Source: Geothrix limicola | GTDB taxonomy: Bacteria > Acidobacteriota > Holophagae > Holophagales > Holophagaceae | NCBI RefSeq assembly: GCF_030268085.1 | Contig: NZ_BSDE01000003.1 | Coordinates: forward strand, 558,001-622,000 | DNA: 64,000 bases | Reading direction: 5' to 3' | Shown here: positions 1-64,000 of the stretch, piece by piece | Layout of the letters: each line of letters opens with the position of its first letter | How positions within the stretch are numbered: position 1 is the first letter of the stretch | Position numbers and translations under genes: made by a program | Notes under the pieces: model-generated | What the model saw: the letters and a program-made list of their open reading frames with translations, nothing else | Told to the model about the DNA's origin: nothing | Databases searched by the model: none

Positions 1-1
1 C

Positions 2-1171
2 AAGCCCAGCAACATCCGCGTGCGCCGCGACGGCGAGCGCCTGCACGCCAAGGTGATGGACTTCGGCATCGCGCGGGTGGCGGGCTCGGACATGACGGGC
101 ACCGGCACCCTGCTGGGCACCTTCGGCTACATGGCGCCCGAGTACCTCCAGACCGGCCGCCCGGATCCGCGCAGCGACCTCTTCGCCGTGGGCGTGATCC
201 TCTACGAGGCCCTGGCGGGCCACCGCCCCTTCGACGGTGACACGACGGCCACCGTGCTCTACAAGCTCGTGAACGAAGAGCCCGCGCCCCTGCCGCCTTC
301 GGATTTCCGCGGCATCAGCCCCCAGGCGGGCCTGCTCCTGGCGAAGGCCCTGGCGAAGGATCCCGCCCAGCGCTTCCAGTCCGCCGAAGCCATGGCGAAG
401 GCCCTGCGCGACGCGATGGATCCCGCCTGGGCGGGTCTGGCCGGCACCCCGCCGACGAAGGTTCTGGCGCGACCCACGGTTCCGTCCGGAAGCCAGGCCA
501 CACCCCGCCGCAAGGTCTGGCCCTGGGCTGCGGCTCTGGTGCTTCTCGGTGCGGGTGGTGCGGGCGCCTGGGCCTGGGCGCACCGGCCCGCGCCCGTGCG
601 GGTGATCTCGCTGCCGGAGCCCGAACCCGCCGCGCCCTCCACCTCTGTTTCGTCCCCTGTCGTTCCGTCAGCCACGGCCCCGGCGCCTGCGGAAAGTCGC
701 ACCAGTCCGAAAACCGAGCGGGTCGAACCGACCTCGCCCAAGCCTGCACCGAAACCGGGGCCGGCACCCAAGGCGCCGCCCCGTATGACCGAGGAGGAGG
801 CCGCGGAGCTGCTCAACGAGGCCGGCCGGGGCCTGGTGGACCAGCCCCAGGGCAGCCTGGCCCTCTGCGACCGCGTGCTTCGCGACCATCCCATGAACCC
901 GCGGGCCTACGCGCTGAAGGTCACGGCGCTGTACGGCCTGGGGCGCTACCAGGAGATGCCGGGCGTGCTGGACGCGGGCAAGGAGCACGGCGTGAAGCCG
1001 GTCCAGTACCTGGCCTTCGGCCACTTCACGGCCATGCTGCGGGAGGAGCGCCGCGAGCGACGCCTGCCACCCGACGTGCGGGAGTCCATCCTGGCGGAGC
1101 TGCCCGTGGGCACCTTGCGCCCGGGGGCGCGGGCCCTGCAGCCCCGGTTTCAGCGCCCGTCGAGGGACTGA
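2..1171 (+). CDS. Ser/Thr protein kinase, C-terminal part (5' truncated by window edge)
   Basis: The reading frame is already open at the window edge with KPSNI, the end of the kinase catalytic loop, so the N-terminal lobe lies outside. The DFG magnesium-binding motif (VMDFGIARV) follows, then the activation segment and its APE-like end (GYMAPEY), then DLFAVGVILYE of the F-helix. This is the PknB/Stk family of bacterial Hanks-type kinases, which phosphorylate Ser/Thr. After the kinase domain come a Pro/Ala linker, one transmembrane helix (WPWAAALVLLGAGGAGAWAW), a Pro/Ser/Lys-rich stretch and a C-terminal region with TPR-like helices. The kinase is therefore probably cytoplasmic with an extracytoplasmic C-terminal part. 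Its last 22 bases overlap the convergent lipoprotein gene. Confidence 0.93.
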   Translation, partial: KPSNIRVRRDGERLHAKVMDFGIARVAGSDMTGTGTLLGTFGYMAPEYLQTGRPDPRSDLFAVGVILYEALAGHRPFDGDTTATVLYKLVNEEPAPLPPSDFRGISPQAGLLLAKALAKDPAQRFQSAEAMAKALRDAMDPAWAGLAGTPPTKVLARPTVPSGSQATPRRKVWPWAAALVLLGAGGAGAWAWAHRPAPVRVISLPEPEPAAPSTSVSSPVVPSATAPAPAESRTSPKTERVEPTSPKPAPKPGPAPKAPPRMTEEEAAELLNEAGRGLVDQPQGSLALCDRVLRDHPMNPRAYALKVTALYGLGRYQEMPGVLDAGKEHGVKPVQYLAFGHFTAMLREERRERRLPPDVRESILAELPVGTLRPGARALQPRFQRPSRD

Positions 1172-1572
1172 GCCTCCAGCAGCCGCCAGTCCTTCCCGGT
1201 CTTCCGCCAGCGCAGGCGGAAGCTGCGGTGCGAGGCGTCCTGCGGTAGTAGACCGCCGCCGCGGCTCGTGAGGATCAGATCGACCTCCTGGAAGGCTTCG
1301 TTGCCGCGCACGGCGACCTCGTTGCGCACGACGGTCACGCCGACCTTTTCCTGCCGGAAGGTGCCCATGAGGAAGAGGCGCAGCGAGGCCTTGTCCAGGC
1401 CCTCGGGCCCCTGGAAGGCGGGATCGAGGGGGGCCGTGGCCCCGGCGGCGTCGCCGGCCTCCACGGCCGCGCGGCAGGTCTCGAAGGTCGCGCGCACCTG
1501 GTCCTCGGGCTTGTCGGATCGGCAAGCCACCAGGGCAAAGATCACGCAAACGCAGGCAATCCTTTTCCTCAT
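1150..1572 (-). CDS. Small lipoprotein, NTF2/DUF4878-like
   Basis: A 140-residue protein with a basic N-terminus, a short hydrophobic stretch and a lipobox ending LVAC at residue 17, which predicts a lipid-anchored periplasmic protein. The mature part (DQVRATFETCRAAVEAGDAAGA, here read only as a pattern, then RLFLMGTF and FRLRWRKTGKDWRLLEA) has the helix-plus-sheet layout of NTF2-like lipoproteins such as DUF4878. No catalytic motif is visible and the function is unknown. It is convergent with the kinase gene (22-bp overlap) and divergent from the trans-sulfuration enzyme gene, with 43 bases between the two starts. Confidence 0.75.
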   Translation of the reverse strand: MRKRIACVCVIFALVACRSDKPEDQVRATFETCRAAVEAGDAAGATAPLDPAFQGPEGLDKASLRLFLMGTFRQEKVGVTVVRNEVAVRGNEAFQEVDLILTSRGGGLLPQDASHRSFRLRWRKTGKDWRLLEAQSLDGR

Positions 1573-1615
1573 GGCGGCACCTCATCACACTGTGGAATCA
1601 CGGAAGGATAGCGCC

Positions 1616-2770
1616 ATGAATCATGAAGCCCGTTTCGACACCCTCTGCATCCATGCCGGGCAGTCGCCGGACCCCACCAACGGCGCGCTCATGACGCCGG
1701 TCTACTTCACCAGCACCTACCTTCAGGACGGGCTGGGGCAGAACCGCGGCTTCGACTACGCCCGTGTGCGCAACCCCACCCGCGACGCCGTGGAGGCCAA
1801 CCTGGCGGCTCTGGAGGGCGGGGCTCACGGCATGGCCTTCGGCTCAGGGATGGCGGCGGTGCAGGCCATCTTCGAGCAGCTCTCCAGCGGCGATCACGTG
1901 GTGCTGGGCGACAACGTCTACGGCGGCACCTTCCGCCTGCTGGACAAGGTGATGACCCGCTTCGGCCTCACCTACACCCAGGTGGACACGGGCGATCTGG
2001 CGGCCTTCAAGGCGGCCCTGCGGCCCAACACCAAGCTGGTGATGCTGGAGACGCCCACCAATCCGATGCTCGGCATTACCGATATCCCCGGCGCGCGGCG
2101 CGTGATGACGCAGATGGGCTGCAAGGCGGTGCTTGCGGTGGACAACACCTTCGCCACGCCCTTCAACCAGCGGCCCCTGGAGCTGGGCGCCGATCTCGTC
2201 TTCCACTCCACGACGAAGTACCTGAACGGCCACAGTGACTCCATCGGCGGCATCGCCATCACCAACCGCGAAGACATCGCCGAGGGCCTGCGTTTCCACC
2301 AGAAGGCCGCCGGCGGCATCCTCTCGCCCATGGAATCCTGGCTCATCCTGCGGGGCACCAAGACGCTGCACCTGCGCATGGAGCGCCACAACCAGAGCGC
2401 GCTCACCATCGCCCGCTGGCTGGAGAACCGCAAGGATCTGAAGGCCGTTTACTACCCTGGCCTCGAATCCCATCCCCAGCACGCCCTCGCCAAGCAGCAG
2501 ATGAAGGGCTTCTCGGGCATCGTGAGTTTTGACACGGGCGACGCCGAACGCACCCGTCGCATGGCCTCGGCCTTCAAGGTGTTCGCACTCGCCGAGAGTC
2601 TGGGCGGTGTGGAAAGCCTCGTCTGCCACCCCGCCAGCATGACCCACGGCAGCGTGCCCGAGGCCGACCGGCAGCGCCTGGGCATCAACGACAACCTGCT
2701 GCGCCTCAGCGTCGGCGTGGAGGACGTGCAGGATCTGATCGAGGATCTGGAGCGCGTGCTGAAGGTCTGA
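1616..2770 (+). CDS. PLP-dependent trans-sulfuration enzyme (cystathionine gamma-synthase/lyase family)
   Basis: A 384-residue Cys/Met-metabolism PLP enzyme. Visible motifs are YARVRNPT near residue 48, the cofactor-stacking segment DNVYGGTF (99-105), ETPTNP (145-150), VDNTFATP with the PLP-binding Asp (175-182) and STTKYLNGH with the Schiff-base Lys at 201. The family interconverts homoserine esters, cystathionine, homocysteine and methanethiol in the cytoplasm. Sequence alone does not separate cystathionine gamma-synthase, beta-lyase, gamma-lyase and methionine gamma-lyase, so no symbol is given. The ATG at 1616 is preceded by GGAAGGA at good spacing; the frame is open further upstream, but that part is antisense to the lipoprotein gene. 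No SAM riboswitch fits in the 43-base gap. Confidence 0.93.
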   Translation: MNHEARFDTLCIHAGQSPDPTNGALMTPVYFTSTYLQDGLGQNRGFDYARVRNPTRDAVEANLAALEGGAHGMAFGSGMAAVQAIFEQLSSGDHVVLGDNVYGGTFRLLDKVMTRFGLTYTQVDTGDLAAFKAALRPNTKLVMLETPTNPMLGITDIPGARRVMTQMGCKAVLAVDNTFATPFNQRPLELGADLVFHSTTKYLNGHSDSIGGIAITNREDIAEGLRFHQKAAGGILSPMESWLILRGTKTLHLRMERHNQSALTIARWLENRKDLKAVYYPGLESHPQHALAKQQMKGFSGIVSFDTGDAERTRRMASAFKVFALAESLGGVESLVCHPASMTHGSVPEADRQRLGINDNLLRLSVGVEDVQDLIEDLERVLKV

Positions 2771-2803
2771 ACCTTCGCGCCGACCCACCCCGACGGTTGA
2801 TTC

Positions 2804-2876
2804 ACCGCAGAGAACGCGGAGAGCGCAGAGGAAGGCCTTCTTCTTTTCCTCTGCGTTCTCGGCGTTCTCTGCGGTT
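2804..2876. repeat. Extragenic inverted repeat with three tandem 9-bp units per arm
   Basis: The left arm (2804-2833) is three near-copies of a CGCAGAGAA-type unit. The right arm (2846-2876) is its reverse complement (TTCCTCTGCGTTCTC and onward), around a short loop. It lies between two convergent genes and could fold into a long hairpin in either transcript, so it may also terminate transcription. A second element with the same architecture but a different unit is at 51881-51996. Confidence 0.8.
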
Positions 2877-2898
2877 GGCGGTTCTTCTTTTCCGCGGT

Positions 2899-3423
2899 CT
2901 ACCCGAGCCCGTGGGCCTGGTACAGCTCGGGGTAGCTGCGGGTCTCGGCGCGATCGGGGGCCAGGCCCAGGCCTTCCATGGCGGCGCGGATGGCCTGGGG
3001 ATCGCCTTCCAGCTCCAGGTAGCAGCCGAAGGGCGTCTCGTCGAGGCAGGCCTCCAGTTCGGCGCGCTCCCACACGGCGCGCACCTTCTCCATGCGCAAC
3101 ACGGGCGCGTAGCCCAGGGCGCGGAGGATGGCCTCCAGGGCGGTGGCGTCCTCGATGCCGGTCTCGTGTTCGGGGCGGATCTTCAGGATCGGATCGGGCA
3201 CCTTGGGGCCCTTCCAGGTCAGGCGCGACTGGCCCGCATAGCTGCGCGTGCGCAGCGCCGAACCGGCGGCGCGCAGATGGCCCTCCCGGTCCCAGAGCAC
3301 GCTGACCTCGGCCTGGGCGGCTGAGACCTCGCGGAATCCAAGGGCCTGCAGCAGGCCGCGGTAGGGGCCCGTGGCCGGAATGCGCAGCTTGAGTTCGGTC
3401 TCCACCGCGGATTTGTGTTTCAT
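2899..3423 (-). CDS. CYTH-domain protein (class IV adenylate cyclase / thiamine-triphosphatase-like)
   Basis: A 174-residue protein that is essentially one CYTH domain. It opens with a variant of the signature ExExK (VETELKLRI), followed by regularly spaced basic and acidic residues typical of the triphosphate tunnel: RTRSYAG, RLTWKGPK, EHETGIED, KVRAVWE, CYLELEG. CYTH enzymes bind inorganic or organic triphosphates with divalent metal. Bacterial members include CyaB-type cyclases and thiamine triphosphatases, and the exact substrate cannot be read here. The ATG at 3423 sits directly before the signature, with GGGAGA upstream; longer versions add an unlikely His-rich leader. The gene is divergent from the next gene with a 27-base gap. 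Confidence 0.85.
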   Translation of the reverse strand: MKHKSAVETELKLRIPATGPYRGLLQALGFREVSAAQAEVSVLWDREGHLRAAGSALRTRSYAGQSRLTWKGPKVPDPILKIRPEHETGIEDATALEAILRALGYAPVLRMEKVRAVWERAELEACLDETPFGCYLELEGDPQAIRAAMEGLGLAPDRAETRSYPELYQAHGLG

Positions 3424-3450
3424 CGGGCCGGTCTCCCACGGGGATGAGGC

Positions 3451-4794
3451 ATGATGATGCAACGTCCTGGGCACCCCGTGATCCCCCAACGGTACATCAT
3501 TGCCACCCTCTTCATCGCCGCCATGCTGCTGCTCTTCGCGGTGGTGCAAGCGCCGCGTCCGGTCAGCGAGGGCGGCGTCACGTCAGCGGGGGCGCCGGCC
3601 GTCATGAGTCTGGGCGGCTTCGAATCCCTGGCGGAATTCCGCCTGGAGGACGGCTGGGCGCCGCGCTTCCAGGGCACGCGGGATCCGGATCAGCCCGAGG
3701 CCTGGCCCTACGAAGGCGGCTTCGGCACGCCCTGGGAGCCCGCCTCGCCCTACCTGGCGGATCAGGGTCTGGCGCTGAACGGGCCCGGGGGCCGCAGCGA
3801 GATCGTGCTGTGGCGGGGGCTCGAGTGGCGGCACTACCGGTTCGATGCGCCCATCTGTTCGGCCCGCCTGGATCCCGCCAAGGGCAACCGCCTGCTGGTG
3901 ACCCTTCAGATGGGTTCGGCACGCTTTGAGACACGCCTGCTCGAAGTCCCCGAGGGCCGCGTCATTTGGTCCGCCCAGTCGGGCCCATGGAGCCGATTCA
4001 GCTGGGACGGGAAGGCCGCGCTCATCGGCTTCTTCGAGCCCGCCGAAGCCCGCGCCGAACCGAGGTTCCTGCTGAGCGCCTTGCCCTGCGAGGTGGAACC
4101 GGGAGAGCCCACCCTCGCCAGCTGGGACGAGGCGGATCTGCCGGCGCCGCCCAAGGGGCTCGCCACCAAGGCCGAGGCCCTTTCCGAGGACGGCCAGGAC
4201 CTGCCGGGCAGCCGGGTGGAGATCCCCTGGCACGGTGGGGACGGCATCTGGATGCCGCGGGCCGATCGGCTCTGGCACGGCGGCGCCCAGGGCTGGACGG
4301 CCTGGGGTCTGGAAGGCGGGCGCTGGCGCCGCCTGGCGGTGGGCAGCGGGCTCCTCACGGCCCAGCCTCCCCAGCGCATGGCCCTGGTGGCGCCGCTTCC
4401 GGATGAAGGCATGGCGCGGAAGACGAGCCCTCTGACCAGGGTCGAATGGACCGAGGTGGCCGCCGATGCCCTTCCCTGGCCCGCTTGGGACGCGGCCTGG
4501 GCCTGGCGGGAGAATGGCGCGGGGAGAGGGGCCTTCGACGCCTGGGACCAACGCTGGAACGAAAGCGCCCTGCCGCCGGAACGCCAGCGCCAGGCGCTGC
4601 TGGATTCCTACCGCCCTGAATGGCGCTCGGCCACGGGTCTGCGCGCTTCCGTGAAAGGCTGGCTGCCCAAGGGGCCCGAGATCGCCCTGCGGGAACCCTA
4701 CGGCGCCGCCTGGGTCTGGGTGGGTGACCGGGTGCTCCTCGTGCGCCTCGTGGAGGTGGAGCGGGTGAGGATACTCAGGAAGCTGCTGCGCTGA
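3451..4794 (+). CDS. Hypothetical membrane-anchored protein
   Basis: A 447-residue protein not recognised as a family. One N-terminal hydrophobic helix (IIATLFIAAMLLLFAVV, about residues 16-34) could be a signal anchor or uncleaved signal. The remainder is soluble, rich in Trp, Gly and Pro (many W-containing segments such as GLEWRHYRF and WHGGAQGWTAWG), consistent with a beta-rich extracytoplasmic domain. The C-terminus ends in a basic stretch. ATGATGATG at 3451 leaves the exact initiator among three Met uncertain. Reading is clean throughout and composition matches the neighbours, so it is a genuine gene of unknown role. Confidence 0.75.
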   Translation: MMMQRPGHPVIPQRYIIATLFIAAMLLLFAVVQAPRPVSEGGVTSAGAPAVMSLGGFESLAEFRLEDGWAPRFQGTRDPDQPEAWPYEGGFGTPWEPASPYLADQGLALNGPGGRSEIVLWRGLEWRHYRFDAPICSARLDPAKGNRLLVTLQMGSARFETRLLEVPEGRVIWSAQSGPWSRFSWDGKAALIGFFEPAEARAEPRFLLSALPCEVEPGEPTLASWDEADLPAPPKGLATKAEALSEDGQDLPGSRVEIPWHGGDGIWMPRADRLWHGGAQGWTAWGLEGGRWRRLAVGSGLLTAQPPQRMALVAPLPDEGMARKTSPLTRVEWTEVAADALPWPAWDAAWAWRENGAGRGAFDAWDQRWNESALPPERQRQALLDSYRPEWRSATGLRASVKGWLPKGPEIALREPYGAAWVWVGDRVLLVRLVEVERVRILRKLLR

Positions 4795-4926
4795 GCCGAA
4801 GACTCGGACAAGCTCGTTGCCGATTCCTTACCGATCCCTTCGCTGATCCATTGTTACCGAAGTGCACATTTCTGGTAGCGTTGTGCCCAGCCACTCTCTC
4901 TTCCTCCCGGCTTCCCGAGGTCCCCG

Positions 4927-6285
4927 ATGCCGCGTCTCCTCCTCGTGGACGACAATCCCAGCATCCACCGGATTGCCGAATCCCTCTTGGCACACACAGA
5001 TGTAGAGCTCGTCTGCGTGGATTCCGCCGCGGAGGCCCTGGATCGTCTTGGACGCGGAGAGCGCTTCGACGTGGCCCTGGTGGACACGGCCATGCCGGGC
5101 ATGGACGGCTGGACCCTGCTGGGCCGCCTGCGGGCCATGGATGCCACCGCCATGATGCCCATCGCCCTGATGGCGGGTGTGCTGGATCCCGTGGACCCCG
5201 CCAAGCTGGCCAAAGCGCCCATCCAGGGTTTCCTGAAAAAGCCCATTGAGCTCCGCGAGCTCGGAGACCGCGTGAAGGCCCTCCTGGTCACACCCGTGGT
5301 CATCACGCCCTCCCCCTTCAGCACGGTGCCGGCGACCCCGGCCCGCGACCTGGTGAAGCGCGCCGAGGAGGCTCTGCCCGAATTCAGGCCCGAGCCCGAA
5401 GAAGAACCGGCGGGCCTCCTGGACGGCGATCTGGATCTGCCCGACCTCGAAGAGGATCTGCTCCTGCTCACGGCCGAGGACCTCTGGTCCGAGGCGCCCG
5501 CTCCAGCCCTTCCGGAAGCCGAGGCCCCTGCGGCGGCATCTGCGGCGGTCCACCCGGAGGTCCACCTCGAACTGGAGGAGCTGGACCTCGACAGTCTGCA
5601 GGACCTGACGGCTGAGCCTCCTGTGGCCCCGGTCGCGGAGATCCCCGTCGTTCCAGCCGCGGTGCCCGATTCCCACACGACCCTCGAATTGGAACCGGGC
5701 CTCGTCCTGCCCGAGGACGAAGAGGAACTGGTCACCCTGTCGGGCCTGGAAGACCTGGAAACCCTGTCGGTGGACTTCCCCATGCCGCCTCCCGAAGCGG
5801 CGCCGAAGCCGGCCGCGCTGGAAGCTCCAGCCGAATCTCCCTTCCCGGTTTCTGCGGAATCCGATGAATTGTTCGTGGACCTTCCCGCGGCTTCGGATTT
5901 CCTTGGTACCGACGGCACGACGGCCGTGGAAGAGCTCATCACCATGGAGGCCATTCCGGAGATCCATGAACCCGGACCGGCGCCCCACGTGCCGATGTTC
6001 GAGTCCGATCTGGCCCCCGCGCCTGCGGTCGAAACCCCTGTGGTCGAAACCAGGGTCCCGGCTGCCGCAACCGGGCACGCCCCTGCCGCGCCTGGGCATG
6101 CGGCTCCTTCCGGAGCGGCCACCGTCGGTCCAGAGCAGGCCCAGGCCCTGGTGCAGGCCCTGCTCGCCGACCCCGTGCTGGTGGACGCCCTGGTCAAGGC
6201 CGTCGTGGCCCGCATGGGCGACCAGGTGATCCGCGAGATCGCCTGGGAGGTCATGCCCGATTTGGCGGGAAGATTGCAGCGGTAG
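4927..6285 (+). CDS. Response regulator with long acidic linker and conserved C-terminal helix
   Basis: A 452-residue protein. Residues 1-120 are a receiver domain with the acidic pair DD (8-9), the phospho-acceptor Asp53 (ALVDTAMPGMDGW) and the conserved Lys near residue 100 (GFLKKPIEL). A long Pro/Ala/Glu/Asp-rich low-complexity linker of about 280 residues follows. The last 45 residues form a conserved-looking module with paired helices (ALVQALLADP and IREIAWEVMPDLAGRL). Similar C-terminal modules occur in receiver proteins of delta-proteobacteria and acidobacteria. There is no DNA-binding or enzymatic output domain, so a protein-protein signalling role is likely. The next gene starts 54 bases downstream and is probably co-transcribed. 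Confidence 0.85.
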   Translation: MPRLLLVDDNPSIHRIAESLLAHTDVELVCVDSAAEALDRLGRGERFDVALVDTAMPGMDGWTLLGRLRAMDATAMMPIALMAGVLDPVDPAKLAKAPIQGFLKKPIELRELGDRVKALLVTPVVITPSPFSTVPATPARDLVKRAEEALPEFRPEPEEEPAGLLDGDLDLPDLEEDLLLLTAEDLWSEAPAPALPEAEAPAAASAAVHPEVHLELEELDLDSLQDLTAEPPVAPVAEIPVVPAAVPDSHTTLELEPGLVLPEDEEELVTLSGLEDLETLSVDFPMPPPEAAPKPAALEAPAESPFPVSAESDELFVDLPAASDFLGTDGTTAVEELITMEAIPEIHEPGPAPHVPMFESDLAPAPAVETPVVETRVPAAATGHAPAAPGHAAPSGAATVGPEQAQALVQALLADPVLVDALVKAVVARMGDQVIREIAWEVMPDLAGRLQR

Positions 6286-6339
6286 CTGGATGAACCTTTC
6301 CGCCCCCCTGCCTTCGAGGCTGCTCCCCAGGTCCCTCCC

Positions 6340-6984
6340 ATGATCACTGACTACAACACGGATGTGCGCCACGGGAACCGGATCTTCCATGTCCAGACGG
6401 AGGACAAGGGGCTTTCCAATCCCAGGATTGAAACGCTCATCTATGTGGGCGGCGAGATCCTGGACAGCTATCGTTCCTCGTACGAGGACCTGCTGGCCAC
6501 GCCGCCGGTGGTCGAATCGACCATTCAGGAGCGCATGGATGAGCAGCACCGCGCCATCATCCGCGACATCAAGAACGGTAAGTACGACCTGACGCCGCCG
6601 GACCTCCTGGAACAGCGGGCCTTCAACGACCGTCCCCTGGATCAGGCGATCCTGGAATTCCTGCAGCAGGAAGGCGATGTGGACACCCTCGAGCTGGTGC
6701 TGGACCAGCCCCTGAGGCCGGCCTTCGGCAGCCTGTTCCGCGTGCGCCTCAGGGCGCGGCTCTGCCAGAGCCAAAGCCCCGTGGAGGGTGCTGAGGTGGC
6801 CGTGAAGCTGGTCTCCAGCCTCAAGAAAGCCACCGGGCTGTTGTCGGGACGCACGGGCAGTGATGGCGTCTTCACCGGTGAGGTCCAGCTTCCTCCCAGC
6901 CAGCCCGGCCAGTGCGCCGTGGTGGTCAGCTGCACCAGCGACCAGGGCTTCGATGAGCTGAAGGCCGTGGTGGTGTCGGTCTAG
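6340..6984 (+). CDS. Conserved hypothetical protein, possible response-regulator partner
   Basis: A 214-residue protein with no signal peptide. The N-terminal 85 residues (NRIFHVQTEDKGLSNPRI, YVGGEILDSYRSSYEDL) resemble a conserved domain found beside signalling genes in myxobacteria and acidobacteria. The C-terminal 90 residues (FRVRLRARLC, GSDGVFTGEVQLPPSQPG, CAVVVSCTS) look like an immunoglobulin-like or beta-sandwich fold. Its position just after the receiver protein on the same strand suggests they act together. No enzymatic motif is visible, and the function is not assigned. Confidence 0.7.
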   Translation: MITDYNTDVRHGNRIFHVQTEDKGLSNPRIETLIYVGGEILDSYRSSYEDLLATPPVVESTIQERMDEQHRAIIRDIKNGKYDLTPPDLLEQRAFNDRPLDQAILEFLQQEGDVDTLELVLDQPLRPAFGSLFRVRLRARLCQSQSPVEGAEVAVKLVSSLKKATGLLSGRTGSDGVFTGEVQLPPSQPGQCAVVVSCTSDQGFDELKAVVVSV

Positions 6985-6994
6985 AAGCTCCGCT

Positions 6995-7903
6995 TCAGGA
7001 CGGCTCGCGCTCCTCGGGGTTCCACTGCTTCCGGATCCGGTGAAGCAGGAGGCGCAGTTCCAGGAGCAGGGGGCGGGCCGCCAGGAAGCATAGGAAGGCC
7101 GCCAGTGGGACCGTGATCTTGAACCCCACGTGGCGGAAGCCCAGGGCCCCCACGACGCCACCGCCGAGGAAGGCGGCCAGGATGAGGAGCAGCAGGCTCA
7201 GCTTCTGGCGGTTGGCGATGATGCGCTCACGGCCGTGCCGGTTGTGGATGTTCACATAGGTGAGCTTGCTCAGCTCGATACCGATGTCGGTCACCGTGCC
7301 CGTCAGGTGCGTGGTGCGAACCGCGGCGCCGGAAATGATCGACGTCACCGCGTTGTGCATGCCCATGATGAAGCAGAGCAGCATCACCGTCGTGGGCAGC
7401 GTGAACCGGATCTCCTGCTGGAGCCGGTTCCCCATGAAACCGAAGACGAGCATCAGCACGGCCTCCAGCGCCAGGGTCAGCGCATAGCGGCTGCGCATGC
7501 GGTGCCGCTGCCCGAAGCTGATGAGGGTGGTGCAGACGAAGGCGCCCCCGAGGAAGCTCAGCATCATGGCCAAGGCGGCGAGCGCAGTCGTGAGGTCGCC
7601 GTCGGCTAGCTCGTCGGCCATGGAGGAGACCACGCCGGTCATGTGGGAGGTGTAGTGGCTCACGGCGAGGAACCCACCGGCGTTCACCGCGCCCGCCACG
7701 AAGGCCATGGCCCAGGCCAGCTGGCGGTTCAGGGTCTCCGAGCGCAGGGATCCTTCGCGCACCAGCAGCTTTTCCTGGATGGGCAGCGTGGCGAGGGCCG
7801 ATTCCACCGCTGCCTGCAATTGTTGACCATCCAGACGGTTCCGAAGCAGGCGCCGCAGGTAGCGGGCCACAATGATTTGGATGGTTCGGGGGATGCGACG
7901 CAT
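6995..7903 (-). CDS. DUF1275 (YoaK-family) membrane protein
   Basis: A 302-residue protein from the ATG at 7903 (an in-frame TTG at 7951 would add 16 residues). After a charged N-terminal segment of about 65 residues comes a set of about six hydrophobic helices beginning AWAMAFVAGAVNAGGFLAV. Family hallmarks of DUF1275/YoaK are seen: GAVNAGGF, SHMTG, GMHNAVTS and HLTGTVTDIG. The family is widespread and of unknown transport or sensing function. The gene is convergent with the preceding hypothetical gene (10-base gap). No strong ribosome site is seen before either start, so the start is uncertain. Confidence 0.85.
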   Translation of the reverse strand: MRRIPRTIQIIVARYLRRLLRNRLDGQQLQAAVESALATLPIQEKLLVREGSLRSETLNRQLAWAMAFVAGAVNAGGFLAVSHYTSHMTGVVSSMADELADGDLTTALAALAMMLSFLGGAFVCTTLISFGQRHRMRSRYALTLALEAVLMLVFGFMGNRLQQEIRFTLPTTVMLLCFIMGMHNAVTSIISGAAVRTTHLTGTVTDIGIELSKLTYVNIHNRHGRERIIANRQKLSLLLLILAAFLGGGVVGALGFRHVGFKITVPLAAFLCFLAARPLLLELRLLLHRIRKQWNPEEREPS

Positions 7904-8089
7904 GGGGTACCAAGCCCCAGTGAACCATGACCCGGGGGTGGCCAGGGTCAAAGCTGGAATGGGGTGAAACCTGGGACGAGTGGACTTGAAAAATATTTAT
8001 TTGAGCTGGGAACCTTTGCTGATGTATCAGCATCGTCACCTCGCTAGCTAGGGTATGCTCATCCCATTTATGGCGGTTCACCTCTCGTC

Positions 8090-8110
8090 AGCCCATCTCT
8101 CTGGGCTTTT
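8090..8110 (+). terminator. Short hairpin with T-run in the leader of the outer-membrane cluster
   Basis: AGCCCA (8090-8095) pairs with TGGGCT (8102-8107) around a 6-base loop and is followed by Ts. It lies 37 bases before the GTG start of the first outer-membrane gene, so it could be a leader attenuator or a weak terminator. The rest of the 7904-8146 gap holds an AT-rich stretch near 7990-8005 and a small GCTGATGTATCAGC palindrome that may be promoter or operator, but no convincing -35/-10 pair. Confidence 0.35.
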
Positions 8111-8146
8111 AACCTAACGGCGGATTACCCCGCGGAGGATCACAAA

Positions 8147-8812
8147 GTGGCAAGTATCACTCGAATGACCAAGCTCCTGACCCTTGCTCTCGCTGCCGGA
8201 CTCGGCCTCAGCGCCCAGACTTCGCCCTGGGACGCCTCCTTCAAGTTCGCGGGCGGCCACATCGACGGCAACGCCACCAAGATCCTCAACAACAACGAGA
8301 TCCTCAACACCTTCTGCGGATCGGTGGAGGTCACCTACCGCCTGGACAAGACCAGCGTGCTGGCCTTCGACCTGGGCTACCGCTTCTTCCCGGGCAAGGA
8401 AGTCACCCTGAGCTACATCCCGTCCACCCTGCCCGCCTCCAGCACCGTGACGGGCCTGGCGCGCAAGGACGAGTCCAAGGGAATCCAGGCTTCCGCCCTC
8501 TACCGCAAGGCCGCGTTCATGGACGGCATGTCCTGGCAGGCCGGCCTCCGCATCAACCGAAATGAAGTGACCCAGACGGACACGGGCTCGACGCTCACCA
8601 CCAATGCCGCCGCCGCCATCACCCGGGTGGACACCATCGTGTCCTCCACCCGGAAATCGACCTTTGCCATTGGCGTGCTGGGTGGCATCCACCAGCAGTT
8701 CAATGAGAAGTTCGCGGGCGAACTGAACCTGTACACCACCGGGATGGAATCTCCGACGTCCGGCAAGAAGTCCGGCATGGTGGCTGAAATGGTTTTTGGT
8801 ATCCGCTTCTAG
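8147..8812 (+). CDS. Predicted outer-membrane beta-barrel protein
   Basis: A 221-residue protein with a signal peptide (TKLLTLALAAGLGLSAQ, cleavage likely after the Ala near residue 23). It then has alternating amphipathic strands (VEVTYRLDKTSVLAFDLGY, ALYRKAAFMDGMSWQAGLRI) and a terminal aromatic (VFGIRF), the usual outer-membrane assembly signal. The GTG at 8147 follows GGAGG with 8-base spacing, which favours it over the ATG at 8165. It is the first gene of a three-gene cluster with the Oar-like receptor (34-base gap). The specific function is unknown. Confidence 0.8.
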   Translation: MASITRMTKLLTLALAAGLGLSAQTSPWDASFKFAGGHIDGNATKILNNNEILNTFCGSVEVTYRLDKTSVLAFDLGYRFFPGKEVTLSYIPSTLPASSTVTGLARKDESKGIQASALYRKAAFMDGMSWQAGLRINRNEVTQTDTGSTLTTNAAAAITRVDTIVSSTRKSTFAIGVLGGIHQQFNEKFAGELNLYTTGMESPTSGKKSGMVAEMVFGIRF

Positions 8813-8846
8813 GCCCCGGCCTCTCGCCTTCTGACTGGAGTCATAT

Positions 8847-11800
8847 ATGAATCGATTTTCCTGCAGGAACCTGACCCTTCTGGCGCTGTCCATGGTGGCG
8901 GCCCCCTCCCTCATGGCCCAGGAACTCACGGGCCAGATGGTCGGCCGCGTGAAGACCCCCGCGGGCGAGCCCGTGGCCGGGGCTGAAGTCCGCCTCACTT
9001 CGCCCGTGCTGCAGGGCGTCCGCGTCCTCGTGACCGACGAGCGCGGCGCCTTCCGTGCCCCCCTGCTGCCTCCGGGTTCGTATACCGTGGCCGCCACCAA
9101 GGCCGGCATGGTCAGCAACCCCATCCATGGCGTGACCATCGGCCTGGGCCAGACGGTCAACCAGGACATCCCCATGGCCTCGGCCCAGGCCAGCGCCGTG
9201 GTCGAAGTGGTCGGCACCGCCGCCCGCGTGGACAAGTCCGATGTGAAGGCCAGCACGAACGTGACCTCTGAGGACATGGACCTGCTGCCCCGCACCACCC
9301 GCGGCCTCAACACCGTGGCGCTCCTGGCGCCGGGCGTGGTGCAGAACACCGCCAACGGCGTCAACCGCATCCAGATCCGCGGCGGCCAGGGCACGGGCAA
9401 CCGCTTCCTCCTGAACGGCACGGACATCTCGGACAACGCCTTCGGCACCACGGACGGACGCCAGTTCTTCGTGGACGACTCCGTGGCCGAGACCCAGGTC
9501 ATCCAGAGCCCCGTGAATGCCCGCTACGGCGGCTTCACCGGAGGCGTCGTGAACGCCATCACCAAGGTGGGCGGCAACGAGTACACCGGCGTCATCCGCG
9601 CCAACATCAGCCGTCCGAGCTGGATCGCCAATGCTCCCCTGGGCATGCGCAACGCCCCGGCCAACGCCAAGCCCGCCCCGGGCGTGGACGACGCCAGCCG
9701 CGCCTACACCATCTGGATCGGCGGCCCCATCGTCAAGGACAGGCTCTGGTTCACCGCCTCCACCAAGCTCGATCCCTCCACGGGCACCACGGTGACCTGG
9801 GCGAACCCGGCCCTCTCCGGCGGCACCAACACCGGTGATGCCGCGGCCACTGCCGGCCCGGCCTACCTGACGGGCGCGGGTGGCAACCACACCCAGACCA
9901 ACTCCACCCAGTTCTATGAACTGAAGCTGACGGGCCAGATCAACCAGAACCACACGGTGGAAGCCTCCGGCAGCCGCCAGGTCCTGTCCATCAACAACCG
10001 CCAGTACCTCTCTGGATCGGACGGCAGCGGATCCTTCGATCCCGCCACCCTGAACATCGGCTCCCAGATCTTCGAGTACTACTCCCTGGGCTACCGCGGC
10101 ATCCTCAACAACAGCACCAACCTGGAAGCCCGCTACTCGAACAAGCACCAGGTGTTCATCTCCGGCGGCGATCCGGCCAACGGTCCGACCATCTTCGCCC
10201 GCTACAGCAACGGTTCCTACTACCAGTTCAACAACGGCATCTTCAATATCACGGACGGCGGCGACAACCGCGACATCGTCACCTACATGTCCAACCTGCA
10301 GTGGTTCTCTCCCCAGTCCGATCTGGGCAGCCACCAGGTGGACATCGGCTTCGAGATCCTCCGCCAGGAGCGCAAGGCCGCCAATGACCAGGCGCCCACC
10401 AACCAGCGCTTCCGCGTCTGGGGCCGCAACGCCGACGGCACCTACCGCGCCGCCGGTCTGGCCTTCAGCGCCAATGCCGGACAGCAGAACGTCTATCGCG
10501 CCTACTTCAGCGACAAGGGTGCGGCCGACACCAACCTCGACGCCTACTACGTCAACGACGTATGGAGCATCACCAACCGCTTCCAGGTCTCCCTGGGCAT
10601 GCGCTACGACAAGGTCTCCGCGTCGGATACGCTGGGTTCCAAGACCATCAGCAGCACCCAGACCTCTCCCCGCACCAAGTTCACCTACGACATCAAGGGC
10701 GATCAGTCCTGGCTGGTCACGGCCAGCTGGGCCCGCTACACCGCCAAGCTCCAGGACGGCTTCGCCAACCAGTTCACCCTGGCGGGCAATCCCATCCAGG
10801 AGAACTACGGTTGGGGCGGCGCCATCAACGGCATCTCCAACAATGCCCTGACCACCGCCCAGGTGATCGACCTGCGCAACTGGAACATCAGCGCTGCGGG
10901 CCTGACGGGCGTCAGCAGCCCCCTCACCAACACCATCGACAGCAAGACGAAGGCCCCCTCCTCGGATGAAACCACCGTGGGCCTGCGCCGCAGCTACAAC
11001 GACGGATCCTTCCTGTCCTTCACCTACGTGAAGCGCACCAGCAAGAACTTCTTCAACGATTTCCTCTACATCCAGGACATCGTGAACGTGCCCCTCCGCG
11101 CCACGGCGGTGCCCACCACGGCCCCCGTGCTGGCCACCCGCTGGGGCAACGATTCCCGTCTGGTGCGCGATTACAAGGCCCTGGAATTCGAGTTCGCCAG
11201 CCGCCTCGATGCCAACTGGAACCTGGGTGGCAACTACACCTACTCCAGCCTGCAGGGCAACGGCGAAGGTTCCGAAGGCAACGCCAGCACCCTCGCGGTC
11301 ACCGGCGACGTCATCGGCGACTACGAGTCCGTGCACGCCAGCCGCGGCCGCGATGCCAGCTACTACGCTCCCTACGGCAAGCTGCTGGGCGACCGTCCCC
11401 ACAAGGCGACCTTCCACCTGGACTACAGCGACAAGAGCACCCAGGGGTCCATCTTCACGGCTTCCCTGCTCTTCAACTATCTGAGTGGGGCCGCCTACAG
11501 CCTCACCCGCGTCAACGCCTTCGAAGTCCAGCAGGATGCCATCGCCGCCGGCGCCACCCCTGCATTTGCGGCCGCCCAGTATGGCAACACCTACACCCGG
11601 TACTTCGGACCCCGCGGCATCGGCCGCTACAACGACACCTACAACTTCGACCTGAAAGTGGGCATGGATGTGCCCGTGATGAAGACCCTCCGCTACTTCA
11701 TGGAGCTGACCTTCTTCAACGTGTTCAACCACTGGCAGCAGACTTCGTACTCCATCGCAGGAGCGGCGGGCAGCTCGGCGCTCGCCACCAACGGCGCGCT

Positions 11801-11933
11801 CTCCGGATTCCAGGCCAACGCCCTCAACACCAACACCGCCTCCTCCAGCTATGGAACCGGGTTCGGAACCTACGGAGCCGCAGACATGGTCGGTGGCCGG
11901 TCTGTGGTGCTCTCCACCGGCATCAAGTGGTAG
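8847..11933 (+). CDS. Oar-like TonB-dependent outer-membrane receptor
   Basis: A 1028-residue protein. It has a signal peptide (residues 1-25, ending SLMAQ), an N-terminal carboxypeptidase-regulatory-like beta-sandwich (about 28-110; GRVKTPAGEPVAGAEVRL, RAPLLPPGSYTV), a TonB plug (about 120-230; LLPRTTRGLNTVALLAPGV, IQIRGGQGTGNRFLLNGT, GGFTGGVVNAITKVGGNEY) and a long beta-barrel ending GIKW. This is the Oar/carboxypeptidase-regulatory TonB-receptor architecture abundant in acidobacteria and myxobacteria, implicated in large-substrate uptake or protein export. No TonB/ExbB genes are nearby. It is flanked by two small beta-barrel genes on the same strand, with an SD-like GACTGGAG before the ATG. 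Confidence 0.93.
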   Translation: MNRFSCRNLTLLALSMVAAPSLMAQELTGQMVGRVKTPAGEPVAGAEVRLTSPVLQGVRVLVTDERGAFRAPLLPPGSYTVAATKAGMVSNPIHGVTIGLGQTVNQDIPMASAQASAVVEVVGTAARVDKSDVKASTNVTSEDMDLLPRTTRGLNTVALLAPGVVQNTANGVNRIQIRGGQGTGNRFLLNGTDISDNAFGTTDGRQFFVDDSVAETQVIQSPVNARYGGFTGGVVNAITKVGGNEYTGVIRANISRPSWIANAPLGMRNAPANAKPAPGVDDASRAYTIWIGGPIVKDRLWFTASTKLDPSTGTTVTWANPALSGGTNTGDAAATAGPAYLTGAGGNHTQTNSTQFYELKLTGQINQNHTVEASGSRQVLSINNRQYLSGSDGSGSFDPATLNIGSQIFEYYSLGYRGILNNSTNLEARYSNKHQVFISGGDPANGPTIFARYSNGSYYQFNNGIFNITDGGDNRDIVTYMSNLQWFSPQSDLGSHQVDIGFEILRQERKAANDQAPTNQRFRVWGRNADGTYRAAGLAFSANAGQQNVYRAYFSDKGAADTNLDAYYVNDVWSITNRFQVSLGMRYDKVSASDTLGSKTISSTQTSPRTKFTYDIKGDQSWLVTASWARYTAKLQDGFANQFTLAGNPIQENYGWGGAINGISNNALTTAQVIDLRNWNISAAGLTGVSSPLTNTIDSKTKAPSSDETTVGLRRSYNDGSFLSFTYVKRTSKNFFNDFLYIQDIVNVPLRATAVPTTAPVLATRWGNDSRLVRDYKALEFEFASRLDANWNLGGNYTYSSLQGNGEGSEGNASTLAVTGDVIGDYESVHASRGRDASYYAPYGKLLGDRPHKATFHLDYSDKSTQGSIFTASLLFNYLSGAAYSLTRVNAFEVQQDAIAAGATPAFAAAQYGNTYTRYFGPRGIGRYNDTYNFDLKVGMDVPVMKTLRYFMELTFFNVFNHWQQTSYSIAGAAGSSALATNGALSGFQANALNTNTASSSYGTGFGTYGAADMVGGRSVVLSTGIKW

Positions 11934-11969
11934 TCGCGAACCCGATCCTTCATGAATGGAGATAGCTAC

Positions 11970-12560
11970 ATGACCCTCAAGCGATTCCTCATGCTTCCCC
12001 TTGCGGCCCTTCCCCTGCTGGGCCAGGCCAACGCCGACACGATTCCCCTCGAGGGGAGCTTCAACCTCGTCATCGCCAGCCAGGATATGAACAAGCTCGT
12101 GCGCAGCGGCAACCTGGCCGGCTACACGGCAGGTCTTGCGCTCCGCTCGGAGGTCAAGCCGGGTCTCGACCTGCGCTACCACCTCAACTTCATGTTCCTT
12201 CGTGGCGCCGACGGCACCGGCCTCAAGAACGCCAACCGCCCGCACTTCTTCGGCGGCATGGACGTCATGCAGGAGCTGAATGCCAAGTGGTCCGTCTTCG
12301 GCGGCCCCATGGCCGTGCAGTGGAAGCAGAACAAGAACCAGGCCACGGATCCCAGCTTCAACAACTCGAAGCCGGCCTCTTCCGCTTTCCCCAACGGCGG
12401 AAACAACTACGCGGATGGCACCAAGTTCGGCTTCCGGATCGGCGCGGAATACCGCTTCAGCAAGAAGCTGCGCACGGACCTCAGCTTCCAGCAGGCCGAG
12501 TTCAACAAGGTCTTCAACCCCTCCTGGTATTCGGTGGGTCTGACTTACCTGTTCAACTAG
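11970..12560 (+). CDS. Predicted outer-membrane beta-barrel protein
   Basis: A 196-residue protein with a signal peptide (LKRFLMLPLAALPLLGQANA), amphipathic strands and a C-terminal strand ending YLFN with an aromatic near the end. Strand features such as FGFRIGAEYRFSKKLRTDLSF are typical of small OmpW/OmpA-like barrels. The ATG at 11970 has GGAGATAG upstream, preferred to the ATG at 11952, which has no spacing-appropriate ribosome site. It is the last gene of the cluster, with a strong terminator 20 bases downstream. A structural or accessory role alongside the Oar-like receptor is inferred only from position. Confidence 0.8.
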   Translation: MTLKRFLMLPLAALPLLGQANADTIPLEGSFNLVIASQDMNKLVRSGNLAGYTAGLALRSEVKPGLDLRYHLNFMFLRGADGTGLKNANRPHFFGGMDVMQELNAKWSVFGGPMAVQWKQNKNQATDPSFNNSKPASSAFPNGGNNYADGTKFGFRIGAEYRFSKKLRTDLSFQQAEFNKVFNPSWYSVGLTYLFN

Positions 12561-12577
12561 GACGGCTACGAACTGTT

Positions 12578-12606
12578 AAGGGAGGGGCTCTGGCCCCTCC
12601 CTTTTT
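12578..12606 (+). terminator. Rho-independent terminator after the outer-membrane cluster
   Basis: GGGAGGGGC (12580-12588) pairs perfectly with GCCCCTCCC (12593-12601) around the tetraloop TCTG and is followed by five Ts. It closes the three-gene outer-membrane cluster. Confidence 0.92.
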
Positions 12607-12652
12607 CGTGTCGCGGATAGAGCGGGGCGGGGAGATTGGGTAGGGTGGAACC

Positions 12653-13660
12653 ATGCGAAAGATCCTGCTCCTCCACACCGGCGGCACCCTGGGCATGATG
12701 CCCAGCGGGGAACCCGCCTCCCTGGCGCCCGGGCGTTTCCTTGAGCACCTGCTCGTGCAGGTACCTGAACTGGGGCAGCTGGCCCAGCTGTCGGTGGAAG
12801 TTCCCTTCAACCAGGATTCCTCCTGCCTCGAACCCGCCGACATCCTCGTGCTGGCCCAGCGCGTGCGCGAGGCGGCGCCGGCCTTCGATGGCTTCGTCAT
12901 CATCCACGGCACGGACACGATGGCCTTCACGGCCTCGGTGCTCGGTTTCCTGCTGGCGGACCTGGGCAAGCCCGTTGTGCTCACGGGCAGCCAACGTCCC
13001 CTGGCCTTCGTGCGCAGCGACGCGCGCAGCAACCTCGTCAACGCGGTGGACCTGGCCTGCCGGGCCATTCCTGAAATCGGCATCTGCTTCGGTACCCACT
13101 GGCTGCGCGGCGTGGCCGCGGACAAGCTGAGCGTCAGCCAGTTCGAGGCCTTCCAGAGCCTGAACCTCCCGCCCCTGGCCGAGATCGGCGCGGAGATCCG
13201 CCTGCATCCCACGGCCGGTCAGTTCGCCCGCCAGATGCCCGTGGACATGGGACGTGCGCTGGAACTGAGCATCCGCACCATGACGCCCCATCCGGGCATG
13301 CCCTGGTTCCCCGCGCCCGCGGGCGCGAAGGCCGTGCTCATCCAGGCCTTCGGCGCGGGCAACCTGCCCATGGGCCGCAGCGATCTGATGGGTTTCCTGG
13401 AAGACTGCCACCGGCGTCAGCTGCCGGTGGTCGTGACCTCCCAGTGCCCCCATGGCGGCGTGGATCTCTCGGCCTACGAACTGGGGCGGAAGATCGAGAC
13501 GCTGGGCGCCATCTCCGGCGGCCTGCACACGCGCTGGGCCGCCCTGGCGAAGCTGGGCATCGTGCTCGGCGCGGGCGGCGGCGTGGCCGAGGTGCGGGAG
13601 GCCTTCGCCACCGCCTGGGCCGGCGAGCCCACGCCGGAAGGGGCCTGGCCGCAGGCCTGA
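12653..13660 (+). CDS. L-asparaginase (type I-like, cytoplasmic)
   Basis: A 335-residue enzyme hydrolysing asparagine to aspartate and ammonia. Both asparaginase signatures are present: HTGGTLGM near residue 8 with the nucleophilic Thr, and IHGTDTMAFTASVL near residue 84 with the second Thr-Asp pair. GSQRPLAF and the C-terminal SQCPHGGVDLSAYE and GAISGGLHTRWAALAKL also fit. There is no signal peptide, so the enzyme is probably cytoplasmic (AnsA-like) rather than the secreted type II. The last codons and stop lie inside a 23-bp tandem repeat (13644-13709), so the C-terminus has been altered by repeat expansion. Confidence 0.92.
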   Translation: MRKILLLHTGGTLGMMPSGEPASLAPGRFLEHLLVQVPELGQLAQLSVEVPFNQDSSCLEPADILVLAQRVREAAPAFDGFVIIHGTDTMAFTASVLGFLLADLGKPVVLTGSQRPLAFVRSDARSNLVNAVDLACRAIPEIGICFGTHWLRGVAADKLSVSQFEAFQSLNLPPLAEIGAEIRLHPTAGQFARQMPVDMGRALELSIRTMTPHPGMPWFPAPAGAKAVLIQAFGAGNLPMGRSDLMGFLEDCHRRQLPVVVTSQCPHGGVDLSAYELGRKIETLGAISGGLHTRWAALAKLGIVLGAGGGVAEVREAFATAWAGEPTPEGAWPQA

Positions 13661-13709
13661 CGAGGACCTGGCCGCAGGCCCGACGAGGACCTGGCCGCAG
13701 GCCTGAGGG
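13644..13709. repeat. Three tandem ~23-bp units spanning the asparaginase stop codon
   Basis: Units start at 13644, 13667 and 13690; each begins CCTGGCCGCAGGCC and the first two end with CGAGGA. The first unit contains the TGA stop of the asparaginase gene (13658-13660). The units are almost identical, so the duplication is probably recent. Confidence 0.85.
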
Positions 13710-13765
13710 CTGATTCCGCAGTCAACGATCAGAGCCGTTAAACTGGGGGTTTCCGGGATTCCCAG

Positions 13766-15355
13766 ATGCTCGACGCCACCCTCCTGCGCAACGACCTCGA
13801 CGCCGTGGCGGCCCGCCTGTCCGAACGGGGCTACACGCTGGACCGGGCCCAGTACCAGGCCCTGGATCAACGGCGGCGCAGCGTGCTGCAGGAGGCGGAG
13901 ACTCTGAAGGCCGAGCGGAATCGCGTGAGCGAAGAAGTGGGCCGCCTCAAGCGGGCCAAGGAGAACGCGGATCACCTCATCGCCCAACAGCGGGAAGTGG
14001 GCGACAAACTGAAGGCACTGGAGGCCTCTGAGCGTGAGGTCGAAGCCGCCTTCAAGGATTTCCTCGCGGGCATCCCCAACCCGCCCCACGCCAGCGTTCC
14101 CAGCGGGCGCGACGAGCACGCCAACGTCGAGATCAAGCGCTGGGGCCAGGTGCCCCATATCGAGGCGCCCAAGGATCACGTGGAGCTGGGCACGTCCTTG
14201 GGCATCCTCGACCTGGACCGCGCGGCCAAGATCAGCGGCGCGCGCTTCTCGGTGCTGAAGGGGCAGGGCGCCAAGCTGGAGCGCGCCCTCATCGCCTTCA
14301 TGCTCGACCGGCAGACGGCCGCGGGATACCTCGAAGTGATCCCGCCCTACCTCGTGAACGCCGACAGCATGTACGGCACGGGCCAGTTGCCCAAGTTCCA
14401 AGAAGATCTTTTTCGTGCGCCTCGGGAGCGTTTCAGGACTCTCGAGTTGAGTGTTCTACGGAAGCCATCGGCTGTTCGCCCCGAGCAGTACCACCATTAT
14501 CTATCTCTGCAGTTTGGTTACGCAGGGGGCGATTTACTTCGATTGAAGGTCGGTAATTTCGATTTCTTCGTGATAAAGAACCAGCCGATCGAATGCAACG
14601 CCTTGTCCAAAGCGATAAATGAATCCATTAGGGTGTTTGTTGCCACTCCTCCAAAAATGGAAGAAATTATTGACCGTTCCACTATTGATCAATCACTAAT
14701 AGAGACCTTTACTCGAGATTTGACGGAGGAGATCAAAAAAGAATTCGCGGTTGATCCCTCCCTCTACCTCATCCCCACCGCCGAGGTGCCCGTCACCAAC
14801 CTCTACCGCGACGAGATCCTGCCTCTGGAAGCCCTGCCCATGCGGCACTGCGCCTTCACGCCCTGCTTCCGTAGCGAGGCCGGCAGCTACGGCAAGGACA
14901 CCAAGGGCATCATCCGCCAGCACCAGTTCCACAAGGTGGAGCTGGTCACCTTCGCCGCCGCGGACCAGGCCGAGGCCGAGCTGGAGCGGCTGACGGAAAA
15001 CGCCGAAGCCATCCTCGAAGCGCTGGGCCTGCCCTACCGCCGCGTGCTGCTCTGCACGGGGGACATGGGCTTCAGCAGCCAGAAGACCTACGACCTGGAG
15101 GTGTGGCTGCCCTCCCAGAACACCTATCGCGAAATCAGCTCCTGCAGCTGGTTCGGCGACTTCCAGGCGCGGCGCGCCAACATCCGCGCCAAGGGCAAGG
15201 AGGGCAAGCCGGTCTTCGCGCACACGCTCAACGGCAGCGGCCTCGCCGTGGGCCGCACCTGGGTGGCCATCCTCGAGAACTACCAGCAGCCCGACGGCAG
15301 CATCCGCGTGCCCGAGGCCCTGCGCCCCTACCTGGGCGCCGAGGTGATCCGCTGA
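13766..15355 (+). CDS. serS: Seryl-tRNA synthetase with a ~113-residue in-frame insertion
   Basis: A 529-residue protein, against about 425-430 for normal bacterial SerRS. The N-terminal coiled-coil tRNA-binding arm (residues about 1-100), the motif-1 region ([12 protein letters not shown]), motif 2 ([22 protein letters not shown], read as positions 367-388) and motif 3 ([18 protein letters not shown], about 488-505) are all intact, as is the TAEVP serine-recognition motif (338-342). Between DLF (216) and DPSLYLIP (330), where other SerRS have a short loop, sit about 113 extra residues encoded by visibly AT-rich DNA (about 14414-14752). The enzyme charges tRNA-Ser with serine and is normally essential. 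Whether this form is active is unknown. Confidence 0.95.
14414..14752 (+). other. AT-rich in-frame insertion inside serS
   Basis: Composition and codon choice change abruptly here: runs such as AAAAAATGG, GATAAATGAATCC and GATCAAAAAAGAATTC contrast with GC-ending codons on both sides. The encoded segment (residues about 217-329) reads as a plausible folded peptide with a strand-like [13 protein letters not shown] and helix-like [18 protein letters not shown]. It has no intein termini (no Cys/Ser start, no His-Asn end), no obvious target-site duplication and no transposase. Confidence 0.75.
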
Positions 15356-16116
15356 CCCACGCGCCCCTCCTTCGCGTCGAGGGCCTGGGCCTTCGGCGCG
15401 GAGAAAGCTGGTGCCTGAAGGATGTGTCCTTTTCCATCGCCCCGGGCGAAGCCTGGAGTCTGATCGGTGAGAGCGGCGCGGGCAAGACGACGCTTTTGAA
15501 CCTGGTGCTGGGCCTGCTGGAGCCCACCGAAGGCCGGATCGAGCTGGAGGGCGCGCCCTGGTCTTCCCTGCCCGAGCGGGAACGCCGGGTCCGCCGTCCG
15601 CGCATCCAGGCGGTCTTCCAGGATCCCCTCGCCAGCCTGCCGCCCCACCTCAGCGGCTGGGAGATCCTGCAGGAGCCGCTGGAGGTCTGGCGGCGCGGGG
15701 ACCAGCGTTCCCGCCGCGAGGCCGCGGCGCGCATGGCCGCGCGGGTGAAGTTCCCCGAGGCGGCCCTGGATCAACTTCCCCGGGCCTGGTCCGGTGGGCT
15801 TGCACAGCGCCTTTGTCTAGGGCGGGCCCTGATGCTCGAACCGCGGTTGCTCGTGTTGGACGAACCCTTCTCGGCCCTGGATCCGACCTTGGGCAGCCAC
15901 CTGATGTCGCTGCTCTTGGACCTGAGGGCCGCGGGCACGGCCCTGCTCCTCGCGGGACACGACCTGCCCAAAATGCGCAGGCTCTGCGATCAGGTGCTGG
16001 TGCTAAAAAACGGGGCCCCGGTGTGCCGGGGCCCCTTGGAACAACTGATGTCCGATCCGCCGCATCCCCACCTGTCATCGCTGCTGGAGGCGGTAATCGG
16101 TTTGTCCGAAACCTAG
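15352..16116 (+). CDS. ABC transporter ATP-binding protein, probable CTG start
   Basis: About 254 residues forming one complete ABC ATPase domain. It has Walker A (GESGAGKTT), Q-loop ([11 protein letters not shown]), a variant signature ([15 protein letters not shown]), Walker B ([12 protein letters not shown]) and switch His (LLLAGHDL). It resembles the ATPases of oligopeptide/nickel importers (OppF/NikE type). No permease is adjacent. There is no ATG, GTG or TTG near the expected N-terminus ([13 protein letters not shown]). A CTG at 15352 overlaps the serS stop as CTGA and would be translationally coupled. The next usable codon, GTG at 15424, would cut into the first strand. The 3' end overlaps ppiD by 4 bases on the other strand. 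Confidence 0.82.
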
Positions 16117-18008
16117 TCTTCCACCTGCACCTGGACGGCGCTGGCATTGATGTAGATGCCGCCGAAGTGGCCCCAGAGGCTGCTGAAGCCGGGGCGCAGG
16201 CGGCCCTGCTGGTCCAGGGACTGCATCTCGGCGGAGAGCAGCTTCTGGGCCTCGGCGGTCTGCACGTCCTGGATGAGGGTGCGCCGCGTTTCGAAGGTGA
16301 GAGCCGGGGCGGGTTCGCGCGAGGTGATTCGGGCCACCCAGAGCTTGCCGTCCTGGCTCCAGAGCACGGGCGTGGTCTGGCCGACGGGCGTATCCAGCAG
16401 GGCCTTGCGGATGCCGGGGTGGTTGACGAGGTCGCGCAGTCCGCTGAGGGGCGCCGCGGCCTGGTCGGTAACGGGACCCACGGCCTGCAGTCCGCCGGAC
16501 TTCAGGGCCTGCTCGGCCTTGGCCACGGCCTGCTTGCGGGCCTCCTCAAGACGGTAGGCGGCGAGCACCTTGGTGCGGATCTCCTTGAAGGGCGGCACGG
16601 CCTCGGGGCGCTCCTCCTGCACGCGGAACAGCAGGTGGCGATCGCCGAAGGCCATGGGCTTGGAGACCTCGCCGACCTTCAGGCGGAAGGCCTCACCGGC
16701 GATCTGGGGCAGTTCGGGCAGGCCCTCCACCTGGGCGGAAGGCTCGTTGCTGAAGGGCTGGCTGAGCTGGGCGGGGCTGCCGAGGCTCTTGGCCGCAGCC
16801 GCCAGGTCGCCGCCGTTGGCGCGCTTGCGGATCTGCTCGAGGCGTTCCTGGGCTCGGGCGTTGAAGCGGCTGTCGGTGATCTCGCGGGCCAGGTCGGCCT
16901 TCACGTCCTCGAACTTCTTTTCGCGGCGGCCTTCGAGCTTGATGAGGTGGACGCCGAACTGGGTCTTCACGGGCTGGCTGATCTCGCCCACCTTCAGGGT
17001 GGCTGCAGCATCCGAGAAGGGCTTCACCATCTTGGAGCTGTTGAACCAGCCCAGGTCGCCGCCATTGCCCTTGGCGCTGGGATCTTCGCTCAGCTCTTCG
17101 GCGGTCTTGGCGAAGTCCAGGCCCTTCACGAGCCGCTCGCGCAGCAGCTGGGCCTTGGCCGTGGCTTCCTGGATCTGGGCATCGCCTTCGGCCTTGAAGA
17201 GGATGTGGCGGGCCTTGAATTCGGTGTTGTCGGCCTTGCGGGCGTCGAAGGCGGCCTTGAGGGCCGCGTCGTCCACCTGTAGGTCCTTGCTGAGGGCCGC
17301 GCGATCCACCGCCACGAACTGGATGATGCGGCGGGGAGGCTGCAGGAAGCGGTCGCCGCCGGCCTTGTAGAGGGCCTCCAGCGCGGCATCGCCGGGGTCG
17401 GCCACGGTGTTGGGATCCACGGTCAGGGTGGCCTGCTGGAAGGCGACCTTCTCGTTGCGCAGGCGGTTTTCAACGGTGATCCAGGCCTCGTCCACGGGCA
17501 CCTGGAGGGCGGCCTGCTGGATCAGCTTGGTGCGCAGCAGCTCGGAGCGGAGGCCCCGTTCCATCAGCGCCGGGTTGAAGCCGTACTCCTGCTTCAGTTC
17601 AGCGGTGGGCTTGAGCTTGCCGTTGGCATCCCACAGCATCGGGTACTGGCGGAGCTGGGCCCGCAGGCGGGCGGCCAGTTCCTCGTCGGTCACCACCACG
17701 TGGTGGCGCTCGGCCAGTTCTTCCATGAGCTTCTGGTTCGTGAGGTCGCGCAGGGCCTGGGATTGCACGAAGGGCTTGAGGGCCTCGGGACTGGCCTGCT
17801 TGCCGTAGCGCTGGTAGAGCTCCTGCATGTGCTCGGCCAGTTCCCGCATGAGGATTTCATGGCCGTAGACCCGGGCCACCACCGTGTCGGCCGAGACCGC
17901 CCCGCCGGAGGGCGCCAGGTAGGCCACCAGACCCAGGAGCACGACGATCATCACCGCGGCCATGGGCGTGCGGTTGGATTTGAAGACCTGGCGGAAGGAA
18001 CGAAGCAT
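16113..18008 (-). CDS. ppiD: PpiD/SurA-type peptidyl-prolyl isomerase, membrane-anchored
   Basis: A 631-residue protein with one N-terminal membrane anchor (MAAVMIVVLLGLVAYL, about residues 16-32), a SurA-N-like chaperone region and a parvulin (PpiC) rotamase domain at about residues 245-350 (FKARHILFKAEGDA, GNGGDLGWF, VKTQFGVHLIKL). The C-terminal chaperone region is long. This matches PpiD of the periplasmic face of the inner membrane, which assists folding of exported proteins near the Sec translocon. The ATG at 18008 is chosen because it begins the typical short cytoplasmic leader LRSFRQVFKSNRTP. It is divergent from def with 74 bases between. Confidence 0.9.
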   Translation of the reverse strand: MLRSFRQVFKSNRTPMAAVMIVVLLGLVAYLAPSGGAVSADTVVARVYGHEILMRELAEHMQELYQRYGKQASPEALKPFVQSQALRDLTNQKLMEELAERHHVVVTDEELAARLRAQLRQYPMLWDANGKLKPTAELKQEYGFNPALMERGLRSELLRTKLIQQAALQVPVDEAWITVENRLRNEKVAFQQATLTVDPNTVADPGDAALEALYKAGGDRFLQPPRRIIQFVAVDRAALSKDLQVDDAALKAAFDARKADNTEFKARHILFKAEGDAQIQEATAKAQLLRERLVKGLDFAKTAEELSEDPSAKGNGGDLGWFNSSKMVKPFSDAAATLKVGEISQPVKTQFGVHLIKLEGRREKKFEDVKADLAREITDSRFNARAQERLEQIRKRANGGDLAAAAKSLGSPAQLSQPFSNEPSAQVEGLPELPQIAGEAFRLKVGEVSKPMAFGDRHLLFRVQEERPEAVPPFKEIRTKVLAAYRLEEARKQAVAKAEQALKSGGLQAVGPVTDQAAAPLSGLRDLVNHPGIRKALLDTPVGQTTPVLWSQDGKLWVARITSREPAPALTFETRRTLIQDVQTAEAQKLLSAEMQSLDQQGRLRPGFSSLWGHFGGIYINASAVQVQVED

Positions 18009-18082
18009 GCGTGGCTCCAGACGGACCCCCCAGATTAACAAGGGATGGCCGTTGGATTACACTGGAATGCTGGAGAGGTTGA

Positions 18083-18586
18083 ATGGCCGTATTGCCCGTG
18101 CTGACCTGGGGGGATCCCCACCTCAAGAAGAACAGCGCCGATGTGGGGGAATGGAGTCCCGAGCTGGAACAGCTCGTGGCCGACATGTTCGAGACCGCCC
18201 TCGACGAGGAGGGGGTCGGCCTGGCCGCGCCCCAGGTCGGGGTGAACCTCAACCTGGCCGTGATCGACTGCTCCTGCGGCGAGGATCCGGCCCAGCAGAT
18301 CGTGCTCATCAACCCTGAAATCATCAAGGAAGAGGGCTCGCAGATCGGCCCCGAGGGCTGCCTGTCCATTCCCGGCATCCGCGAGGTGCTGGAGCGCCCG
18401 CAGAAGGTGACCCTGCGCAACCGCGCCAAGGACGGCAGCTGGCACGAGCTCGTCGGCGAGGATCTGATGGCCCGCGCCTTCTGCCACGAGATCGACCACC
18501 TGCGCGGCCGCCTCTTCGTCGAGTACTTCGGCCCCGTGAAGCGCCAGGTCCTCCAGCGGAAGTACCAGAAGCAAATGAAGGGCTGA
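18083..18586 (+). CDS. def: Peptide deformylase
   Basis: A 167-residue enzyme with the three deformylase motifs: GVGLAAPQVG (about 45-54), EGCLSIPG with the metal-binding Cys (about 92-99) and HEIDHL with the two metal-binding His and catalytic Glu (about 135-140). It removes the formyl group from nascent N-terminal fMet in the cytoplasm. The stop is 2 bases before the fmt start, the classic def-fmt operon, which couples formylation of initiator tRNA with deformylation of product. Confidence 0.97.
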   Translation: MAVLPVLTWGDPHLKKNSADVGEWSPELEQLVADMFETALDEEGVGLAAPQVGVNLNLAVIDCSCGEDPAQQIVLINPEIIKEEGSQIGPEGCLSIPGIREVLERPQKVTLRNRAKDGSWHELVGEDLMARAFCHEIDHLRGRLFVEYFGPVKRQVLQRKYQKQMKG

Positions 18587-18588
18587 TC

Positions 18589-19509
18589 ATGGTTCGCATC
18601 GCCTTCCTCGGCACCCCCCGGCCGGCCGTCCCGGCGCTGCGGGCGCTGGCGGAAGAGGGTGTCGAGGTGGTCTTCTGCAATCCGGATCGGCCTGCGGGCC
18701 GGGGGCGCCACCTGGAGGCCCCGCCCGTGAAGGTGGCGGCCCAGGAACTCGGCCTGACCCTCCACCAGCCCCTGAGCTGGAAGGCGCCCGAAACCCGCGA
18801 GCTATGGGAGAGCCTGAACATCGATCTGGCAGTGGTGGTGGCCTACGGTCACATCCTGCCCGGCTGGATGCTGGACTCCTGCCCCATGGGCGTCTGGAAC
18901 CTGCACTTCTCCCTGCTACCCCGCTGGCGCGGTGCGGCGCCGGTGAACCACGCCCTGCTGGCGGGTGATGAGGAGACGGGCGTCAGCCTCATGCGGCTCA
19001 CGCCGGGCCTCGACGAAGGCCCCGTGCTGGCCCAGAGCCGCCGGGCCATCGGCCAGCAGGACACGGCCGAGGGCCTGCTTTCGAGCCTGGCGGACGACGC
19101 GGCCGACCTGCTCATGGACCAGCTGCCGCTCATGCTTTCCGGCGCGGCCCAACCCGTGGAGCAGCGCCATGAGCTGGCCACCTACGCCTCGAAGCTCTGC
19201 AAGGACATGGGCCACCTCGACTGGCGCCGCCCCGCCGCCGAGCTGCACCGCCAGGTCCGCGCCCTGTGGCCCTGGCCCGGCTCCGAACTGCGGATGGCGG
19301 GCCAGGCCCTCAAGGTCTGCGGCGTGGGCGCGCTGCGCGCCTGCTACCGCGACCCCGGCCAGCTGGTGTGGGACAAGGAGGGGGCCTGGCTCATCACCAC
19401 CGACGGCGCCCTCGAATTGACCCGCCTTCAGCGCCCCGGCAAACCCGTCCAGCCCGCCCTCCAGGCCCTGCAGCCTTGGGGCGCCAGCGGCCTGCAGGCC
19501 CTGACCTAG
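18589..19509 (+). CDS. fmt: Methionyl-tRNA formyltransferase
   Basis: A 306-residue enzyme transferring formyl from 10-formyl-THF to Met-tRNA(fMet). It has FLGTPRPAVPAL at the N-terminus, the folate-binding NLHFSLLPRWRGAAPVNHAL (about residues 104-123) with catalytic Asn and His, and TGVSLMRLTPGLDEGPVL with the conserved Asp. The C-terminal OB-like domain is present and the length is normal. Translated with def (2-base gap). A pair of hairpins follows in the intergenic region with the convergent TPR gene. Confidence 0.96.
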   Translation: MVRIAFLGTPRPAVPALRALAEEGVEVVFCNPDRPAGRGRHLEAPPVKVAAQELGLTLHQPLSWKAPETRELWESLNIDLAVVVAYGHILPGWMLDSCPMGVWNLHFSLLPRWRGAAPVNHALLAGDEETGVSLMRLTPGLDEGPVLAQSRRAIGQQDTAEGLLSSLADDAADLLMDQLPLMLSGAAQPVEQRHELATYASKLCKDMGHLDWRRPAAELHRQVRALWPWPGSELRMAGQALKVCGVGALRACYRDPGQLVWDKEGAWLITTDGALELTRLQRPGKPVQPALQALQPWGASGLQALT

Positions 19510-19578
19510 CCTCCCTGCGCGAGTCGGAGCGCATGCGTACGCCAGGGGGGAGGCGGGATCCAGGCGTACATGAACGAA

Positions 19579-19607
19579 GTTCGAGCCCGGCTTCGCCGGG
19601 CTCGAAC
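19579..19607. terminator. Perfect 13-bp hairpin between convergent fmt and TPR genes
   Basis: GTTCGAGCCCGGC (19579-19591) pairs with GCCGGGCTCGAAC (19595-19607) around TTC. There is no long T-run, but the position between convergent genes supports a bidirectional termination or transcript-end role. A second hairpin (19610-19647) follows immediately. Confidence 0.7.
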
Positions 19608-19609
19608 GC

Positions 19610-19647
19610 GGGGGCCCGGGGGTGTGCGCGCAGCGCGGAACCCCCGG
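19610..19647. repeat. REP-like GGGGGCCCGGGGG hairpin element
   Basis: It opens with GGGGGCCCGGGGG (19610-19622), has a GC-rich variable middle and closes with GCGGAACCCCCGG (19635-19647), whose CCCCCGG complements the opening arm. A related element with the same arms is found in reverse orientation at 50125-50173, so this looks like a small dispersed extragenic family. Confidence 0.6.
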
Positions 19648-19653
19648 AGGACA

Positions 19654-22434
19654 CTATCCCAGGCGGGCCGCCACGTCGCGGTAGTCGGGATCCATCTCGT
19701 AGACGGCCTTGAATTCCTCCGAGGCCATGTCCGTGTGGCCCTGCTGAAGGTAGATTTCGGCGAGATCGTAGCGCAGGCCGATGCTGTCCTCAGGGGGGAA
19801 GCCTGGAGCCAGGATGCCCTGGCGCAGCCATTCCACGGCGGCGCCGAGGTCGCCCCGGGCCTGCTCGCAGATGCTGAGCATGGAGCAGCATTCGAGGGTG
19901 CGCTCCGGGTCGCCCATGGCGATCTTGAACTCCTCGAGGGCGGGCTCGATGAGCATCATCTCCTTGTAGGCGATACCCAGGTTGTAGTGGGTGTCGTAGT
20001 CGTCGCCCTTGACCTGCTTTTCCACGCCTTCGCGGAAGGCGCTGAACAGCTCGTCCACGCTCTGGATCTTCTCCACGACGTGGGTGGCGTCGTGCATCTC
20101 CTCGCCCTCGCCCGTATCCATGAGGGCCGTGCCCAGCACGTCGGTGAGGTCGAAGAAGGAGTTGGCGAAGTCGCTTTCGTCGAGGGCGCTGGCCTTGGGC
20201 ACGTGGCCCAGCTTCTGCAGCGCGGCCTCGGCCCGCTCGAGGCGATGCTCCAGCTCCGGATGTCCCGGGTACTGGGCGAGGGCGTTCTGGATCTCGAGCT
20301 TGGCTTCCTCGGGGCTGCCGTAATCCAGCTGGAAGTCGATGTCGCCCAGCAGGCTGTCGATCTCCTCCTGCGAGGCCGGAACCGAAACGGGACCGGCGGC
20401 TCCCGCCTCGGGCAGCGTGGACAGGGCCTCGATGACCTCGGGTTCCAGCTGGCGGGTGGGCATGGGTGGCAGGGGCGCCGTCGGAGCCGACGTGGACTCG
20501 GGTTCGGGCACGAAGTCCGTGAGTGTCGTGTCCATCCAGTGGAGGTCCGAAGGCTCCAGGCTGGGGGGCTCGGGGACGGGCGGCAGTTCCTGGAGGGGAG
20601 GCCAGGTTTCCACCGGAGGCGCGAAGGGTTCGCTACCCCCGATCGTCGGGGTGAAGGCCGGCGGCGCGAAGGGATCGGGGGGCAGGGTGTCCAGGTCCGA
20701 CAGCAGGGGCAGGCCTTCGCCCAGGGCGATGGGTTCGGGCGTGAAGGCTGCGGGCGCCTGGCGCGCCGGGGCCTCGAATCCGGGCACGTCCAACGGGATC
20801 AGGTGGTCCAGATCGCTTGAGGCCGGCATCGGGATGGGCGGCGCCGGGGGTGGCATCGCGATGGGCATGCGGGAAGCCGGCGGCGGCAGGACGCCGGGTT
20901 CGGGCAGGCCCAAGGCGCGGCGGTGGATCCGGGTCGAGCCAGGGAAGAGCTGCTCGGCCATGTCCAGCAGGTGGGCGGCTTCGCGCTTGCGGTCCAGCTG
21001 GACGAGGGCCTGGGCGCTCTGCACGTACTGCATCTGCACCTTGGTGAGATGGCCCGTGGTGCGGTGCACGGCGACGATGGCCTCGATGATGGTGAGGTCT
21101 GCGGGATCGATCTCCAGGGCCTTCTTGTAGGATTCGATGGCGCGCTCGGGGCTGCCGCCCCGCAGCATGGCCTCGGCCTCGCGGGCGAGCTGTTCGATGC
21201 GCAGGCGCTTGAGGGGATCGACCTCGGTTTCGCCGCCGCGGGTGATCTCTGGGGTGGGCAGGGCTCCGAAGGTCGTCTGGGGGAGCGGGGCGGGCGGCGG
21301 CGCGGCGGCGCCCGGAACGGCGCCCAGGGCCTGCAGCTGGCCCGAGAGCTGGCTGATGAGGGCCTGGTCGTTGTTCTGGTAGGCCATGCCGTAGGCGTTC
21401 TGCAGGGCCTGGATCTGGTCGGCGCGGTTGCCGCTCTGGTGGGCGATTTCGGCGAGCAGGATCCAAGCCTCGATCCCGATGTTGCCCTGAAGGGCCGAAC
21501 GGAGGCTGCGCCCGATGATGTCGCCGGATCCGCGGCGCGCCAGCTCGCGGGCGATGGGGGCGAAGAGGCGCAGACCCTCCTCCCCGCGATCCGCGTTGAC
21601 GAGGTTGCGCAGGGCCTTCTCGCAGAGGGGCAGGGATTTTTCGGGCAGCTGGGCGACTTCGGCCAGGGCTTCCAGGGCCTGATCCGGGTGGCCGCTGCGG
21701 AGCTCGATCTCCGCCAGGGCCTCCAGCAGTTCGGTGTTGCGGGGATTGCTGGTGAGGCCTTCGCGCAGGTGCTGGGCCGCGGAGATGTAATCGCCCTGGA
21801 TCACGCCCAGGCGGCTCTGAGTCAGGAAGACCTGGGGCGTGGAGATCATCGCCTTGGCGCGCTCGAGGATCTGGTTGGCCTCGCCGTGCATCTGCTCCAT
21901 GGCGAGCGACTCGGCCACCTCGAGGTAGATGCCCGCGGCGCGGTCCTTCATCCCTTCCTTGTTGTAGAGGTCCGCCAGCTTGACCTTCATCTTCAGGTTC
22001 TTGGGATCCAGGTCGACGACCTTGTTGAACTCCTCCAGGGCCCGCTTGATGAGGCCCTTCTTCTGGAAGTGCTCGGCCACCTGCAGGTGCACCTTCACGG
22101 CGTCGCCGGTCTTGTTCATCTGCCGGTAGAGGTCCGCCAGGCGCTGGGCGGCGTCGATGTCTTCGGGGGCGTTGCGAACGACCTTCTGGAAGATGGCGGC
22201 GGCGCGGGCGTGGAAGCCGTCGCGCTCGTACGACCCGCCGAGGCGCTTGTGGATCTCGACGCCTTCCTTCACGCGCCCGATCTGGACGCAGAGATCCCCG
22301 ATCTGGTTGAGGGTGTTGTAGTCCTTCGGATTGTCGTCGACGAGCTTCTGGAACTCCTCGATGGCCCTTTCGACCTTGCCCGCCGTCAGGAGTTTGTCGG
22401 CTTCCTTCTTGACTCTGACGCGATCTATGGCCAT
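19654..22434 (-). CDS. Large tetratricopeptide-repeat protein
   Basis: A 926-residue soluble protein. Residues about 1-370 and 400-480 consist of degenerate TPR helices (AIEEFQKLVDDNPKDYNTL, ALEEFNKVVDLDPKNLKM, AIESYKKALEIDPADLTI). A Pro-rich low-complexity linker of about 180 residues follows, then a second TPR block at the C-terminus (YNLGIAYKEMMLIEPALEEF, AEIYLQQGHTDMASEEF). No signal peptide or catalytic motif is seen. TPR blocks scaffold protein complexes; similar long TPR proteins in deltaproteobacteria and acidobacteria are associated with signalling or motility, but the partner here is not known. Confidence 0.88.
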   Translation of the reverse strand: MAIDRVRVKKEADKLLTAGKVERAIEEFQKLVDDNPKDYNTLNQIGDLCVQIGRVKEGVEIHKRLGGSYERDGFHARAAAIFQKVVRNAPEDIDAAQRLADLYRQMNKTGDAVKVHLQVAEHFQKKGLIKRALEEFNKVVDLDPKNLKMKVKLADLYNKEGMKDRAAGIYLEVAESLAMEQMHGEANQILERAKAMISTPQVFLTQSRLGVIQGDYISAAQHLREGLTSNPRNTELLEALAEIELRSGHPDQALEALAEVAQLPEKSLPLCEKALRNLVNADRGEEGLRLFAPIARELARRGSGDIIGRSLRSALQGNIGIEAWILLAEIAHQSGNRADQIQALQNAYGMAYQNNDQALISQLSGQLQALGAVPGAAAPPPAPLPQTTFGALPTPEITRGGETEVDPLKRLRIEQLAREAEAMLRGGSPERAIESYKKALEIDPADLTIIEAIVAVHRTTGHLTKVQMQYVQSAQALVQLDRKREAAHLLDMAEQLFPGSTRIHRRALGLPEPGVLPPPASRMPIAMPPPAPPIPMPASSDLDHLIPLDVPGFEAPARQAPAAFTPEPIALGEGLPLLSDLDTLPPDPFAPPAFTPTIGGSEPFAPPVETWPPLQELPPVPEPPSLEPSDLHWMDTTLTDFVPEPESTSAPTAPLPPMPTRQLEPEVIEALSTLPEAGAAGPVSVPASQEEIDSLLGDIDFQLDYGSPEEAKLEIQNALAQYPGHPELEHRLERAEAALQKLGHVPKASALDESDFANSFFDLTDVLGTALMDTGEGEEMHDATHVVEKIQSVDELFSAFREGVEKQVKGDDYDTHYNLGIAYKEMMLIEPALEEFKIAMGDPERTLECCSMLSICEQARGDLGAAVEWLRQGILAPGFPPEDSIGLRYDLAEIYLQQGHTDMASEEFKAVYEMDPDYRDVAARLG

Positions 22435-22503
22435 TCAGCTGCCTCGTGATGCTTTGGCTGGGAGTTCGGAAAGTGTAGGCGGGGCGGTCAGCCTTGGATA
22501 GGG

Positions 22504-22920
22504 CTACTGAAAATGGCTGCCCGTGAAACTGTGGGGCAGCAGGTTTTCCAAGCGGTGCAGCTGGCGGCCGTGGTGGTTGGCCAGGAGCACGGGCAATTCC
22601 CCTGCGAACTCAATCAAAGCCTGGCGGCAGGCCCCGCAGGGCGGCGTCAGCTCGGCCACATCGGTGACGACCACGGCCGCCACCAGGCCCCCGGGCCGCA
22701 ATCCGGCGGCCACCGCGGCGCTGAGGGCCCCGCGTTCGGCGCAGAGGCAGACCGGGTAGGCGGCGTTCTCCACGTTGCAGCCGCCGAAGACGGCGCCCTC
22801 GGCCGTCAGCAGGGCCGCCCCCACCTGAAAGTGGGAATAGGGCGCGTGGGCGTGGCTGCGGGCCGTCCAGGCCGCCTCCAGAAGGGGGGTCCAGGCCGGG
22901 GATTGCGGATCGTCAAACAC
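22504..22920 (-). CDS. cdd: Cytidine deaminase
   Basis: A 138-residue homotetramer-type cytidine deaminase, hydrolysing (deoxy)cytidine to (deoxy)uridine for pyrimidine salvage. Substrate-binding GCNVENAAYP (about 46-55), zinc-binding CAERGAL with catalytic Glu (about 59-65) and the second zinc site PPCGACRQ (about 92-99) are present; the usual APYSHFQVGAALL precedes them. Gap to the upstream DUF58 gene is 16 bases, so they may be co-transcribed, although functions are unrelated. Confidence 0.96.
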   Translation of the reverse strand: MFDDPQSPAWTPLLEAAWTARSHAHAPYSHFQVGAALLTAEGAVFGGCNVENAAYPVCLCAERGALSAAVAAGLRPGGLVAAVVVTDVAELTPPCGACRQALIEFAGELPVLLANHHGRQLHRLENLLPHSFTGSHFQ

Positions 22921-22936
22921 CAGAGCCTCCGGCCTT

Positions 22937-23890
22937 TCAGCTTAGCGGAGCTTCCCCTCCAATGCCCGTTCCCCTTCCCGCGGCCTGGGCCAGCGCCAGG
23001 GCCCGCCAGCAGGCGGCATGGCCGTGGATCTCCCGGGTGCCCTCGGTGCCCTGGATCTCCAGGCTGATGTCGCGCTTGGTGAGCCGGGCCTGCAGGATGG
23101 CGCCCGAGAGGCGCTCCAGCTCCCGCTCGAAGGGGCGCCCGGGGCCCCAGGCCGACAGGTCCAGGCGCAGGTGCAGGCCCAGGGGGCGCTCCTCCTCGAA
23201 GGTGCGCACCCAGGGCTGGCTGCGCTGGGCCGTGCGCTTCCAGTGGACCCGGGCCGGCGTGTCGCCCAGGCGCAGGGGCCGCGCGCCCTCGGGGCTGCTG
23301 GTGCCCTCCTGGGCCACGGTGCGGTGGCCTTCGCCGCGCCAGCTCGCGGGCTGGGCGGGCGGCGTGCGGGGATGGGGCAGCACCAGTACGGAATGATCCA
23401 GCTCGATGAAGCGGGATTTCTCCAGCAGGCCGAAGGGGAAGCGGGTGCGCAGCTCCAGGCTGCGCAGGCGGGCCCAGCCCCGGCGCTCGGCGCGGGTCTG
23501 CAGGATCACCGTGGTCTCGCCGCTGCGGCTGGAGGCGCCCATGAAGCTGGGCTCCACCTTGGCCTCGTCCATGACGAGGTGTAGCTCGAGGCCCCGGATG
23601 CGACTCCGGGCGCGGCCCCGGGCGCCATCCTCAAGCCGCAGCCGGAGGCCCCCGCGCACCCGGGCGAAGAGGTTGCCCTCCTCCAGGCCGGCCACCTTGA
23701 GGCCCTGCAGGGCCCGGCGGCTGAGGATGCCCGACACGAGGAAGAGGCCGAGCATGAGGGAGAAGACCAGGTAGAGCAGGTTGTTCCCCGTGTTGACGGA
23801 AAAGGCGCCCACGGCCAGCAGGGCCAGGAGGTACTGTGCGCCCAGCCCCGTGAGGGACAGACGCAGGCGGCGGTCGTTCCAGAGCCTCAT
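22937..23890 (-). CDS. DUF58-domain membrane protein
   Basis: A 317-residue protein with two N-terminal transmembrane helices (LTGLGAQYLLALLAVGAF and LLYLVFSLMLGLFLVSGIL), a beta-rich central region (ELRTRFPFGLLEKSRF, the F-P-F-G motif of the family) and the DUF58 core EGARPLRLGDTPARVHWKRTA. In many bacteria DUF58 proteins sit beside MoxR ATPases and transglutaminase-like proteins; neither is present here. The ATG at 23890 has GAAGG just upstream. Divergent from the amino-acid permease. Confidence 0.88.
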   Translation of the reverse strand: MRLWNDRRLRLSLTGLGAQYLLALLAVGAFSVNTGNNLLYLVFSLMLGLFLVSGILSRRALQGLKVAGLEEGNLFARVRGGLRLRLEDGARGRARSRIRGLELHLVMDEAKVEPSFMGASSRSGETTVILQTRAERRGWARLRSLELRTRFPFGLLEKSRFIELDHSVLVLPHPRTPPAQPASWRGEGHRTVAQEGTSSPEGARPLRLGDTPARVHWKRTAQRSQPWVRTFEEERPLGLHLRLDLSAWGPGRPFERELERLSGAILQARLTKRDISLEIQGTEGTREIHGHAACWRALALAQAAGRGTGIGGEAPLS

Positions 23891-23960
23891 GGCCTTCAGA
23901 CTACGCCGGAGAGGCCCTGCTAGCATGAACCTTCTCCCCCAGACACCCACCAGGGCTCCC

Positions 23961-25535
23961 ATGCTGAATCGACTCTTCCGAACCAAGTCCCTGGAACAGC
24001 TGCGGGCCAGCGCCGAAGAGCCCGAGCACCAGCTCAAGAAGAACCTGGGGGCCTTCGACCTCACCATGTTCGGCATCGGCGCCATCATCGGCGCGGGCAT
24101 CTTCTCCAGCATCGGCACCGCCGCGGCCGGCAACATGGCCGATGGCCGCCTGCCGGCGGGCCCGGGCCTGGTGCTCAGCATCCTCATCGTGGCCCTCATC
24201 TGCGGGTTCACGGCCCTGGCCTACGCCGAAATGGCCTCCATGATCCCCGTCTCGGGCAGCGCCTACACCTACGCCTACGCCACCCTCGGCGAGCTCATGG
24301 CCTGGATCATCGGCTGGGACCTGCTGCTGGAATACGCCATCTCCAACGTGGCCGTGGCCATCTCCTGGGGCGACTACGCCCGAAGCTTCCTCTCCACCGT
24401 GCTGCACGTGGACATCCCCGGCTGGCTGGGCATGGATCCCCGCAGCGCGTTGAAACTGGTCGAGGGTGTGCCCGTCGCCGGGCTGTCCGCCAAGGTGCAC
24501 CTGCTGGCCCAGGCCAAGGCCGGCCTCATCAACGGCGGCGCCACCTTCGTGAACTGGGACGTGGTGAAGGCCGCACCCACCGTGGCGGGCTTTCCCATCA
24601 CCATCAACCTGCTCGCCGTCATCATCACCACGCTCATCACGTGGCTCTGCTACATCGGCATCAAGGAAAGCGCCCGGGTGAACAGCGTCATGGTGGTGAT
24701 CAAGGTGATGATCCTGCTTGCCGTGGTGGGCCTGGGCATCAAGTTCATCAGCCCCGGCAACTGGCATCCTTTCGTGCCCCACGGCTGGCGGGGCATCCAG
24801 GCGGGGGCGGCCATCATCTTCTTCGCCTTCATCGGCTTCGACGCCGTGAGCACGACGGCGGAGGAATGCCGCAACCCGGGCCGTGACCTCCCCCGCGGCA
24901 TCCTCTGGTCCCTGCTCATCTGCACGGTGATCTATGCAGCCGTCGCGCTGGTGGTGACGGGCATGCTGCACTACACGAAGCTGGGCGGCATCGCCGATCC
25001 CCTGGCCTACATCTTCACCGAGCACAAGATGGGCGCCATCGCCGGCGTCATCAGCTTCGGCGCCGTCATCGCCACCACCGCTGCCCTCCTCGTTTACCAG
25101 GTGGGGCAGCCCCGCATCTTCATGAGCATGAGCCGGGACGGCCTGCTGGCGCCCTGGTTCGGCAAGGTGCACGACACCTTCAAGACGCCCTCCCACGCCA
25201 CCGTGCTCACGGGATTTCTCGTCGCCATTCCCGCGGCCCTGCTCAACATCGACGAGGTGGTGGAGCTGGCCAACATCGGCACCCTCTTCGCGTTCGTCAT
25301 CGTCTGCGGCGCCGTGCTGATCCTGCGCAAACGTCGCCCCGAGGCGCCCCGGAAATTCCTCATGCCCTTCGCGTGGATCGTCGCGCCCCTCGGGATCCTC
25401 GGCTGCTTCTGGATTGCCAAAGGTCTGCCCGCGCTCACCTGGTACCGCTTCTTCGCCTGGCTGGGCATCGGCCTGGTGATCTACTTTTTCTACGGTTCCC
25501 GGAAGAGCCGATTGGAGACATCCCCCACGGCCTGA
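23961..25535 (+). CDS. APC-superfamily amino acid permease
   Basis: A 524-residue inner-membrane protein with about 12 transmembrane helices. The first helix carries the family motif FGIGAIIGAGIF (about 36-47) that binds the amino-acid backbone; AYAEMASMIPVSGSAYTYAY marks helix 3. The hydrophobic pattern and length match the cationic amino acid transporter branch (YfnA/CAT-like). The substrate is not certain. The ATG at 23961 follows AGGG at 5-base spacing; an upstream ATG at 23925 would add 12 residues. ribE starts 27 bases after the stop. Confidence 0.92.
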   Translation: MLNRLFRTKSLEQLRASAEEPEHQLKKNLGAFDLTMFGIGAIIGAGIFSSIGTAAAGNMADGRLPAGPGLVLSILIVALICGFTALAYAEMASMIPVSGSAYTYAYATLGELMAWIIGWDLLLEYAISNVAVAISWGDYARSFLSTVLHVDIPGWLGMDPRSALKLVEGVPVAGLSAKVHLLAQAKAGLINGGATFVNWDVVKAAPTVAGFPITINLLAVIITTLITWLCYIGIKESARVNSVMVVIKVMILLAVVGLGIKFISPGNWHPFVPHGWRGIQAGAAIIFFAFIGFDAVSTTAEECRNPGRDLPRGILWSLLICTVIYAAVALVVTGMLHYTKLGGIADPLAYIFTEHKMGAIAGVISFGAVIATTAALLVYQVGQPRIFMSMSRDGLLAPWFGKVHDTFKTPSHATVLTGFLVAIPAALLNIDEVVELANIGTLFAFVIVCGAVLILRKRRPEAPRKFLMPFAWIVAPLGILGCFWIAKGLPALTWYRFFAWLGIGLVIYFFYGSRKSRLETSPTA

Positions 25536-25562
25536 GCCCGGTTGCGTCATGATGTTGGGGAT

Positions 25563-26210
25563 ATGTTCACCGGCCTGATCCAATATTTGGGCACCCTCGA
25601 ATCCCGCGCCTCCCGGCCCGGCGGGGCCCGGCTGCGCATCGCGGCGCCCGCGGACCTGCTGGCCCGCGCCGAACTGGGGGCGAGCATCGCGGTGAACGGC
25701 GCCTGCCTCACGGCCGTCGCGGAGGATGGGCGGGCCTGGGAGGCGGATCTCAGCGAGGAGACCCTGGCCAAGACCACCCTGGGACGTCTGGCCCTGGGGA
25801 CGACCCTCCATCTGGAACCGGCCCTGCGCGTGGGCGATCCGCTGGATGGGCATCTGGTCTCTGGCCACGTGGACGGCATTGGACAGCTGCTGTCGCGCCC
25901 CCAGGGTCAAGGTGGCGTGGACGAGGGCATCTGGCGCTTTTCCATGCCCACCGACCTCGCGCCCATGACGGCGCCCAAGGGCTCCATCGCGGTGGACGGC
26001 ATCTCGCTCACGGTGGTGGATTGCGGGAACGACTGGTTCAGCGTGGCCCTGATCCCCGAGACGGTGGTGCGCACGGCCCTGAACGGCATGCGGCCCGGCG
26101 ACCCGGTCAACCTGGAGGCCGATCCCATCGGCCGCTTCGTGGCGCGGGCCCTTGCCCTGCGCGGCAGCGAGGAGAAACTGGCGGCCTTCGCCAAACGGGG
26201 TTGGGCCTAG
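25563..26210 (+). CDS. ribE: Riboflavin synthase alpha chain
   Basis: A 215-residue enzyme that dismutates two 6,7-dimethyl-8-ribityllumazine molecules to riboflavin. It begins with the diagnostic MFTGLIQ and has two homologous halves, each with VNG/VDG motifs: VNGACLT and GHVDGIG in the first and GSIAVDGISLTVVD in the second. Length is normal. No other rib gene and no FMN riboswitch is in the 27-base upstream gap, so it is probably expressed from the permease transcript or a promoter inside it. Confidence 0.96.
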   Translation: MFTGLIQYLGTLESRASRPGGARLRIAAPADLLARAELGASIAVNGACLTAVAEDGRAWEADLSEETLAKTTLGRLALGTTLHLEPALRVGDPLDGHLVSGHVDGIGQLLSRPQGQGGVDEGIWRFSMPTDLAPMTAPKGSIAVDGISLTVVDCGNDWFSVALIPETVVRTALNGMRPGDPVNLEADPIGRFVARALALRGSEEKLAAFAKRGWA

Positions 26211-26340
26211 CTTTCAGTCGATGCTGGCGTCGCATAAGGGATGACCTCCGATCGAGTATTCAAGTTCGTCACAGGTTGACCGTTGAGCCTTGACAGGCCA
26301 CCAGGTTTATGCAGACCGCAGGCCTCCCAAGGAGGTTGCC

Positions 26341-27558
26341 ATGACCCTAGGCAAGTACCTTTCCGGCGTTCTCGCCCTCCTGAGCCTTGGAGTCCCGGCA
26401 CTGGCCCAGGACAAGGGGGAGGACTTTCTCAAGTTCAGCGGATTCGGTACCCTCGGCGGGGCCCATTCCAGCGAGAAGAACGCGGATTTCACCAGCACCG
26501 CCGTCCAGCCGGACGGGACGGGCTTCAGTCGCGTTACGAGCTACAGCATCGACAAGAAGGTGGGCCTGCAGGCGAACGCCCACATCGCCGAATGGCTGTC
26601 GGCGGTGGTTCAGGGAGTCTCTGAGTACCGGTACGACGGGACCTTCAACCCCTACATCAACATGGCCTTCCTCAAGGCCCAGGTGCTTCCGGAACTGTCC
26701 ATTCGGGCCGGGCGCATGCCCTTCAACGCCTACCTCATCTCGGACTATCAGAAAGTGGGCTACACCTACACCTGGGTGCGCCCTCCGGTGGAGGTCTATC
26801 AGTTCAATCCGATCTTCAACTACGACGGGGCCGACATCACCTGGCAGAAGACCCTCGGCGGCGTGGCGTTCACGGTGCAGGCCTTCGCGGGCTCCAACAA
26901 CGTCAAGCTGGTCCAGCGGGGCGCGGTCACGGACCTCGACGCCAAGGAACTGGTGGGCGCCTGGATGTCGGCGAACCACGGCAATTCCCTGTACCGGATC
27001 TACTACCTGCAGGGAAAGCTCACGGCCAACAATCCCGCCTTGAACGTGGTCTTCAACCAGATTCGGAACGGCATCCCGCCCCTGGGGCTGCCGGGCAATC
27101 CCGCCCTGGCCTCCCAGTTGGAACTCCAGGACGACCGTGTCACCTACATGTCCGTGGGCTACCAGTACGACCCGGGGAACTGGTTCATCACGGCCGAAGC
27201 GGCGCGCAACGGCGGCGACGAGAATGCCGTCATCCACGCGACGGCGGCCTACATCACGGGCGGCTACCGCCTCTGCGACTGGACGCCCTACCTGACGGTG
27301 GCCCAGCGGAAGAACGATTCGCCTACGACGAATCCGAACCCCATCGCCAACGCCCTGTTGTCCGGCGGGAACCGGGCCGACCAGAGCTTCTCGGTGGGCC
27401 TGCGCTGGGACTTCATGAAGAACATGGATCTGAAGATCCAGTACGACCAGTTCAAGAACGACACCAATGCCTACGGGGCCTTGAGCAACAACCAGCCCGC
27501 CTTCCAAAAGGGACAAAGCTACAGCGTGATCACCGCCAACCTCGATTTCGTGTTCTGA
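26341..27558 (+). CDS. Porin-like outer-membrane beta-barrel protein
   Basis: A 405-residue protein with signal peptide (about 1-22, ending PALAQ), then many amphipathic strands with aromatic girdle residues and a C-terminal strand ending LDFVF, the Phe-terminated outer-membrane signal. Segments such as FSGFGTLGGAH, IRAGRMPFNAYLIS and KIQYDQFKND resemble porins in phosphate- or sulfate-starvation loci. The ATG at 26341 has an excellent AAGGAGG. The next gene, 13 bases after the stop, encodes a PstS-like binding protein, so the two probably serve the same substrate. The 130-base upstream gap has TTGA-rich sequences but no confident promoter. Confidence 0.86.
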   Translation: MTLGKYLSGVLALLSLGVPALAQDKGEDFLKFSGFGTLGGAHSSEKNADFTSTAVQPDGTGFSRVTSYSIDKKVGLQANAHIAEWLSAVVQGVSEYRYDGTFNPYINMAFLKAQVLPELSIRAGRMPFNAYLISDYQKVGYTYTWVRPPVEVYQFNPIFNYDGADITWQKTLGGVAFTVQAFAGSNNVKLVQRGAVTDLDAKELVGAWMSANHGNSLYRIYYLQGKLTANNPALNVVFNQIRNGIPPLGLPGNPALASQLELQDDRVTYMSVGYQYDPGNWFITAEAARNGGDENAVIHATAAYITGGYRLCDWTPYLTVAQRKNDSPTTNPNPIANALLSGGNRADQSFSVGLRWDFMKNMDLKIQYDQFKNDTNAYGALSNNQPAFQKGQSYSVITANLDFVF

Positions 27559-27571
27559 GAAGGAGCCGACC

Positions 27572-28000
27572 ATGAAGACGAAAGGCTTATCCGGTGCAGT
27601 CCTGACCGCAGCCATCGGCATGGCGGCCCTCTCGGCCCAGGCTCAGGTGGTGGTCATCATCTCCGCCAAGAACCCCATTTCGAAACTGTCGGCCGATCAG
27701 GTCTCCCAGATCTTCCTGGGGCAGGCCAAGAGCTTCTACACGGGCGGCCAGGCCGAGGCCGTGGATCAGGCGGAAGGCTCGGGACCGCGCAACGAGTTCT
27801 ATCAGAAGGTCACCGGCAAGAACGCAGCCCAGGTGAAGGCCCACTGGGCGAAGCTGAGCTTCTCGGGGGCCGCCCAGCCGCCCAAGGCGCTCCCCGATAA
27901 CCACGCCGTGGTCAAGCTCGTGGCGGAGAATCCGAAGTACATCGGCTACGTGGACAAGGCCGCGGTGGATGCCAGCGTGAAGGTGGTGCTGGCGCCCTAA
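27572..28000 (+). CDS. Short PstS-like periplasmic phosphate-binding-type protein
   Basis: A 142-residue protein with signal peptide (AAIGMAALSAQA) and one PBP-like domain: VVVIISAKNPISKLSADQVSQIFLG matches the first strand and helix of PstS-like domains, and GSGPRNEFY corresponds to the Arg/Ser anion-binding segment. It is about half the length of a true PstS. Such short versions are frequent beside porin-like genes. No ABC permease or ATPase follows, so it may deliver anion to a distant transporter or act as sensor. Overlaps the convergent MFS gene by 4 bases. Confidence 0.85.
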   Translation: MKTKGLSGAVLTAAIGMAALSAQAQVVVIISAKNPISKLSADQVSQIFLGQAKSFYTGGQAEAVDQAEGSGPRNEFYQKVTGKNAAQVKAHWAKLSFSGAAQPPKALPDNHAVVKLVAENPKYIGYVDKAAVDASVKVVLAP

Positions 28001-29331
28001 CCCGAAACACCTTCGGGATCCGTCGCCCTCTCCGCCTCTCCCACGCCCAGGCCCCTCAGGTTGGGCCGGCTGAGGCAGGCGAGGGCGATGGCGCTGAGGA
28101 GGAAGCCGGCGCCCATGAAGAGGGTGCGCAGTGAGGTGACCTTCAGCAGCGCGCCCGCCAGGGCGGCGGAGATGGGGCCCACGCCCATGAGGACGAAGAA
28201 GAGCAGGCTCATGGTCCGGCCCATGAGCGCGATGGGCACGCGCCGCTGGATCCAGCTCACCACGCCCACCTGGGCGACGCCGGCGAAGCAGCCCATGAGG
28301 GCCAGCAGGATCGCGCAGAACGTGGTGGAGGGGGCCTGTGGCAGGGCGGCCAGCAGCAGGCCCGCCAGCGTATCGAAGCCGAGGATCAGGAGGCCCAGGC
28401 GGCCGCCGGAGAGGCGGAGGCTGCGTTGCGACGCGAGGTTGCCCAGGAGGATGCCGCCCCCGTACGAGGTCATGAGCAGGCCCAGGGAGGCGGCGCCGTG
28501 GTGCAGGCGCGTGTCCGCCAGCACGGGCAGGCCCACCTGCACGGGGCCGCCGACGAAGACAGAGACCAGGCCCAGGTAGAGGAAGAAGGCGCGGAGCTGG
28601 GCGTCGGCGCCGATGTGGCGGATGCCCTTGACCACGTCCGCCAGCACGCCGCCTTCCGCGGCCTTCGGCCGGTCCTCGCCCGGCAGGCGGATGAGCAGGA
28701 GGCTGGCGAGGGAGACGACGAAGCTGAGGGCGTCCACGGCGAAGCTGAGGCCCATGCCCCGGGCATCCGCCAGGCCATGAGCATTCGCCAGCGCGCCCGG
28801 CGCGTGCGGGGCGGCGCCGCCGGCGATGAGCAGGCCCGCGAGCACGGGCCCCAGGATCATGCTGGCCTGGCGCAGGCCCATGACGAGGCCGTTGGCGGCC
28901 TGGAGCTGCTCCCGCGGCAGCATCTGCGGCAGGATCGAGGAGGCCGCCGGGAAGGCGAAGGCCGTGGAGAGGCCGATGCCCGCGGCGATGAGGTAGAGCA
29001 GGCTCATGCGGATGCCGCCGCCGAGCACCAGGGCGGCCAGGAGCACGACGAAGGCCGTGTTCACGCCGCGGGACACCAGGAGGACGCGGCGGGGGGACAT
29101 GCGGTCCACCACGGCGCCGCCGATGAGCATGAAGGCCGCGCGGGGCAGGGCCATCACCATCAGCACCAGGCCCAGGGCGCCGGGGTTGCCGGTGAGCTTG
29201 AGCACCAGCCAGGGCAGGGCCACGAGGGTGAACTGGTCGCCCACGGCGGAGATGGCGCTGCCGGTGAAGAGCAGCGTGAAGTTGCGGTTGGCGAAGAGCC
29301 GCGGCGTTGATGCGGCGGAAGGTGCGGACAT
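27997..29331 (-). CDS. MFS efflux-type transporter
   Basis: A 444-residue inner-membrane protein with 12 predicted helices, beginning NFTLLFTGSAISAVGDQF, the typical helix-1 motif of the MFS-3/enterobactin-exporter (EntS-like) and macrolide-efflux group. DRMSPRRVLLVSR fits the loop 2-3 signature. Likely exports a small hydrophobic compound or siderophore, unspecified. The ATG at 29331 has CCGGAG at good spacing. Upstream smpB is 53 bases away on the same strand. Confidence 0.88.
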   Translation of the reverse strand: MSAPSAASTPRLFANRNFTLLFTGSAISAVGDQFTLVALPWLVLKLTGNPGALGLVLMVMALPRAAFMLIGGAVVDRMSPRRVLLVSRGVNTAFVVLLAALVLGGGIRMSLLYLIAAGIGLSTAFAFPAASSILPQMLPREQLQAANGLVMGLRQASMILGPVLAGLLIAGGAAPHAPGALANAHGLADARGMGLSFAVDALSFVVSLASLLLIRLPGEDRPKAAEGGVLADVVKGIRHIGADAQLRAFFLYLGLVSVFVGGPVQVGLPVLADTRLHHGAASLGLLMTSYGGGILLGNLASQRSLRLSGGRLGLLILGFDTLAGLLLAALPQAPSTTFCAILLALMGCFAGVAQVGVVSWIQRRVPIALMGRTMSLLFFVLMGVGPISAALAGALLKVTSLRTLFMGAGFLLSAIALACLSRPNLRGLGVGEAERATDPEGVSG

Positions 29332-29384
29332 GAAGGCTCCGGGGTGATCGGATGGGCGGGGCAATCAACGGGACGAGAACGCCG

Positions 29385-29840
29385 TCAGTCCCGTGCCCCC
29401 TTGCGAATGCGGTCCATCTCGCGTTTCTGCTCGCGTTCTTTCAGCGCCTCGCGCTTGTCGCTGTGGGCCTTGCCCTCGGCCAGGGCAACCTTCACCTTGA
29501 TCATGCCCTTGTCGTTCAGGTAGATCGCCAGCGGAATGATGGTGAGGCCCTTGCGTACGACCTTGGCGGTCATCTTGGTGATCTCCGCCTTGTGTAGCAG
29601 CAGCTTGCGGGCCCGCAGGGGCTCGTGGTTGGCGTAGGTGCCGAACTCGTAGGGTGAGATGTGGGCCTGCTTCAGCCAGAGCTCGCCGCCCACCGCATCG
29701 ACGTAGGCGTCCTGCAGCTGGCCCAGGCCCGCGCGCAGGGCCTTCACTTCGGTGCCCTGCAGCGAGATCCCGGCCTCCCAGGTCTCGAGGACGTGGTAGT
29801 TGTGCAGGGCTTTGCGGTTGCGGACGAGATCCTCGGACAT
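29385..29840 (-). CDS. smpB: SsrA-binding protein SmpB
   Basis: A 151-residue protein that binds tmRNA and delivers it to stalled ribosomes. Family features are clear: NRKALHNYHVLETWEAGI, LQGTEVKALRAG, AHISPYE, RKLLLHKAEI and the basic C-terminal tail with KREMDRIRKG. Length is normal. The ATG at 29838-29840 opens a typical short leader; upstream in-frame Met codons lie in the DedA gene region. Divergent from dedA with 46 bases between. The ssrA gene itself was not found in the window. Confidence 0.96.
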   Translation of the reverse strand: MSEDLVRNRKALHNYHVLETWEAGISLQGTEVKALRAGLGQLQDAYVDAVGGELWLKQAHISPYEFGTYANHEPLRARKLLLHKAEITKMTAKVVRKGLTIIPLAIYLNDKGMIKVKVALAEGKAHSDKREALKEREQKREMDRIRKGARD

Positions 29841-29886
29841 GACTCCAGTGTATCCGCCGCTAGACTTGTCCTTTTGGGACATCCCG

Positions 29887-30543
29887 ATGCTGCAGAAGAT
29901 CCTCGCCCCGATCGTCGCCTGGATGGTGGCCCTCATGGCCGCCATGGGGCCCCTCGGCGTCATGTTGCTCATGGCCATCGAAAGCGCCTGCATCCCCCTG
30001 CCCAGCGAAGTGATCATGCCCTTCGCCGGGTATCTCGCCTTCAAGGGTCAGCTCACGTTCTTCGGGCTGGGTGCGGGAAGTCCCGTGGCGCAGATCTGGA
30101 TCGCGGGCGTCTTCGGCGCCCTGGGCTGCAACCTGGGCAGCCTGCCCGCCTATGAGGTGGGCGCCTGGGGTGGACGGCGTGCCGTCGAGAAGTACGGCAA
30201 GTACATCTGGCTGCACACGGGCCACCTGGATCAGGCCCACCGCTTCTTCGAACGCTACGGCAGCGAGGCCATCATCATCGGCCGCCTGCTGCCCGTCGTG
30301 CGCACCTTCATCGCCCTGCCCGCGGGCATCGCCCAGATGAACCGCACGCGCTTCCACATCTACACCTTCGTGGGCAGCCTGCCCTGGTGCCTGGGTCTCG
30401 CCTGGATCGGCTTCAAGCTCGGCGAGAAGTGGAACACCCTCGGCGTCTACTTCCACAAGCTCGACGCCGTCATCGGCGTGCTGCTGCTCGCGGGCGTGGC
30501 CTGGTTCGTGATCGACCACTTCAGGAACCGCGCGAAGGGCTGA
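29887..30543 (+). CDS. DedA/SNARE-associated family membrane protein
   Basis: A 218-residue inner-membrane protein. The DedA motifs are MAIESACIPLPSEVIMPFAGYLA (residues about 29-51, seen as IESACIPLPSEV and PFAGYLA), FERYGSEAIIIGRLLPVVRTFIALPAG (FxRY..xxxxxGRxxPxxR) and the reentrant helices around them. Members act in proton-dependent lipid-carrier (undecaprenyl phosphate) recycling or phospholipid flipping. Length is normal. The ATG at 29887 is chosen from the conserved short N-terminus. Confidence 0.93.
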   Translation: MLQKILAPIVAWMVALMAAMGPLGVMLLMAIESACIPLPSEVIMPFAGYLAFKGQLTFFGLGAGSPVAQIWIAGVFGALGCNLGSLPAYEVGAWGGRRAVEKYGKYIWLHTGHLDQAHRFFERYGSEAIIIGRLLPVVRTFIALPAGIAQMNRTRFHIYTFVGSLPWCLGLAWIGFKLGEKWNTLGVYFHKLDAVIGVLLLAGVAWFVIDHFRNRAKG

Positions 30544-30550
30544 GTCCGCC

Positions 30551-30860
30551 TCAGCTCCGGCCTTCCCTCGCGCGTTTCAGCACGCCTTCGACGGCCGAAA
30601 GGGTGACCGCCACATCGGCCTCGGTGGTCTGCCAGTTGCACACGGAGATCCGCATGCAGCGCTGGCCCCGCCAGGTCGTTCCTCCGACGAAGGTGCGGCC
30701 CGTCTTCACGATTTCGGCGATGATGCGGTCCGTGTGGGCGTCATGATCGGCCGCCGTGGCCGAGGGTGAGGGATCCGGAAAACGGACGAGGCCCTGGTTG
30801 ATGCGCGGTTCCCACATCAGCTGTGCCCCCTCCAGGGCGCCGATGCCCTGGGGCAGGATC
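30551..30860 (-). pseudogene. C-terminal remnant of a group II PLP-dependent decarboxylase
   Basis: The frame encodes about 100 residues (INQGLVRF, GGTTWRGQRCMRISVCNWQTT, read as pattern) that match the extreme C-terminus of glutamate/aromatic/diaminobutyrate-type PLP decarboxylases. The region upstream toward 30900 continues in frame for a short distance (LPQGIGALEGAQL) and then loses similarity. The catalytic domain with the PLP lysine is absent. It therefore is a 3' fragment left by deletion, lying between dedA and the hybrid kinase gene. No start with a ribosome site is seen. Positions 30861-30919 hold nothing recognisable. Confidence 0.7.
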
Positions 30861-30919
30861 CCGCCCGAGCCCGGCTTCGGCGAGCCGATTCTTGCGCCGA
30901 ACCCTTGTCGGAAGCACGC

Positions 30920-32989
30920 CTAGCTGTGCGTCTGTGCGACGAGTGCCTCCAGCCTTGCCTTGAGCTCGTTCATGCTGAAGGGCTTGGGCAGCAGCTTGAC
31001 GTGGGGGAAGGCCTGGACCAGATCCAGGGCGGTCTGGTCCACCCGTCCCGTGGCCAGCAGAACGGGCAACTCCGGTCGCAGGTCGCGGAGGTAGGGCAGG
31101 GTGCCCCCTCCTCCCAGGCCCGGCATGTTCATATCCAGGATGAGCACTTCGGCGACCCTGTCGGAGGCGAGCCAGGCCAGGGCGGCCTCGCCGCTGTCCA
31201 GGGGCGTGACGCGGTGGCCCAGGCACTGGATCACGGAGGCCAGCGTGTCGCGGATCAGCGGGTCGTCGTCCACCAGCACGACGTCGAGGCTGGGCGTGGG
31301 TTCCCCGGGAGCAGGCTCGGCAGAAATGCATTGGCCATCTTCGATGGCTTCGGCGGCGGGAAAGCGCAGGATGACCCTGGTGCCCACGCCCACCTCACTA
31401 CGGAGTTCCATGATCCCGTGATGGGCGTTCACGGTGCTGTAGACGATCGAAAGCCCCAGACCCGTTCCCTTGCCCGTGGGCTTGGTCGTGAAGAAGGGAT
31501 CCAGCGCCTTTTCCATCACCTCTTTCGACATGCCGTGTCCAGAATCCTCCACCTCGAGTTCGGCCCAGCCGCCCGGCGTGGTGCGGGTGCGGAGTGTGAG
31601 GCAGCCCCCGGAAGGCATGGCGTCCACCGCGTTGATGCACAGGTTCATGATGGCGTGGAGCAGGGCGCTGGCATCCCCTCGGATGGCCGGAAGGGCGGAA
31701 TCGAGGTCCATCGCCAGGCGGATCTGCCCGAGGGTGGTGCGTTCCAGCAGCAGCACCTCCTCCTGGATCAGGGCATTGAGGTGGACCACTTGGATGTCGG
31801 AAAGATCCCGCCGGGCGAAGTCCAGCAGCCTGCGCAGCAGGCTCGCGCCCCGGTCGCAGGCGTGGACGATGACCGAGAAGGCCTGGTGGGCCGGCGTCTC
31901 GGGAGGCTGCAATTCCTGGTGCATGGAAGCCATCGCGAGGATGGAGCCGAGCACATTGTTCATGTCGTGGGCGACGCCCCCGGCCAGGCTTCCGAGGCTC
32001 TCCATTTTCTGGACCTGAAACAACTCGGATTCGAGAACCCGGCGCTGATCCTCCGAAGCCAGGTGTTCCAGCCCGAAGGAGATCTGCGCCGAGGCTTCTT
32101 CGAGCAGGGCCACGTCCTGATCCTGGAAGACGCCCGCTTCACTGGAGTAGACCATCAGGGCGCCGGCGGCCTGGCCTTGGAAACGGATCGGAACGGAGGC
32201 GGAGGCGTGGAGGTTGAAGGCGGCGGCTTTGTCCCGCCATGGGGCGGTCGCGGGGTCCTCCAAGAAATCCTGGCAGATGTAGCTCCGGTTTTCGCGGATG
32301 CAGCGTCCCGTGGGCCCCATGCCTTCGGCTCGCGCATCGGCCCAGACGCTGAGGCCTTCCAGGTAGCCGAGGCCCGGGCCGGCCTTGGCCACGGGAATGA
32401 CCTGCTGGGAGACCGGGTCCGTCCATCCGATCCAGGCCAATCGGAAACCGCCCTTCTCGACCGCCATGTTGCAGATTTCCTGGAACAGCCCTTCGCGGTT
32501 CTGGACCCTCACGAGGGTATGCCCCAGGTGGCTGAGCATGCCGTAGAGCCGGTTCATGCGCTCCAGTTCGCGCTCATGATATTTGCGCTCGGAGATGTCC
32601 CGGGAGTTGACCACGATGGCTCGGATGCTGGGGTTGTCCAGCATGTTGACGGCCACGGCCTCCATCCAGATCCAGGATCCATCCTTCCGGGCGTACCGGT
32701 ACTGCACGCAGACCGGAAGACCCGGTTGGGCCAGGCAGGATTCGAAGACTTCCGCGACCCCGGGCGCGTCGTCCGGATGGAAGAATTCGAAGGTGCTGCG
32801 CCCCTCCATCTCCGCGGGATCGAAGCCATGCAGCCGCTGGGCGGCCGGGGAATTGTAGATGAGCCGTCCCTGGCCATCGAGGAGGCTGAGGATGTCCCAT
32901 GAATAGGACAGGAGCGCCCGCATGCGCTCCACACTGAGGCCCGCGGAGGCCGCCCCGGCCCTCTTGCATGCAGGATCGGGATCCGACAT
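30920..32989 (-). CDS. Hybrid sensor histidine kinase: PAS-GAF-HisKA/HATPase-receiver
   Basis: About 689 residues. A PAS domain with PAC (residues about 25-145; LLDGQGRLIYNSPAAQRLHG, ARKDGSWIWMEAVAVN), a GAF domain (about 160-310; LFQEICNMAVEKGGFRLAW), a histidine kinase with the phospho-acceptor in LAGGVAHDMNNVLGSI, N-box NLCINAVDAM, G1 DSGHGM and G2 GTGLGLSIVYS, and a C-terminal receiver (VVLVDDDPLI, phospho-Asp in LILDMNMPG, Lys in LLPKPFS). There is no membrane helix, so it is a cytoplasmic sensor whose ligand is unknown. Start: the ATG at 32989 has GGGGG upstream; an ATG at 33010 would add 7 residues. No partner regulator is adjacent. Confidence 0.92.
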   Translation of the reverse strand: MSDPDPACKRAGAASAGLSVERMRALLSYSWDILSLLDGQGRLIYNSPAAQRLHGFDPAEMEGRSTFEFFHPDDAPGVAEVFESCLAQPGLPVCVQYRYARKDGSWIWMEAVAVNMLDNPSIRAIVVNSRDISERKYHERELERMNRLYGMLSHLGHTLVRVQNREGLFQEICNMAVEKGGFRLAWIGWTDPVSQQVIPVAKAGPGLGYLEGLSVWADARAEGMGPTGRCIRENRSYICQDFLEDPATAPWRDKAAAFNLHASASVPIRFQGQAAGALMVYSSEAGVFQDQDVALLEEASAQISFGLEHLASEDQRRVLESELFQVQKMESLGSLAGGVAHDMNNVLGSILAMASMHQELQPPETPAHQAFSVIVHACDRGASLLRRLLDFARRDLSDIQVVHLNALIQEEVLLLERTTLGQIRLAMDLDSALPAIRGDASALLHAIMNLCINAVDAMPSGGCLTLRTRTTPGGWAELEVEDSGHGMSKEVMEKALDPFFTTKPTGKGTGLGLSIVYSTVNAHHGIMELRSEVGVGTRVILRFPAAEAIEDGQCISAEPAPGEPTPSLDVVLVDDDPLIRDTLASVIQCLGHRVTPLDSGEAALAWLASDRVAEVLILDMNMPGLGGGGTLPYLRDLRPELPVLLATGRVDQTALDLVQAFPHVKLLPKPFSMNELKARLEALVAQTHS

Positions 32990-33058
32990 GTCTGCCCCCG
33001 TTTCGTGCATGACTATATACCCGGATACCCGAATTTATGACCGCAGGGTTCCAAGCTG

Positions 33059-33799
33059 TTAGCGGGTGGATCTGCAGGCCTCCCGGTAGGCCTCTCGCAG
33101 CTGGGGATCCTTGATGATCTGCGCGATGGTCCATTTGGCTTTCCGGATGAAGGCGCGCTTGGGATCGGCGAGGAGCACTCGCTTGTCAAACGTGTTCATC
33201 CCGTGAGACATGCAGAGGATGGTCTGACGGGATTCGAGCTGAGCCATGGGAATGCTGTATTCCTTGAGGAAGGCGCGTTCTTCGGATCTCGTCGCCGATT
33301 CAAGATAGGCCGTGTTCTCAAGCAGGCTTCGGCGGAATGCGAAGGTGCCGGCGGTGGCATGGTTCGGACCATAGGGGCCAAGAATCCACACTTCATCGCG
33401 ATCCGAAAAGTAGGTCGGCAATGCGCTTGATCCTGCGATCAGGCGCCCTGGATTGGAACGAAGGGCTTGCACCGCATGGGCCACTCGCTGCGGCGGATAG
33501 TAGTCGTCGTCATCCATGTAGACGAGGATGTCTCCCGTGGCCACGCGGTGGCTGAGGTTCCGCAAAGCGCCGATGGTGTGGGTTTCGGGTCCCGGAGGAA
33601 GCCTGGTGTAGCGTACGCCCGCGTGGGATTGAACGAGTGGTTCGATCGAAGCGGCGCCGTTGTCGATGACCACCCACTCGATCAATTCCCTGGGGTAGGT
33701 CTGCGCCTCGATGCAGGTTCGAAGCAGCGAGAGGAAGGTGGGCCGATCCCGCGTGAGGGTGCAGATGGAGACCGTGGGAAGGCTCGTTTCGAAAACCAT
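33059..33799 (-). CDS. Family 2 glycosyltransferase
   Basis: A 246-residue GT-A fold protein. SICTLTRDRPTFLSLLRTC forms the nucleotide-binding strand and first helix, VVIDNGAAS the second strand, and VYMDDDDYYPP contains the metal/nucleotide-binding acidic motif. The acceptor side ends with a basic helix (RAFIRKAKWTIAQII). It probably adds a sugar to a surface glycan or protein, substrate unknown. Codon use is less GC-rich than in neighbours (many A/T third positions), and it stands alone between a kinase and a peptidase, so it may have been acquired by transfer. Its 5' neighbourhood carries no other glycan gene. Confidence 0.88.
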   Translation of the reverse strand: MVFETSLPTVSICTLTRDRPTFLSLLRTCIEAQTYPRELIEWVVIDNGAASIEPLVQSHAGVRYTRLPPGPETHTIGALRNLSHRVATGDILVYMDDDDYYPPQRVAHAVQALRSNPGRLIAGSSALPTYFSDRDEVWILGPYGPNHATAGTFAFRRSLLENTAYLESATRSEERAFLKEYSIPMAQLESRQTILCMSHGMNTFDKRVLLADPKRAFIRKAKWTIAQIIKDPQLREAYREACRSTR

Positions 33800-33845
33800 G
33801 CTTCGGACTCCAACGCGGGTTCGGGTCGCTTCCGACCCCTTCTAT

Positions 33846-34811
33846 TTATAGCGACGAAAAGCGGTCCGTCGCCGCCACCAGGGCCCGCGAAATGCCCGCG
33901 TCGTAGGCGCTGTGGCCGGCGTCGGGCACGATGACGAGGTCCGCCTCGGGCCAGGCCTTCGACAGGGCCCAGGCGGTTTCGATGGGGCAGACCATGTCGT
34001 AGCGGCCCTGGATGATGGCGCCGGGGATGCCCTTCAGCTTCGGCGCGTCGCGCAACAGCTGGGCCTCATCCATCCAGCCCTTGTTGAGGAAGTAGTGGCA
34101 CTCGATGCGCGCGAAGGCCAGCGTGGTGGCCTCGTCGCCGTAGGAGGCGATGAAGTCGGGATCGGGGATGAGCTTGCTGGTGGCGCCTTCCCAGATGCTC
34201 CAGGCCTTGGCGGCGGGCAGGTTCAGCTCGGGATCCTCGCTCAGTAGGCGCTTGGCGTAGGCCTGCAGGAAGTCGCCGCGCTCGGCCTCGGGGATGGCGT
34301 CGCGGTAGGGCTCCCAGGCATCGGGGAAGATGCGGCTGGCGCCCTCCTGGTAGAGCCAGTCCACCTCGCGCTGGCGCAGCAGGAAGATGCCGCGGAGGAT
34401 CAGCTCGGTCACGCGCTGCGGGTGCTTCTGTGCGTAGGCCAGGCCCAGCGTCGCGCCCCAGGAGCCGCCGAAGACCATCCAGCGGTCGATGCCGAGGTGC
34501 TCGCGGATGCGCTCGATGTCGGCCACGAGGTCCCAGGTCGAATTCTCGCGGACCTCGGCGTAGGGCGTGCTCTGGCCGCAGCCGCGCTGATCGAAGAGGA
34601 TGATGCGGTACTTCTCCGGATCGAAGTAGCGACGATGCTTGGGGCTGGTGCCGCCGCCGGGACCGCCGTGCAGAAAGATCACGGGCTTGCCTTCCGGGTT
34701 GCCGCTCTCCTCCACGTACAGCTCGTGCAGCTCGGAGACCTTCAGGCGGAGCACACGGGTGGGCTCGAGGGCGGGGTAGAGCCAGCTCACGGGATCCTTG
34801 CGGAGGGTCAT
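33846..34811 (-). CDS. pip: Proline iminopeptidase (alpha/beta hydrolase)
   Basis: A 321-residue S33-family peptidase releasing N-terminal proline. HGGPGGGTSPKHRRYFDP carries the oxyanion-hole motif, DQRGCGQSTP is family-specific, GGSWGATLGLAYA contains the nucleophilic Ser, and the C-terminal GRYDMVCP and DAGHSAYD supply the catalytic Asp and His. Full length. The ATG at 34811 has AAGGAG at good spacing. No signal peptide, so cytoplasmic. Confidence 0.95.
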   Translation of the reverse strand: MTLRKDPVSWLYPALEPTRVLRLKVSELHELYVEESGNPEGKPVIFLHGGPGGGTSPKHRRYFDPEKYRIILFDQRGCGQSTPYAEVRENSTWDLVADIERIREHLGIDRWMVFGGSWGATLGLAYAQKHPQRVTELILRGIFLLRQREVDWLYQEGASRIFPDAWEPYRDAIPEAERGDFLQAYAKRLLSEDPELNLPAAKAWSIWEGATSKLIPDPDFIASYGDEATTLAFARIECHYFLNKGWMDEAQLLRDAPKLKGIPGAIIQGRYDMVCPIETAWALSKAWPEADLVIVPDAGHSAYDAGISRALVAATDRFSSL

Positions 34812-34854
34812 CGATGCTCCTTGTCTGGAAGGTCTCAGAAGGGTTTCCCGAAGG

Positions 34855-35742
34855 CTACACGAAGAACAGCGCGGCGGCGCCGGCAAGGGCGAGCAGGGTG
34901 CCGAGGATGGCGTGTCCGCCCACCTTCTCCTTGAACGTGAAGTGGGAGACGGGCAGCAGGATCACGGGGGAAAGCGACATCAGGGTGGCGGCCACGCCCA
35001 TGGAGGACCGGCTGATGGCGATGAGGGACAGCACCACGCCCAGCACGGGGCCGGTGAGCGCGCCGAGGGCGATGAAGGCCGTGGCCCGGCCGTCCCGCAT
35101 GGATCCCAGGGTGCCCCGCAGGCGACCCGTGGCGCCGAAATAGAGCAGCAGCGCGATCGTGCCCGCGCTCACGCGGATGAGGTTGGCGGAGATCGGGGAG
35201 AAGCCACCCGCCAGGCCGAAGAGGCTGAAGATCATGCCCACGGATTGGCCAAAGGCGCCGCCGATGCCGAGCAGGATGCCGCGCCACAGATGGGGGTGGG
35301 CCTCCTGTTCGCCGCCATCCCACACCACCCAGGCGATGCCCGCGAGGGTGACGACCATGGCGAGGATCTTTGCGAGGCTCAGGCTCTGGCGGAAGAACAT
35401 CCAGGCCAGCAGGGCGCTGAAGATGGGGGATAGCGTCATGAGCAGCATGGAGAGGCGCGCGCCGATGAGGACGAAGGCTTCGAAGAGTACGGCGTCGCCC
35501 AGGGCGAAGCCGATGAGGCCCGAGGCGCCCAGCCAGCCCAGGCGCGCGGCGCCGGCCTGCAGGGGGAAGGGGCTGCCGAGGGCGACCTGGTGCACGAGGA
35601 TCATGGCGGCCAGGGCCATGAGCAGGCGCCCCAGGTTCACGGAGGCCGAGCCCACACGGCGGCCGGCCACGGTGAAGCAGACCGAGTTCAGCGCCCAGCA
35701 GGCGGCCGTGAGGAGGGCGGCGCTTTCGCCGAGGTAGGGCAC
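34855..35742 (-). CDS. EamA/DMT-family permease
   Basis: A 295-residue inner-membrane protein with 10 predicted helices arranged as two EamA repeats (GESAALLTAACWALNSVCF and GILLGIGGAFGQSVGMIF begin the halves). The family exports metabolites; substrate unknown. A GTG at 35742 is chosen because GGAG lies 5 bases upstream; an ATG at 35778 would add 12 polar residues but has GAGGGT too close. Downstream pip is 43 bases away on the same strand. Confidence 0.88.
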   Translation of the reverse strand: MPYLGESAALLTAACWALNSVCFTVAGRRVGSASVNLGRLLMALAAMILVHQVALGSPFPLQAGAARLGWLGASGLIGFALGDAVLFEAFVLIGARLSMLLMTLSPIFSALLAWMFFRQSLSLAKILAMVVTLAGIAWVVWDGGEQEAHPHLWRGILLGIGGAFGQSVGMIFSLFGLAGGFSPISANLIRVSAGTIALLLYFGATGRLRGTLGSMRDGRATAFIALGALTGPVLGVVLSLIAISRSSMGVAATLMSLSPVILLPVSHFTFKEKVGGHAILGTLLALAGAAALFFV

Positions 35743-35795
35743 GGGGACTCCAGGACGCTCCCCATGCGGCGGGGACATACCCTCATGTTACGAGG

Positions 35796-36974
35796 CTAGG
35801 CGAACATCTGCAGGATCCCGTTGCTCATGAGCATACCGCGCCCGCTCAGGCGCACCCGATCACTGTCCCAGCACACCAGCCCCTCCTTCTCCAGAGACCG
35901 GAGGCGGGTTTCCCAGGCATCGCAGAGGGGGCGGAGGTTGAGGCTGGAGGCCTTTTCGCGCAGGGCCGCCCAGTCGAGGCCGCGGTGCAGGCGCAGGCCC
36001 AGCAGGGGGATCTCCGCGAGGCTTTCGGTCGCATCGAGTTCCTGCAGGTCGAGTTCGCCGCGCTGCTCCGTCCAGGCGGAGATGACGCCGCTTTCGGTCC
36101 AGCGCAGCTCGCCGAGCTGGGAGGCGGCGCTGGGGCCCAGGCCCAGGTAGGGCCGGCGCTCCCAGTAGCGCGAATTGTGGCGGGATTCCGCGCCGGGTCG
36201 GGCGTAGTTGCTGATCTCGTAGGGCAGGAGTCCCAGGCGCGGCAGCTCCTCTTGGAGCGCCTCGAAGACATCGGCCACGTCGTCCTCGGTGGGGAGCTGG
36301 AGCCGCCCGGCGTCGATCTCGGCGCGCAGGGGGCAGGCCTTGTCCAGGTCGAGCAGGTAGATGCTGATGTGCTCGAGGCCGGTGGCAGCCAGGGTACGGG
36401 CATCCTCCACCACTTTGGACAGCGACTGTCCAGGGATGCCCACCATGAGATCCGCGCTGCGGCGCCGGAACCCGGCCTGCTCGGCCCAGCCCAGGGCTTC
36501 CAAGGCCTGGGCCGAGCCGTGGATGCGCCCGAGGCGGGCCAGCAGGGTGTCGTCCAGGGCCTGTACGCCGAGGCTGATGCGATCCCAGCCCAGGTCCCGG
36601 GTGCGGCTCAGCCAGGCCAGGTCCACCGTGCCCGGGTTGGCTTCCAGCGTGGCCTCCACGAGCGGCCCCAGGTCGAAGGCTTCGCGCACGGCCCCCGTGA
36701 GGTCGGCCAGTTCAGTCGAGGAGAGGAGGGACGGCGTGCCGCCGCCGAGGTACAGCGTGTCCACGGCGGGCCGGCCGAGGGCCGCGCCCCAGGCGCGGAC
36801 CTCGGAGATCAGCCGGGCGATGGTGTCGGGCTGGAGGCTGCGGTCCCGCGTCGTGGCGAAGGAGCAGTAGGTGCATCGGTCCAGGCAGAAGGGCACGTGG
36901 AGGTAGAGGCCGAGGGGTTCGGCCTGGGCCGCCCGCCGGAGTTCAGGCAGCCGGCGCTCGAGTTCAGGGTTCAA
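35796..36974 (-). CDS. hemW: HemW-type radical SAM protein
   Basis: A 392-residue protein with the radical-SAM Cys triad in HVPFCLDRCTYCSF (about residues 26-39), GGGTPSLL for SAM binding and the HemW-type C-terminal domain (NYARPGAESRHN, YLGLGPSAAS). HemW is the haem chaperone once annotated as oxygen-independent coproporphyrinogen oxidase; true HemN has an extra Cys (CxxxCxxCxC) whereas here the fourth position is Phe, matching HemW. The start overlaps the end of the DUF4124 gene by 11 bases, suggesting co-translation. Confidence 0.93.
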   Translation of the reverse strand: MNPELERRLPELRRAAQAEPLGLYLHVPFCLDRCTYCSFATTRDRSLQPDTIARLISEVRAWGAALGRPAVDTLYLGGGTPSLLSSTELADLTGAVREAFDLGPLVEATLEANPGTVDLAWLSRTRDLGWDRISLGVQALDDTLLARLGRIHGSAQALEALGWAEQAGFRRRSADLMVGIPGQSLSKVVEDARTLAATGLEHISIYLLDLDKACPLRAEIDAGRLQLPTEDDVADVFEALQEELPRLGLLPYEISNYARPGAESRHNSRYWERRPYLGLGPSAASQLGELRWTESGVISAWTEQRGELDLQELDATESLAEIPLLGLRLHRGLDWAALREKASSLNLRPLCDAWETRLRSLEKEGLVCWDSDRVRLSGRGMLMSNGILQMFA

Positions 36975-37722
36975 CCATCACCTGCTTCATGGCCGCGCGC
37001 AGGGCCTCGACCTCGGCGGGAAAGCGCCAGGGCGCCTGCAGAGGTTCGGCGGCCTCTTCCATGGCCTGGTAGCGCTGCTGGAGGAGCGTCCGCTGGGCGT
37101 CGCGCAGGTCCCGGCTGGTGCCCAGGTGGTGTTCGAGCAGCTCCAGGTTCTGGCGCAGGCGCACGGCCTGGGGCTGGTAGAGGAAGAGATTCAACAGCAG
37201 GTGTCCGAACCCGAACCCCAGCAGCAGGAAGCCCGCGATCAGCGGAATTCTCGGTCCCGAGCGCAGACCGAGCGCCAGCCACCATCCGAGCAGGCCCATG
37301 AGCGCCACGGAAAGCAGCGGCACCGCGGGCATGATCCACAGCCCGTTGCCCCACAGGCAGTGGCTGAAGAGCGCATCGGCCACGGCTTCAATCGTCTGCT
37401 TGTCGCCGCCGGCGCGGGCCTCGGTGAGCCTGTGGTCGATGGCCTCCCAGGCTTGCTGCTGGGCGGGGCTCAGCTGGGGCTGGCGATGCCCGTCCCGGTC
37501 CTCGCTGCGGCGCACCTTGTCGGGTCGGATGGCCTTCTCGGGCTCCACGGCCGGGGCCTGGGGCCCTTCGAGGATCTCGGCATCCGCCGGGGGGCGGGTG
37601 GTGGTGATGTGGACCTGGCCCGCCGTATCGCGCCACCGGTAGAGGCGGGGCTGGGCCGGGGCGGCCGGATGGGCCTGAGCCAGGAGGACCAGGGCCAGCA
37701 GTCCGGCGCTCGCCAGGCTCAA
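36964..37722 (-). CDS. DUF4124-domain membrane protein
   Basis: A 252-residue protein with an N-terminal signal or anchor (ASAGLLALVLLAQA) directly followed by a DUF4124 motif (LYRWRDTAGQVHITTTRPP), a charged linker, then two transmembrane helices around residues 125-175 and a helical C-terminal part rich in Leu, Gln and Glu. DUF4124 is a small periplasmic domain of unknown role. The gene is 9 bases after gmhA and overlaps hemW, giving a gmhA-DUF4124-hemW operon on the minus strand; no functional logic links the three. Confidence 0.82.
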   Translation of the reverse strand: MSLASAGLLALVLLAQAHPAAPAQPRLYRWRDTAGQVHITTTRPPADAEILEGPQAPAVEPEKAIRPDKVRRSEDRDGHRQPQLSPAQQQAWEAIDHRLTEARAGGDKQTIEAVADALFSHCLWGNGLWIMPAVPLLSVALMGLLGWWLALGLRSGPRIPLIAGFLLLGFGFGHLLLNLFLYQPQAVRLRQNLELLEHHLGTSRDLRDAQRTLLQQRYQAMEEAAEPLQAPWRFPAEVEALRAAMKQVMVEP

Positions 37723-37731
37723 GGGAGCGGC

Positions 37732-38295
37732 TCAGAAATGGGCATCGAGGGCCTCGCACCAGAAGTGGTAGACCATCTGATGGATCTCCTGGATGCGGGC
37801 CGTGACGGTGGTGGGCACGATCAGGGCGTCGTCCATGAGGCCGGCGAGCTTGCCGCCGTCGCGGCCGAGCAGGCCCAGGGTGCGCACGCCCATCTCCTTG
37901 GCGGAGGCCACGGCGCGGATGACGTTGGGGCTGTTCCCGCTGGTGCTGATGCCGATGAGCAGGTCGCCGGGGCGGCCCAGGGCCTCGACCTGGCGGGAAA
38001 ACACCTGATCGAACCCGTAGTCGTTGCCGATGGCCGTGAGGGCCGAGGTGTCGGTGGTAAGGGCGATGCCGGCGAGGGCGCGGCGCTCCTTGACGTAGCG
38101 GCCGGTCAGCTCGGCCGCCAGGTGCTGGGCGTCCGCGGCGCTGCCGCCGTTGCCGCAGACGAGGATCTTCCCGCCCCGGCGCAGCCGCTCGGCCATGTCA
38201 TCCGCCTGGGCCACGATGCGGTCCATCTCCTGCTCGAAGAAGGTCTGCTTCAGCTGAATGGACACCTGGACGTGCTGGAGAAGGGTCTGTTTCAT
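37732..38295 (-). CDS. gmhA: Phosphoheptose isomerase
   Basis: A 187-residue SIS-domain isomerase converting sedoheptulose 7-phosphate to D-glycero-D-manno-heptose 7-phosphate, the first step of LPS heptose synthesis. [20 protein letters not shown] (about residues 48-67) and STSGNSPNV (about 117-125) are the GmhA signature segments; the C-terminal helix with [14 protein letters not shown] fits. The ATG at 38295 begins the usual helix; an in-frame start further up would add unlikely residues. Consistent with kdsA elsewhere in the window, so the cell makes a heptose/Kdo-type LPS core. Confidence 0.95.
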
Positions 38296-38384
38296 GATCA
38301 GAATTGTGACAGGAATTCCACTCCCTGAATTTGCCCAGGGCTGGCAGACTGCGGGAAGTATTGCCATCGACAGGTGTGGGAACC

Positions 38385-39365
38385 ATGGATTGGATTGCCC
38401 TCAAGCACGCTTTGCTGTCCCACCTCCCGGTGGCTGCAGGCCTCCTGCTGCCCTGGCCCCTGATCGCCGCCCAGCGGCCCGGGCGCGGCATCCGCCCCTG
38501 GTGGACCGTAAGCCGCTATCTGGGCTGGATGGGGCTGCTCGGCACCCTCTGCGCCTTCGTCAGCGGGTTCGCCTCGGGCCGCTTCCTGGGGATCATCCCG
38601 GCCCATCGCCTCCTGCCCCTGGCGGTTTCAGGCTCGGGCCCCGAAGCGCTGCTCTACCGCCACGCGGCCTTGGCAGCCGGGTCGCTCATCCTGGGCATCG
38701 TGGCCGTCTGGGCCATGAACCGCTCCCGGAAGGATCATCAGAGCCTCGGATTCCTGACCCTTCTGCTGGGCCTGGCCTGGTCCGCGGCCTTGCTGTTGGC
38801 GGGGGAGGGCGGCTACCGGCTGGCCCATGGCCACGCGCCGGTCCCCGTGGTGGCCCCGGCGGTCGAGGTGAAACCCGTACCGGCCCCGGCGCCGCCGAGC
38901 CTCCCCCGGGCGGATGTGGATACAGAAGCCAAGATCCCGGTGCGGGCCCTGGACTACGCCGCGTTGGAACCCATCCAGCCCGATCCGGTGAAATCCCCTG
39001 CCCACGGCGGCCGCTGGATCCGCGCCTGGGCCAGCCCCGAGGCCGCCGCGGCCTACCGGGCGGGCCAGCCCCTGCCCCAGGGGGCGATGGTGGTGCTCAG
39101 CTCGGTGGAGGATCGCTGGGGGCGCCCCGGCCCCGATGCGGGCCCCCTCTTCGCGTTGGAGATAAAGCCGAGCGGACCCGCCCTCAGTTTCTACTGGGCG
39201 CGCATTCCCATGGAGCGGCGCAGGGAGTTCGGCGGCGAATCACGGGCCTACTGGCGGGGAGACGACATCCATCTCGTCAGTTGCCGCAGCTGTCACGCCA
39301 CGGGCATGGCCGACCCGGCCCAGCGGAGCCGCTGGCGCGCGAAGAAGGTTGTTCCCGGTGAATGA
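38385..39365 (+). CDS. Membrane protein with C-terminal c-type haem (cytochrome P460-like) domain
   Basis: A 326-residue protein. The first 160 residues hold four hydrophobic helices ([19 protein letters not shown] and three more), then a Pro-rich linker, then a periplasmic domain whose last 30 residues include the CxxCH haem-attachment site CRSCH. The order of [30 protein letters not shown] and terminal CRSCHATGM resembles cytochrome P460-type domains, where the haem motif is also near the C-terminus. The N-terminus resembles DUF2231-like quinone-linked membrane domains. Role in electron transfer is inferred. Confidence 0.72.
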
Positions 39366-39366
39366 A

Positions 39367-39396
39367 GAAGGGGCCGGCCCTGCAGCCGGCCCCTTC
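39367..39396. terminator. Strong bidirectional terminator hairpin
   Basis: GAAGGGGCCGGC (39367-39378) pairs with GCCGGCCCCTTC (39385-39396) around CCTGCA. It lies between the haem-motif gene and the convergent rhodanese gene, 1 base after one stop and 17 bases from the other. Confidence 0.88.
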
Positions 39397-39412
39397 TCCT
39401 GGATGCAGAGGA

Positions 39413-40789
39413 TCAGTCGAGGGTGAATTCACCGCTGTCGATGATGGTGATCTCGGCGGGGAGGAAGCGGACGTCGTAGCCCTTCTCCTTCAGCAGGTGG
39501 TAGGCCAGCTCGGCGCGGATCCCGGTGGAGCAGTGGCAGAGGACCGGTTTGCCCTTGGGGATCTCGGACAGGCGGGCCAGCAGCTGGGGCTCGGGGATCG
39601 TGAGAGCGCCCTTGATGACTCCGTTCTTCGTCTCGTCGGGATTGCGCACATCGAGGATGATCGCCCCGCGTTCGGCGAGAGCGGCCTCAGCGATCTTCGT
39701 GAACTCCGCCACGGAGACGGAACCGGGTCGCGGCTTCGGCACGAAGACGGCCTTGGCGGCAAGGGTTCCGGTCTCCACAGGCAGGGCGGCGGCCTGCCAG
39801 GCCTTGAAGCCACCGGTGAGGATGTTCACGCCCACATAGCCGGCCTTCACCAGGTCCGCGGCCACGGTCTTGGCGGCCTCGCCGCCGGTCTCATCCACCA
39901 CCACCACGGGAGGCTTCAGCTTGGCGGCAGGGAAGGTCTTGAGCAGGTCGGCGACCTTGGCTGGCTCGGCGGCCACGCCCCCCTTCAGGAAGCCCTTCTC
40001 CGCCTGGGCAGCGGGCCGGGCGTCGAGGATCACCAGCGGTGTGTTCGTGTCGAGGTAGGCGGCCTTGAGGGCGGCGGGGCTCAGCACGCCAGGCTGCTTC
40101 TTCGTCCAGGCGGGCATGCCCTCGACGAATACCTTGGCGTTCGTGTAGCCCAGCTTCTTGGCCTTGGCCAGGGAGCCCGGGCTCATGTTGCAGGTCTTCC
40201 CGCTGCAGTAGAAGATCACGAGCGCGCCCTTGTCGGCGGGCAGCTTGTCCAGGTTCTTGTCGAAGGCGGGGAAGGGCAGGTTCACGGCCGTGGGGATGGC
40301 GCCCTCAAGGAAGCGCGGGGCGGGGCGGGAGTCGAAGAGGAAGTAGCCGCCCTTCTCGGGGCCCATGGCCACGAGCTTCTGGATTTCGTCGAGGGTGATG
40401 GTCTCGTTCGCGGCCAGCTTCACGGGCGGCTTCACGGCCACGGTCACCGCGGTCTTCACGCCGTCCTTTTCGATGAACTGAACTCGCACTTCATGGCCCT
40501 TGGCGATGCTCTTGAAGGCCGCCTCCACGTCGGCGGCGGGCTCGGGCGTGACGACCTTTACCGTGGCCTTGTCGAAGCGGAGCACCTCAGTGCGCTCGTC
40601 GATCTTCAGCTGGAAGGAGCTGTTCTTGAGGGCCAGGTTGTCGAAGTGCCCCCGGAGGTTGTCGGGGGCGGTGGTGTGGCAGGTGGTGCAGATCTTTGCG
40701 GCAGCGGGCTTCGGGGCCTGCGGTTCGACGGCGGAGAGGGCTGCGGCGCTAGCGGCCAGCAGCAGGGTGGTTCGGACGACATGTCGCAT
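39413..40789 (-). CDS. Exported three-domain rhodanese protein with a CxxCH motif
   Basis: A 458-residue protein with signal peptide (TTLLLAASAAALSA), a CTTCH c-haem motif at residues 34-38, a small beta domain, then three rhodanese-like domains. The first (about 135-215) has an active-site Cys loop YCSGKTCNMSP, the second (about 230-330) lacks the Cys (VVVDETGGEA), and the third (about 355-458) has CHCSTGIRAE. Rhodaneses transfer sulfane sulfur; exported multi-domain ones with haem occur in metal-reducing bacteria such as Geobacter, where a rhodanese is part of an extracellular electron conduit gene cluster. AGGAG precedes the ATG. Confidence 0.88.
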   Translation of the reverse strand: MRHVVRTTLLLAASAAALSAVEPQAPKPAAAKICTTCHTTAPDNLRGHFDNLALKNSSFQLKIDERTEVLRFDKATVKVVTPEPAADVEAAFKSIAKGHEVRVQFIEKDGVKTAVTVAVKPPVKLAANETITLDEIQKLVAMGPEKGGYFLFDSRPAPRFLEGAIPTAVNLPFPAFDKNLDKLPADKGALVIFYCSGKTCNMSPGSLAKAKKLGYTNAKVFVEGMPAWTKKQPGVLSPAALKAAYLDTNTPLVILDARPAAQAEKGFLKGGVAAEPAKVADLLKTFPAAKLKPPVVVVDETGGEAAKTVAADLVKAGYVGVNILTGGFKAWQAAALPVETGTLAAKAVFVPKPRPGSVSVAEFTKIAEAALAERGAIILDVRNPDETKNGVIKGALTIPEPQLLARLSEIPKGKPVLCHCSTGIRAELAYHLLKEKGYDVRFLPAEITIIDSGEFTLD

Positions 40790-40821
40790 GGAGGCTCCTG
40801 GGGTCGGATGACGGTAGGAGT

Positions 40822-40841
40822 CTATAGTTGTTTACCTATAA
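40822..40841. promoter_or_regulatory. AT-rich dyad upstream of the rhodanese gene
   Basis: TATAG (40823-40827) and CTATA (40836-40840) form an inverted repeat about 35 bases before the rhodanese ATG on the minus strand. It could hold the -10 region or an operator. No clear -35 element was matched, so this is only a candidate. Confidence 0.3.
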
Positions 40842-40932
40842 GCCGAGAAAGGTGTGACCGAGGTCTACAGCCACTCGGATGGCGACTTCAGGCCACATGC
40901 AGGGCGGTTGACCCCGACATCCGGCTGGCTGT

Positions 40933-43548
40933 TTATTCCTCCTGGGCGAAGACTTCCCGGGGTTTGCCCGCACCCCGGTCGGGACCGACGATGCCCTCCT
41001 CCTCCATCCGGTCGATGAGGCGGGCGGCGCGGCCGTAGCCGAGGTTCAGCTTGCGCTGGAGGAGGCTGGTGCTGGCCTTGCGCTCGCGCTTCACGACGGC
41101 GAGGGCGCGGGCGTAGACATCGTCGCCGCCCGCCATGTCCGCCTCGTCGAAGAGGGCCGTTTCTTCTTCGGTCTCCATGGCGCTGATGAGGGCCTGGTTG
41201 TAGTCGGGCCGGCCGCGCTCCCGCAGCCAGGTGACGAGGCGCAGGGTTTCCTCCTCGCTGAGGAAGGGGGCGTGGATGCGCTTGGGGTGACTGGCGCCGT
41301 TGGGCAGGAAGAGGGCGTCGCCTGCGCCCAGCAGCTGCTCGCCGCCACCGCAGTCGAGGATGGTGCGGCTGTCGATCTTGGTGCGCACGCGGTAGCTGAG
41401 GCGGCTGGGCAGGTTGGCCTTGATGACGCCCGTGACGACGTCCACGCTGGGCCGCTGGGTGGCGAGGATGAGGTGGATGCCCACGGCGCGGGCCTTCTGG
41501 GCGATGCGCGCGATGCTGTCTTCCACCTCGCTGCGGGCGACCATCATGAGGTCCGCCAGCTCGTCGATGACCACCAGCACGTAGGGCAGGGGTTCGAGCA
41601 TCGTGGGCCGGTCGGGCCAGCGCGGGTTGGGCGTGCGGTCCGTGAGGTCCATGGATCCGCCAGCCTCGGCGATCTTGTGGTTGAAGCTCTTGAGGTCGCG
41701 GACGCTGAGCAGGGCGAGGCGGCGGTAGCGGTCCTCCATCTGAGCCACCACCCACTTGAGCACCCGGCCGGCTTCCTTCATGTCCGTCACGACGGGCGCC
41801 CAGAGATGTGGGATGTCCTCGTAGACGCCGAGCTCCACCATCTTGGGATCCACGAGGATGAGCTTCACCTCGTCGGGCATGGCGCGCACGAGGCAGGAAC
41901 AGATCATGGCGTTGACGCCCACGCTCTTGCCGCTACCCGTGCTGCCGCCGATGAGCAGGTGGGGCATCTTGTTGAGGTCGGCCACCACGGGCCGGCCCGC
42001 GATGTCCTTGCCCAGGGCCAGGTGCAGCAGGCCGCCCGCGTCGCGGAAGGACGGGCTGTCGATGACCTCGCGGAAGGTGATGATTTCGCGCTTGGGGTTG
42101 GGCACTTCGATGCCCACCAGGTTCTTGCCGGGGATGCGGTCCATGCGCACGGCCTCGGCCTGCAGAGCCAGGGCCAGATCTTCTTCCATGCCGAGGATGC
42201 GCGAGAGCGGGATGCCCGCGTCCGGCTGGAATTCGAAGACCGTGACGACGGGGCCCGGCTGCATTCCGGTGACGGCACCCTTGATCTTGAATTCGGACAG
42301 TTTCTGTCCAATCAGTTCCTTGATGTGCTCCAGCGTGGCCACGTCCACCTTGGCGTGCTGGCCCGGAGGATCGAAGAGACGGCGGGGCGGCAGGGTCTCC
42401 CGTTCGGTCACGGAGGGATGAACGGGCTCCGCAGGCGGCGGAGGCAGCGGGGGCAGGGGCTTGGCGGGTGTCGGCTCGGTGAGCGGAAGGGGCGGCTGGA
42501 CGATCTCGCGCCCGTAGCGGTCCTTGGCCACCCGGGCGCGGGCGACGGTGGGCTTGGGCGTGGGCGGGGGCGGCGCCTCCGCCAGCAGGCGGGTCCTGAA
42601 GGGGGCGGTGGCCTCAGTGCCCGTCAGCACGGGGCCCGTCGCTGGGAGGGCGGCTGGAAGAGCCACGGGCAGTGAGGTGGCCGGCGTCGCGGGCAACACC
42701 TGGGCTTCGAGGATCGTGGAAGCGGCATCCAGGTTCATGGAATGGATGGCCGGGAGCAGGTCCTCGGTGCGGATGAGGGGCTGCTTCCGCTTGGCCTCGG
42801 CGGTTTCCAGTTCGGCCTTGAGCAGGGCTTCCCGCTGGTCCTCCAGGGCCTGCTGGCGCAGGGCGAGGGCCTGCAGGGCGACCGCGTCTCCGGCGTCGAT
42901 ATCGGCCTGCTGGGGATTGCGGCCCCGCAAGAAGGGGCGCTTCACCATGCCGATGAAACCCTGGAAGCCCTTGGCGGGCATGGGCTTCATCCAGGGCCAG
43001 GCCTTCTCGCCGAGCCAGCGCGCGAGCAGGCGGCCGGTGCCGCTGACCAGGGCGCGGGTCAGGGTGGGCGCCAGCACGAGGGCGCAGACGAGCACGACGA
43101 GGCTGAGCAGGAGGGGCAGTCCCACGCGGCCGAGGAAGCGCCGCGCCACGGGCCAAAGCGCGCTTCCCAGCCAGCCGCCCCAGCGGAGCTGGAGCGTGCC
43201 GATTTCAGAGGGTCCCACCCAGACCCGGTTGCCGAAGGCCCCGAGGGCCGTCCAGAACGACAGTGCCAATCCAAGCCAAGCCAGGCGGCCCGGCCAGTGG
43301 CGGCCCGTCCGCGGCCAGGCCTCCCAAAGCAGATAGGGCGGCACGATCCAGGCGCCGAGGCCGACGAGGAGGTGCAGCAGGCCCGCCAGGGTCGCGCCCA
43401 CGGTGCCGCAGAGGTTCTGCACGGCGGCCACCAGCCCCTGGTTGAAGGGATGCGGGTCCGGAGGATAGTAGCTGCCGAGGGAGAGCAGCAGCACGAGAGC
43501 CGTGAAACCCAAGCCTGCCCTCAGCATCCAACGGCCAATCCCCTGCAA
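40933..43548 (-). CDS. ftsK: DNA translocase FtsK/SpoIIIE
   Basis: About 871 residues. Four N-terminal transmembrane helices (to about residue 200) anchor it at the septum; a Pro/Ala linker follows; the C-terminal motor has Walker A GGSTGSGKSVGVN, Walker B YVLVVIDELADLMM and the FtsK motif QRPSVDVVTG; the gamma winged-helix domain (RAARLIDRMEEEGIVGP) reads orienting sequences on DNA. It pumps chromosome DNA during division. The start is uncertain: a TTG at 43548 has GGGAGG 4 bases upstream, an ATG at 43527 begins 7 residues later without a ribosome site. Confidence 0.95.
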   Translation of the reverse strand: MQGIGRWMLRAGLGFTALVLLLSLGSYYPPDPHPFNQGLVAAVQNLCGTVGATLAGLLHLLVGLGAWIVPPYLLWEAWPRTGRHWPGRLAWLGLALSFWTALGAFGNRVWVGPSEIGTLQLRWGGWLGSALWPVARRFLGRVGLPLLLSLVVLVCALVLAPTLTRALVSGTGRLLARWLGEKAWPWMKPMPAKGFQGFIGMVKRPFLRGRNPQQADIDAGDAVALQALALRQQALEDQREALLKAELETAEAKRKQPLIRTEDLLPAIHSMNLDAASTILEAQVLPATPATSLPVALPAALPATGPVLTGTEATAPFRTRLLAEAPPPPTPKPTVARARVAKDRYGREIVQPPLPLTEPTPAKPLPPLPPPPAEPVHPSVTERETLPPRRLFDPPGQHAKVDVATLEHIKELIGQKLSEFKIKGAVTGMQPGPVVTVFEFQPDAGIPLSRILGMEEDLALALQAEAVRMDRIPGKNLVGIEVPNPKREIITFREVIDSPSFRDAGGLLHLALGKDIAGRPVVADLNKMPHLLIGGSTGSGKSVGVNAMICSCLVRAMPDEVKLILVDPKMVELGVYEDIPHLWAPVVTDMKEAGRVLKWVVAQMEDRYRRLALLSVRDLKSFNHKIAEAGGSMDLTDRTPNPRWPDRPTMLEPLPYVLVVIDELADLMMVARSEVEDSIARIAQKARAVGIHLILATQRPSVDVVTGVIKANLPSRLSYRVRTKIDSRTILDCGGGEQLLGAGDALFLPNGASHPKRIHAPFLSEEETLRLVTWLRERGRPDYNQALISAMETEEETALFDEADMAGGDDVYARALAVVKRERKASTSLLQRKLNLGYGRAARLIDRMEEEGIVGPDRGAGKPREVFAQEE

Positions 43549-43656
43549 CGCGCCTCCCTGGTGGTCTCGTTCCAGTGTAGCCCAGCGGATGCGGGACCAG
43601 ATGGATGCAGGACCGGACGTGGTGGCCGGACTTGGTCTGGGCACCACGTGGGGTGC

Positions 43657-43702
43657 ACGAGGGGGACGCAGAGGACGCGAAGTGTCCGGCGGTCCCCCTC
43701 GT
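43657..43702 (-). terminator. Hairpin between the deacetylase gene and ftsK
   Basis: ACGAGGGGGAC (43657-43667) pairs with GTCCCCCTCGT (43692-43702) around a 24-base loop. It lies just after the deacetylase stop on the minus strand. GCGGTCCCCC in the right arm is shared with the repeat at 50125-50173, so it may also belong to that family. Confidence 0.6.
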
Positions 43703-43713
43703 TCGTGTCTATC

Positions 43714-45306
43714 TCAGCGGGACCGAGCGGGGGCGGATCCGTTCAGCCAGGCGAGGCGCTGGTGGGGATCCCAGATGGGTTTGCCGAGGTCGCGCAGGAT
43801 GGTGCCGGCGGAGACGAAGGTCCAGCCCTCCTTCTGTGCGCGGTCCATGAAGGCGCCCAGGCCGTCGGTGGGGCGGTCGCCCATGACCCGCGCCGAGCCC
43901 AGGTGCATGAGCACGATGAGGCCGTCGCCGTCGCGGCCGAGCCGCTGCTGGAGCCGCTGCACGATGGCATCGCCCGTGCGGTAGAGCCGGCGGTCCTTGG
44001 GGGTCGCCCAGTCCAGGGTGTCGGCGCCCTCGCTCCAGCCCACGTGGCGGTAGCCCAGTTCCTCGGCCCAGCGGCGGATCTCGGGCGTGTGCTCGCCGTA
44101 GGGCGCGCGCCAGAAGGGGTCCATGGGCCGGCCCAGGAGGCGCACCAGGGCCGCGTCCGCATCCAGCAGTTCGCGCTGGATGCGCTCTCGGGTCCACTGG
44201 GGATCGCGCTTCATGCCCGGCGCGAAGTGGGGGTGGTGCATGGTGTGGTTGCCCAGCTCGTGCCCTTCGGCGGCCATGCGCCTGACGAGGGCGGGATAGC
44301 GTTCGATGAAGGCGCCCGTGAGGAAGAGCGTGGTGTGCACGCCCCGCGCCTTCAGCAGGTCGAGCACCTCGGCGGCCACCTCGGCGCTGGAGCCGCCATC
44401 GAAGCTCAGCAGGATGCGCTTCTGCCCGCCGGGGCCCCGCGTCAGGTTCAGCGCCTCGCCCATGCCCGGCCACTGGGGGGATGCGCTTGCGGGAAGGGAT
44501 GATGCGCCCAAGGGAAGAGACGGCGAGGGGGCCGGTGCGGCCTTGGCCGGGGGTGGCGCCAATTCCGGCAGGGTGGAATTCGCAGCCCGTCCGGTGATCT
44601 CGGGGGCCGTGGAGACGCTGGGCATCCGCAGGGGCTGGCGATCCGGAATCGCCGTGGGCGGGGCGCTGCGAAGCCGCGCTTCGGCGCGGGTTTTCGGCGC
44701 CGGAGCCTCGGAGCCGGAAAGGGAGAGGAGCTTGCGCAGCCAGGCTTCGAGACGGGCTTTCGGCGCGGGCGCTTCCGTCGTGGGCGCAGGGCTTGGCGTG
44801 GGCAGGGCCTGGGCTTTGCGTTCGGGGATGGAAGGCATCGCCTGGCTGTGCAGCCGGGCCTCGGAGCGCACGCTCGGCGAGGGGGGTTGGGGTGCGGAGG
44901 GGGCGACTCTGGGCGCCGGTGAGGGATGCGGCTCAGGTTCCGGCGCGGGTTGGGGCCGGCGCGCGAAGCGCGAGGGGGGCTGGGGCGAGAAGGTGAACCG
45001 CGCCAGTTCCCGGCCATCGAGGGTGCGCAGCACGGCCTCCTCGCCTTCGGGGGGGCGGAAGAATTCCCAGCGCACGGGGCCCGCCTCGGCGAAGCGGCGC
45101 TCCTTGATGGAGCGGCCCTCCAACAGAAGGTCCGTGGCTTCGCCCACCTCGCCCTCGATGACCGCCAGACCGCCGAGGGGATGCCAGCTCCAGGCGCGGG
45201 TCACGGGGATCGCGGGGGAAGCCTGCCGCGAGGCCGCTTCGGGAGGGGTGTTGCGTCCACAGGCCGCCAACGCCAGCAGCAGGGCCGCGGCGTGGCGGGC
45301 TCTCAT
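43714..45306 (-). CDS. Lipoprotein polysaccharide deacetylase (CE4/NodB)
   Basis: A 530-residue protein with a lipobox (ALLLALAAC, lipidated Cys near residue 16), a beta-rich N-terminal region, a Pro/Ala-rich linker of about 200 residues with degenerate repeats (PAPKARLEAWLRK, PAPKTRAEARLR), and a C-terminal NodB domain. Motif 1 is SFDGGSS rather than TFDDG, so the second Asp, usually a metal ligand, is Gly; motif 2 NHTMHHPHF, motif 3 RAPYGEHTPE and the C-terminal LIVLMHLG are intact. It probably trims acetyl groups from peptidoglycan or another glycan. The ATG overlaps the stop of the QueD-like gene as ATGA. Confidence 0.88.
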   Translation of the reverse strand: MRARHAAALLLALAACGRNTPPEAASRQASPAIPVTRAWSWHPLGGLAVIEGEVGEATDLLLEGRSIKERRFAEAGPVRWEFFRPPEGEEAVLRTLDGRELARFTFSPQPPSRFARRPQPAPEPEPHPSPAPRVAPSAPQPPSPSVRSEARLHSQAMPSIPERKAQALPTPSPAPTTEAPAPKARLEAWLRKLLSLSGSEAPAPKTRAEARLRSAPPTAIPDRQPLRMPSVSTAPEITGRAANSTLPELAPPPAKAAPAPSPSLPLGASSLPASASPQWPGMGEALNLTRGPGGQKRILLSFDGGSSAEVAAEVLDLLKARGVHTTLFLTGAFIERYPALVRRMAAEGHELGNHTMHHPHFAPGMKRDPQWTRERIQRELLDADAALVRLLGRPMDPFWRAPYGEHTPEIRRWAEELGYRHVGWSEGADTLDWATPKDRRLYRTGDAIVQRLQQRLGRDGDGLIVLMHLGSARVMGDRPTDGLGAFMDRAQKEGWTFVSAGTILRDLGKPIWDPHQRLAWLNGSAPARSR

Positions 45307-45653
45307 CGAGCGGCCCCGGTGCTGCAGAGGGCCCAGTAGTTCGACTTCTCGCGGATCTTCACCCAGACCGGCCGCAGCGCCGCGTTCTGGAAATGGCGGA
45401 TGGCCCATTCGGCGAGCGCTTCGGCGGTGGGATTGCGCCCGTCGAGTTCGGGCAACTCGTTCAGCAGGCGGTAGTCGACGCCGGCCACCCAGGCATCCAG
45501 GGCCTCGGCGAAGGCCGCCTCCTCGGCTTCGCGCGCGAGTTCCACGGCGGCTTCGATCTCCCAGTTGTGTCCGTGGCGGTCTTCCTGGAAGCCCGGCAGG
45601 TCATGGAAGTGATCGGCGACGAAGGCGCGGCGAAGGGACAGGGTGAAGGGCAT
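45303..45653 (-). CDS. 6-pyruvoyl-tetrahydropterin synthase/QueD-like protein lacking the usual Cys
   Basis: A 116-residue T-fold protein. The zinc-binding His residues are seen in ADHFH (about 13-17) and RHGHNW (about 27-32), and the C-terminal segment NPTAEALAEWAI plus VKIREKSNYWA holds the pterin-anchoring Glu. In QueD and PTPS a catalytic Cys sits four residues before HGH; here the residues are F-Q-E-D-R, so Cys is absent and Gln/Glu are near. It may be a folate-type PTPS-III or another pterin enzyme. Overlaps the deacetylase gene by 4 bases. Confidence 0.85.
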   Translation of the reverse strand: MPFTLSLRRAFVADHFHDLPGFQEDRHGHNWEIEAAVELAREAEEAAFAEALDAWVAGVDYRLLNELPELDGRNPTAEALAEWAIRHFQNAALRPVWVKIREKSNYWALCSTGAAR

Positions 45654-45668
45654 GGCTGAGTATAGCCG

Positions 45669-46334
45669 TCAGTTCCCGGCGTCGAGCTCGGCACGAAGCG
45701 CCGAGAGGTAGGCAAGCATGGCACGCTGACGGTCGGCGGCCTTCCCCTGCCCGGCGGTCGTCTTCATGCCCGCGGCGAGCTTGAGCAGCTTGCGTTCGAA
45801 GTGATCGAGGCTCCAAGTCTTGTCATCGAGCTCGCGCCGTTCTCCCCAGGGATCCTCCGGATGCCAGAGGCCCGCACCGAAACTGGCGCCGGTGGCGAAG
45901 ACCCGCGCCACGCCGATGGCGCCGAGGGCCTCCAGGCGGTCCGCATCCTGCACGACGGCGGCTTCGAGGGTGGCTGGCGTGCCGCCCCCGCTCCAGCTGT
46001 GGCTTTCCACCGCCGAGGCCACGGCCTCGGCGCGGTTTTCCAAGCCCGGCGTCTCGCGGCACCAGAGGGGCACGAGCTCGGCGGCCATCTGGGCCGTCTG
46101 GGGCGATTCGGGGTGGTTCTTGGGGCGGTAGACCAGGTCATGGAGCAGGGCCGCGGCCACGCAGACCTCCACGTCCGCGCCTTCGGCCCGGGCCAGCCGC
46201 TGGGCCAGTCGGGCCGTGCGCAGGATGTGACCCAGGTCGTGGGCCGCGTCGCGGGTGAAGGGCTCGTCGGCCAGATGGGCGCGCAGCCGCGCCAGGAGCG
46301 GTTCGAACCAGGGGAAGGGGAAGTCATGGACCAT
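45669..46334 (-). CDS. HD-domain phosphohydrolase
   Basis: A 221-residue metal-dependent hydrolase of the HD superfamily. The His at DAAHDLGHI, the HD pair in LLHDLVYRP and the distal Asp in QDADRLEALGAIGVAR place the metal ligands. The family (YfbR/YedJ-like) acts on nucleotides or other phosphate esters; YedJ-type members have this DADRLxALGAIG pattern. Substrate is unknown. It lies 15 bases upstream of the QueD-like gene on the same strand, giving a likely HD-QueD-deacetylase operon. Confidence 0.88.
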   Translation of the reverse strand: MVHDFPFPWFEPLLARLRAHLADEPFTRDAAHDLGHILRTARLAQRLARAEGADVEVCVAAALLHDLVYRPKNHPESPQTAQMAAELVPLWCRETPGLENRAEAVASAVESHSWSGGGTPATLEAAVVQDADRLEALGAIGVARVFATGASFGAGLWHPEDPWGERRELDDKTWSLDHFERKLLKLAAGMKTTAGQGKAADRQRAMLAYLSALRAELDAGN

Positions 46335-46433
46335 CGATCCAGGCTAACGGCTCCGCCTGGATGACGCATGGGAGGACGCATGCATCGCCTTACGAGAGAG
46401 CGTTAGACTGGAGGATTCCGGTCCGGAGGCCCC

Positions 46434-48191
46434 ATGCGAGCCATCATCCCGTTCTTCCTCAGCCTGGGCCTCGCGGTCACGGCCTGGGCCCAGCGGGCGG
46501 ATCCAGGCTTCGATCCCGCGAAGGATGTGTCCCTCCGCTTCGAAAAGGGCGCCGTGGTCGTCGGCGTGCCCGCCGGCGCCCACCTGAAGGCCGCCTTCAT
46601 GGACGTCTCCAAGAAGGCGGGACCCGGCACCCTGAAGATGGGCAAGCTGCCGCCCACCACGGATCAGGACGAGCTGGGCGACGGCATCTGGCACGGCCAG
46701 GTAAAGGTGCCCGTCAGCGGCGAGGGCCTGTCGGGCACCGTGACCCTGCAGGTGACCTACCAGCCCTGCACCGAGGGCGAAGGCGGCGTCTGCTACCCGC
46801 CCACGACGCGACCCCTGGACGTGAAGGCCTCCGATATCCCTGGAGTCCCCTCTGGGGCCGCCCCGGCGGAGAAACCTGCGGTTTCTCCGGTTGAAAAAGA
46901 GAGGGATGTGCCCAAGGTGGAGGCGGCGTCTTCGGCCGCTCCCTCTTCTCCTGTGGCGCAGACGGTCACGTCTGCGCCCGCGCCGCGCGCTGGGTTGATG
47001 CTCTCCCTCCTCCTCGTCTTCCTGGCGGGCATGGGCGCTTCGCTCACGCCCTGCGTGTTCCCAATGATTCCCATCACCATGGCCATCATTGGCGCCAAGG
47101 GAGGCGGTAAGGCCAAGGGTTTTGTCCTTTCGACAATGTTGGTGCTTGGTATGGCCGTCACCTACACAAGTCTGGGGGTGATTGCAGCGAAGAGCGGTGC
47201 CGTATTTGGTGCCGCCGCCCAAAAACCAGCCTTCTTGATTCCGATGGCTCTATTGTTCGTTGCGTTCTCGCTTTCACTCTTTGGGGCTTTTGAAATTGCG
47301 CTGCCGCCCAGCCTCGCGATGAAACTGCAGGGCGATGGATCTCGAAAAGGGCTCGGTGGCGCCTTCCTCATGGGCCTCGTGCTTGGTCCCCTCTCGGCCC
47401 CCTGCGTGGGCCCCGTCATTGGCGCGGTTCTGGTGGGGATCGCCCAGCAAGGAGATGTGCTCTTTGGTGCGATTCAGTTGTTTGTGTTCGCACTCGGCAT
47501 GGGTGTGTTGTTCCTCTTGGTCGGGACTTTCAGCGCGGCACTCCCCAAGAGTGGTGAGTGGCTCACGCGCTTCAAGCGAATCATGGGTCTGGTGATCCTG
47601 AGCTTTGCTGTGTGGAGTATTCGTCTTATCGTTCCCGAATGGGCCTTGCTCGGAATGATGGGTGTCGTCCAGTTGGTGGGCGCTGCTGTTTTCGGAGTGT
47701 TCGAGAAGGCAGAGGATTTTCTGGCGCAGATCCGGAAGGGATTTGCAGTTCTTCTCTTGGTGTTGAGCATCCTTCATTGGATCCGAGCAAACGAGGTGGC
47801 GTTCGGTATCCAGATCTTGCCCAGGGGCGGCGCGGCCGCTGCCGCCAAGGAGGAGCACGGCGGCTGGATGGAGCAGGATCTCGAGGGCGCCCTCACCAAG
47901 GCCAAGGCCGAGCACAAGGTCGTGCTGGTGGACATCTACGCGGAGTGGTGCGCGCAGTGCAAGGAGCTGGACGAGAAGACCTGGCCCGAGGCGGGCGTGA
48001 AGGGTTGGATCGGCCAGAACGCCGTGGCCATCCGCATCGATACGGACGCCAAGCGGAAGGATCTCGCCGCGAAGCTGCAGATCCGCAGCTACCCCACCGT
48101 GATCCTGCTGGACGCCGAAGGCAAGGAACTGCGCCGCATCCTGGGCTTCCAGAAGCCCGAGTCGATGAAGGCCTGGCTGGAAGGCAAATAA
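46434..48191 (+). CDS. dsbD: Thiol:disulfide interchange protein DsbD with a mosaic centre
   Basis: A 585-residue protein. Signal peptide, N-terminal DsbD-alpha domain with Cys pair (YQPCTEGEGGVCYPP), an eight-helix transmembrane domain with redox Cys in LTPCVFPM and SAPCVGPV, and a C-terminal thioredoxin-like domain (YAEWCAQCKELD). It carries electrons from cytoplasmic thioredoxin to periplasmic proteins. DNA from about 47060 to 47815, nearly the whole membrane domain, has many A/T-ending codons, unlike the 5' and 3' parts. This suggests replacement by recombination with a lower-GC homologue. A 15-bp tandem duplication follows the stop. Confidence 0.95.
   Translation: MRAIIPFFLSLGLAVTAWAQRADPGFDPAKDVSLRFEKGAVVVGVPAGAHLKAAFMDVSKKAGPGTLKMGKLPPTTDQDELGDGIWHGQVKVPVSGEGLSGTVTLQVTYQPCTEGEGGVCYPPTTRPLDVKASDIPGVPSGAAPAEKPAVSPVEKERDVPKVEAASSAAPSSPVAQTVTSAPAPRAGLMLSLLLVFLAGMGASLTPCVFPMIPITMAIIGAKGGGKAKGFVLSTMLVLGMAVTYTSLGVIAAKSGAVFGAAAQKPAFLIPMALLFVAFSLSLFGAFEIALPPSLAMKLQGDGSRKGLGGAFLMGLVLGPLSAPCVGPVIGAVLVGIAQQGDVLFGAIQLFVFALGMGVLFLLVGTFSAALPKSGEWLTRFKRIMGLVILSFAVWSIRLIVPEWALLGMMGVVQLVGAAVFGVFEKAEDFLAQIRKGFAVLLLVLSILHWIRANEVAFGIQILPRGGAAAAAKEEHGGWMEQDLEGALTKAKAEHKVVLVDIYAEWCAQCKELDEKTWPEAGVKGWIGQNAVAIRIDTDAKRKDLAAKLQIRSYPTVILLDAEGKELRRILGFQKPESMKAWLEGK
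47060..47815 (+). other. Lower-GC mosaic segment inside dsbD
   Basis: In this stretch third codon positions frequently end in T or A (GTATTTGGT, CTTTTGAAATT, GTTGTTTGTG), whereas both flanks use almost only G/C. The reading frame and all membrane motifs are preserved, so it is an allelic replacement rather than an insertion. Confidence 0.6.
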
Positions 48192-48206
48192 CTGGAAGGC
48201 AAATAA
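48177..48206. repeat. Perfect 15-bp tandem duplication at the dsbD stop
   Basis: CTGGAAGGCAAATAA occurs at 48177-48191 and again at 48192-48206; the first copy ends with the dsbD TAA stop. This is similar in kind to the repeats across the asparaginase stop. Confidence 0.9.
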
Positions 48207-48210
48207 GCAG

Positions 48211-48236
48211 AAGGGGCCCGCGACTGCGGGCCCCTT
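48211..48236. terminator. Terminator hairpin after dsbD
   Basis: AAGGGGCCCGC (48211-48221) pairs with GCGGGCCCCTT (48226-48236) around GACT. A second perfect 10-bp hairpin (CTGAATTCGC 48243-48252 with GCGAATTCAG 48256-48265) follows, before the convergent TlpA-like stop; together they separate the two genes. Confidence 0.85.
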
Positions 48237-48276
48237 CCTCATCTGAATTCGCAGCGCGAATTCAGTCCGTTTCGGA

Positions 48277-49320
48277 CTACTTCCCGAGGAACTTCGCCAG
48301 CGTCTTCTCCAGGTTCTCGCCGCGCAGCTGAGCGCCGCTGGCGACGATCTTGCCGTCGGGGCCGATGAGCAGGGGCTTGGGAATGCCCTTCACGCCGTAG
48401 GCTTCGCTGAGGGGGTTGGTGAAGCCGCCCTCGATGTAGGCGTGCTTCCAGGGCATGGGCGTGGCGGCCTGGGCGCGGAAGGGCGCGATGTGCTCCGCCT
48501 TGGTGTCGAAGGACAGGGAGAGGATGTCGAAGGTCTTGCCGTGGAACTTGGCCCAGGCGGCGTGCAGGCTGGGCATTTCCGCGCGGCAGGGGCCGCACCA
48601 GGTGGCCCAGAAATCGAGGAGCAGGTAGTGGCCCTTGAAGGTGTCCAGGGTGTACGTGGTCTTGGGGTCGCCGAGGGCGGTCACGCTGAAGGCGGGCGCG
48701 GCTTTGCCGACGCCGGTCTTCTGCTCGCTCTCGAGGATGTCCTTGGCCATCTTGGCCTGCTTGGTGTCCTTGAACTCGGCTTGCAGCGTGTCGTAAGCAG
48801 GCTTCCAGGCGGCCTCATCCTTGGCGTCGACGCGGTCCCAGAAGTACTCGAAGAGCAGGTCGCGGCGGATGGCCGGGTCGGGATGCTTGGCGCGGGCCTC
48901 GATCATGTAGGGCCCCCAGCCCGGGGCGGATTCGTCGCTGAGGGCCTGGATCAGCGAAGGCTCCAGGCTCCAGACCGTGGCGGTGGCGGGCACCTCTTTC
49001 TTGATGAGCTCGAGGAAGGCCTTGTCGGCTTCGATCCTGGCGAGCTGCAGGTGGTAGAGCTTGCTCACCAGCAGGGCCTGGCGGACCTCGGGGCGCTTCT
49101 CGAGCGCGAGGCGAGCGTTCAGATCCGCCAGCTCCTTGGCGCAGTCGCCGCGGAAATCCTTGCGGTTCTTGCCGGCCTTGACGTGGGCCGCGCGGGCCTC
49201 CTGCACGGCCTTGGCCTTGGCGCGGGCCGCGTCGAGGATGGCCTGGACATCGTTGGCCGGGGCGGGATTGGCGGGCGCCTGCAGCGCGGGCAGCATCAAT
49301 AGCATCAGGGGCAAAGCCAT
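48277..49320 (-). CDS. TlpA/ResA-like thioredoxin-fold protein
   Basis: A 347-residue exported protein with an N-terminal signal (LPLMLLMLPALQA), a helical central region of about 190 residues and a C-terminal thioredoxin-fold domain (from about residue 205) with the redox motif WATWCGPCRAEMPSL and the cis-Pro in KGIPKPLLIG. TlpA/ResA proteins reduce disulfides in apocytochromes or other periplasmic targets, receiving electrons from DsbD or CcdA. It is convergent with dsbD, which could be its electron donor. Confidence 0.9.
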   Translation of the reverse strand: MALPLMLLMLPALQAPANPAPANDVQAILDAARAKAKAVQEARAAHVKAGKNRKDFRGDCAKELADLNARLALEKRPEVRQALLVSKLYHLQLARIEADKAFLELIKKEVPATATVWSLEPSLIQALSDESAPGWGPYMIEARAKHPDPAIRRDLLFEYFWDRVDAKDEAAWKPAYDTLQAEFKDTKQAKMAKDILESEQKTGVGKAAPAFSVTALGDPKTTYTLDTFKGHYLLLDFWATWCGPCRAEMPSLHAAWAKFHGKTFDILSLSFDTKAEHIAPFRAQAATPMPWKHAYIEGGFTNPLSEAYGVKGIPKPLLIGPDGKIVASGAQLRGENLEKTLAKFLGK

Positions 49321-49398
49321 GGATCCTCCAGGAGGCGGATAGACCTCGGCGGACAGGATACCTCAGATGGCGATGTTTCCCTTCCAGAAGGAGACAGG

Positions 49399-50940
49399 TC
49401 AGGAAAGGTCCTTCACCAGCTCCAGCCCCGCTTCGGTGCGGCTGAGGTACCAGGTCAGGGCCTGCCCATCCACCAGCTCGACCCTGGCGTCGGGGAAGCG
49501 CTTCTGCAGCTCGGTCTGGTGGCGGCGGTTGAAGCGGTAGGGCTCCGTGGGCAGCAGGATGATCTGCGGGTTCAACGCGGCGAGATCCTCATCCGTCAGC
49601 GTGGGATAGCGGTCGGGGCCGATGGGTGTGAGCCCGCCGTGCCGGATCAGGTCGCCCACGTAGGTATCGGGCCCGGCGCTCATCCAGGGCTCCTTCCAGA
49701 TCAGCGTGAGGGTGCGCGGGCCCTTGCGCTTGCGGCCCTTCAGCATGGCCTCCAGGGCCTTGGCACGGCCCTCGGCCTGGTCCGCCACGCCCAACCGTTC
49801 GCCCAGCTCGCGCAGGCCCGCGACGGCCTCTTTCACCGTGCGGATCTCCAGCGCCATCCAGGGGAGGCCCAGGGCCGTGAGGGCTTCGGCCACGGCCTTG
49901 GGGTTCTCGTCGCGTTCGAGGATCACGAGATCCGGCGCCAGGTCGCGGATGCGCGCCAGGTCGGGATCCTTGGTGCCGCCCACGGTGGGCACACTGTTGC
50001 GGATCCAGCGGGGTTCGATGCAGTAACGGGTGCGGCCCACCAGCCGGGCGCCGAGGCCCCACTGGACGAGCAGCTCTGTCACCGAAGGCACGAGGCTGAC
50101 GATGCGCTGCGGGGTTGACATGTTCCGGGGGGACCGCCTGCTCGCTTCACTCGCGAAGTCCCCCCGGGCCCCCTCTTCGCCCGCAGGCAAAGCCTGAGGG
50201 CGAAGGCTCGAGGCGCCCGTCAACACGAGCGCCTCTGGGCGGTCGGGGACCAGGAGCTTGACGCCCAGGTGCGGATCCTTGATCTTGCCGAGGCCCGTGG
50301 GGCAGAGGTCCAGCAGCGGACAGGCGGCGCAGTCCGGGCGGCGCGCGTCGCAGACGCGGCGGCCATGGAAGATGAGCTGGTGGTGCAGCTCGATCCAGTC
50401 CTCGCGGGGGAAGGCGCGGCAGAGGTCGGCTTCCACCTTCTCGGGCGTCGTGGCCTTCGAAAGGCCGAGCCGGCGCGCCACGCGGAAGATGTGGGTGTCC
50501 ACCGCCAGGGCCGGCACGCCGAAGGCGTTGGCCAGCACGACGTTGGCGGTCTTCTGGCCGACGCCCGGCAGCGCGCCCAATTCGTCGGGATCCGAAGGCA
50601 CCTGGCCGCCGTGGCGCGCCATCAGGGCCTGGCCGAGGCCGAGCAGGTTCTTGGCCTTGTTGCGGAAGAAGCCCGTGGACTTGATGAGGGCCTCGATCTC
50701 ATCCAGACGGCCCGCGGCGAGGCTCTTCGCATCGGGAAAGCGCGCGAAGAGCGCGGGCGTCGTGAGGTTCACGCGGGCGTCCGTGCACTGGGCGCTGAGG
50801 ATGGTGGCCACCACCAGCTGGAAGGGATCCATGTGGTCGAGGGCGCAGCGGGCATCGGGGTAGGCGGCCCGGAGCCGGGCCTGGAGCTCTCGGGATTTGG
50901 GTGTCGGCTTCGGCGCGGACTTGGGCTTGTCGGGGCTCAT
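49399..50940 (-). CDS. nth: Endonuclease III fused in frame to a BtuF-like metal/cobalamin receptor domain
   Basis: A 513-residue open frame. Residues 1-225 are a complete endonuclease III: helix-hairpin-helix LPGVGQKTANVVL with catalytic Lys130, catalytic Asp148 (AVDTHIFRV) and the 4Fe-4S ligands Cys197, 204, 207, 213. Residues 274-513 form a helical-backbone metal-receptor (BtuF/TroA-type) domain (VSLVPSVTELL, VGRTRYC, LAPDLVILERDENPKAV). The linker (about 240-273) is the translation of a REP-like repeat (50125-50173). Met274 at 50121 could start a separate protein, but has no good ribosome site. The BtuF part has no signal peptide. It may be one fused protein or two genes. Confidence 0.85.
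   Translation of the reverse strand: MSPDKPKSAPKPTPKSRELQARLRAAYPDARCALDHMDPFQLVVATILSAQCTDARVNLTTPALFARFPDAKSLAAGRLDEIEALIKSTGFFRNKAKNLLGLGQALMARHGGQVPSDPDELGALPGVGQKTANVVLANAFGVPALAVDTHIFRVARRLGLSKATTPEKVEADLCRAFPREDWIELHHQLIFHGRRVCDARRPDCAACPLLDLCPTGLGKIKDPHLGVKLLVPDRPEALVLTGASSLRPQALPAGEEGARGDFASEASRRSPRNMSTPQRIVSLVPSVTELLVQWGLGARLVGRTRYCIEPRWIRNSVPTVGGTKDPDLARIRDLAPDLVILERDENPKAVAEALTALGLPWMALEIRTVKEAVAGLRELGERLGVADQAEGRAKALEAMLKGRKRKGPRTLTLIWKEPWMSAGPDTYVGDLIRHGGLTPIGPDRYPTLTDEDLAALNPQIILLPTEPYRFNRRHQTELQKRFPDARVELVDGQALTWYLSRTEAGLELVKDLS
50125..50173. repeat. REP-like GGGGGCCCGGGGG element inside the nth fusion
   Basis: CCGGGGGGACCGC (50125-50137) and GTCCCCCCGGGCCCCC (50158-50173) form inverted arms around a variable middle. 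Read on the minus strand the arms match the order GGGGGCCCGGGGG...GCGGxxCCCCCGG seen at 19610-19647. It is translated in frame as the linker. Confidence 0.6.
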
Positions 50941-51011
50941 GGAATCAGCATAAAGGCGGCGTCTGCCGATGAGCAGCGCAGGATTCGATAGACTAGGGAT
51001 CGAGGTGCAAT

Positions 51012-51872
51012 ATGCCCACCACGTTGACTGGGAAGCTCGATTGCCAGGAAACCGCCCGTCACTACCTGGACCTGGTCCGTTCCAACATCAAGAAGCTGGG
51101 CTTCGCCCCGGGCCTGGGCGTCATCCTCGGCAGCGAGGATCCCGGCAGCGTCACCTACCAGCGCTGGCTCATGAAGGACTGCGAAGACGTGGGCATCAAC
51201 GCCGCGGACCTGCGCGTGGAAAACGGCATGCAGATGGTGAAGCTGGTGGCGCGCCTGAACCAGGACGAGAAGACCCACGGCGTCTTCATCTTCTATCCCC
51301 TGCGCTACGCCGAAATCAAGGACGACGAGGTCATGGACCTGGTGGACCCGGGCAAGGACATCGAGGGCCTGCACGCCATCAACATCGGCTTCCTGAACAA
51401 GTACCGGAAGCGCATGGACGACGGCACCCAGCACCGCTGCATGACGCCCTGCACCGCGCGGGCCATCGTGAAGACGCTCAAGCGCGGCTTCGGCGAGGGC
51501 TGGCTGGCGGGCAAGACCGTCGTCGTCATCAACGACAGCCTGCGCATCGGCCGCCCGCTCACGGCCATGGTGGCCAACCTCAAGGCCACGCCCATCCTCT
51601 GCCACGCGGCCACCAACAAGGATCACCTCGAGGGCTTCCTGCGCATGGCCGACGTCATCGTCAGCGCCGTGCCCGCGCCGGGCTACCAGATCAACACGAA
51701 CTGGATCAAGAACGGCGCCCTCTGCTTCGACCTCAGCGGCGATGGCAACTTCGACTACGAGGCCCTCGAGCGCCGCGGCATCCCCTACACCGACACCACC
51801 AAGAACAGCGTGGGCAAGGTCACCCGCGCCATGGCCCTGCTGAACCTCACCTACGCGGCGGGGTTGGGCTGA
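51012..51872 (+). CDS. FolD-family methylene-THF dehydrogenase, yeast Mtd1-like
   Basis: A 286-residue protein of the FolD fold. Aligned by eye with FolD, the active-site Lys (Y-x3-K) is replaced by Leu (TYQRWLMKDC), the Gln of VQLPLP by Phe (VFIFYPLR), and the Asp of KDVDG by Glu (GKDIEGLH). Remaining features are kept (MTPCTARAIVKTL, VVVINDSLRIGRPLTAMVAN, VGKVTRAMALL). The same substitutions of Lys and Gln and the KDVEGL motif occur in yeast Mtd1, a monofunctional NAD-dependent dehydrogenase without cyclohydrolase. The best prediction is NAD-linked oxidation of methylene-THF. Start at ATG 51012. Stands alone, followed by an inverted repeat. Confidence 0.85.
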   Translation: MPTTLTGKLDCQETARHYLDLVRSNIKKLGFAPGLGVILGSEDPGSVTYQRWLMKDCEDVGINAADLRVENGMQMVKLVARLNQDEKTHGVFIFYPLRYAEIKDDEVMDLVDPGKDIEGLHAINIGFLNKYRKRMDDGTQHRCMTPCTARAIVKTLKRGFGEGWLAGKTVVVINDSLRIGRPLTAMVANLKATPILCHAATNKDHLEGFLRMADVIVSAVPAPGYQINTNWIKNGALCFDLSGDGNFDYEALERRGIPYTDTTKNSVGKVTRAMALLNLTYAAGLG

Positions 51873-51880
51873 GGCAATCC

Positions 51881-51996
51881 GCTAAAAAATGAAACCGCGA
51901 ATGGCGCGAATGGGCGCGAATGAAAAGATGGCTTCTTGTTTTCATTCGCGCGCCCGGAGGGCGATTCGCGTCATTCGCGGTTAACGATCTTTTAGA
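51881..51996. repeat. Extragenic inverted repeat with CGCGAATG units
   Basis: The left arm has AACCGCGAATG (51893-51903) followed by two more CGCGAATG copies and AAAA; the right arm has TTTTCATTCGCG, GATTCGCG and CATTCGCGGTT (51972-51982). Outer CTAAAA and TTTTAG flank it. Architecture equals that of the element at 2804-2876. It overlaps the last codons of the following minus-strand gene. Confidence 0.75.
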
Positions 51997-52441
51997 ACCG
52001 CACGGTGAGCACGAGGCCCAGGGCGCTGTGGCGCTTGGGGCTCGTGCCGTCGGCGAAGGGCTTTTCCAGGTGCTCGCCTTCGAGGCTGAGGGCCCAGTTG
52101 GGGTGGAAGGCCCAGCCCACGCGCAGGCGGGGGCCGATGTAGCCGCCGTCGCCGGAGCGCGCCTCGGCGACGGCGCCGAAGCCCAGGAAGACGTCCTCGG
52201 CCGTGGCATTGGCATCCACGATGAAACGGAAAGCATCGGTGCCGTCGTCCCAGTGGCGCAGGCCCAGGCCGACGCCGAGGTGGACGCGGGAGAGGCTGCC
52301 CGGATCCTTCAACTCGATCTCGGTGACCGGCGTGGTGAATTCCGCCGCCGTGGCGTGGGGCTGGCGGATCACCGACACGAAGGCCGACTGGGCCGACAGG
52401 GGCAGGACCGGCAGCAACAGGAGGGGCAGGAGGCGGCGCAT
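51992..52441 (-). CDS. Small outer-membrane beta-barrel-like protein
   Basis: A 149-residue protein with a signal peptide (LLPLLLLPVLPLSAQS, about 1-20) and a beta-rich mature part with strands such as HLGVGLGLRHW, IGPRLRVGWAFH and a final LVLTVRF, ending in Phe as outer-membrane barrels do. It resembles short porin-like or Omp-like proteins. The ATG at 52441 is chosen as start of the signal; no strong ribosome site is seen. The function is unknown. Confidence 0.72.
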   Translation of the reverse strand: MRRLLPLLLLPVLPLSAQSAFVSVIRQPHATAAEFTTPVTEIELKDPGSLSRVHLGVGLGLRHWDDGTDAFRFIVDANATAEDVFLGFGAVAEARSGDGGYIGPRLRVGWAFHPNWALSLEGEHLEKPFADGTSPKRHSALGLVLTVRF

Positions 52442-52472
52442 GGAGGGGCTACCGGCCGGGCCCTTGAGCGGT

Positions 52473-53021
52473 TTAGCGGGCCCGCCACTCCGAAGCCAGC
52501 AGGCCATAGACCGCATGGTCCACGTAGCGGCTCCCCAGACGCTCGGCCTGACGGAGGGTGCCCTCGTGGCGAAAGCCCAGGCGCTTGGGGATGGCTCGGC
52601 TGCGGCGGTTGCGGACGGCGGCGCGGATCTCGATGCGGTGGAGGCCGAGGGTGCGGAAACCGTGTTTGAGCAGGGCCGCGACGGCGGCGCTCATCAGGCC
52701 CTGGCCCTCGGCCTCCTGGGCCAGCCAGTAGCCGATGGCGGCGTTGAGGTTGACCCCGTCGATCCAGTTGAAGCCCGCCACGCCCACGAGCCGGTCCTTC
52801 CACCAGAGCCCGAAGGATTGGCCCAGCCCCGCCTCCCGGAGGGCCCGCATGCGCAGGATGTAGGCGCGGGAATCGGCGGCGCTGCGATTGCCGTCGGGCC
52901 AGGGCAGCCAGCGGCGCAGGCGCTCCCGGTTCGCGTCTACCAACGCATAGAGGGCCTTCGCGTCGCCCGGGCTTAGCGGGCGCAGCTCCAGGCCGCGGCC
53001 GGCCTTCAACACTTCGGGCAC
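52473..53021 (-). CDS. GNAT-family N-acetyltransferase (RimJ/RimL-like)
   Basis: A 182-residue acetyl-CoA-dependent acetyltransferase. LRPLSPGDAKALYALVD is the typical RimJ/RimL N-terminus, IGYWLAQEAEGQGLMSAAV carries the acetyl-CoA pyrophosphate-binding Q/R-x-x-G-x-G/A loop (here EAEGQGLM), and LHRIEIRAAVRNRRSRAIPKRLGF is the terminal signature. It probably acetylates an N-terminal amino group of a protein or a small amine. The GTG at 53021 has AGGGGGA upstream. kdsA stop is 8 bases away upstream on the same strand. Confidence 0.9.
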   Translation of the reverse strand: MPEVLKAGRGLELRPLSPGDAKALYALVDANRERLRRWLPWPDGNRSAADSRAYILRMRALREAGLGQSFGLWWKDRLVGVAGFNWIDGVNLNAAIGYWLAQEAEGQGLMSAAVAALLKHGFRTLGLHRIEIRAAVRNRRSRAIPKRLGFRHEGTLRQAERLGSRYVDHAVYGLLASEWRAR

Positions 53022-53029
53022 GGTTCCCC

Positions 53030-53860
53030 CTATTTCCCGGCGGGGTCCTGCAGGGCCGCGGCGCGGCCGGCGCGCCACAGGACGAGCAGCTGGTCGAGCA
53101 GGTCGCCGAACTGTTCCAGGCGCATGGCGTTGGGGCCGTCGCTGTGGGCCTTCTCGGGGCAGTCGTGGACTTCGAAGAAGAAGCCGTCGACGCAGGTGGC
53201 CGCGGCCCGCGCCAGGGTGGGGATCATCTCCCGGGCGCCGCCGGTGGCGTTGCCCAGGGCGCCGGGCTTCTGCACGCTATGGGTGGCGTCGAAGACGACG
53301 GGGCAGCCGGTCTTGCGCAGGTGGGGGAAGCTCTGGAAATCCACCACCAGGTTGCCGTAGCCGAAGCTGGATCCGCGCTCGGTCACCCACACGGGGCCGT
53401 GGCCGGAGACGGATTTCAGCTTCTCCACGCCGTGCTTGAGGTCCCAGGGCGCGAGGAACTGGCCCTTCTTCAGGTTCACGGTGCGGCCCGTGCCGGCGGC
53501 GGCGATGAGCAGATCCGTCTGGCGGCAGAGGAAGGCGGGGATCTGCAGCACGTCCACGGCCTGGGCCGCCGGGACGCACTGGTCGCTCTCGTGGACGTCC
53601 GTCAGCACGGGCACGCCGAAGCGGCTGCGCACCTCGGCGAGGATGTCCAGGCCGCCCTCCATGCCGGGCCCGCGATGGCTGCCGCCGCTGGTGCGATTGG
53701 CCTTGTCGAAGCTGGATTTGTAGATGAAGGGGATGCCCCGCGCCTCGGCCAGGTCCCGCAGGGCCGAGGCCATCATGAGGGCGTGCTCCCGGCTCTCGAT
53801 GACGCAGGGCCCGGCGATGAGGAAGAAACTCTGATCGGTATAGGGTCGGGCGAAGTCCAT
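53030..53860 (-). CDS. kdsA: 3-deoxy-D-manno-octulosonate 8-phosphate synthase
   Basis: A 276-residue aldolase-type enzyme condensing phosphoenolpyruvate with arabinose 5-phosphate to give Kdo-8-phosphate for LPS. It has LIAGPCVIESREHAL (about 14-28), YKSSFDKANRTS, the LTDVHE loop, KKGQFLAPWD and DATHSVQ, all diagnostic. The Cys in AGPCVIE is present, so this is likely a metal-dependent (class II) type; checking metal ligands CHED would settle it. The ATG at 53860 has GAGGTGG upstream. Confidence 0.95.
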   Translation of the reverse strand: MDFARPYTDQSFFLIAGPCVIESREHALMMASALRDLAEARGIPFIYKSSFDKANRTSGGSHRGPGMEGGLDILAEVRSRFGVPVLTDVHESDQCVPAAQAVDVLQIPAFLCRQTDLLIAAAGTGRTVNLKKGQFLAPWDLKHGVEKLKSVSGHGPVWVTERGSSFGYGNLVVDFQSFPHLRKTGCPVVFDATHSVQKPGALGNATGGAREMIPTLARAAATCVDGFFFEVHDCPEKAHSDGPNAMRLEQFGDLLDQLLVLWRAGRAAALQDPAGK

Positions 53861-53977
53861 GGCCACCTCAGCCCCAAGTTTAACGCCGCACGGCCATTGA
53901 CGGGTTGTCATCCATCGCAGCCGACTCGCTGTCATAATGTTCACCTGAGGTGGGATCCACCCTTGCCTGGAGCCGCT

Positions 53978-54481
53978 ATGGCGAAGCTTCTGATGGAAGA
54001 CGATCTGAACCGCCGCCTGGTGGCGCTGCTCCAGCAGGAGGGGCGCATGAGCCACGCGGAGCTGGCAGAACGCCTGGGCGTGAGCCGCCCCACGATCATC
54101 GACCGCGTGAAGCGTCTGGAGGCCGACGGCGTGCTGGGCGGCTATGCGGCCCGGGTGACGCCGGCCTCGGTGAACAAGCCCACGGTGGCCTTCGTGGCGG
54201 TGCGCTACAAGGACAACAACGAGGGCATCGAGCAGCGCTTCATCAAGGCCCTGGAAGAGGAACCCGACATCCTCGAGGCCCACACCATCGCCGGGGAGGA
54301 CGCCCTCCTGTTGAAGGTGGTGGCCGACACGCCCGCGGGCATCGCCGAGCGTCTGCGTCGCATCCGCGTGCTGGGCCCCATGGTCACCACGCGCACCACC
54401 ATGGTGCTGGAAACGCACTGGGAGAAGGCCGGCCCGAGCCCCTTCCCGGTCGACAGCGGCGTGAAGAAGGTCAAGAAGTGA
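53978..54481 (+). CDS. Lrp/AsnC-family transcriptional regulator
   Basis: A 167-residue regulator. An N-terminal winged helix (DDLNRRLVALLQQEGRMSHAEL, read as a pattern, then LGVSRPTIIDRVKRLEADG) is followed by the RAM/AsnC ligand-binding domain (TVAFVAVRYKDN, ILEAHTIAGEDALLLKV). These octameric regulators sense amino acids. The ATG at 53978 has GGAG 5 bases upstream. It overlaps the next gene (GTGA) and the third follows with a 1-base overlap, so it probably regulates its own operon, including the EamA exporter. Confidence 0.92.
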   Translation: MAKLLMEDDLNRRLVALLQQEGRMSHAELAERLGVSRPTIIDRVKRLEADGVLGGYAARVTPASVNKPTVAFVAVRYKDNNEGIEQRFIKALEEEPDILEAHTIAGEDALLLKVVADTPAGIAERLRRIRVLGPMVTTRTTMVLETHWEKAGPSPFPVDSGVKKVKK

Positions 54482-54816
54482 TCGCTCCGACGCCGGAGCC
54501 GCCCTACTACGCCGTCATCTTCAGCAGCCAGCGCACCGATGGCGATCGCGGCTATGCGGCGATGGCGGATCGGATGGAGGAGCTGGCCCGTCGCCAGCCG
54601 GGCTTCCTGGGCGTGGAAAGCGCCCGGGATGCCGAAGGCTTCGGCATCACCGTCTCCTACTGGAAGGACGAGGCTTCCATCGCGGCCTGGAAGGCCCAGG
54701 CGGAGCACGCCGCCGCCCAGCGACTGGGGCGCGAGCAGTGGTACGAGACCTTCCAGGTGCGCGTCTGCCGCGTGGAGCGCGCCCACCTCATGGGGCCGCG
54801 AGAAGGCCTGCGCTGA
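54478..54816 (+). CDS. ABM-type (antibiotic biosynthesis monooxygenase-like) protein
   Basis: A 112-residue single-domain protein with the dimeric alpha/beta-barrel pattern: YYAVIFSSQRTDGDRGY, MADRMEELARRQPGFLG, GFGITVSYWKDEASIAAWKAQ, EQWYETFQVRVCRVE. Members bind haem or catalyse cofactor-free oxidations; some are just stress proteins. The GTG at 54478 overlaps the Lrp stop (GTGA), supporting translational coupling. The next gene starts at the last base of the stop codon. Confidence 0.85.
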   Translation: MIAPTPEPPYYAVIFSSQRTDGDRGYAAMADRMEELARRQPGFLGVESARDAEGFGITVSYWKDEASIAAWKAQAEHAAAQRLGREQWYETFQVRVCRVERAHLMGPREGLR

Positions 54817-55697
54817 TGCTCGCCTGGATCGCCTACCTCACGGTGGCCATCGTGTGGGGATCGACCTACATGGCCATCGCCATGGGCGTGGAATCCTTCA
54901 CGCCCTACGGCATGGTCGCGGCGCGGTTCACGGTGGCCGCCGTGCTGGCCCTGGGCCTGGGCCGGCTGCGCCGCGAGCCCTGGCCGCCGAAGCGGGAGTG
55001 GATCCACATCGCGGTGGTCGGTGCCCTGTTGCTGGGCGGCTCGAACCCGCTCGTGTCCTGGGCCGAGCTGTACGTCTCCTCGGGGCTGGTGGCCGTGATG
55101 GGGGCCCTGGTGCCCCTGTGGCTGGCGGTGTTCTCGGCGACCAAGGAACCCCTCGGCCCCAAGGGCTGGGCGGGCCTCGCGTTGGGCCTCGCGGGCGTGG
55201 CCGTGCTCGTGTGGCCCAGCGGTGGCGTGCGCATCCACACGGGCGGCCTCATCGCCATGGTGGCCGCGCCGCTCATCTGGTCCTGGGGCACCCTGCACGG
55301 CAAGCGCCACATCCATGGCGGCGGCCTGCTCACCAACGTGGGTCTGCAGATGGCGACGGCGGCCCTCATCGGCCTCCTGGTGGCGCCGCTCACGGGCGGC
55401 CTGCTGCGGGCCCCGCTCACGCATCGGGCCCTGCTCGCCGTCCTCTACCTGGCGCTGTTCGGATCGGTCCTGGCCTTCAGCGCCTACATCTACCTGGCGA
55501 AGGCCTGGCCCCCCGCCAAGATGGGCACGTACGCCTACCTGAATCCCCTCGTCGCCGTGCTGCTGGGCAGCCTCATCCTGCACGAGGCCTTCGGCCCCCG
55601 CGAAATCCTGGGCATGGCCGTCATCTTGGCGGCGGTGGCGCTGGTGCAGTTGAGACCCAAAGCGGCGGCCTCCGCGCCGGAGGGCGCGGACGTCTGA
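54816..55697 (+). CDS. EamA/DMT-family permease
   Basis: A 293-residue inner-membrane protein with 10 helices in two EamA repeats (WIAYLTVAIVWGSTYMAI and MVAAPLIWSWGTLHGKRH). The second gene of this family in the window. It overlaps the previous stop as TGATG. In an operon under an Lrp-type regulator it could export an amino acid; this is inference from context. There is no binding protein or ATPase. Confidence 0.9.
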   Translation: MLAWIAYLTVAIVWGSTYMAIAMGVESFTPYGMVAARFTVAAVLALGLGRLRREPWPPKREWIHIAVVGALLLGGSNPLVSWAELYVSSGLVAVMGALVPLWLAVFSATKEPLGPKGWAGLALGLAGVAVLVWPSGGVRIHTGGLIAMVAAPLIWSWGTLHGKRHIHGGGLLTNVGLQMATAALIGLLVAPLTGGLLRAPLTHRALLAVLYLALFGSVLAFSAYIYLAKAWPPAKMGTYAYLNPLVAVLLGSLILHEAFGPREILGMAVILAAVALVQLRPKAAASAPEGADV

Positions 55698-55706
55698 CCT
55701 TCCCGC

Positions 55707-55871
55707 TCAGTGGGCGGCGCGCTTGGTAAGTGCCGGGTAGGAGGGAACCGTGGTTCGGGCGGGTACCTTGGGCCGGGCGGCCCGGGCTGCCGCGCGCCGG
55801 GCGGCCAGACGCACGACATGATCGGTGCCGACGAAGGCAAGGAAGAGGAATAAGACGAGCAGAACGGTCAT
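55707..55871 (-). CDS. Small membrane protein of the Fe-S/NrfD operon (54 residues)
   Basis: A 54-residue peptide: one N-terminal transmembrane helix (TVLLVLFLFLAFVGTDHVV) and a basic, Ala/Arg-rich tail ending TKRAAH. It starts at ATG 55871 with GAGGGGGC upstream, 11 bases after the stop of the next small gene (55883), so it is in line with the complex genes. It is too short to be predicted by homology. It may stabilise the NrfD complex, as tiny subunits do in other respiratory complexes. Confidence 0.6.
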   Translation of the reverse strand: MTVLLVLFLFLAFVGTDHVVRLAARRAAARAARPKVPARTTVPSYPALTKRAAH

Positions 55872-55882
55872 GGCAGCCCCCT

Positions 55883-56041
55883 CTACTGATCCGTGTTCGT
55901 TTTCTTGTGCAGGATCACGTGCTCGTAGATGGCCTCACCGCAGATCCAGGCGATCAGCAGGATCGTGACGATCCCCAGGACGCTGTTGGTGATGTTCAGC
56001 ATGAGGGTTTCTGAGTTGTGCCAGTTGGCGAGATCGAACAT
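55883..56041 (-). CDS. Small membrane protein of the Fe-S/NrfD operon (52 residues)
   Basis: A 52-residue peptide, mostly one transmembrane helix (SVLGIVTILLIAWICGEAIYE, read as position 18-38), with a polar N-terminus and a Lys/Asn-rich C-terminus. The ATG at 56041 has a near-perfect AAGGAGGTGG; an in-frame ATG at 56065 has none. It lies 39 bases after the NrfD gene and is likely the third gene of the operon. The function is unknown. Confidence 0.7.
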   Translation of the reverse strand: MFDLANWHNSETLMLNITNSVLGIVTILLIAWICGEAIYEHVILHKKTNTDQ

Positions 56042-56080
56042 GTCCACCTCCTTGGGGTACGGCATGGAAAGCGTGATGGT

Positions 56081-57286
56081 TCAGGACGGTCGCGGATCGT
56101 CCCATTGCGAGGCCACGAACAGCGGCTCCTCCACGCGGCTCGGGGCCTCCTCCTGCGGGTGGGCCGGCTCGGGTTCTGCGGTCTTGAAGACGGGCAGGTA
56201 CTGGGCGATGTAGGAGAAGGCGCAGAAGCCGATGGCAGTGATGCCGAGCATGATGAAGACTTCGATCAGCGACGGGAAATAGGTCTGGCTCGGGTAGTGC
56301 TCCAGGCCCGTGATGGCCGTGTTCATGCGGTTGAAGGCGAATCCCAGCACGACGAGCAGGCTCGCGACGTAGAGGCCGGTCTGGGAGGTGCGCACCTTTT
56401 CGAAGAGCAGCATGGCGAAGGGGATCAGGAAGCCGATCGAGAGCTCCGCATAGAAGGCCACGCTGTAATAGCTCAGCGTGATCATTTCGTGCAGGGTGCC
56501 CCGTGACAGGAGGTCCTGGATCCGCACGACGAGGTAGACGGCCAGGGCCAGCGCGACGATCTTGGCGAGCTTCGCTTGCAGATGCGTGGGCAGGAAGGGG
56601 CGACCATTCCTGGAGAAGAGGAGGGATTCCAGGGTGACCATCGAGAGACCCGAGGCGATGCACGAGATGAAGAAGAGGCCCGGCAGCAGCGGCGTGTACC
56701 AAAGCGGGTGCAACCGGTTCGGAACGATCAGGTAGAGCGATCCGAAGGAGGACTGGTGCAGGGTGGAGAGGAGCACGCCGAAGATCATGAAGGGCAGCGA
56801 CACCGCATGGATCCATTTGATCGGCGAGTGGATGTTGAACTTCTCCAAAACGATGGGCGCGAACTCCAGCGAGAGCACGGTCGTGTAGAGCATCAGGCAC
56901 CAGCTGATCTCGCACATGACGGAATGGGGGTTCCACATGACCAGCGGATGCCAGAAGTGGTCGGGCCGTCCGAGGTCGATGATGAGCACGAGGACCACCA
57001 GGAGGTATCCGATGAAGGCCGTGAGGATGGCCGGTCGCACGATGGGTTCGTACTCGTGGGCGTGGAAGAGGTGGACGGCGGCGACGATGGTGAAACCCGA
57101 GGCCGCGAGTCCGATGCCGAGGAAGTCGAAGCCGATCCAGAGGCCCCATGGGAAGGCGTCGCTGAGGTTGGTGGTGGCGCCGAGGCCGAGCGTGAACCGC
57201 GCCGTGGCCGCCAGGGCTCCGGCCAGGATGAGGATGGTGGCGATGGGGCGCCATCCGGTGACGTGGGGGAGTCTCGGGAGTCTCAT
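56081..57286 (-). CDS. NrfD/HybB-family quinone-linked membrane subunit
   Basis: A 401-residue protein with about 10 transmembrane helices. HybB-like features are PWGLWIGFDFLGIGLAASGF, a second-helix AAVHLFHAHEYEPIVRPA, DLGRPDHFWHP and HSVMCEISWCLMLY. NrfD/HybB/PsrC subunits exchange electrons between a periplasmic Fe-S protein and the menaquinone pool. The C-terminus is a cytoplasmic Pro-rich tail. The ATG overlaps the Fe-S gene stop (ATGA). No catalytic subunit is adjacent, so the partner enzyme must be elsewhere. Confidence 0.92.
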   Translation of the reverse strand: MRLPRLPHVTGWRPIATILILAGALAATARFTLGLGATTNLSDAFPWGLWIGFDFLGIGLAASGFTIVAAVHLFHAHEYEPIVRPAILTAFIGYLLVVLVLIIDLGRPDHFWHPLVMWNPHSVMCEISWCLMLYTTVLSLEFAPIVLEKFNIHSPIKWIHAVSLPFMIFGVLLSTLHQSSFGSLYLIVPNRLHPLWYTPLLPGLFFISCIASGLSMVTLESLLFSRNGRPFLPTHLQAKLAKIVALALAVYLVVRIQDLLSRGTLHEMITLSYYSVAFYAELSIGFLIPFAMLLFEKVRTSQTGLYVASLLVVLGFAFNRMNTAITGLEHYPSQTYFPSLIEVFIMLGITAIGFCAFSYIAQYLPVFKTAEPEPAHPQEEAPSRVEEPLFVASQWDDPRPS

Positions 57287-58065
57287 GCGTCATCCTTGGG
57301 CTGGATCGCGGCGCCTTTTTTCTTCGAGGCCTCGGACGCCTCGTAGGCCTGCACCTCGGTGCGCCGGTCCGTGATCCACCAGATGCCCGCCAGCAGCACG
57401 CCGCCGACGGAGAGCACGTTCGGCACCTTGGACAGGGCGCTCATCGTCAGAAGGGGCATGGGCGTTTTCCCCAGCCGCGAATCGAAGCCGAGCTGCTCGA
57501 AGGGAACGGGGCTGATGAACAGCATCGAGGTGCCGCCGACATCCTGTTCGCCGTAGATCTTCGGCACGTACTTGCCCGGCTCGGCGCCGATGCGGCGGGC
57601 TGCTTCGATCAACAACTGATCGCGGTCGCCGAAGGTCGTCGCCCCTGTGGGGCAGGCCTCGGAACAGGCCGTCGGCTGGCCCTTTGCGAGCCTGGCCGCG
57701 CAGAAGGTGCACTTGCGAATGGAAGGCTTGGTGCTGCTCCATTCGTACTTGGGCACATGGAAGGGGCAGGCCTGGAGACAGTACCGGCAGCCGATGCATT
57801 TCTCGCCGTCGTAGGAGACGGGTCCCAGCTCCGATTTGGTCAGCGCCCCCACGGGGCACACGGACACGCAGGTGGGCACGTCACAGTGCTGGCACATGCG
57901 GCGCACGTACAGATCGTTGTACTTGCTGAGCGCGGTGTAGGCCGTCAACGACAGGAATTTTTCTTCGTTCGGCGGTTGCCCGTTCTGCGCCTTGCAGCCG
58001 GCCTGGCAGGCGTTGCAGCCCACACAGAGCGAGACGTCGATCAGCATGGCTTTCTTCTTCGCCAT
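57283..58065 (-). CDS. Four-cluster 4Fe-4S protein (HybA-like) with C-terminal anchor
   Basis: A 260-residue ferredoxin-type subunit. Cys clusters are CVGCNACQAGC, CQHCDVPTCVSVC, CIGCRYCLQAC and CTFCAARLAKG with TACSEAC, so four 4Fe-4S centres. One helix near residue 225 (LSVGGVLLAGIWWIT) anchors it. It has no twin-Arg signal, unlike HybA, so the soluble part may be on the cytoplasmic side or it may be exported with a partner. ATG at 58065. It is the first gene of the operon, with sigma-54-like sequence 77 bases upstream. Confidence 0.92.
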   Translation of the reverse strand: MAKKKAMLIDVSLCVGCNACQAGCKAQNGQPPNEEKFLSLTAYTALSKYNDLYVRRMCQHCDVPTCVSVCPVGALTKSELGPVSYDGEKCIGCRYCLQACPFHVPKYEWSSTKPSIRKCTFCAARLAKGQPTACSEACPTGATTFGDRDQLLIEAARRIGAEPGKYVPKIYGEQDVGGTSMLFISPVPFEQLGFDSRLGKTPMPLLTMSALSKVPNVLSVGGVLLAGIWWITDRRTEVQAYEASEASKKKGAAIQPKDDA

Positions 58066-58141
58066 AGAAGGTTCCAATCAGAGATGGGCGTCAAAAATCC
58101 TGCAGACTTCAAGGGAACGAAGTCCGACGCAAAACCCATTG

Positions 58142-58157
58142 GTCAAGTTGCATGCCA
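58142..58157 (-). promoter_or_regulatory. Sigma-54-type -24/-12 promoter element for the Fe-S/NrfD operon
   Basis: On the minus strand TGGCATGCAACTTGAC matches TGGCACG-N4-TTGC with GG and the downstream GA spaced 10 bases apart (the last C is A). It is 76 bases before the ATG and 114 bases from the 15-bp site at 58272-58286. The spacing and the neighbouring activator gene support it. Confidence 0.65.
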
Positions 58158-58254
58158 GGACACGCGGCTCAAAACGGATTCACTATCCGCTTCAAAAAAT
58201 GGACTTGGACAGTGATTTGTGGAGAGCGCGGAAGGCCGCGCCATCCTTTCCACC

Positions 58255-58266
58255 GCGCCATGGCGC
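58255..58266. repeat. 12-bp palindrome between the divergent genes
   Basis: GCGCCATGGCGC is a perfect palindrome 5 bases from the 15-bp activator-site candidate. It may be part of the regulatory region or just GC-rich chance. The remainder of the 58078-58422 gap holds the sigma-54 element, this palindrome, the activator site and an AT-rich stretch near 58325-58345. Confidence 0.35.
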
Positions 58267-58271
58267 AGAAC

Positions 58272-58286
58272 CGTCAAATACGACGG
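58272..58286 (-). promoter_or_regulatory. Candidate activator-binding site (UAS) for the Fe-S/NrfD operon
   Basis: Read on the minus strand it is CCGTCGTATTTGACG, an imperfect inverted repeat (CGTC...GACG). The site at 60053-60067 differs at only two positions. It lies 114 bases upstream of the -24 element, the distance expected of an enhancer-binding protein, and about 137 bases before the regulator's start, so it could also autoregulate. Confidence 0.65.
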
Positions 58287-58422
58287 GTGAACGCGCGGCC
58301 ATCGTCGAAAGGACCGTGCACATGCGTCCAAAAATTTTGTGATTTGTATGGATTTCCGCGCGCGCGAAACCGCTACACTTAAAGATGACCGTTGTGTAAT
58401 CAACGGATGTCTTGAGGCGTTA

Positions 58423-60045
58423 ATGCCTATGCGGACAGAATCTTACGAAAATCAATTAATCAGCGGCGACGAGATTGGCATCCGCCGCGATTCCATCAAG
58501 ATCAAGAAGCGCACGACGTTCGCGGCGCACGTCTCCACGCTGCTCCTGAAGCGTACGGAGATGAACGCGATCCTGAACACGACGCCGAACGCCGTGTTCA
58601 TCCTCACGCGGGACGGCATCACGCGCTGCAACCGCGCCGCGGTACGCATGCTCGGCGTGGCGTCGCTCAACGAGCTGCGCAACAAGTATGGAAGGAAGGG
58701 AGAGGGCTTCCTCCTCCGCTGGCCAAAGAACCTGCTTCCGCTCCGCGAGGACGAGCGCCCACTCACGCGCGCGCTCAAAGGCGAGTCGGTCACCGAAGTG
58801 GTGCTGGCCATCCACGCGGAAACGGGCGAAGAGATCACGCTGCGCATCACGGCGGCGCCCATCCTGGCGAAGGGCCGGATCATCGGCGCCGTCGGCATCC
58901 ACTCCGACATCACCTGGGGCGAACAGCTGAGCTCGAATCAGGCCGCAGCTTTCACGAAGCAGGCCGGCGCCGATCATCTGCTTTCGCAGGAGCAGGCCCT
59001 GCGGCGGCAGGCGGAGAACGACCTGCACCGGGCCAAGGTGGAACTCCAGGCCCTGAAGGACCGCATCCGGTCCGCCGACATCTATCCCTTCCACGAGACC
59101 AACCACACCTACCATTTCGGCGAGGTGATCGGGCAGAGCCGCTGCCTGGAGAACGTCTTCTTCCGCGTGGAAGCCGTGGCCCCGCAGGATTCGACGGTGC
59201 TGCTGCTGGGGGAGACGGGCACCGGCAAGGGGCTGGTGGCGCGCGCGATCCACAACCGCAGCCTGCGGAAGCACCGGCCGCTCGTCGTGGTCAACTGCAC
59301 GGCGCTTCCCGCCAGCCTCATCGAAAGCGAACTGTTCGGCCGTGAGAAGGGCGCCTTCACGGGCGCCAGCGCCCAGCAGCTGGGCCGCTTCGAGATGGCC
59401 GACAAGGGCACCATCCTGCTGGACGAGATCGGCGACCTGCCCTTCGAACTCCAGTCCAAGCTGCTGCAGGTCATCCAGGAGGGCGAGTTCAGCCGGCTGG
59501 GCAGTTCGAGAACCGTGAAGGTGGACGTCCGCATCATCGCCGCCACCAATCGTGACCTCTACGAGGAGATCCGCCTGGGGCGCTTCCGGGAGGACCTGTT
59601 CTATCGTCTGAATATCTTCCCCATCACCCTGCCTCCGCTGCGCGATCGCAAGGAGGACATCCCGCTGCTCGTGGAGTATTTCCTGGAGAAATTCAACCGC
59701 AAGCTGGGCAAGAGCCTGCGCCACGTCACGAACGAGACCATGGGCCGCCTCATGGCCCACGCCTGGCCTGGGAATGTCCGCGAACTGGAAAGCGTGATCG
59801 AAAGGGCCGCGATCATCTCGCCCGGCGCGACGCTGCAGGTGCTGGATCATTTCGAGACGGCCGTCCCGGTCCGGGCGGCAGATGAGGCGAAACCCCTGAT
59901 CGATCTGGAACGCGACTACATCAGCGAGGTACTGAACCGCACCAATTGGCGGATCGAAGGCGACAAGGGCGCGGCCCACATCCTCGGCATCAATCCGAGC
60001 ACCCTGCGTGGGCGCATGCGGAAGGAAGGCATCCGCCGGCCCTGA
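58423..60045 (+). CDS. Sigma-54-dependent transcriptional activator (PAS-AAA-Fis)
   Basis: A 540-residue enhancer-binding protein. A PAS domain (about residues 45-165; LNTTPNAVFILTRDGITRCN), a coiled coil, a central AAA+ domain (about 240-475) with Walker A GETGTGKGLVA, the GAFTGA sigma-54 contact loop (EKGAFTGASA), Walker B GTILLDEIGDLP and the sensor region, and a C-terminal Fis-type helix-turn-helix. No receiver domain, so it senses directly through PAS. The ATG at 58423 has GAGG at 6-base spacing; a longer frame starts at 58339 without one. It is bracketed by two near-identical sites. Confidence 0.95.
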   Translation: MPMRTESYENQLISGDEIGIRRDSIKIKKRTTFAAHVSTLLLKRTEMNAILNTTPNAVFILTRDGITRCNRAAVRMLGVASLNELRNKYGRKGEGFLLRWPKNLLPLREDERPLTRALKGESVTEVVLAIHAETGEEITLRITAAPILAKGRIIGAVGIHSDITWGEQLSSNQAAAFTKQAGADHLLSQEQALRRQAENDLHRAKVELQALKDRIRSADIYPFHETNHTYHFGEVIGQSRCLENVFFRVEAVAPQDSTVLLLGETGTGKGLVARAIHNRSLRKHRPLVVVNCTALPASLIESELFGREKGAFTGASAQQLGRFEMADKGTILLDEIGDLPFELQSKLLQVIQEGEFSRLGSSRTVKVDVRIIAATNRDLYEEIRLGRFREDLFYRLNIFPITLPPLRDRKEDIPLLVEYFLEKFNRKLGKSLRHVTNETMGRLMAHAWPGNVRELESVIERAAIISPGATLQVLDHFETAVPVRAADEAKPLIDLERDYISEVLNRTNWRIEGDKGAAHILGINPSTLRGRMRKEGIRRP

Positions 60046-60052
60046 GGGCCAT

Positions 60053-60067
60053 CCGTCACATTTGACG
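60053..60067 (+). promoter_or_regulatory. Candidate activator-binding site (UAS) for the coiled-coil gene
   Basis: CCGTCACATTTGACG, 13 of 15 matches to the site upstream of the Fe-S/NrfD operon when both are read in the direction of the promoter they serve. It begins 8 bases after the regulator's stop and is 116 bases from the next -24 element. Confidence 0.65.
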
Positions 60068-60183
60068 ATTCCGCCTCATGACGCGGCGGTTGGGCCCGCA
60101 CCTCGAAGCCGCAGCGAGGGGCCGCGGGCTTCCAAGATTCCTTTTTAAAAGACATAGGGCGCTACGCGTCGCGCGGTTCAGCT

Positions 60184-60199
60184 TGGCACGTGAATTGAA
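60184..60199 (+). promoter_or_regulatory. Sigma-54-type -24/-12 promoter element before the coiled-coil gene
   Basis: TGGCACGTGAATTGAA matches TGGCACG-N4-TTGC except the C of the -12 (A here), with GG and GA spaced 10 bases, the same deviation as in the other element. It lies 67 bases before the ATG at 60267. The rest of the 60046-60266 gap holds a T/A-rich run near 60141-60150 and no other recognisable feature. Confidence 0.65.
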
Positions 60200-60266
60200 G
60201 TCTTCAACACCTGGACATCGAGGAACCCGGCTGGAACGATCCGCAGCCCGATCAAAGGAACCGCCC

Positions 60267-60593
60267 ATGCGCGCTCACGAAATGGCGCCTTCCATCGGCG
60301 TCGCATCTGCATCGACACGAAGGATGGAACTCGAACGGTTCGAAGCCCAGTTGGCCGAATGGACCGCCCTCATCGGCCAGTGCCGTGCCCATGCGCGGAG
60401 GTCGGCGCCGCAGGTCCAGGTGGAGCTCGACCACCTCACGGACGAACTGCAGCTTCAACGGAACGCCGCCAGCGTCCAGCTCCTGCGGTTGAAGCATGCC
60501 GCCGACACCGAGTGGGAATCCGAGAAGGCGCAGATCGAAGCGGTCTGGCGGGCCGTCCGGGCTTCGTTCCAGAAGATCCGGGCCAGCTTTTGA
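60267..60593 (+). CDS. Small coiled-coil protein
   Basis: A 108-residue, charged, helical protein without signal or membrane segment. A heptad-like pattern runs through ELERFEAQLAEW, VELDHLTDELQLQRN and KAQIEAVWRAVR, so a coiled coil is likely. It looks similar to small stress-response proteins of the sll1863 type but no strong claim is possible. The ATG at 60267 has AAAGGA upstream. A sigma-54-like promoter with the same activator site as the Fe-S/NrfD operon precedes it, so it may be part of that response. Confidence 0.72.
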   Translation: MRAHEMAPSIGVASASTRRMELERFEAQLAEWTALIGQCRAHARRSAPQVQVELDHLTDELQLQRNAASVQLLRLKHAADTEWESEKAQIEAVWRAVRASFQKIRASF

Positions 60594-60601
60594 AGAAGGC
60601 C

Positions 60602-61357
60602 TTAGGGTGTGGCGCCCGATGCCAAGGTTGGCGCCAAGGCTGATGTCGGCGCAGGTGTCGTGCGGCCGTGGGGGAAATCCGGGATGCGCTCCAGATCCTC
60701 GAAGAGGTTTGACCGGATCTTGCGGAGCGAGGCCTGCAGCTGCTGCTCACGTCGGCCCTGTTCCTCACGGGGAAGGGCCGCAAGTTCCCGACGGGCCCAC
60801 AGCACGTGGTAGGTCTCCTCCCAGAGGGGTTTGTCGGAACCTGGCGAACAGAGGCGCGCTTCCACCACGGCGGGCGAGGACCAGCGCCCCATGAGCATGG
60901 AGCCGCCGATCCAGAAGGCGCTTTCCTCCACGAACTCGTAGAGGCCGAGCCCGACGGCCAGCCGGGTGTTGTGGACGAGCAGGCCCGTGCCGACGCCCCA
61001 GGCCACGCCGCTGAGGATGCCCCAGGCGATGTACTTGGTCCTCACCTCCCCGAGGCTGGTGAGGGTCAGGTGCAATTGGAGAGGGGCGGCTGGATCGAGG
61101 CGCAGCCCGCGCGAGGTGGCTTCGGTGCGCAGCTCGGCCTCGAAGGCTTGCCGGTGCCGCTCCAGCGCAGCCCGGCGCGCCGCGGGGGAATCGGCCTCCC
61201 CGGTGGCGCTCCACAGGTGGGACAACCGACGGCTGTGGTCCTCCACGTCCACCGTCAAACCCAGGGCGGGCTCGCCTTTCCGCAACGCGACCTGGGTCAG
61301 GGGAGAGCGACAGCCCAGGCCCAGGAGGGCGAGGATCAGGACGATCCCGGGCTTCAA
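60602..61357 (-). CDS. Lipoprotein of unknown function
   Basis: A 251-residue protein with a lipobox ending LGLGC at residue 16, a beta/alpha domain (QLHLTLTSLGEVRTKYIAWG) and one or two short hydrophobic stretches (ILSGVAWGVGTGLLV). No family recognised. The last 30 residues are Ala/Thr/Pro-rich. Its ATG overlaps the DUF3999 stop by 4 bases (ATGA), so it is the last gene of the DUF2339-DUF3999-lipoprotein operon. Confidence 0.75.
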   Translation of the reverse strand: MKPGIVLILALLGLGCRSPLTQVALRKGEPALGLTVDVEDHSRRLSHLWSATGEADSPAARRAALERHRQAFEAELRTEATSRGLRLDPAAPLQLHLTLTSLGEVRTKYIAWGILSGVAWGVGTGLLVHNTRLAVGLGLYEFVEESAFWIGGSMLMGRWSSPAVVEARLCSPGSDKPLWEETYHVLWARRELAALPREEQGRREQQLQASLRKIRSNLFEDLERIPDFPHGRTTPAPTSALAPTLASGATP

Positions 61358-62568
61358 GAAGCGGATCCTTCTCCGGCCTTGAACAAGCGCCAGGCGGCCG
61401 TTCCGAGCACGAGCAGGGCGAGCCCCGCGATCCAGGGCATCCAGGGCCGGGCGCGCTGGTCGGCGCCTTCACGGTGGGGCAGGCCCTGTGCGTCCGGTTC
61501 CGCCGCGCCGAGGCTGAGGGGGGCGCTGGAGGCGAGGCTGCGCAGCGAGGGCAACGCACCGAGGCTGCCGGGGGCGGGCTTGGCCTCGCCGCCGAGGTGG
61601 AGGGCGTAGGCCTGGCCGGCTTCCGCGGGGAAGAGCAGGGTCTGGCGCCGCACGAGCGCCCGCAGGCTCAGGGGGGTGGCGCCTTCGGGCAGGCTGATGG
61701 TGAGCGTGCCCGCCTGCACGGGCGCGAGGGCGATGCGGGTGGCGCGCGTGCCGAGGGCGGGCAGGTTCCAGACGAGGTCGCTGCAGGACCAGGTGAGCGC
61801 GTCGGCGGGGCTCTCTCCGATGCGGATCTCGGGCCGCAGCGGCGCGGCGGGCGGGGCCAGCGTCAGCTCCAGGCCAACGATCCGTTCGGTGTCGGGAAGC
61901 CTCAGCCGCCAGGTCCCCGGCTGGCCGGGTTCGGGGGCGAAGGCGCCCTCCAGGGCCAGCTCCGCCTCCAGGGCCTCGGGCCGCGTCTCAGCGCGGACGG
62001 AGAGGCTGCGAAGGCGTGGGGCCTCGCCCTGGGAGGCGATGAGCGTGAGACGGTAGCGCTGCCCGTCCCAGGGCAGGTCCAGGCCGCGCCGGCTGCCTGA
62101 AGGAGACAGATCGTAGAGGTGCAGGGGCGCGACGGGATCATAGGCGATGAAGCCTCCGCCCTCGCGCTGGCGTTCGGCCTTCACCTGCGCAACCCAAGGG
62201 GCGTGCCCGTCGAGGTCCAGATCGAGCCGCAGCGTTTCGCGCTCACCCACCTGCCAACCCTCGGGCAGCTTCAGTGTGAACTCCGCCGTGGGCCGGCCCT
62301 CCGCATCCTTGCCGAGGAGCAGGTTCTCCAGGGGCAGCGCCCGCGAGGCCCACAAACCTTCGCGAGCCTCGAGGAAGGGGATGCTCCGACCCGTGGCGTC
62401 GCCGATCCAGGCGCCCTTCAGAAGCCGCTGGGAGGCGGCGTCCAGGGGCAGCCGCGCCCATCCGCTGGTGGGCGCGGGAGAGGGAGAGATGGGGCGGCGC
62501 TGCAGGGAGGCGCGGTCCTCCCGGGTGCAGGCGAGGAGCAGGAGCAGGAGGCAGGCGGCGCGCTTCAT
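61354..62568 (-). CDS. DUF3999-like membrane protein
   Basis: A 404-residue protein with an N-terminal signal or lipobox (KRAACLLLLLLACT, lipidated Cys near 14), a large beta-rich extracytoplasmic part with many Trp/Leu/Arg (SGWARLPLD, TWRLRLPD), and one C-terminal membrane helix (MPWIAGLALLVLGTAAWRLF). This is the layout of DUF3999, which is typically encoded next to DUF2339, as here. The ATG overlaps the DUF2339 stop as ATGA. The function is unknown. Confidence 0.82.
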   Translation of the reverse strand: MKRAACLLLLLLACTREDRASLQRRPISPSPAPTSGWARLPLDAASQRLLKGAWIGDATGRSIPFLEAREGLWASRALPLENLLLGKDAEGRPTAEFTLKLPEGWQVGERETLRLDLDLDGHAPWVAQVKAERQREGGGFIAYDPVAPLHLYDLSPSGSRRGLDLPWDGQRYRLTLIASQGEAPRLRSLSVRAETRPEALEAELALEGAFAPEPGQPGTWRLRLPDTERIVGLELTLAPPAAPLRPEIRIGESPADALTWSCSDLVWNLPALGTRATRIALAPVQAGTLTISLPEGATPLSLRALVRRQTLLFPAEAGQAYALHLGGEAKPAPGSLGALPSLRSLASSAPLSLGAAEPDAQGLPHREGADQRARPWMPWIAGLALLVLGTAAWRLFKAGEGSAS

Positions 62569-64000
62569 GAGGGTTCTCCGGCCTTCTTGCGGTTCGCGAG
62601 GATGGCCGCGGCCATGCCGATGCCGCCCACGCCGAGGAAGGCGAGGGCCCGCAGCGGCGTGTCCGCGTGATCCAGATCGAGCGCGATGAGCTTGAAGCTG
62701 GCCGCACCCATCCAGACGTAGCCCGCGATCATCAGCGCGCGACGGGCCGCGTCGCGCCCACCGAGCCCGAGCATCCACTGGCAGGCGCCCGAGAGCGCCC
62801 AGACGAGGGTCAGGGTGATGGACGCGGCCCGGCTGGGCCCGTAGCCCAGGTGCGCCGGTGTCTGGAGGTGATGAACGAGGCGCGCCGCCTCGAAGGCGAG
62901 GCTCAGGTTGGCCGTGAGTTCGAGGGCGAGGAAGGACAGCAGGGAAAGCGGGCCACTCCGTCGCGTCAGCAGCCACCACGCGACCGAGGCGAGGGCACCT
63001 TCGGCGAAGGAGGCGTTGAGGAAGGGCGTCAGGGAGGCGTCGTTGAAGGAGAAGCTGTCGAAGCCGTGGAAGGCCCAGCGCAGGGTGGTCAGCAGGGCCA
63101 GGGCCGCCGCGAGCCAGCGCAGGGCCGAGGCCTCCTCGGCGAAGTGGCTGTCCTCGGCTTTCAGCGAAACCCAGGCGAGGCCCAGGGCGAAGGCGCCCCA
63201 GAGCGGCCCCACCCAGGCCCAGGCGAGGGCCACGGGCACGGCGAGGGCCAGGTGTCCGGCGGCCAGGGCCAGCAGGCCCCAGTCCGCGCGGCGGCCCGCC
63301 ATGCGCCTCCGCAGGGGCTGCACCAGGCCCAGGTTCAGGGCCGCCACGGCGATGACGGGCAGGGCGAAGGCCTCGGGGCTCAGGTCCAGGCGCTTCCAGA
63401 TCATCCAGGCGTACGTGGTGGCGAGGATCGAGGCCACCAGCCACAGCACCGTCGGCGTTCCGGGGGTCTCCTCGGTGCCCGGCAGCCAGGCCCAGAGGCC
63501 CGCGAGGATCAGGTGGAGCAGGAGCAGCGCGGCCAACGGGGTGGCGTCCGCCTTGAGCACGTCGGTGCAGGCGGGCAGGAGCAGCAGCCAGGTGCCGGCG
63601 AGGGCCACCCACCGCGCGCCGTGCCAGGCGCCGCCCGTGCGGGCGAGGTAGGGCACGGCCAGCGTGGCGGCCATGAGCACGGCCAGGTAGGTGGCCAGGG
63701 CCACCTCGTGATGGCCGCCCTGACTGAAGACGAGGGGTGCGGCCAGGCCCGAGACCAGCGCCACGACGAGGGCTCCGCCGCTGCGGACCCGCGCGGCCAG
63801 CGCGCCCGCCAGCAGGGTGACGAGGGCCGTGGCCGCCAGCCCGATGGGCGCGGCGTAGAAGTGGTATTCCATCGTGCCGGCGCGGAAGGCGAACTGCAGG
63901 GTGCCGAGGCCCGCCAGCAGGAGGGCCACGCCGAGGGCGCGGCTGCGGCCCTGGAGGGTTTTCGCGGCGAAGGCCGAGATGCCGCCGCCCACGAGGAGGC
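62565..64000 (-). CDS. DUF2339 multi-helix membrane protein (5' truncated by window edge)
   Basis: At least 477 residues in an open frame that continues past the window edge, all of it hydrophobic helices of 18-22 residues separated by short loops (ALGVALLLAGLGTLQFAF, GLAATALVTLLAGALAA, LWGAFALGLAWVSL). DUF2339 proteins have 20 or more helices and are not functionally assigned. There is no evidence for a start at 63992; the frame is open beyond. First gene visible in a three-gene minus-strand operon. Confidence 0.88.
   Translation of the reverse strand, partial: LLVGGGISAFAAKTLQGRSRALGVALLLAGLGTLQFAFRAGTMEYHFYAAPIGLAATALVTLLAGALAARVRSGGALVVALVSGLAAPLVFSQGGHHEVALATYLAVLMAATLAVPYLARTGGAWHGARWVALAGTWLLLLPACTDVLKADATPLAALLLLHLILAGLWAWLPGTEETPGTPTVLWLVASILATTYAWMIWKRLDLSPEAFALPVIAVAALNLGLVQPLRRRMAGRRADWGLLALAAGHLALAVPVALAWAWVGPLWGAFALGLAWVSLKAEDSHFAEEASALRWLAAALALLTTLRWAFHGFDSFSFNDASLTPFLNASFAEGALASVAWWLLTRRSGPLSLLSFLALELTANLSLAFEAARLVHHLQTPAHLGYGPSRAASITLTLVWALSGACQWMLGLGGRDAARRALMIAGYVWMGAASFKLIALDLDHADTPLRALAFLGVGGIGMAAAILANRKKAGEPS

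Follow-up and report, generated by a model that had tools for sequence, protein, structure and literature searches.

Does the FolD-family gene at positions 51012..51872 (+) of the Geothrix limicola DNA analysed here (the window, a stretch of 64,000 nucleotides) encode one more bifunctional FolD, or an enzyme of the kind known from yeast as Mtd1? An earlier note, made from the sequence without database searches, had predicted an NAD-dependent dehydrogenase devoid of cyclohydrolase activity. Our results show that the gene is real and conserved, and that the prediction of its function is well-founded: we put at about two in three the probability that it encodes a bacterial Mtd1-type NAD-dependent 5,10-methylene-tetrahydrofolate (methylene-THF) dehydrogenase without cyclohydrolase.

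A FolD-family gene below the FolD cut-offs

The coordinates, strand and frame given in the earlier note are correct. The predicted Mtd1-like gene starts at the ATG at 51012, ends with the stop codon at 51870-51872 and encodes a FolD-family protein of 286 aa (P0001). A GAGG read from the sequence (51002..51005, +), six bases 5' of the ATG, resembles a ribosome-binding site. Both FolD domains are recognized by Pfam (PF00763, 2.6e-19; PF02882, 3.5e-20), and the protein remains below the NCBIfam FolD cut-offs, its best score being 128.6 bits against a cut-off of 401, with none passed among the best 25 of 30 matching models. The ordinary FolD of the same genome passes one NCBIfam model among the 25 matches listed.

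Distribution and a second bacterial family

Whole-genome searches covered the phylum of the window, with 93 genomes of its class and a phylum sample of 396 genomes. The Mtd1-like gene was found in 63 of the 93 class genomes (E 1e-35 or better; some hits are pieces at contig ends), and all carriers belong to a single family, f1, which comprises Geothrix-type bacteria of soil and sediment and other Holophagaceae (63/77). It was found in none of the 16 genomes of families f2 and f3, nor in 14 f1 genomes, including those of genus g17 (both genomes) and of g25 (all four). For the 44 relatives that have named records, the titles read Geothrix, Holophagaceae or just Acidobacteria.

When the phylum sample was searched with a Holophagaceae profile, 36 genomes scored above 500 bits and 14 scored 125 bits and below. 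The best of these low-scoring matches, in genome G261, is a second Mtd1-like protein (P0002), 33% identical to the Holophagaceae form. Its best PDB match is yeast Mtd1 (76.7 bits; next chain, 54.8 bits), and six relatives, 67-85% identical, occur in the same family (f66), which brings this form to 7 carriers among the 257 genomes of a further acidobacterial order. G261 has another FolD-family gene too, whose PF00763 score is ordinary.

Mobile elements were searched as well. In viral contigs, one scan with the Holophagaceae profile yielded 86 pattern matches, none of which was confirmed as a relative. With P0001, a yeast Mtd1 stretch and P0002 as queries, plasmid searches returned 298, 274 and 91 records respectively, none reaching 60% identity, and the ten loci inspected among the 40, 20 and 30 matches listed all had the FolD residues. 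As a separate observation, of 365 confirmed FolD loci in viral contigs 80 were kept (L219-L298), and 76 of these, judging from their ranges, sit where a contig ends, as though many predicted proviruses were bordered by host folD.

Substitutions at FolD key positions

We compared 13 Holophagaceae copies with a background of 58 FolD proteins, made up of 53 FolD loci and five PDB stretches chosen because they were printed. The first 45 FolD frames had been picked by a pattern requiring Lys, Gln and Asp at the positions discussed below, which left those columns uninformative in the first trees; eight FolD loci missed by the pattern were then added as best BLAST frames, and the three residues were found in all 58.

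The substitutions described in the earlier note are indeed present. The catalytic Lys of FolD (human Lys56) is replaced by Leu53 (51168..51170, +, a place computed from the residue number), by Met in f66 and by Thr57 in yeast Mtd1 (PDB 1edz). The Gln (human Gln100) is replaced by Phe94 (51291..51293, +), also Phe in f66 and Tyr98 in yeast. The Asp (human Asp125), where KDVDG has become KDIEG, is replaced by Glu118 (51363..51365, +), as it is by Glu in every Mtd1-like row, including yeast Glu121. Because Leu53, Phe94 and Glu118 recur in 13 of 13 copies, and every one of the 58 FolD proteins has Lys, Gln and Asp there, the substitutions are not the product of chance. Two further columns hold Gly in all 58 FolD proteins: the Gly of GRS is Asn in every Mtd1-like row (Asn174, whose codon together with that of Asp175 spans 51531..51536, +) and the Gly of AVG is Pro (Pro221, 51672..51674, +). 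The Glu, Asn and Pro are thus identical in the Holophagaceae copies, yeast Mtd1 and 7/7 f66 rows. The f66 form resembles the window protein also in its Phe and in the loss of Lys and Arg, but differs in having Met for Leu53, Ser or Asn for Asp175 and an N-terminal extension.

Other motifs fared less uniformly. CTxxAIVK had been said to be kept, and it is (PCTARAIVK), whereas the dinucleotide loop, said to be kept too, is so only in part: GRSxxVG has become NDSLRIG, with Gly changed to Asn and Arg to Asp. The Y-x2-W-x2-K spacing proposed as a link to yeast has its Trp in both proteins, but this site varies within the family (W 5, L 5, F 2, Y 1 of 13) and is hence weak evidence. Compared with bifunctional bacterial FolD, then, the window protein shares both Pfam domains, the Tyr of YxxxK, KD, PCT, the His and the fold, and is changed at Lys, Gln, Asp and the GGVGPMT loop.

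Such changes raise the question of whether the protein is a methylene-THF dehydrogenase at all, or a regulatory or folate-binding pseudoenzyme, or an enzyme acting on another pterin. PMC3368264 counts seven key residues in the human enzyme, Tyr52, Lys56, Gln100, Leu101, Asp125, Gly273 and Gly276; the window protein retains two of them, the Tyr and, by our reading of the alignment, Gly276. As Lys56 and Gln100 are described there as supporting the dehydrogenase step too, loss of their equivalents could harm both activities. Most of the GGVGPMT loop is altered too, and the neighbours scanned in the window and at three other loci (L078, L079 and L159) include no C1 gene. Against a loss of catalysis, Tyr49 (the Tyr of YxxxK) is kept in 58/58 FolD proteins and in 13/13 Holophagaceae copies, which likewise all retain Lys115-Asp116, Cys147-Thr148, Gly180 and His198. 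Furthermore, dN/dS is 0.18-0.23 for three pairs of the Mtd1-like gene and 0.52-0.54 for two wider pairs (a sixth gave no value), and yeast Mtd1, which lacks the same Lys/Gln pair, is a dehydrogenase according to its PDB entry. For Lys56, PMC9173628 prefers a part in binding during the dehydrogenase step and does not settle whether the residue is catalytic in the cyclohydrolase step, a view that fits a loss of cyclohydrolase but is no proof of it. We therefore consider a pseudoenzyme, or an enzyme of another pterin, distinctly unlikely.

Relationship to yeast Mtd1

In all five trees containing both kinds of protein, a single well-supported branch divides the Mtd1-like rows, yeast Mtd1 included, from every FolD row. 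Support for this split was 100/99 with 15 Mtd1-like and 50 FolD rows, 99/98 with a fuller FolD set (12 against 41; 20 of 73 rows dropped for speed) and 100/99 once f66 was filled in (18 against 39; 22 of 79 rows dropped for speed). The window protein is therefore outside ordinary FolD, together with yeast Mtd1 and the second bacterial family. Leaving out yeast or G261 in turn (23 of 65 rows dropped for speed) kept the remaining Mtd1-like rows together, with SH-aLRT of 100 and 98.

Letters rare in FolD point the same way. With the full FolD set, yeast and Holophagaceae are identical at 11 of 53 such columns (shuffle mean 2.64; 1 of 5000 shuffles as high), a count that had been higher with the earlier, pattern-picked set (15/60 columns, 0/5000). 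G261 and Holophagaceae agree at 21 of 65 (mean 3.80; 0/5000), and yeast and G261 at 10 of 58 (mean 3.28; 6/5000). In direct comparison, P0001 scores 107 bits against the yeast Mtd1 stretch and 82 bits against the FolD of its own genome; phmmer with P0001 as query ranked a Campylobacter FolD (92.9 bits) over yeast Mtd1 (85.4 bits, fifth).

Could the likeness to yeast be convergence, the window gene being a duplicate of its lineage's own FolD that lost Lys and Gln independently, perhaps still as an NAD-linked dehydrogenase? The key sites do differ (Leu53 and Phe94 against Thr57 and Tyr98), identity to yeast Mtd1 (31-33%) is about that to the genome's own FolD (30-35%), and the branches involved are long. 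However, an AU test rejected a clade joining the Holophagaceae copy to Holophagaceae FolD (p 0.000116) and with it, on these sequences, a derivation of the gene from the FolD of its host lineage; a second bacterial family has the Glu, Asn and Pro as well, and the Mtd1-like rows hold together when either yeast or G261 is removed. Convergence is accordingly unlikely in our judgement. The exact place of yeast is a different matter. Yeast Mtd1, the single fungal sequence in the trees, sits between the bacterial copies and FolD on a long branch, which raised a long-branch warning, and takes no supported place when alone among FolD rows, so that attraction between long branches is possible. Grouping yeast with two trypanosomatid FolD proteins gave p 0.0207 in the AU test, and grouping Holophagaceae with yeast to the exclusion of G261 was not rejected (p 0.206).

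Taken feature by feature, the window protein and yeast Mtd1 (PDB 1edz and 1ee9) have in common the FolD fold, the loss of Lys and Gln, KD(I/V)EGL, a changed GGVGPMT loop ending in GKVT, the Asn and Pro described above and a joint position outside FolD. They differ at the two key sites, in the Asp that the window protein has for yeast Arg185, and in a yeast insert of about 19 residues that the window protein lacks.

An alignment of 15 close relatives gave no usable structure model (pLDDT 46.5); once 11 FolD rows taken from viral contigs had joined it, a second model reached pLDDT 90.3 and adopts a FolD fold. Yeast 1edz superposes on it over 273 residues (rmsd 2.1, Z 31.7), twelfth by Z and tied with bifunctional enzymes scoring up to 32.5, and it is absent among the 50 Foldseek matches listed. 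The modelled fold thus agrees with Mtd1 but does not decide between Mtd1 and FolD.

Coexistence with an ordinary FolD

The earlier note called for a separate cyclohydrolase. Two FolD-family genes are present in the window's genome (97% complete): the Mtd1-like one and a 310-aa ordinary FolD (L001) whose YxxxK, VQLPLP and KDVDG are intact and which would supply this activity; a 620-aa frame with an FTCD_C match is also present. A third PF02882 match (L003, C1:97029) was discarded, as it overlaps a frame that by eye resembles a short-chain dehydrogenase of the FabG kind.

By our reading of the matches, FolD accompanies the Mtd1-like gene in 57 of the 63 carriers (55 whole, 2 in pieces), and on this ground we gave up the hypothesis of a replacement of FolD by this gene. 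No FolD was seen in the other six (G004, G011, G022, G027, G081 and G083). Two of these, G022 and G004 (loci L151 and L148), are drafts 95-96% complete, in which the missing FolD reflects either gaps or a real replacement. All three genomes of genus g16 (G060-G062; L079, L080 and L081), only 0.9-1.2 Mb in size, carry both FolD and the Mtd1-like gene, and GcvP too, with no match to formyl-THF synthetase or FTCD_C. This would suit the streamlined freshwater genus UBA12189, tentatively Acidiparvus, which PMC11561045 describes as the sole genus of the family with genomes of this kind.

The acetogenic setting suggested in the earlier note did not hold. The window's genome gave no formyl-THF synthetase match and no PurU above cut-off, while the glycine cleavage protein GcvP is present. 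Conversely, both g17 genomes have folD directly beside formyl-THF synthetase, yet lack the Mtd1-like gene. Among one-contig carriers the synthetase is absent in G020 and G065 and present in G033 and G070, hence gene and synthetase are not tied.

Cofactor and proposed reaction

According to PMC3368264, the 2'-phosphate of NADP is bound by an Arg/His/Ser set (human Arg173, His196 and Ser197). The corresponding residues are Asp175, His198 and a residue other than Ser at 199 in 13/13 Holophagaceae copies. With two of the three contacts lost, NAD appears the better guess on sequence grounds. Since yeast Mtd1 keeps its Arg (Arg185), lost in the bacterial copy, this argument does not rest on a shared feature. 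A dehydrogenase without cyclohydrolase that uses NADP+, or both cofactors, would be in keeping with the retained His198 and with human MTHFD2, which uses both according to PMC5718140. The latter enzyme and MTHFD2L share with the window protein the fold (Z 32) and can use NAD, as predicted for the window protein, but are bifunctional, and MTHFD2 retains Lys88 (PMC9173628) and cyclohydrolase. The loss of Arg and Ser in every copy speaks against NADP+, as an acidic Asp175 should repel the 2'-phosphate, and we find NADP+ or dual use rather unlikely.

We thus favour an NAD-dependent Mtd1-type enzyme working beside FolD. With its FolD fold, its substrate-stacking Tyr49 and the Cys-Thr near the cofactor retained, the protein would take methylene-THF formed from serine or glycine and pass a hydride to NAD+, giving methenyl-THF and NADH. 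Lacking the Lys/Gln pair, it would not hydrolyse methenyl-THF; the cell's ordinary FolD would have to do so, and would itself oxidise methylene-THF in parallel and then hydrolyse the product. FolD usually uses NADP+. Use of NAD+ by the Mtd1-like enzyme would favour the direction of oxidation, because the NAD+/NADH ratio is normally high in cells. Yeast Mtd1 is described as NAD-dependent and monofunctional in the titles of published studies.

If this holds, bacteria with both enzymes could oxidise methylene-THF on NAD and NADP in one compartment, much as the yeast cytosol does, where the reaction runs on both. The cofactor of this step bears on the flow of one-carbon units to formyl-THF, and a second enzyme in most of the family, even in genomes of 0.9-1.2 Mb, would show that bacteria split the step between two cofactors. 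Fungal Mtd1 would also gain a bacterial kin group. With somewhat less than even confidence, we propose that Mtd1 is an old separate lineage rather than a fungal offshoot of FolD or MTHFD2, which two or more acidobacterial families have alongside FolD and which fungi hold through descent or bacterial transfer. The bacterial branch of this lineage appears to be new: we found no description of it in the open-licence literature. In conserved-domain databases the NAD domain of Mtd1 is represented by a family whose members may include bacterial proteins. A monofunctional bacterial enzyme was already known, the NADP+ enzyme of Peptostreptococcus productus mentioned in PMC6443876.

Genomic neighbourhood

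The gene stands alone, without C1 neighbours, and a C1 operon was dropped from consideration. Its divergent neighbour (49399..50940, -), not part of the function, encodes an endonuclease III-like domain fused to a periplasmic-binding-protein domain and adjoins the Mtd1-like gene in L078 and L079 as well. DsbD and a gene of the DAHP-synthase family are also common to the window and L079 neighbourhoods, and this sharing of neighbours speaks for descent within Holophagaceae.

Two observations on nearby genes stand apart from this. The fusion itself is odd, a DNA-repair enzyme (HhH-GPD) joined in one frame to a periplasmic-binding domain (Peripla_BP_2) at three loci, 49399-50940 (-) of the window, L078:5898-7361 and L079:3535-4935. 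Further along, window positions 56081-58077 (-) encode an NrfD-like membrane subunit and an iron-sulfur protein, which resemble an HmcC/HmcB or hydrogenase-2 pair at scores below the family cut-offs.
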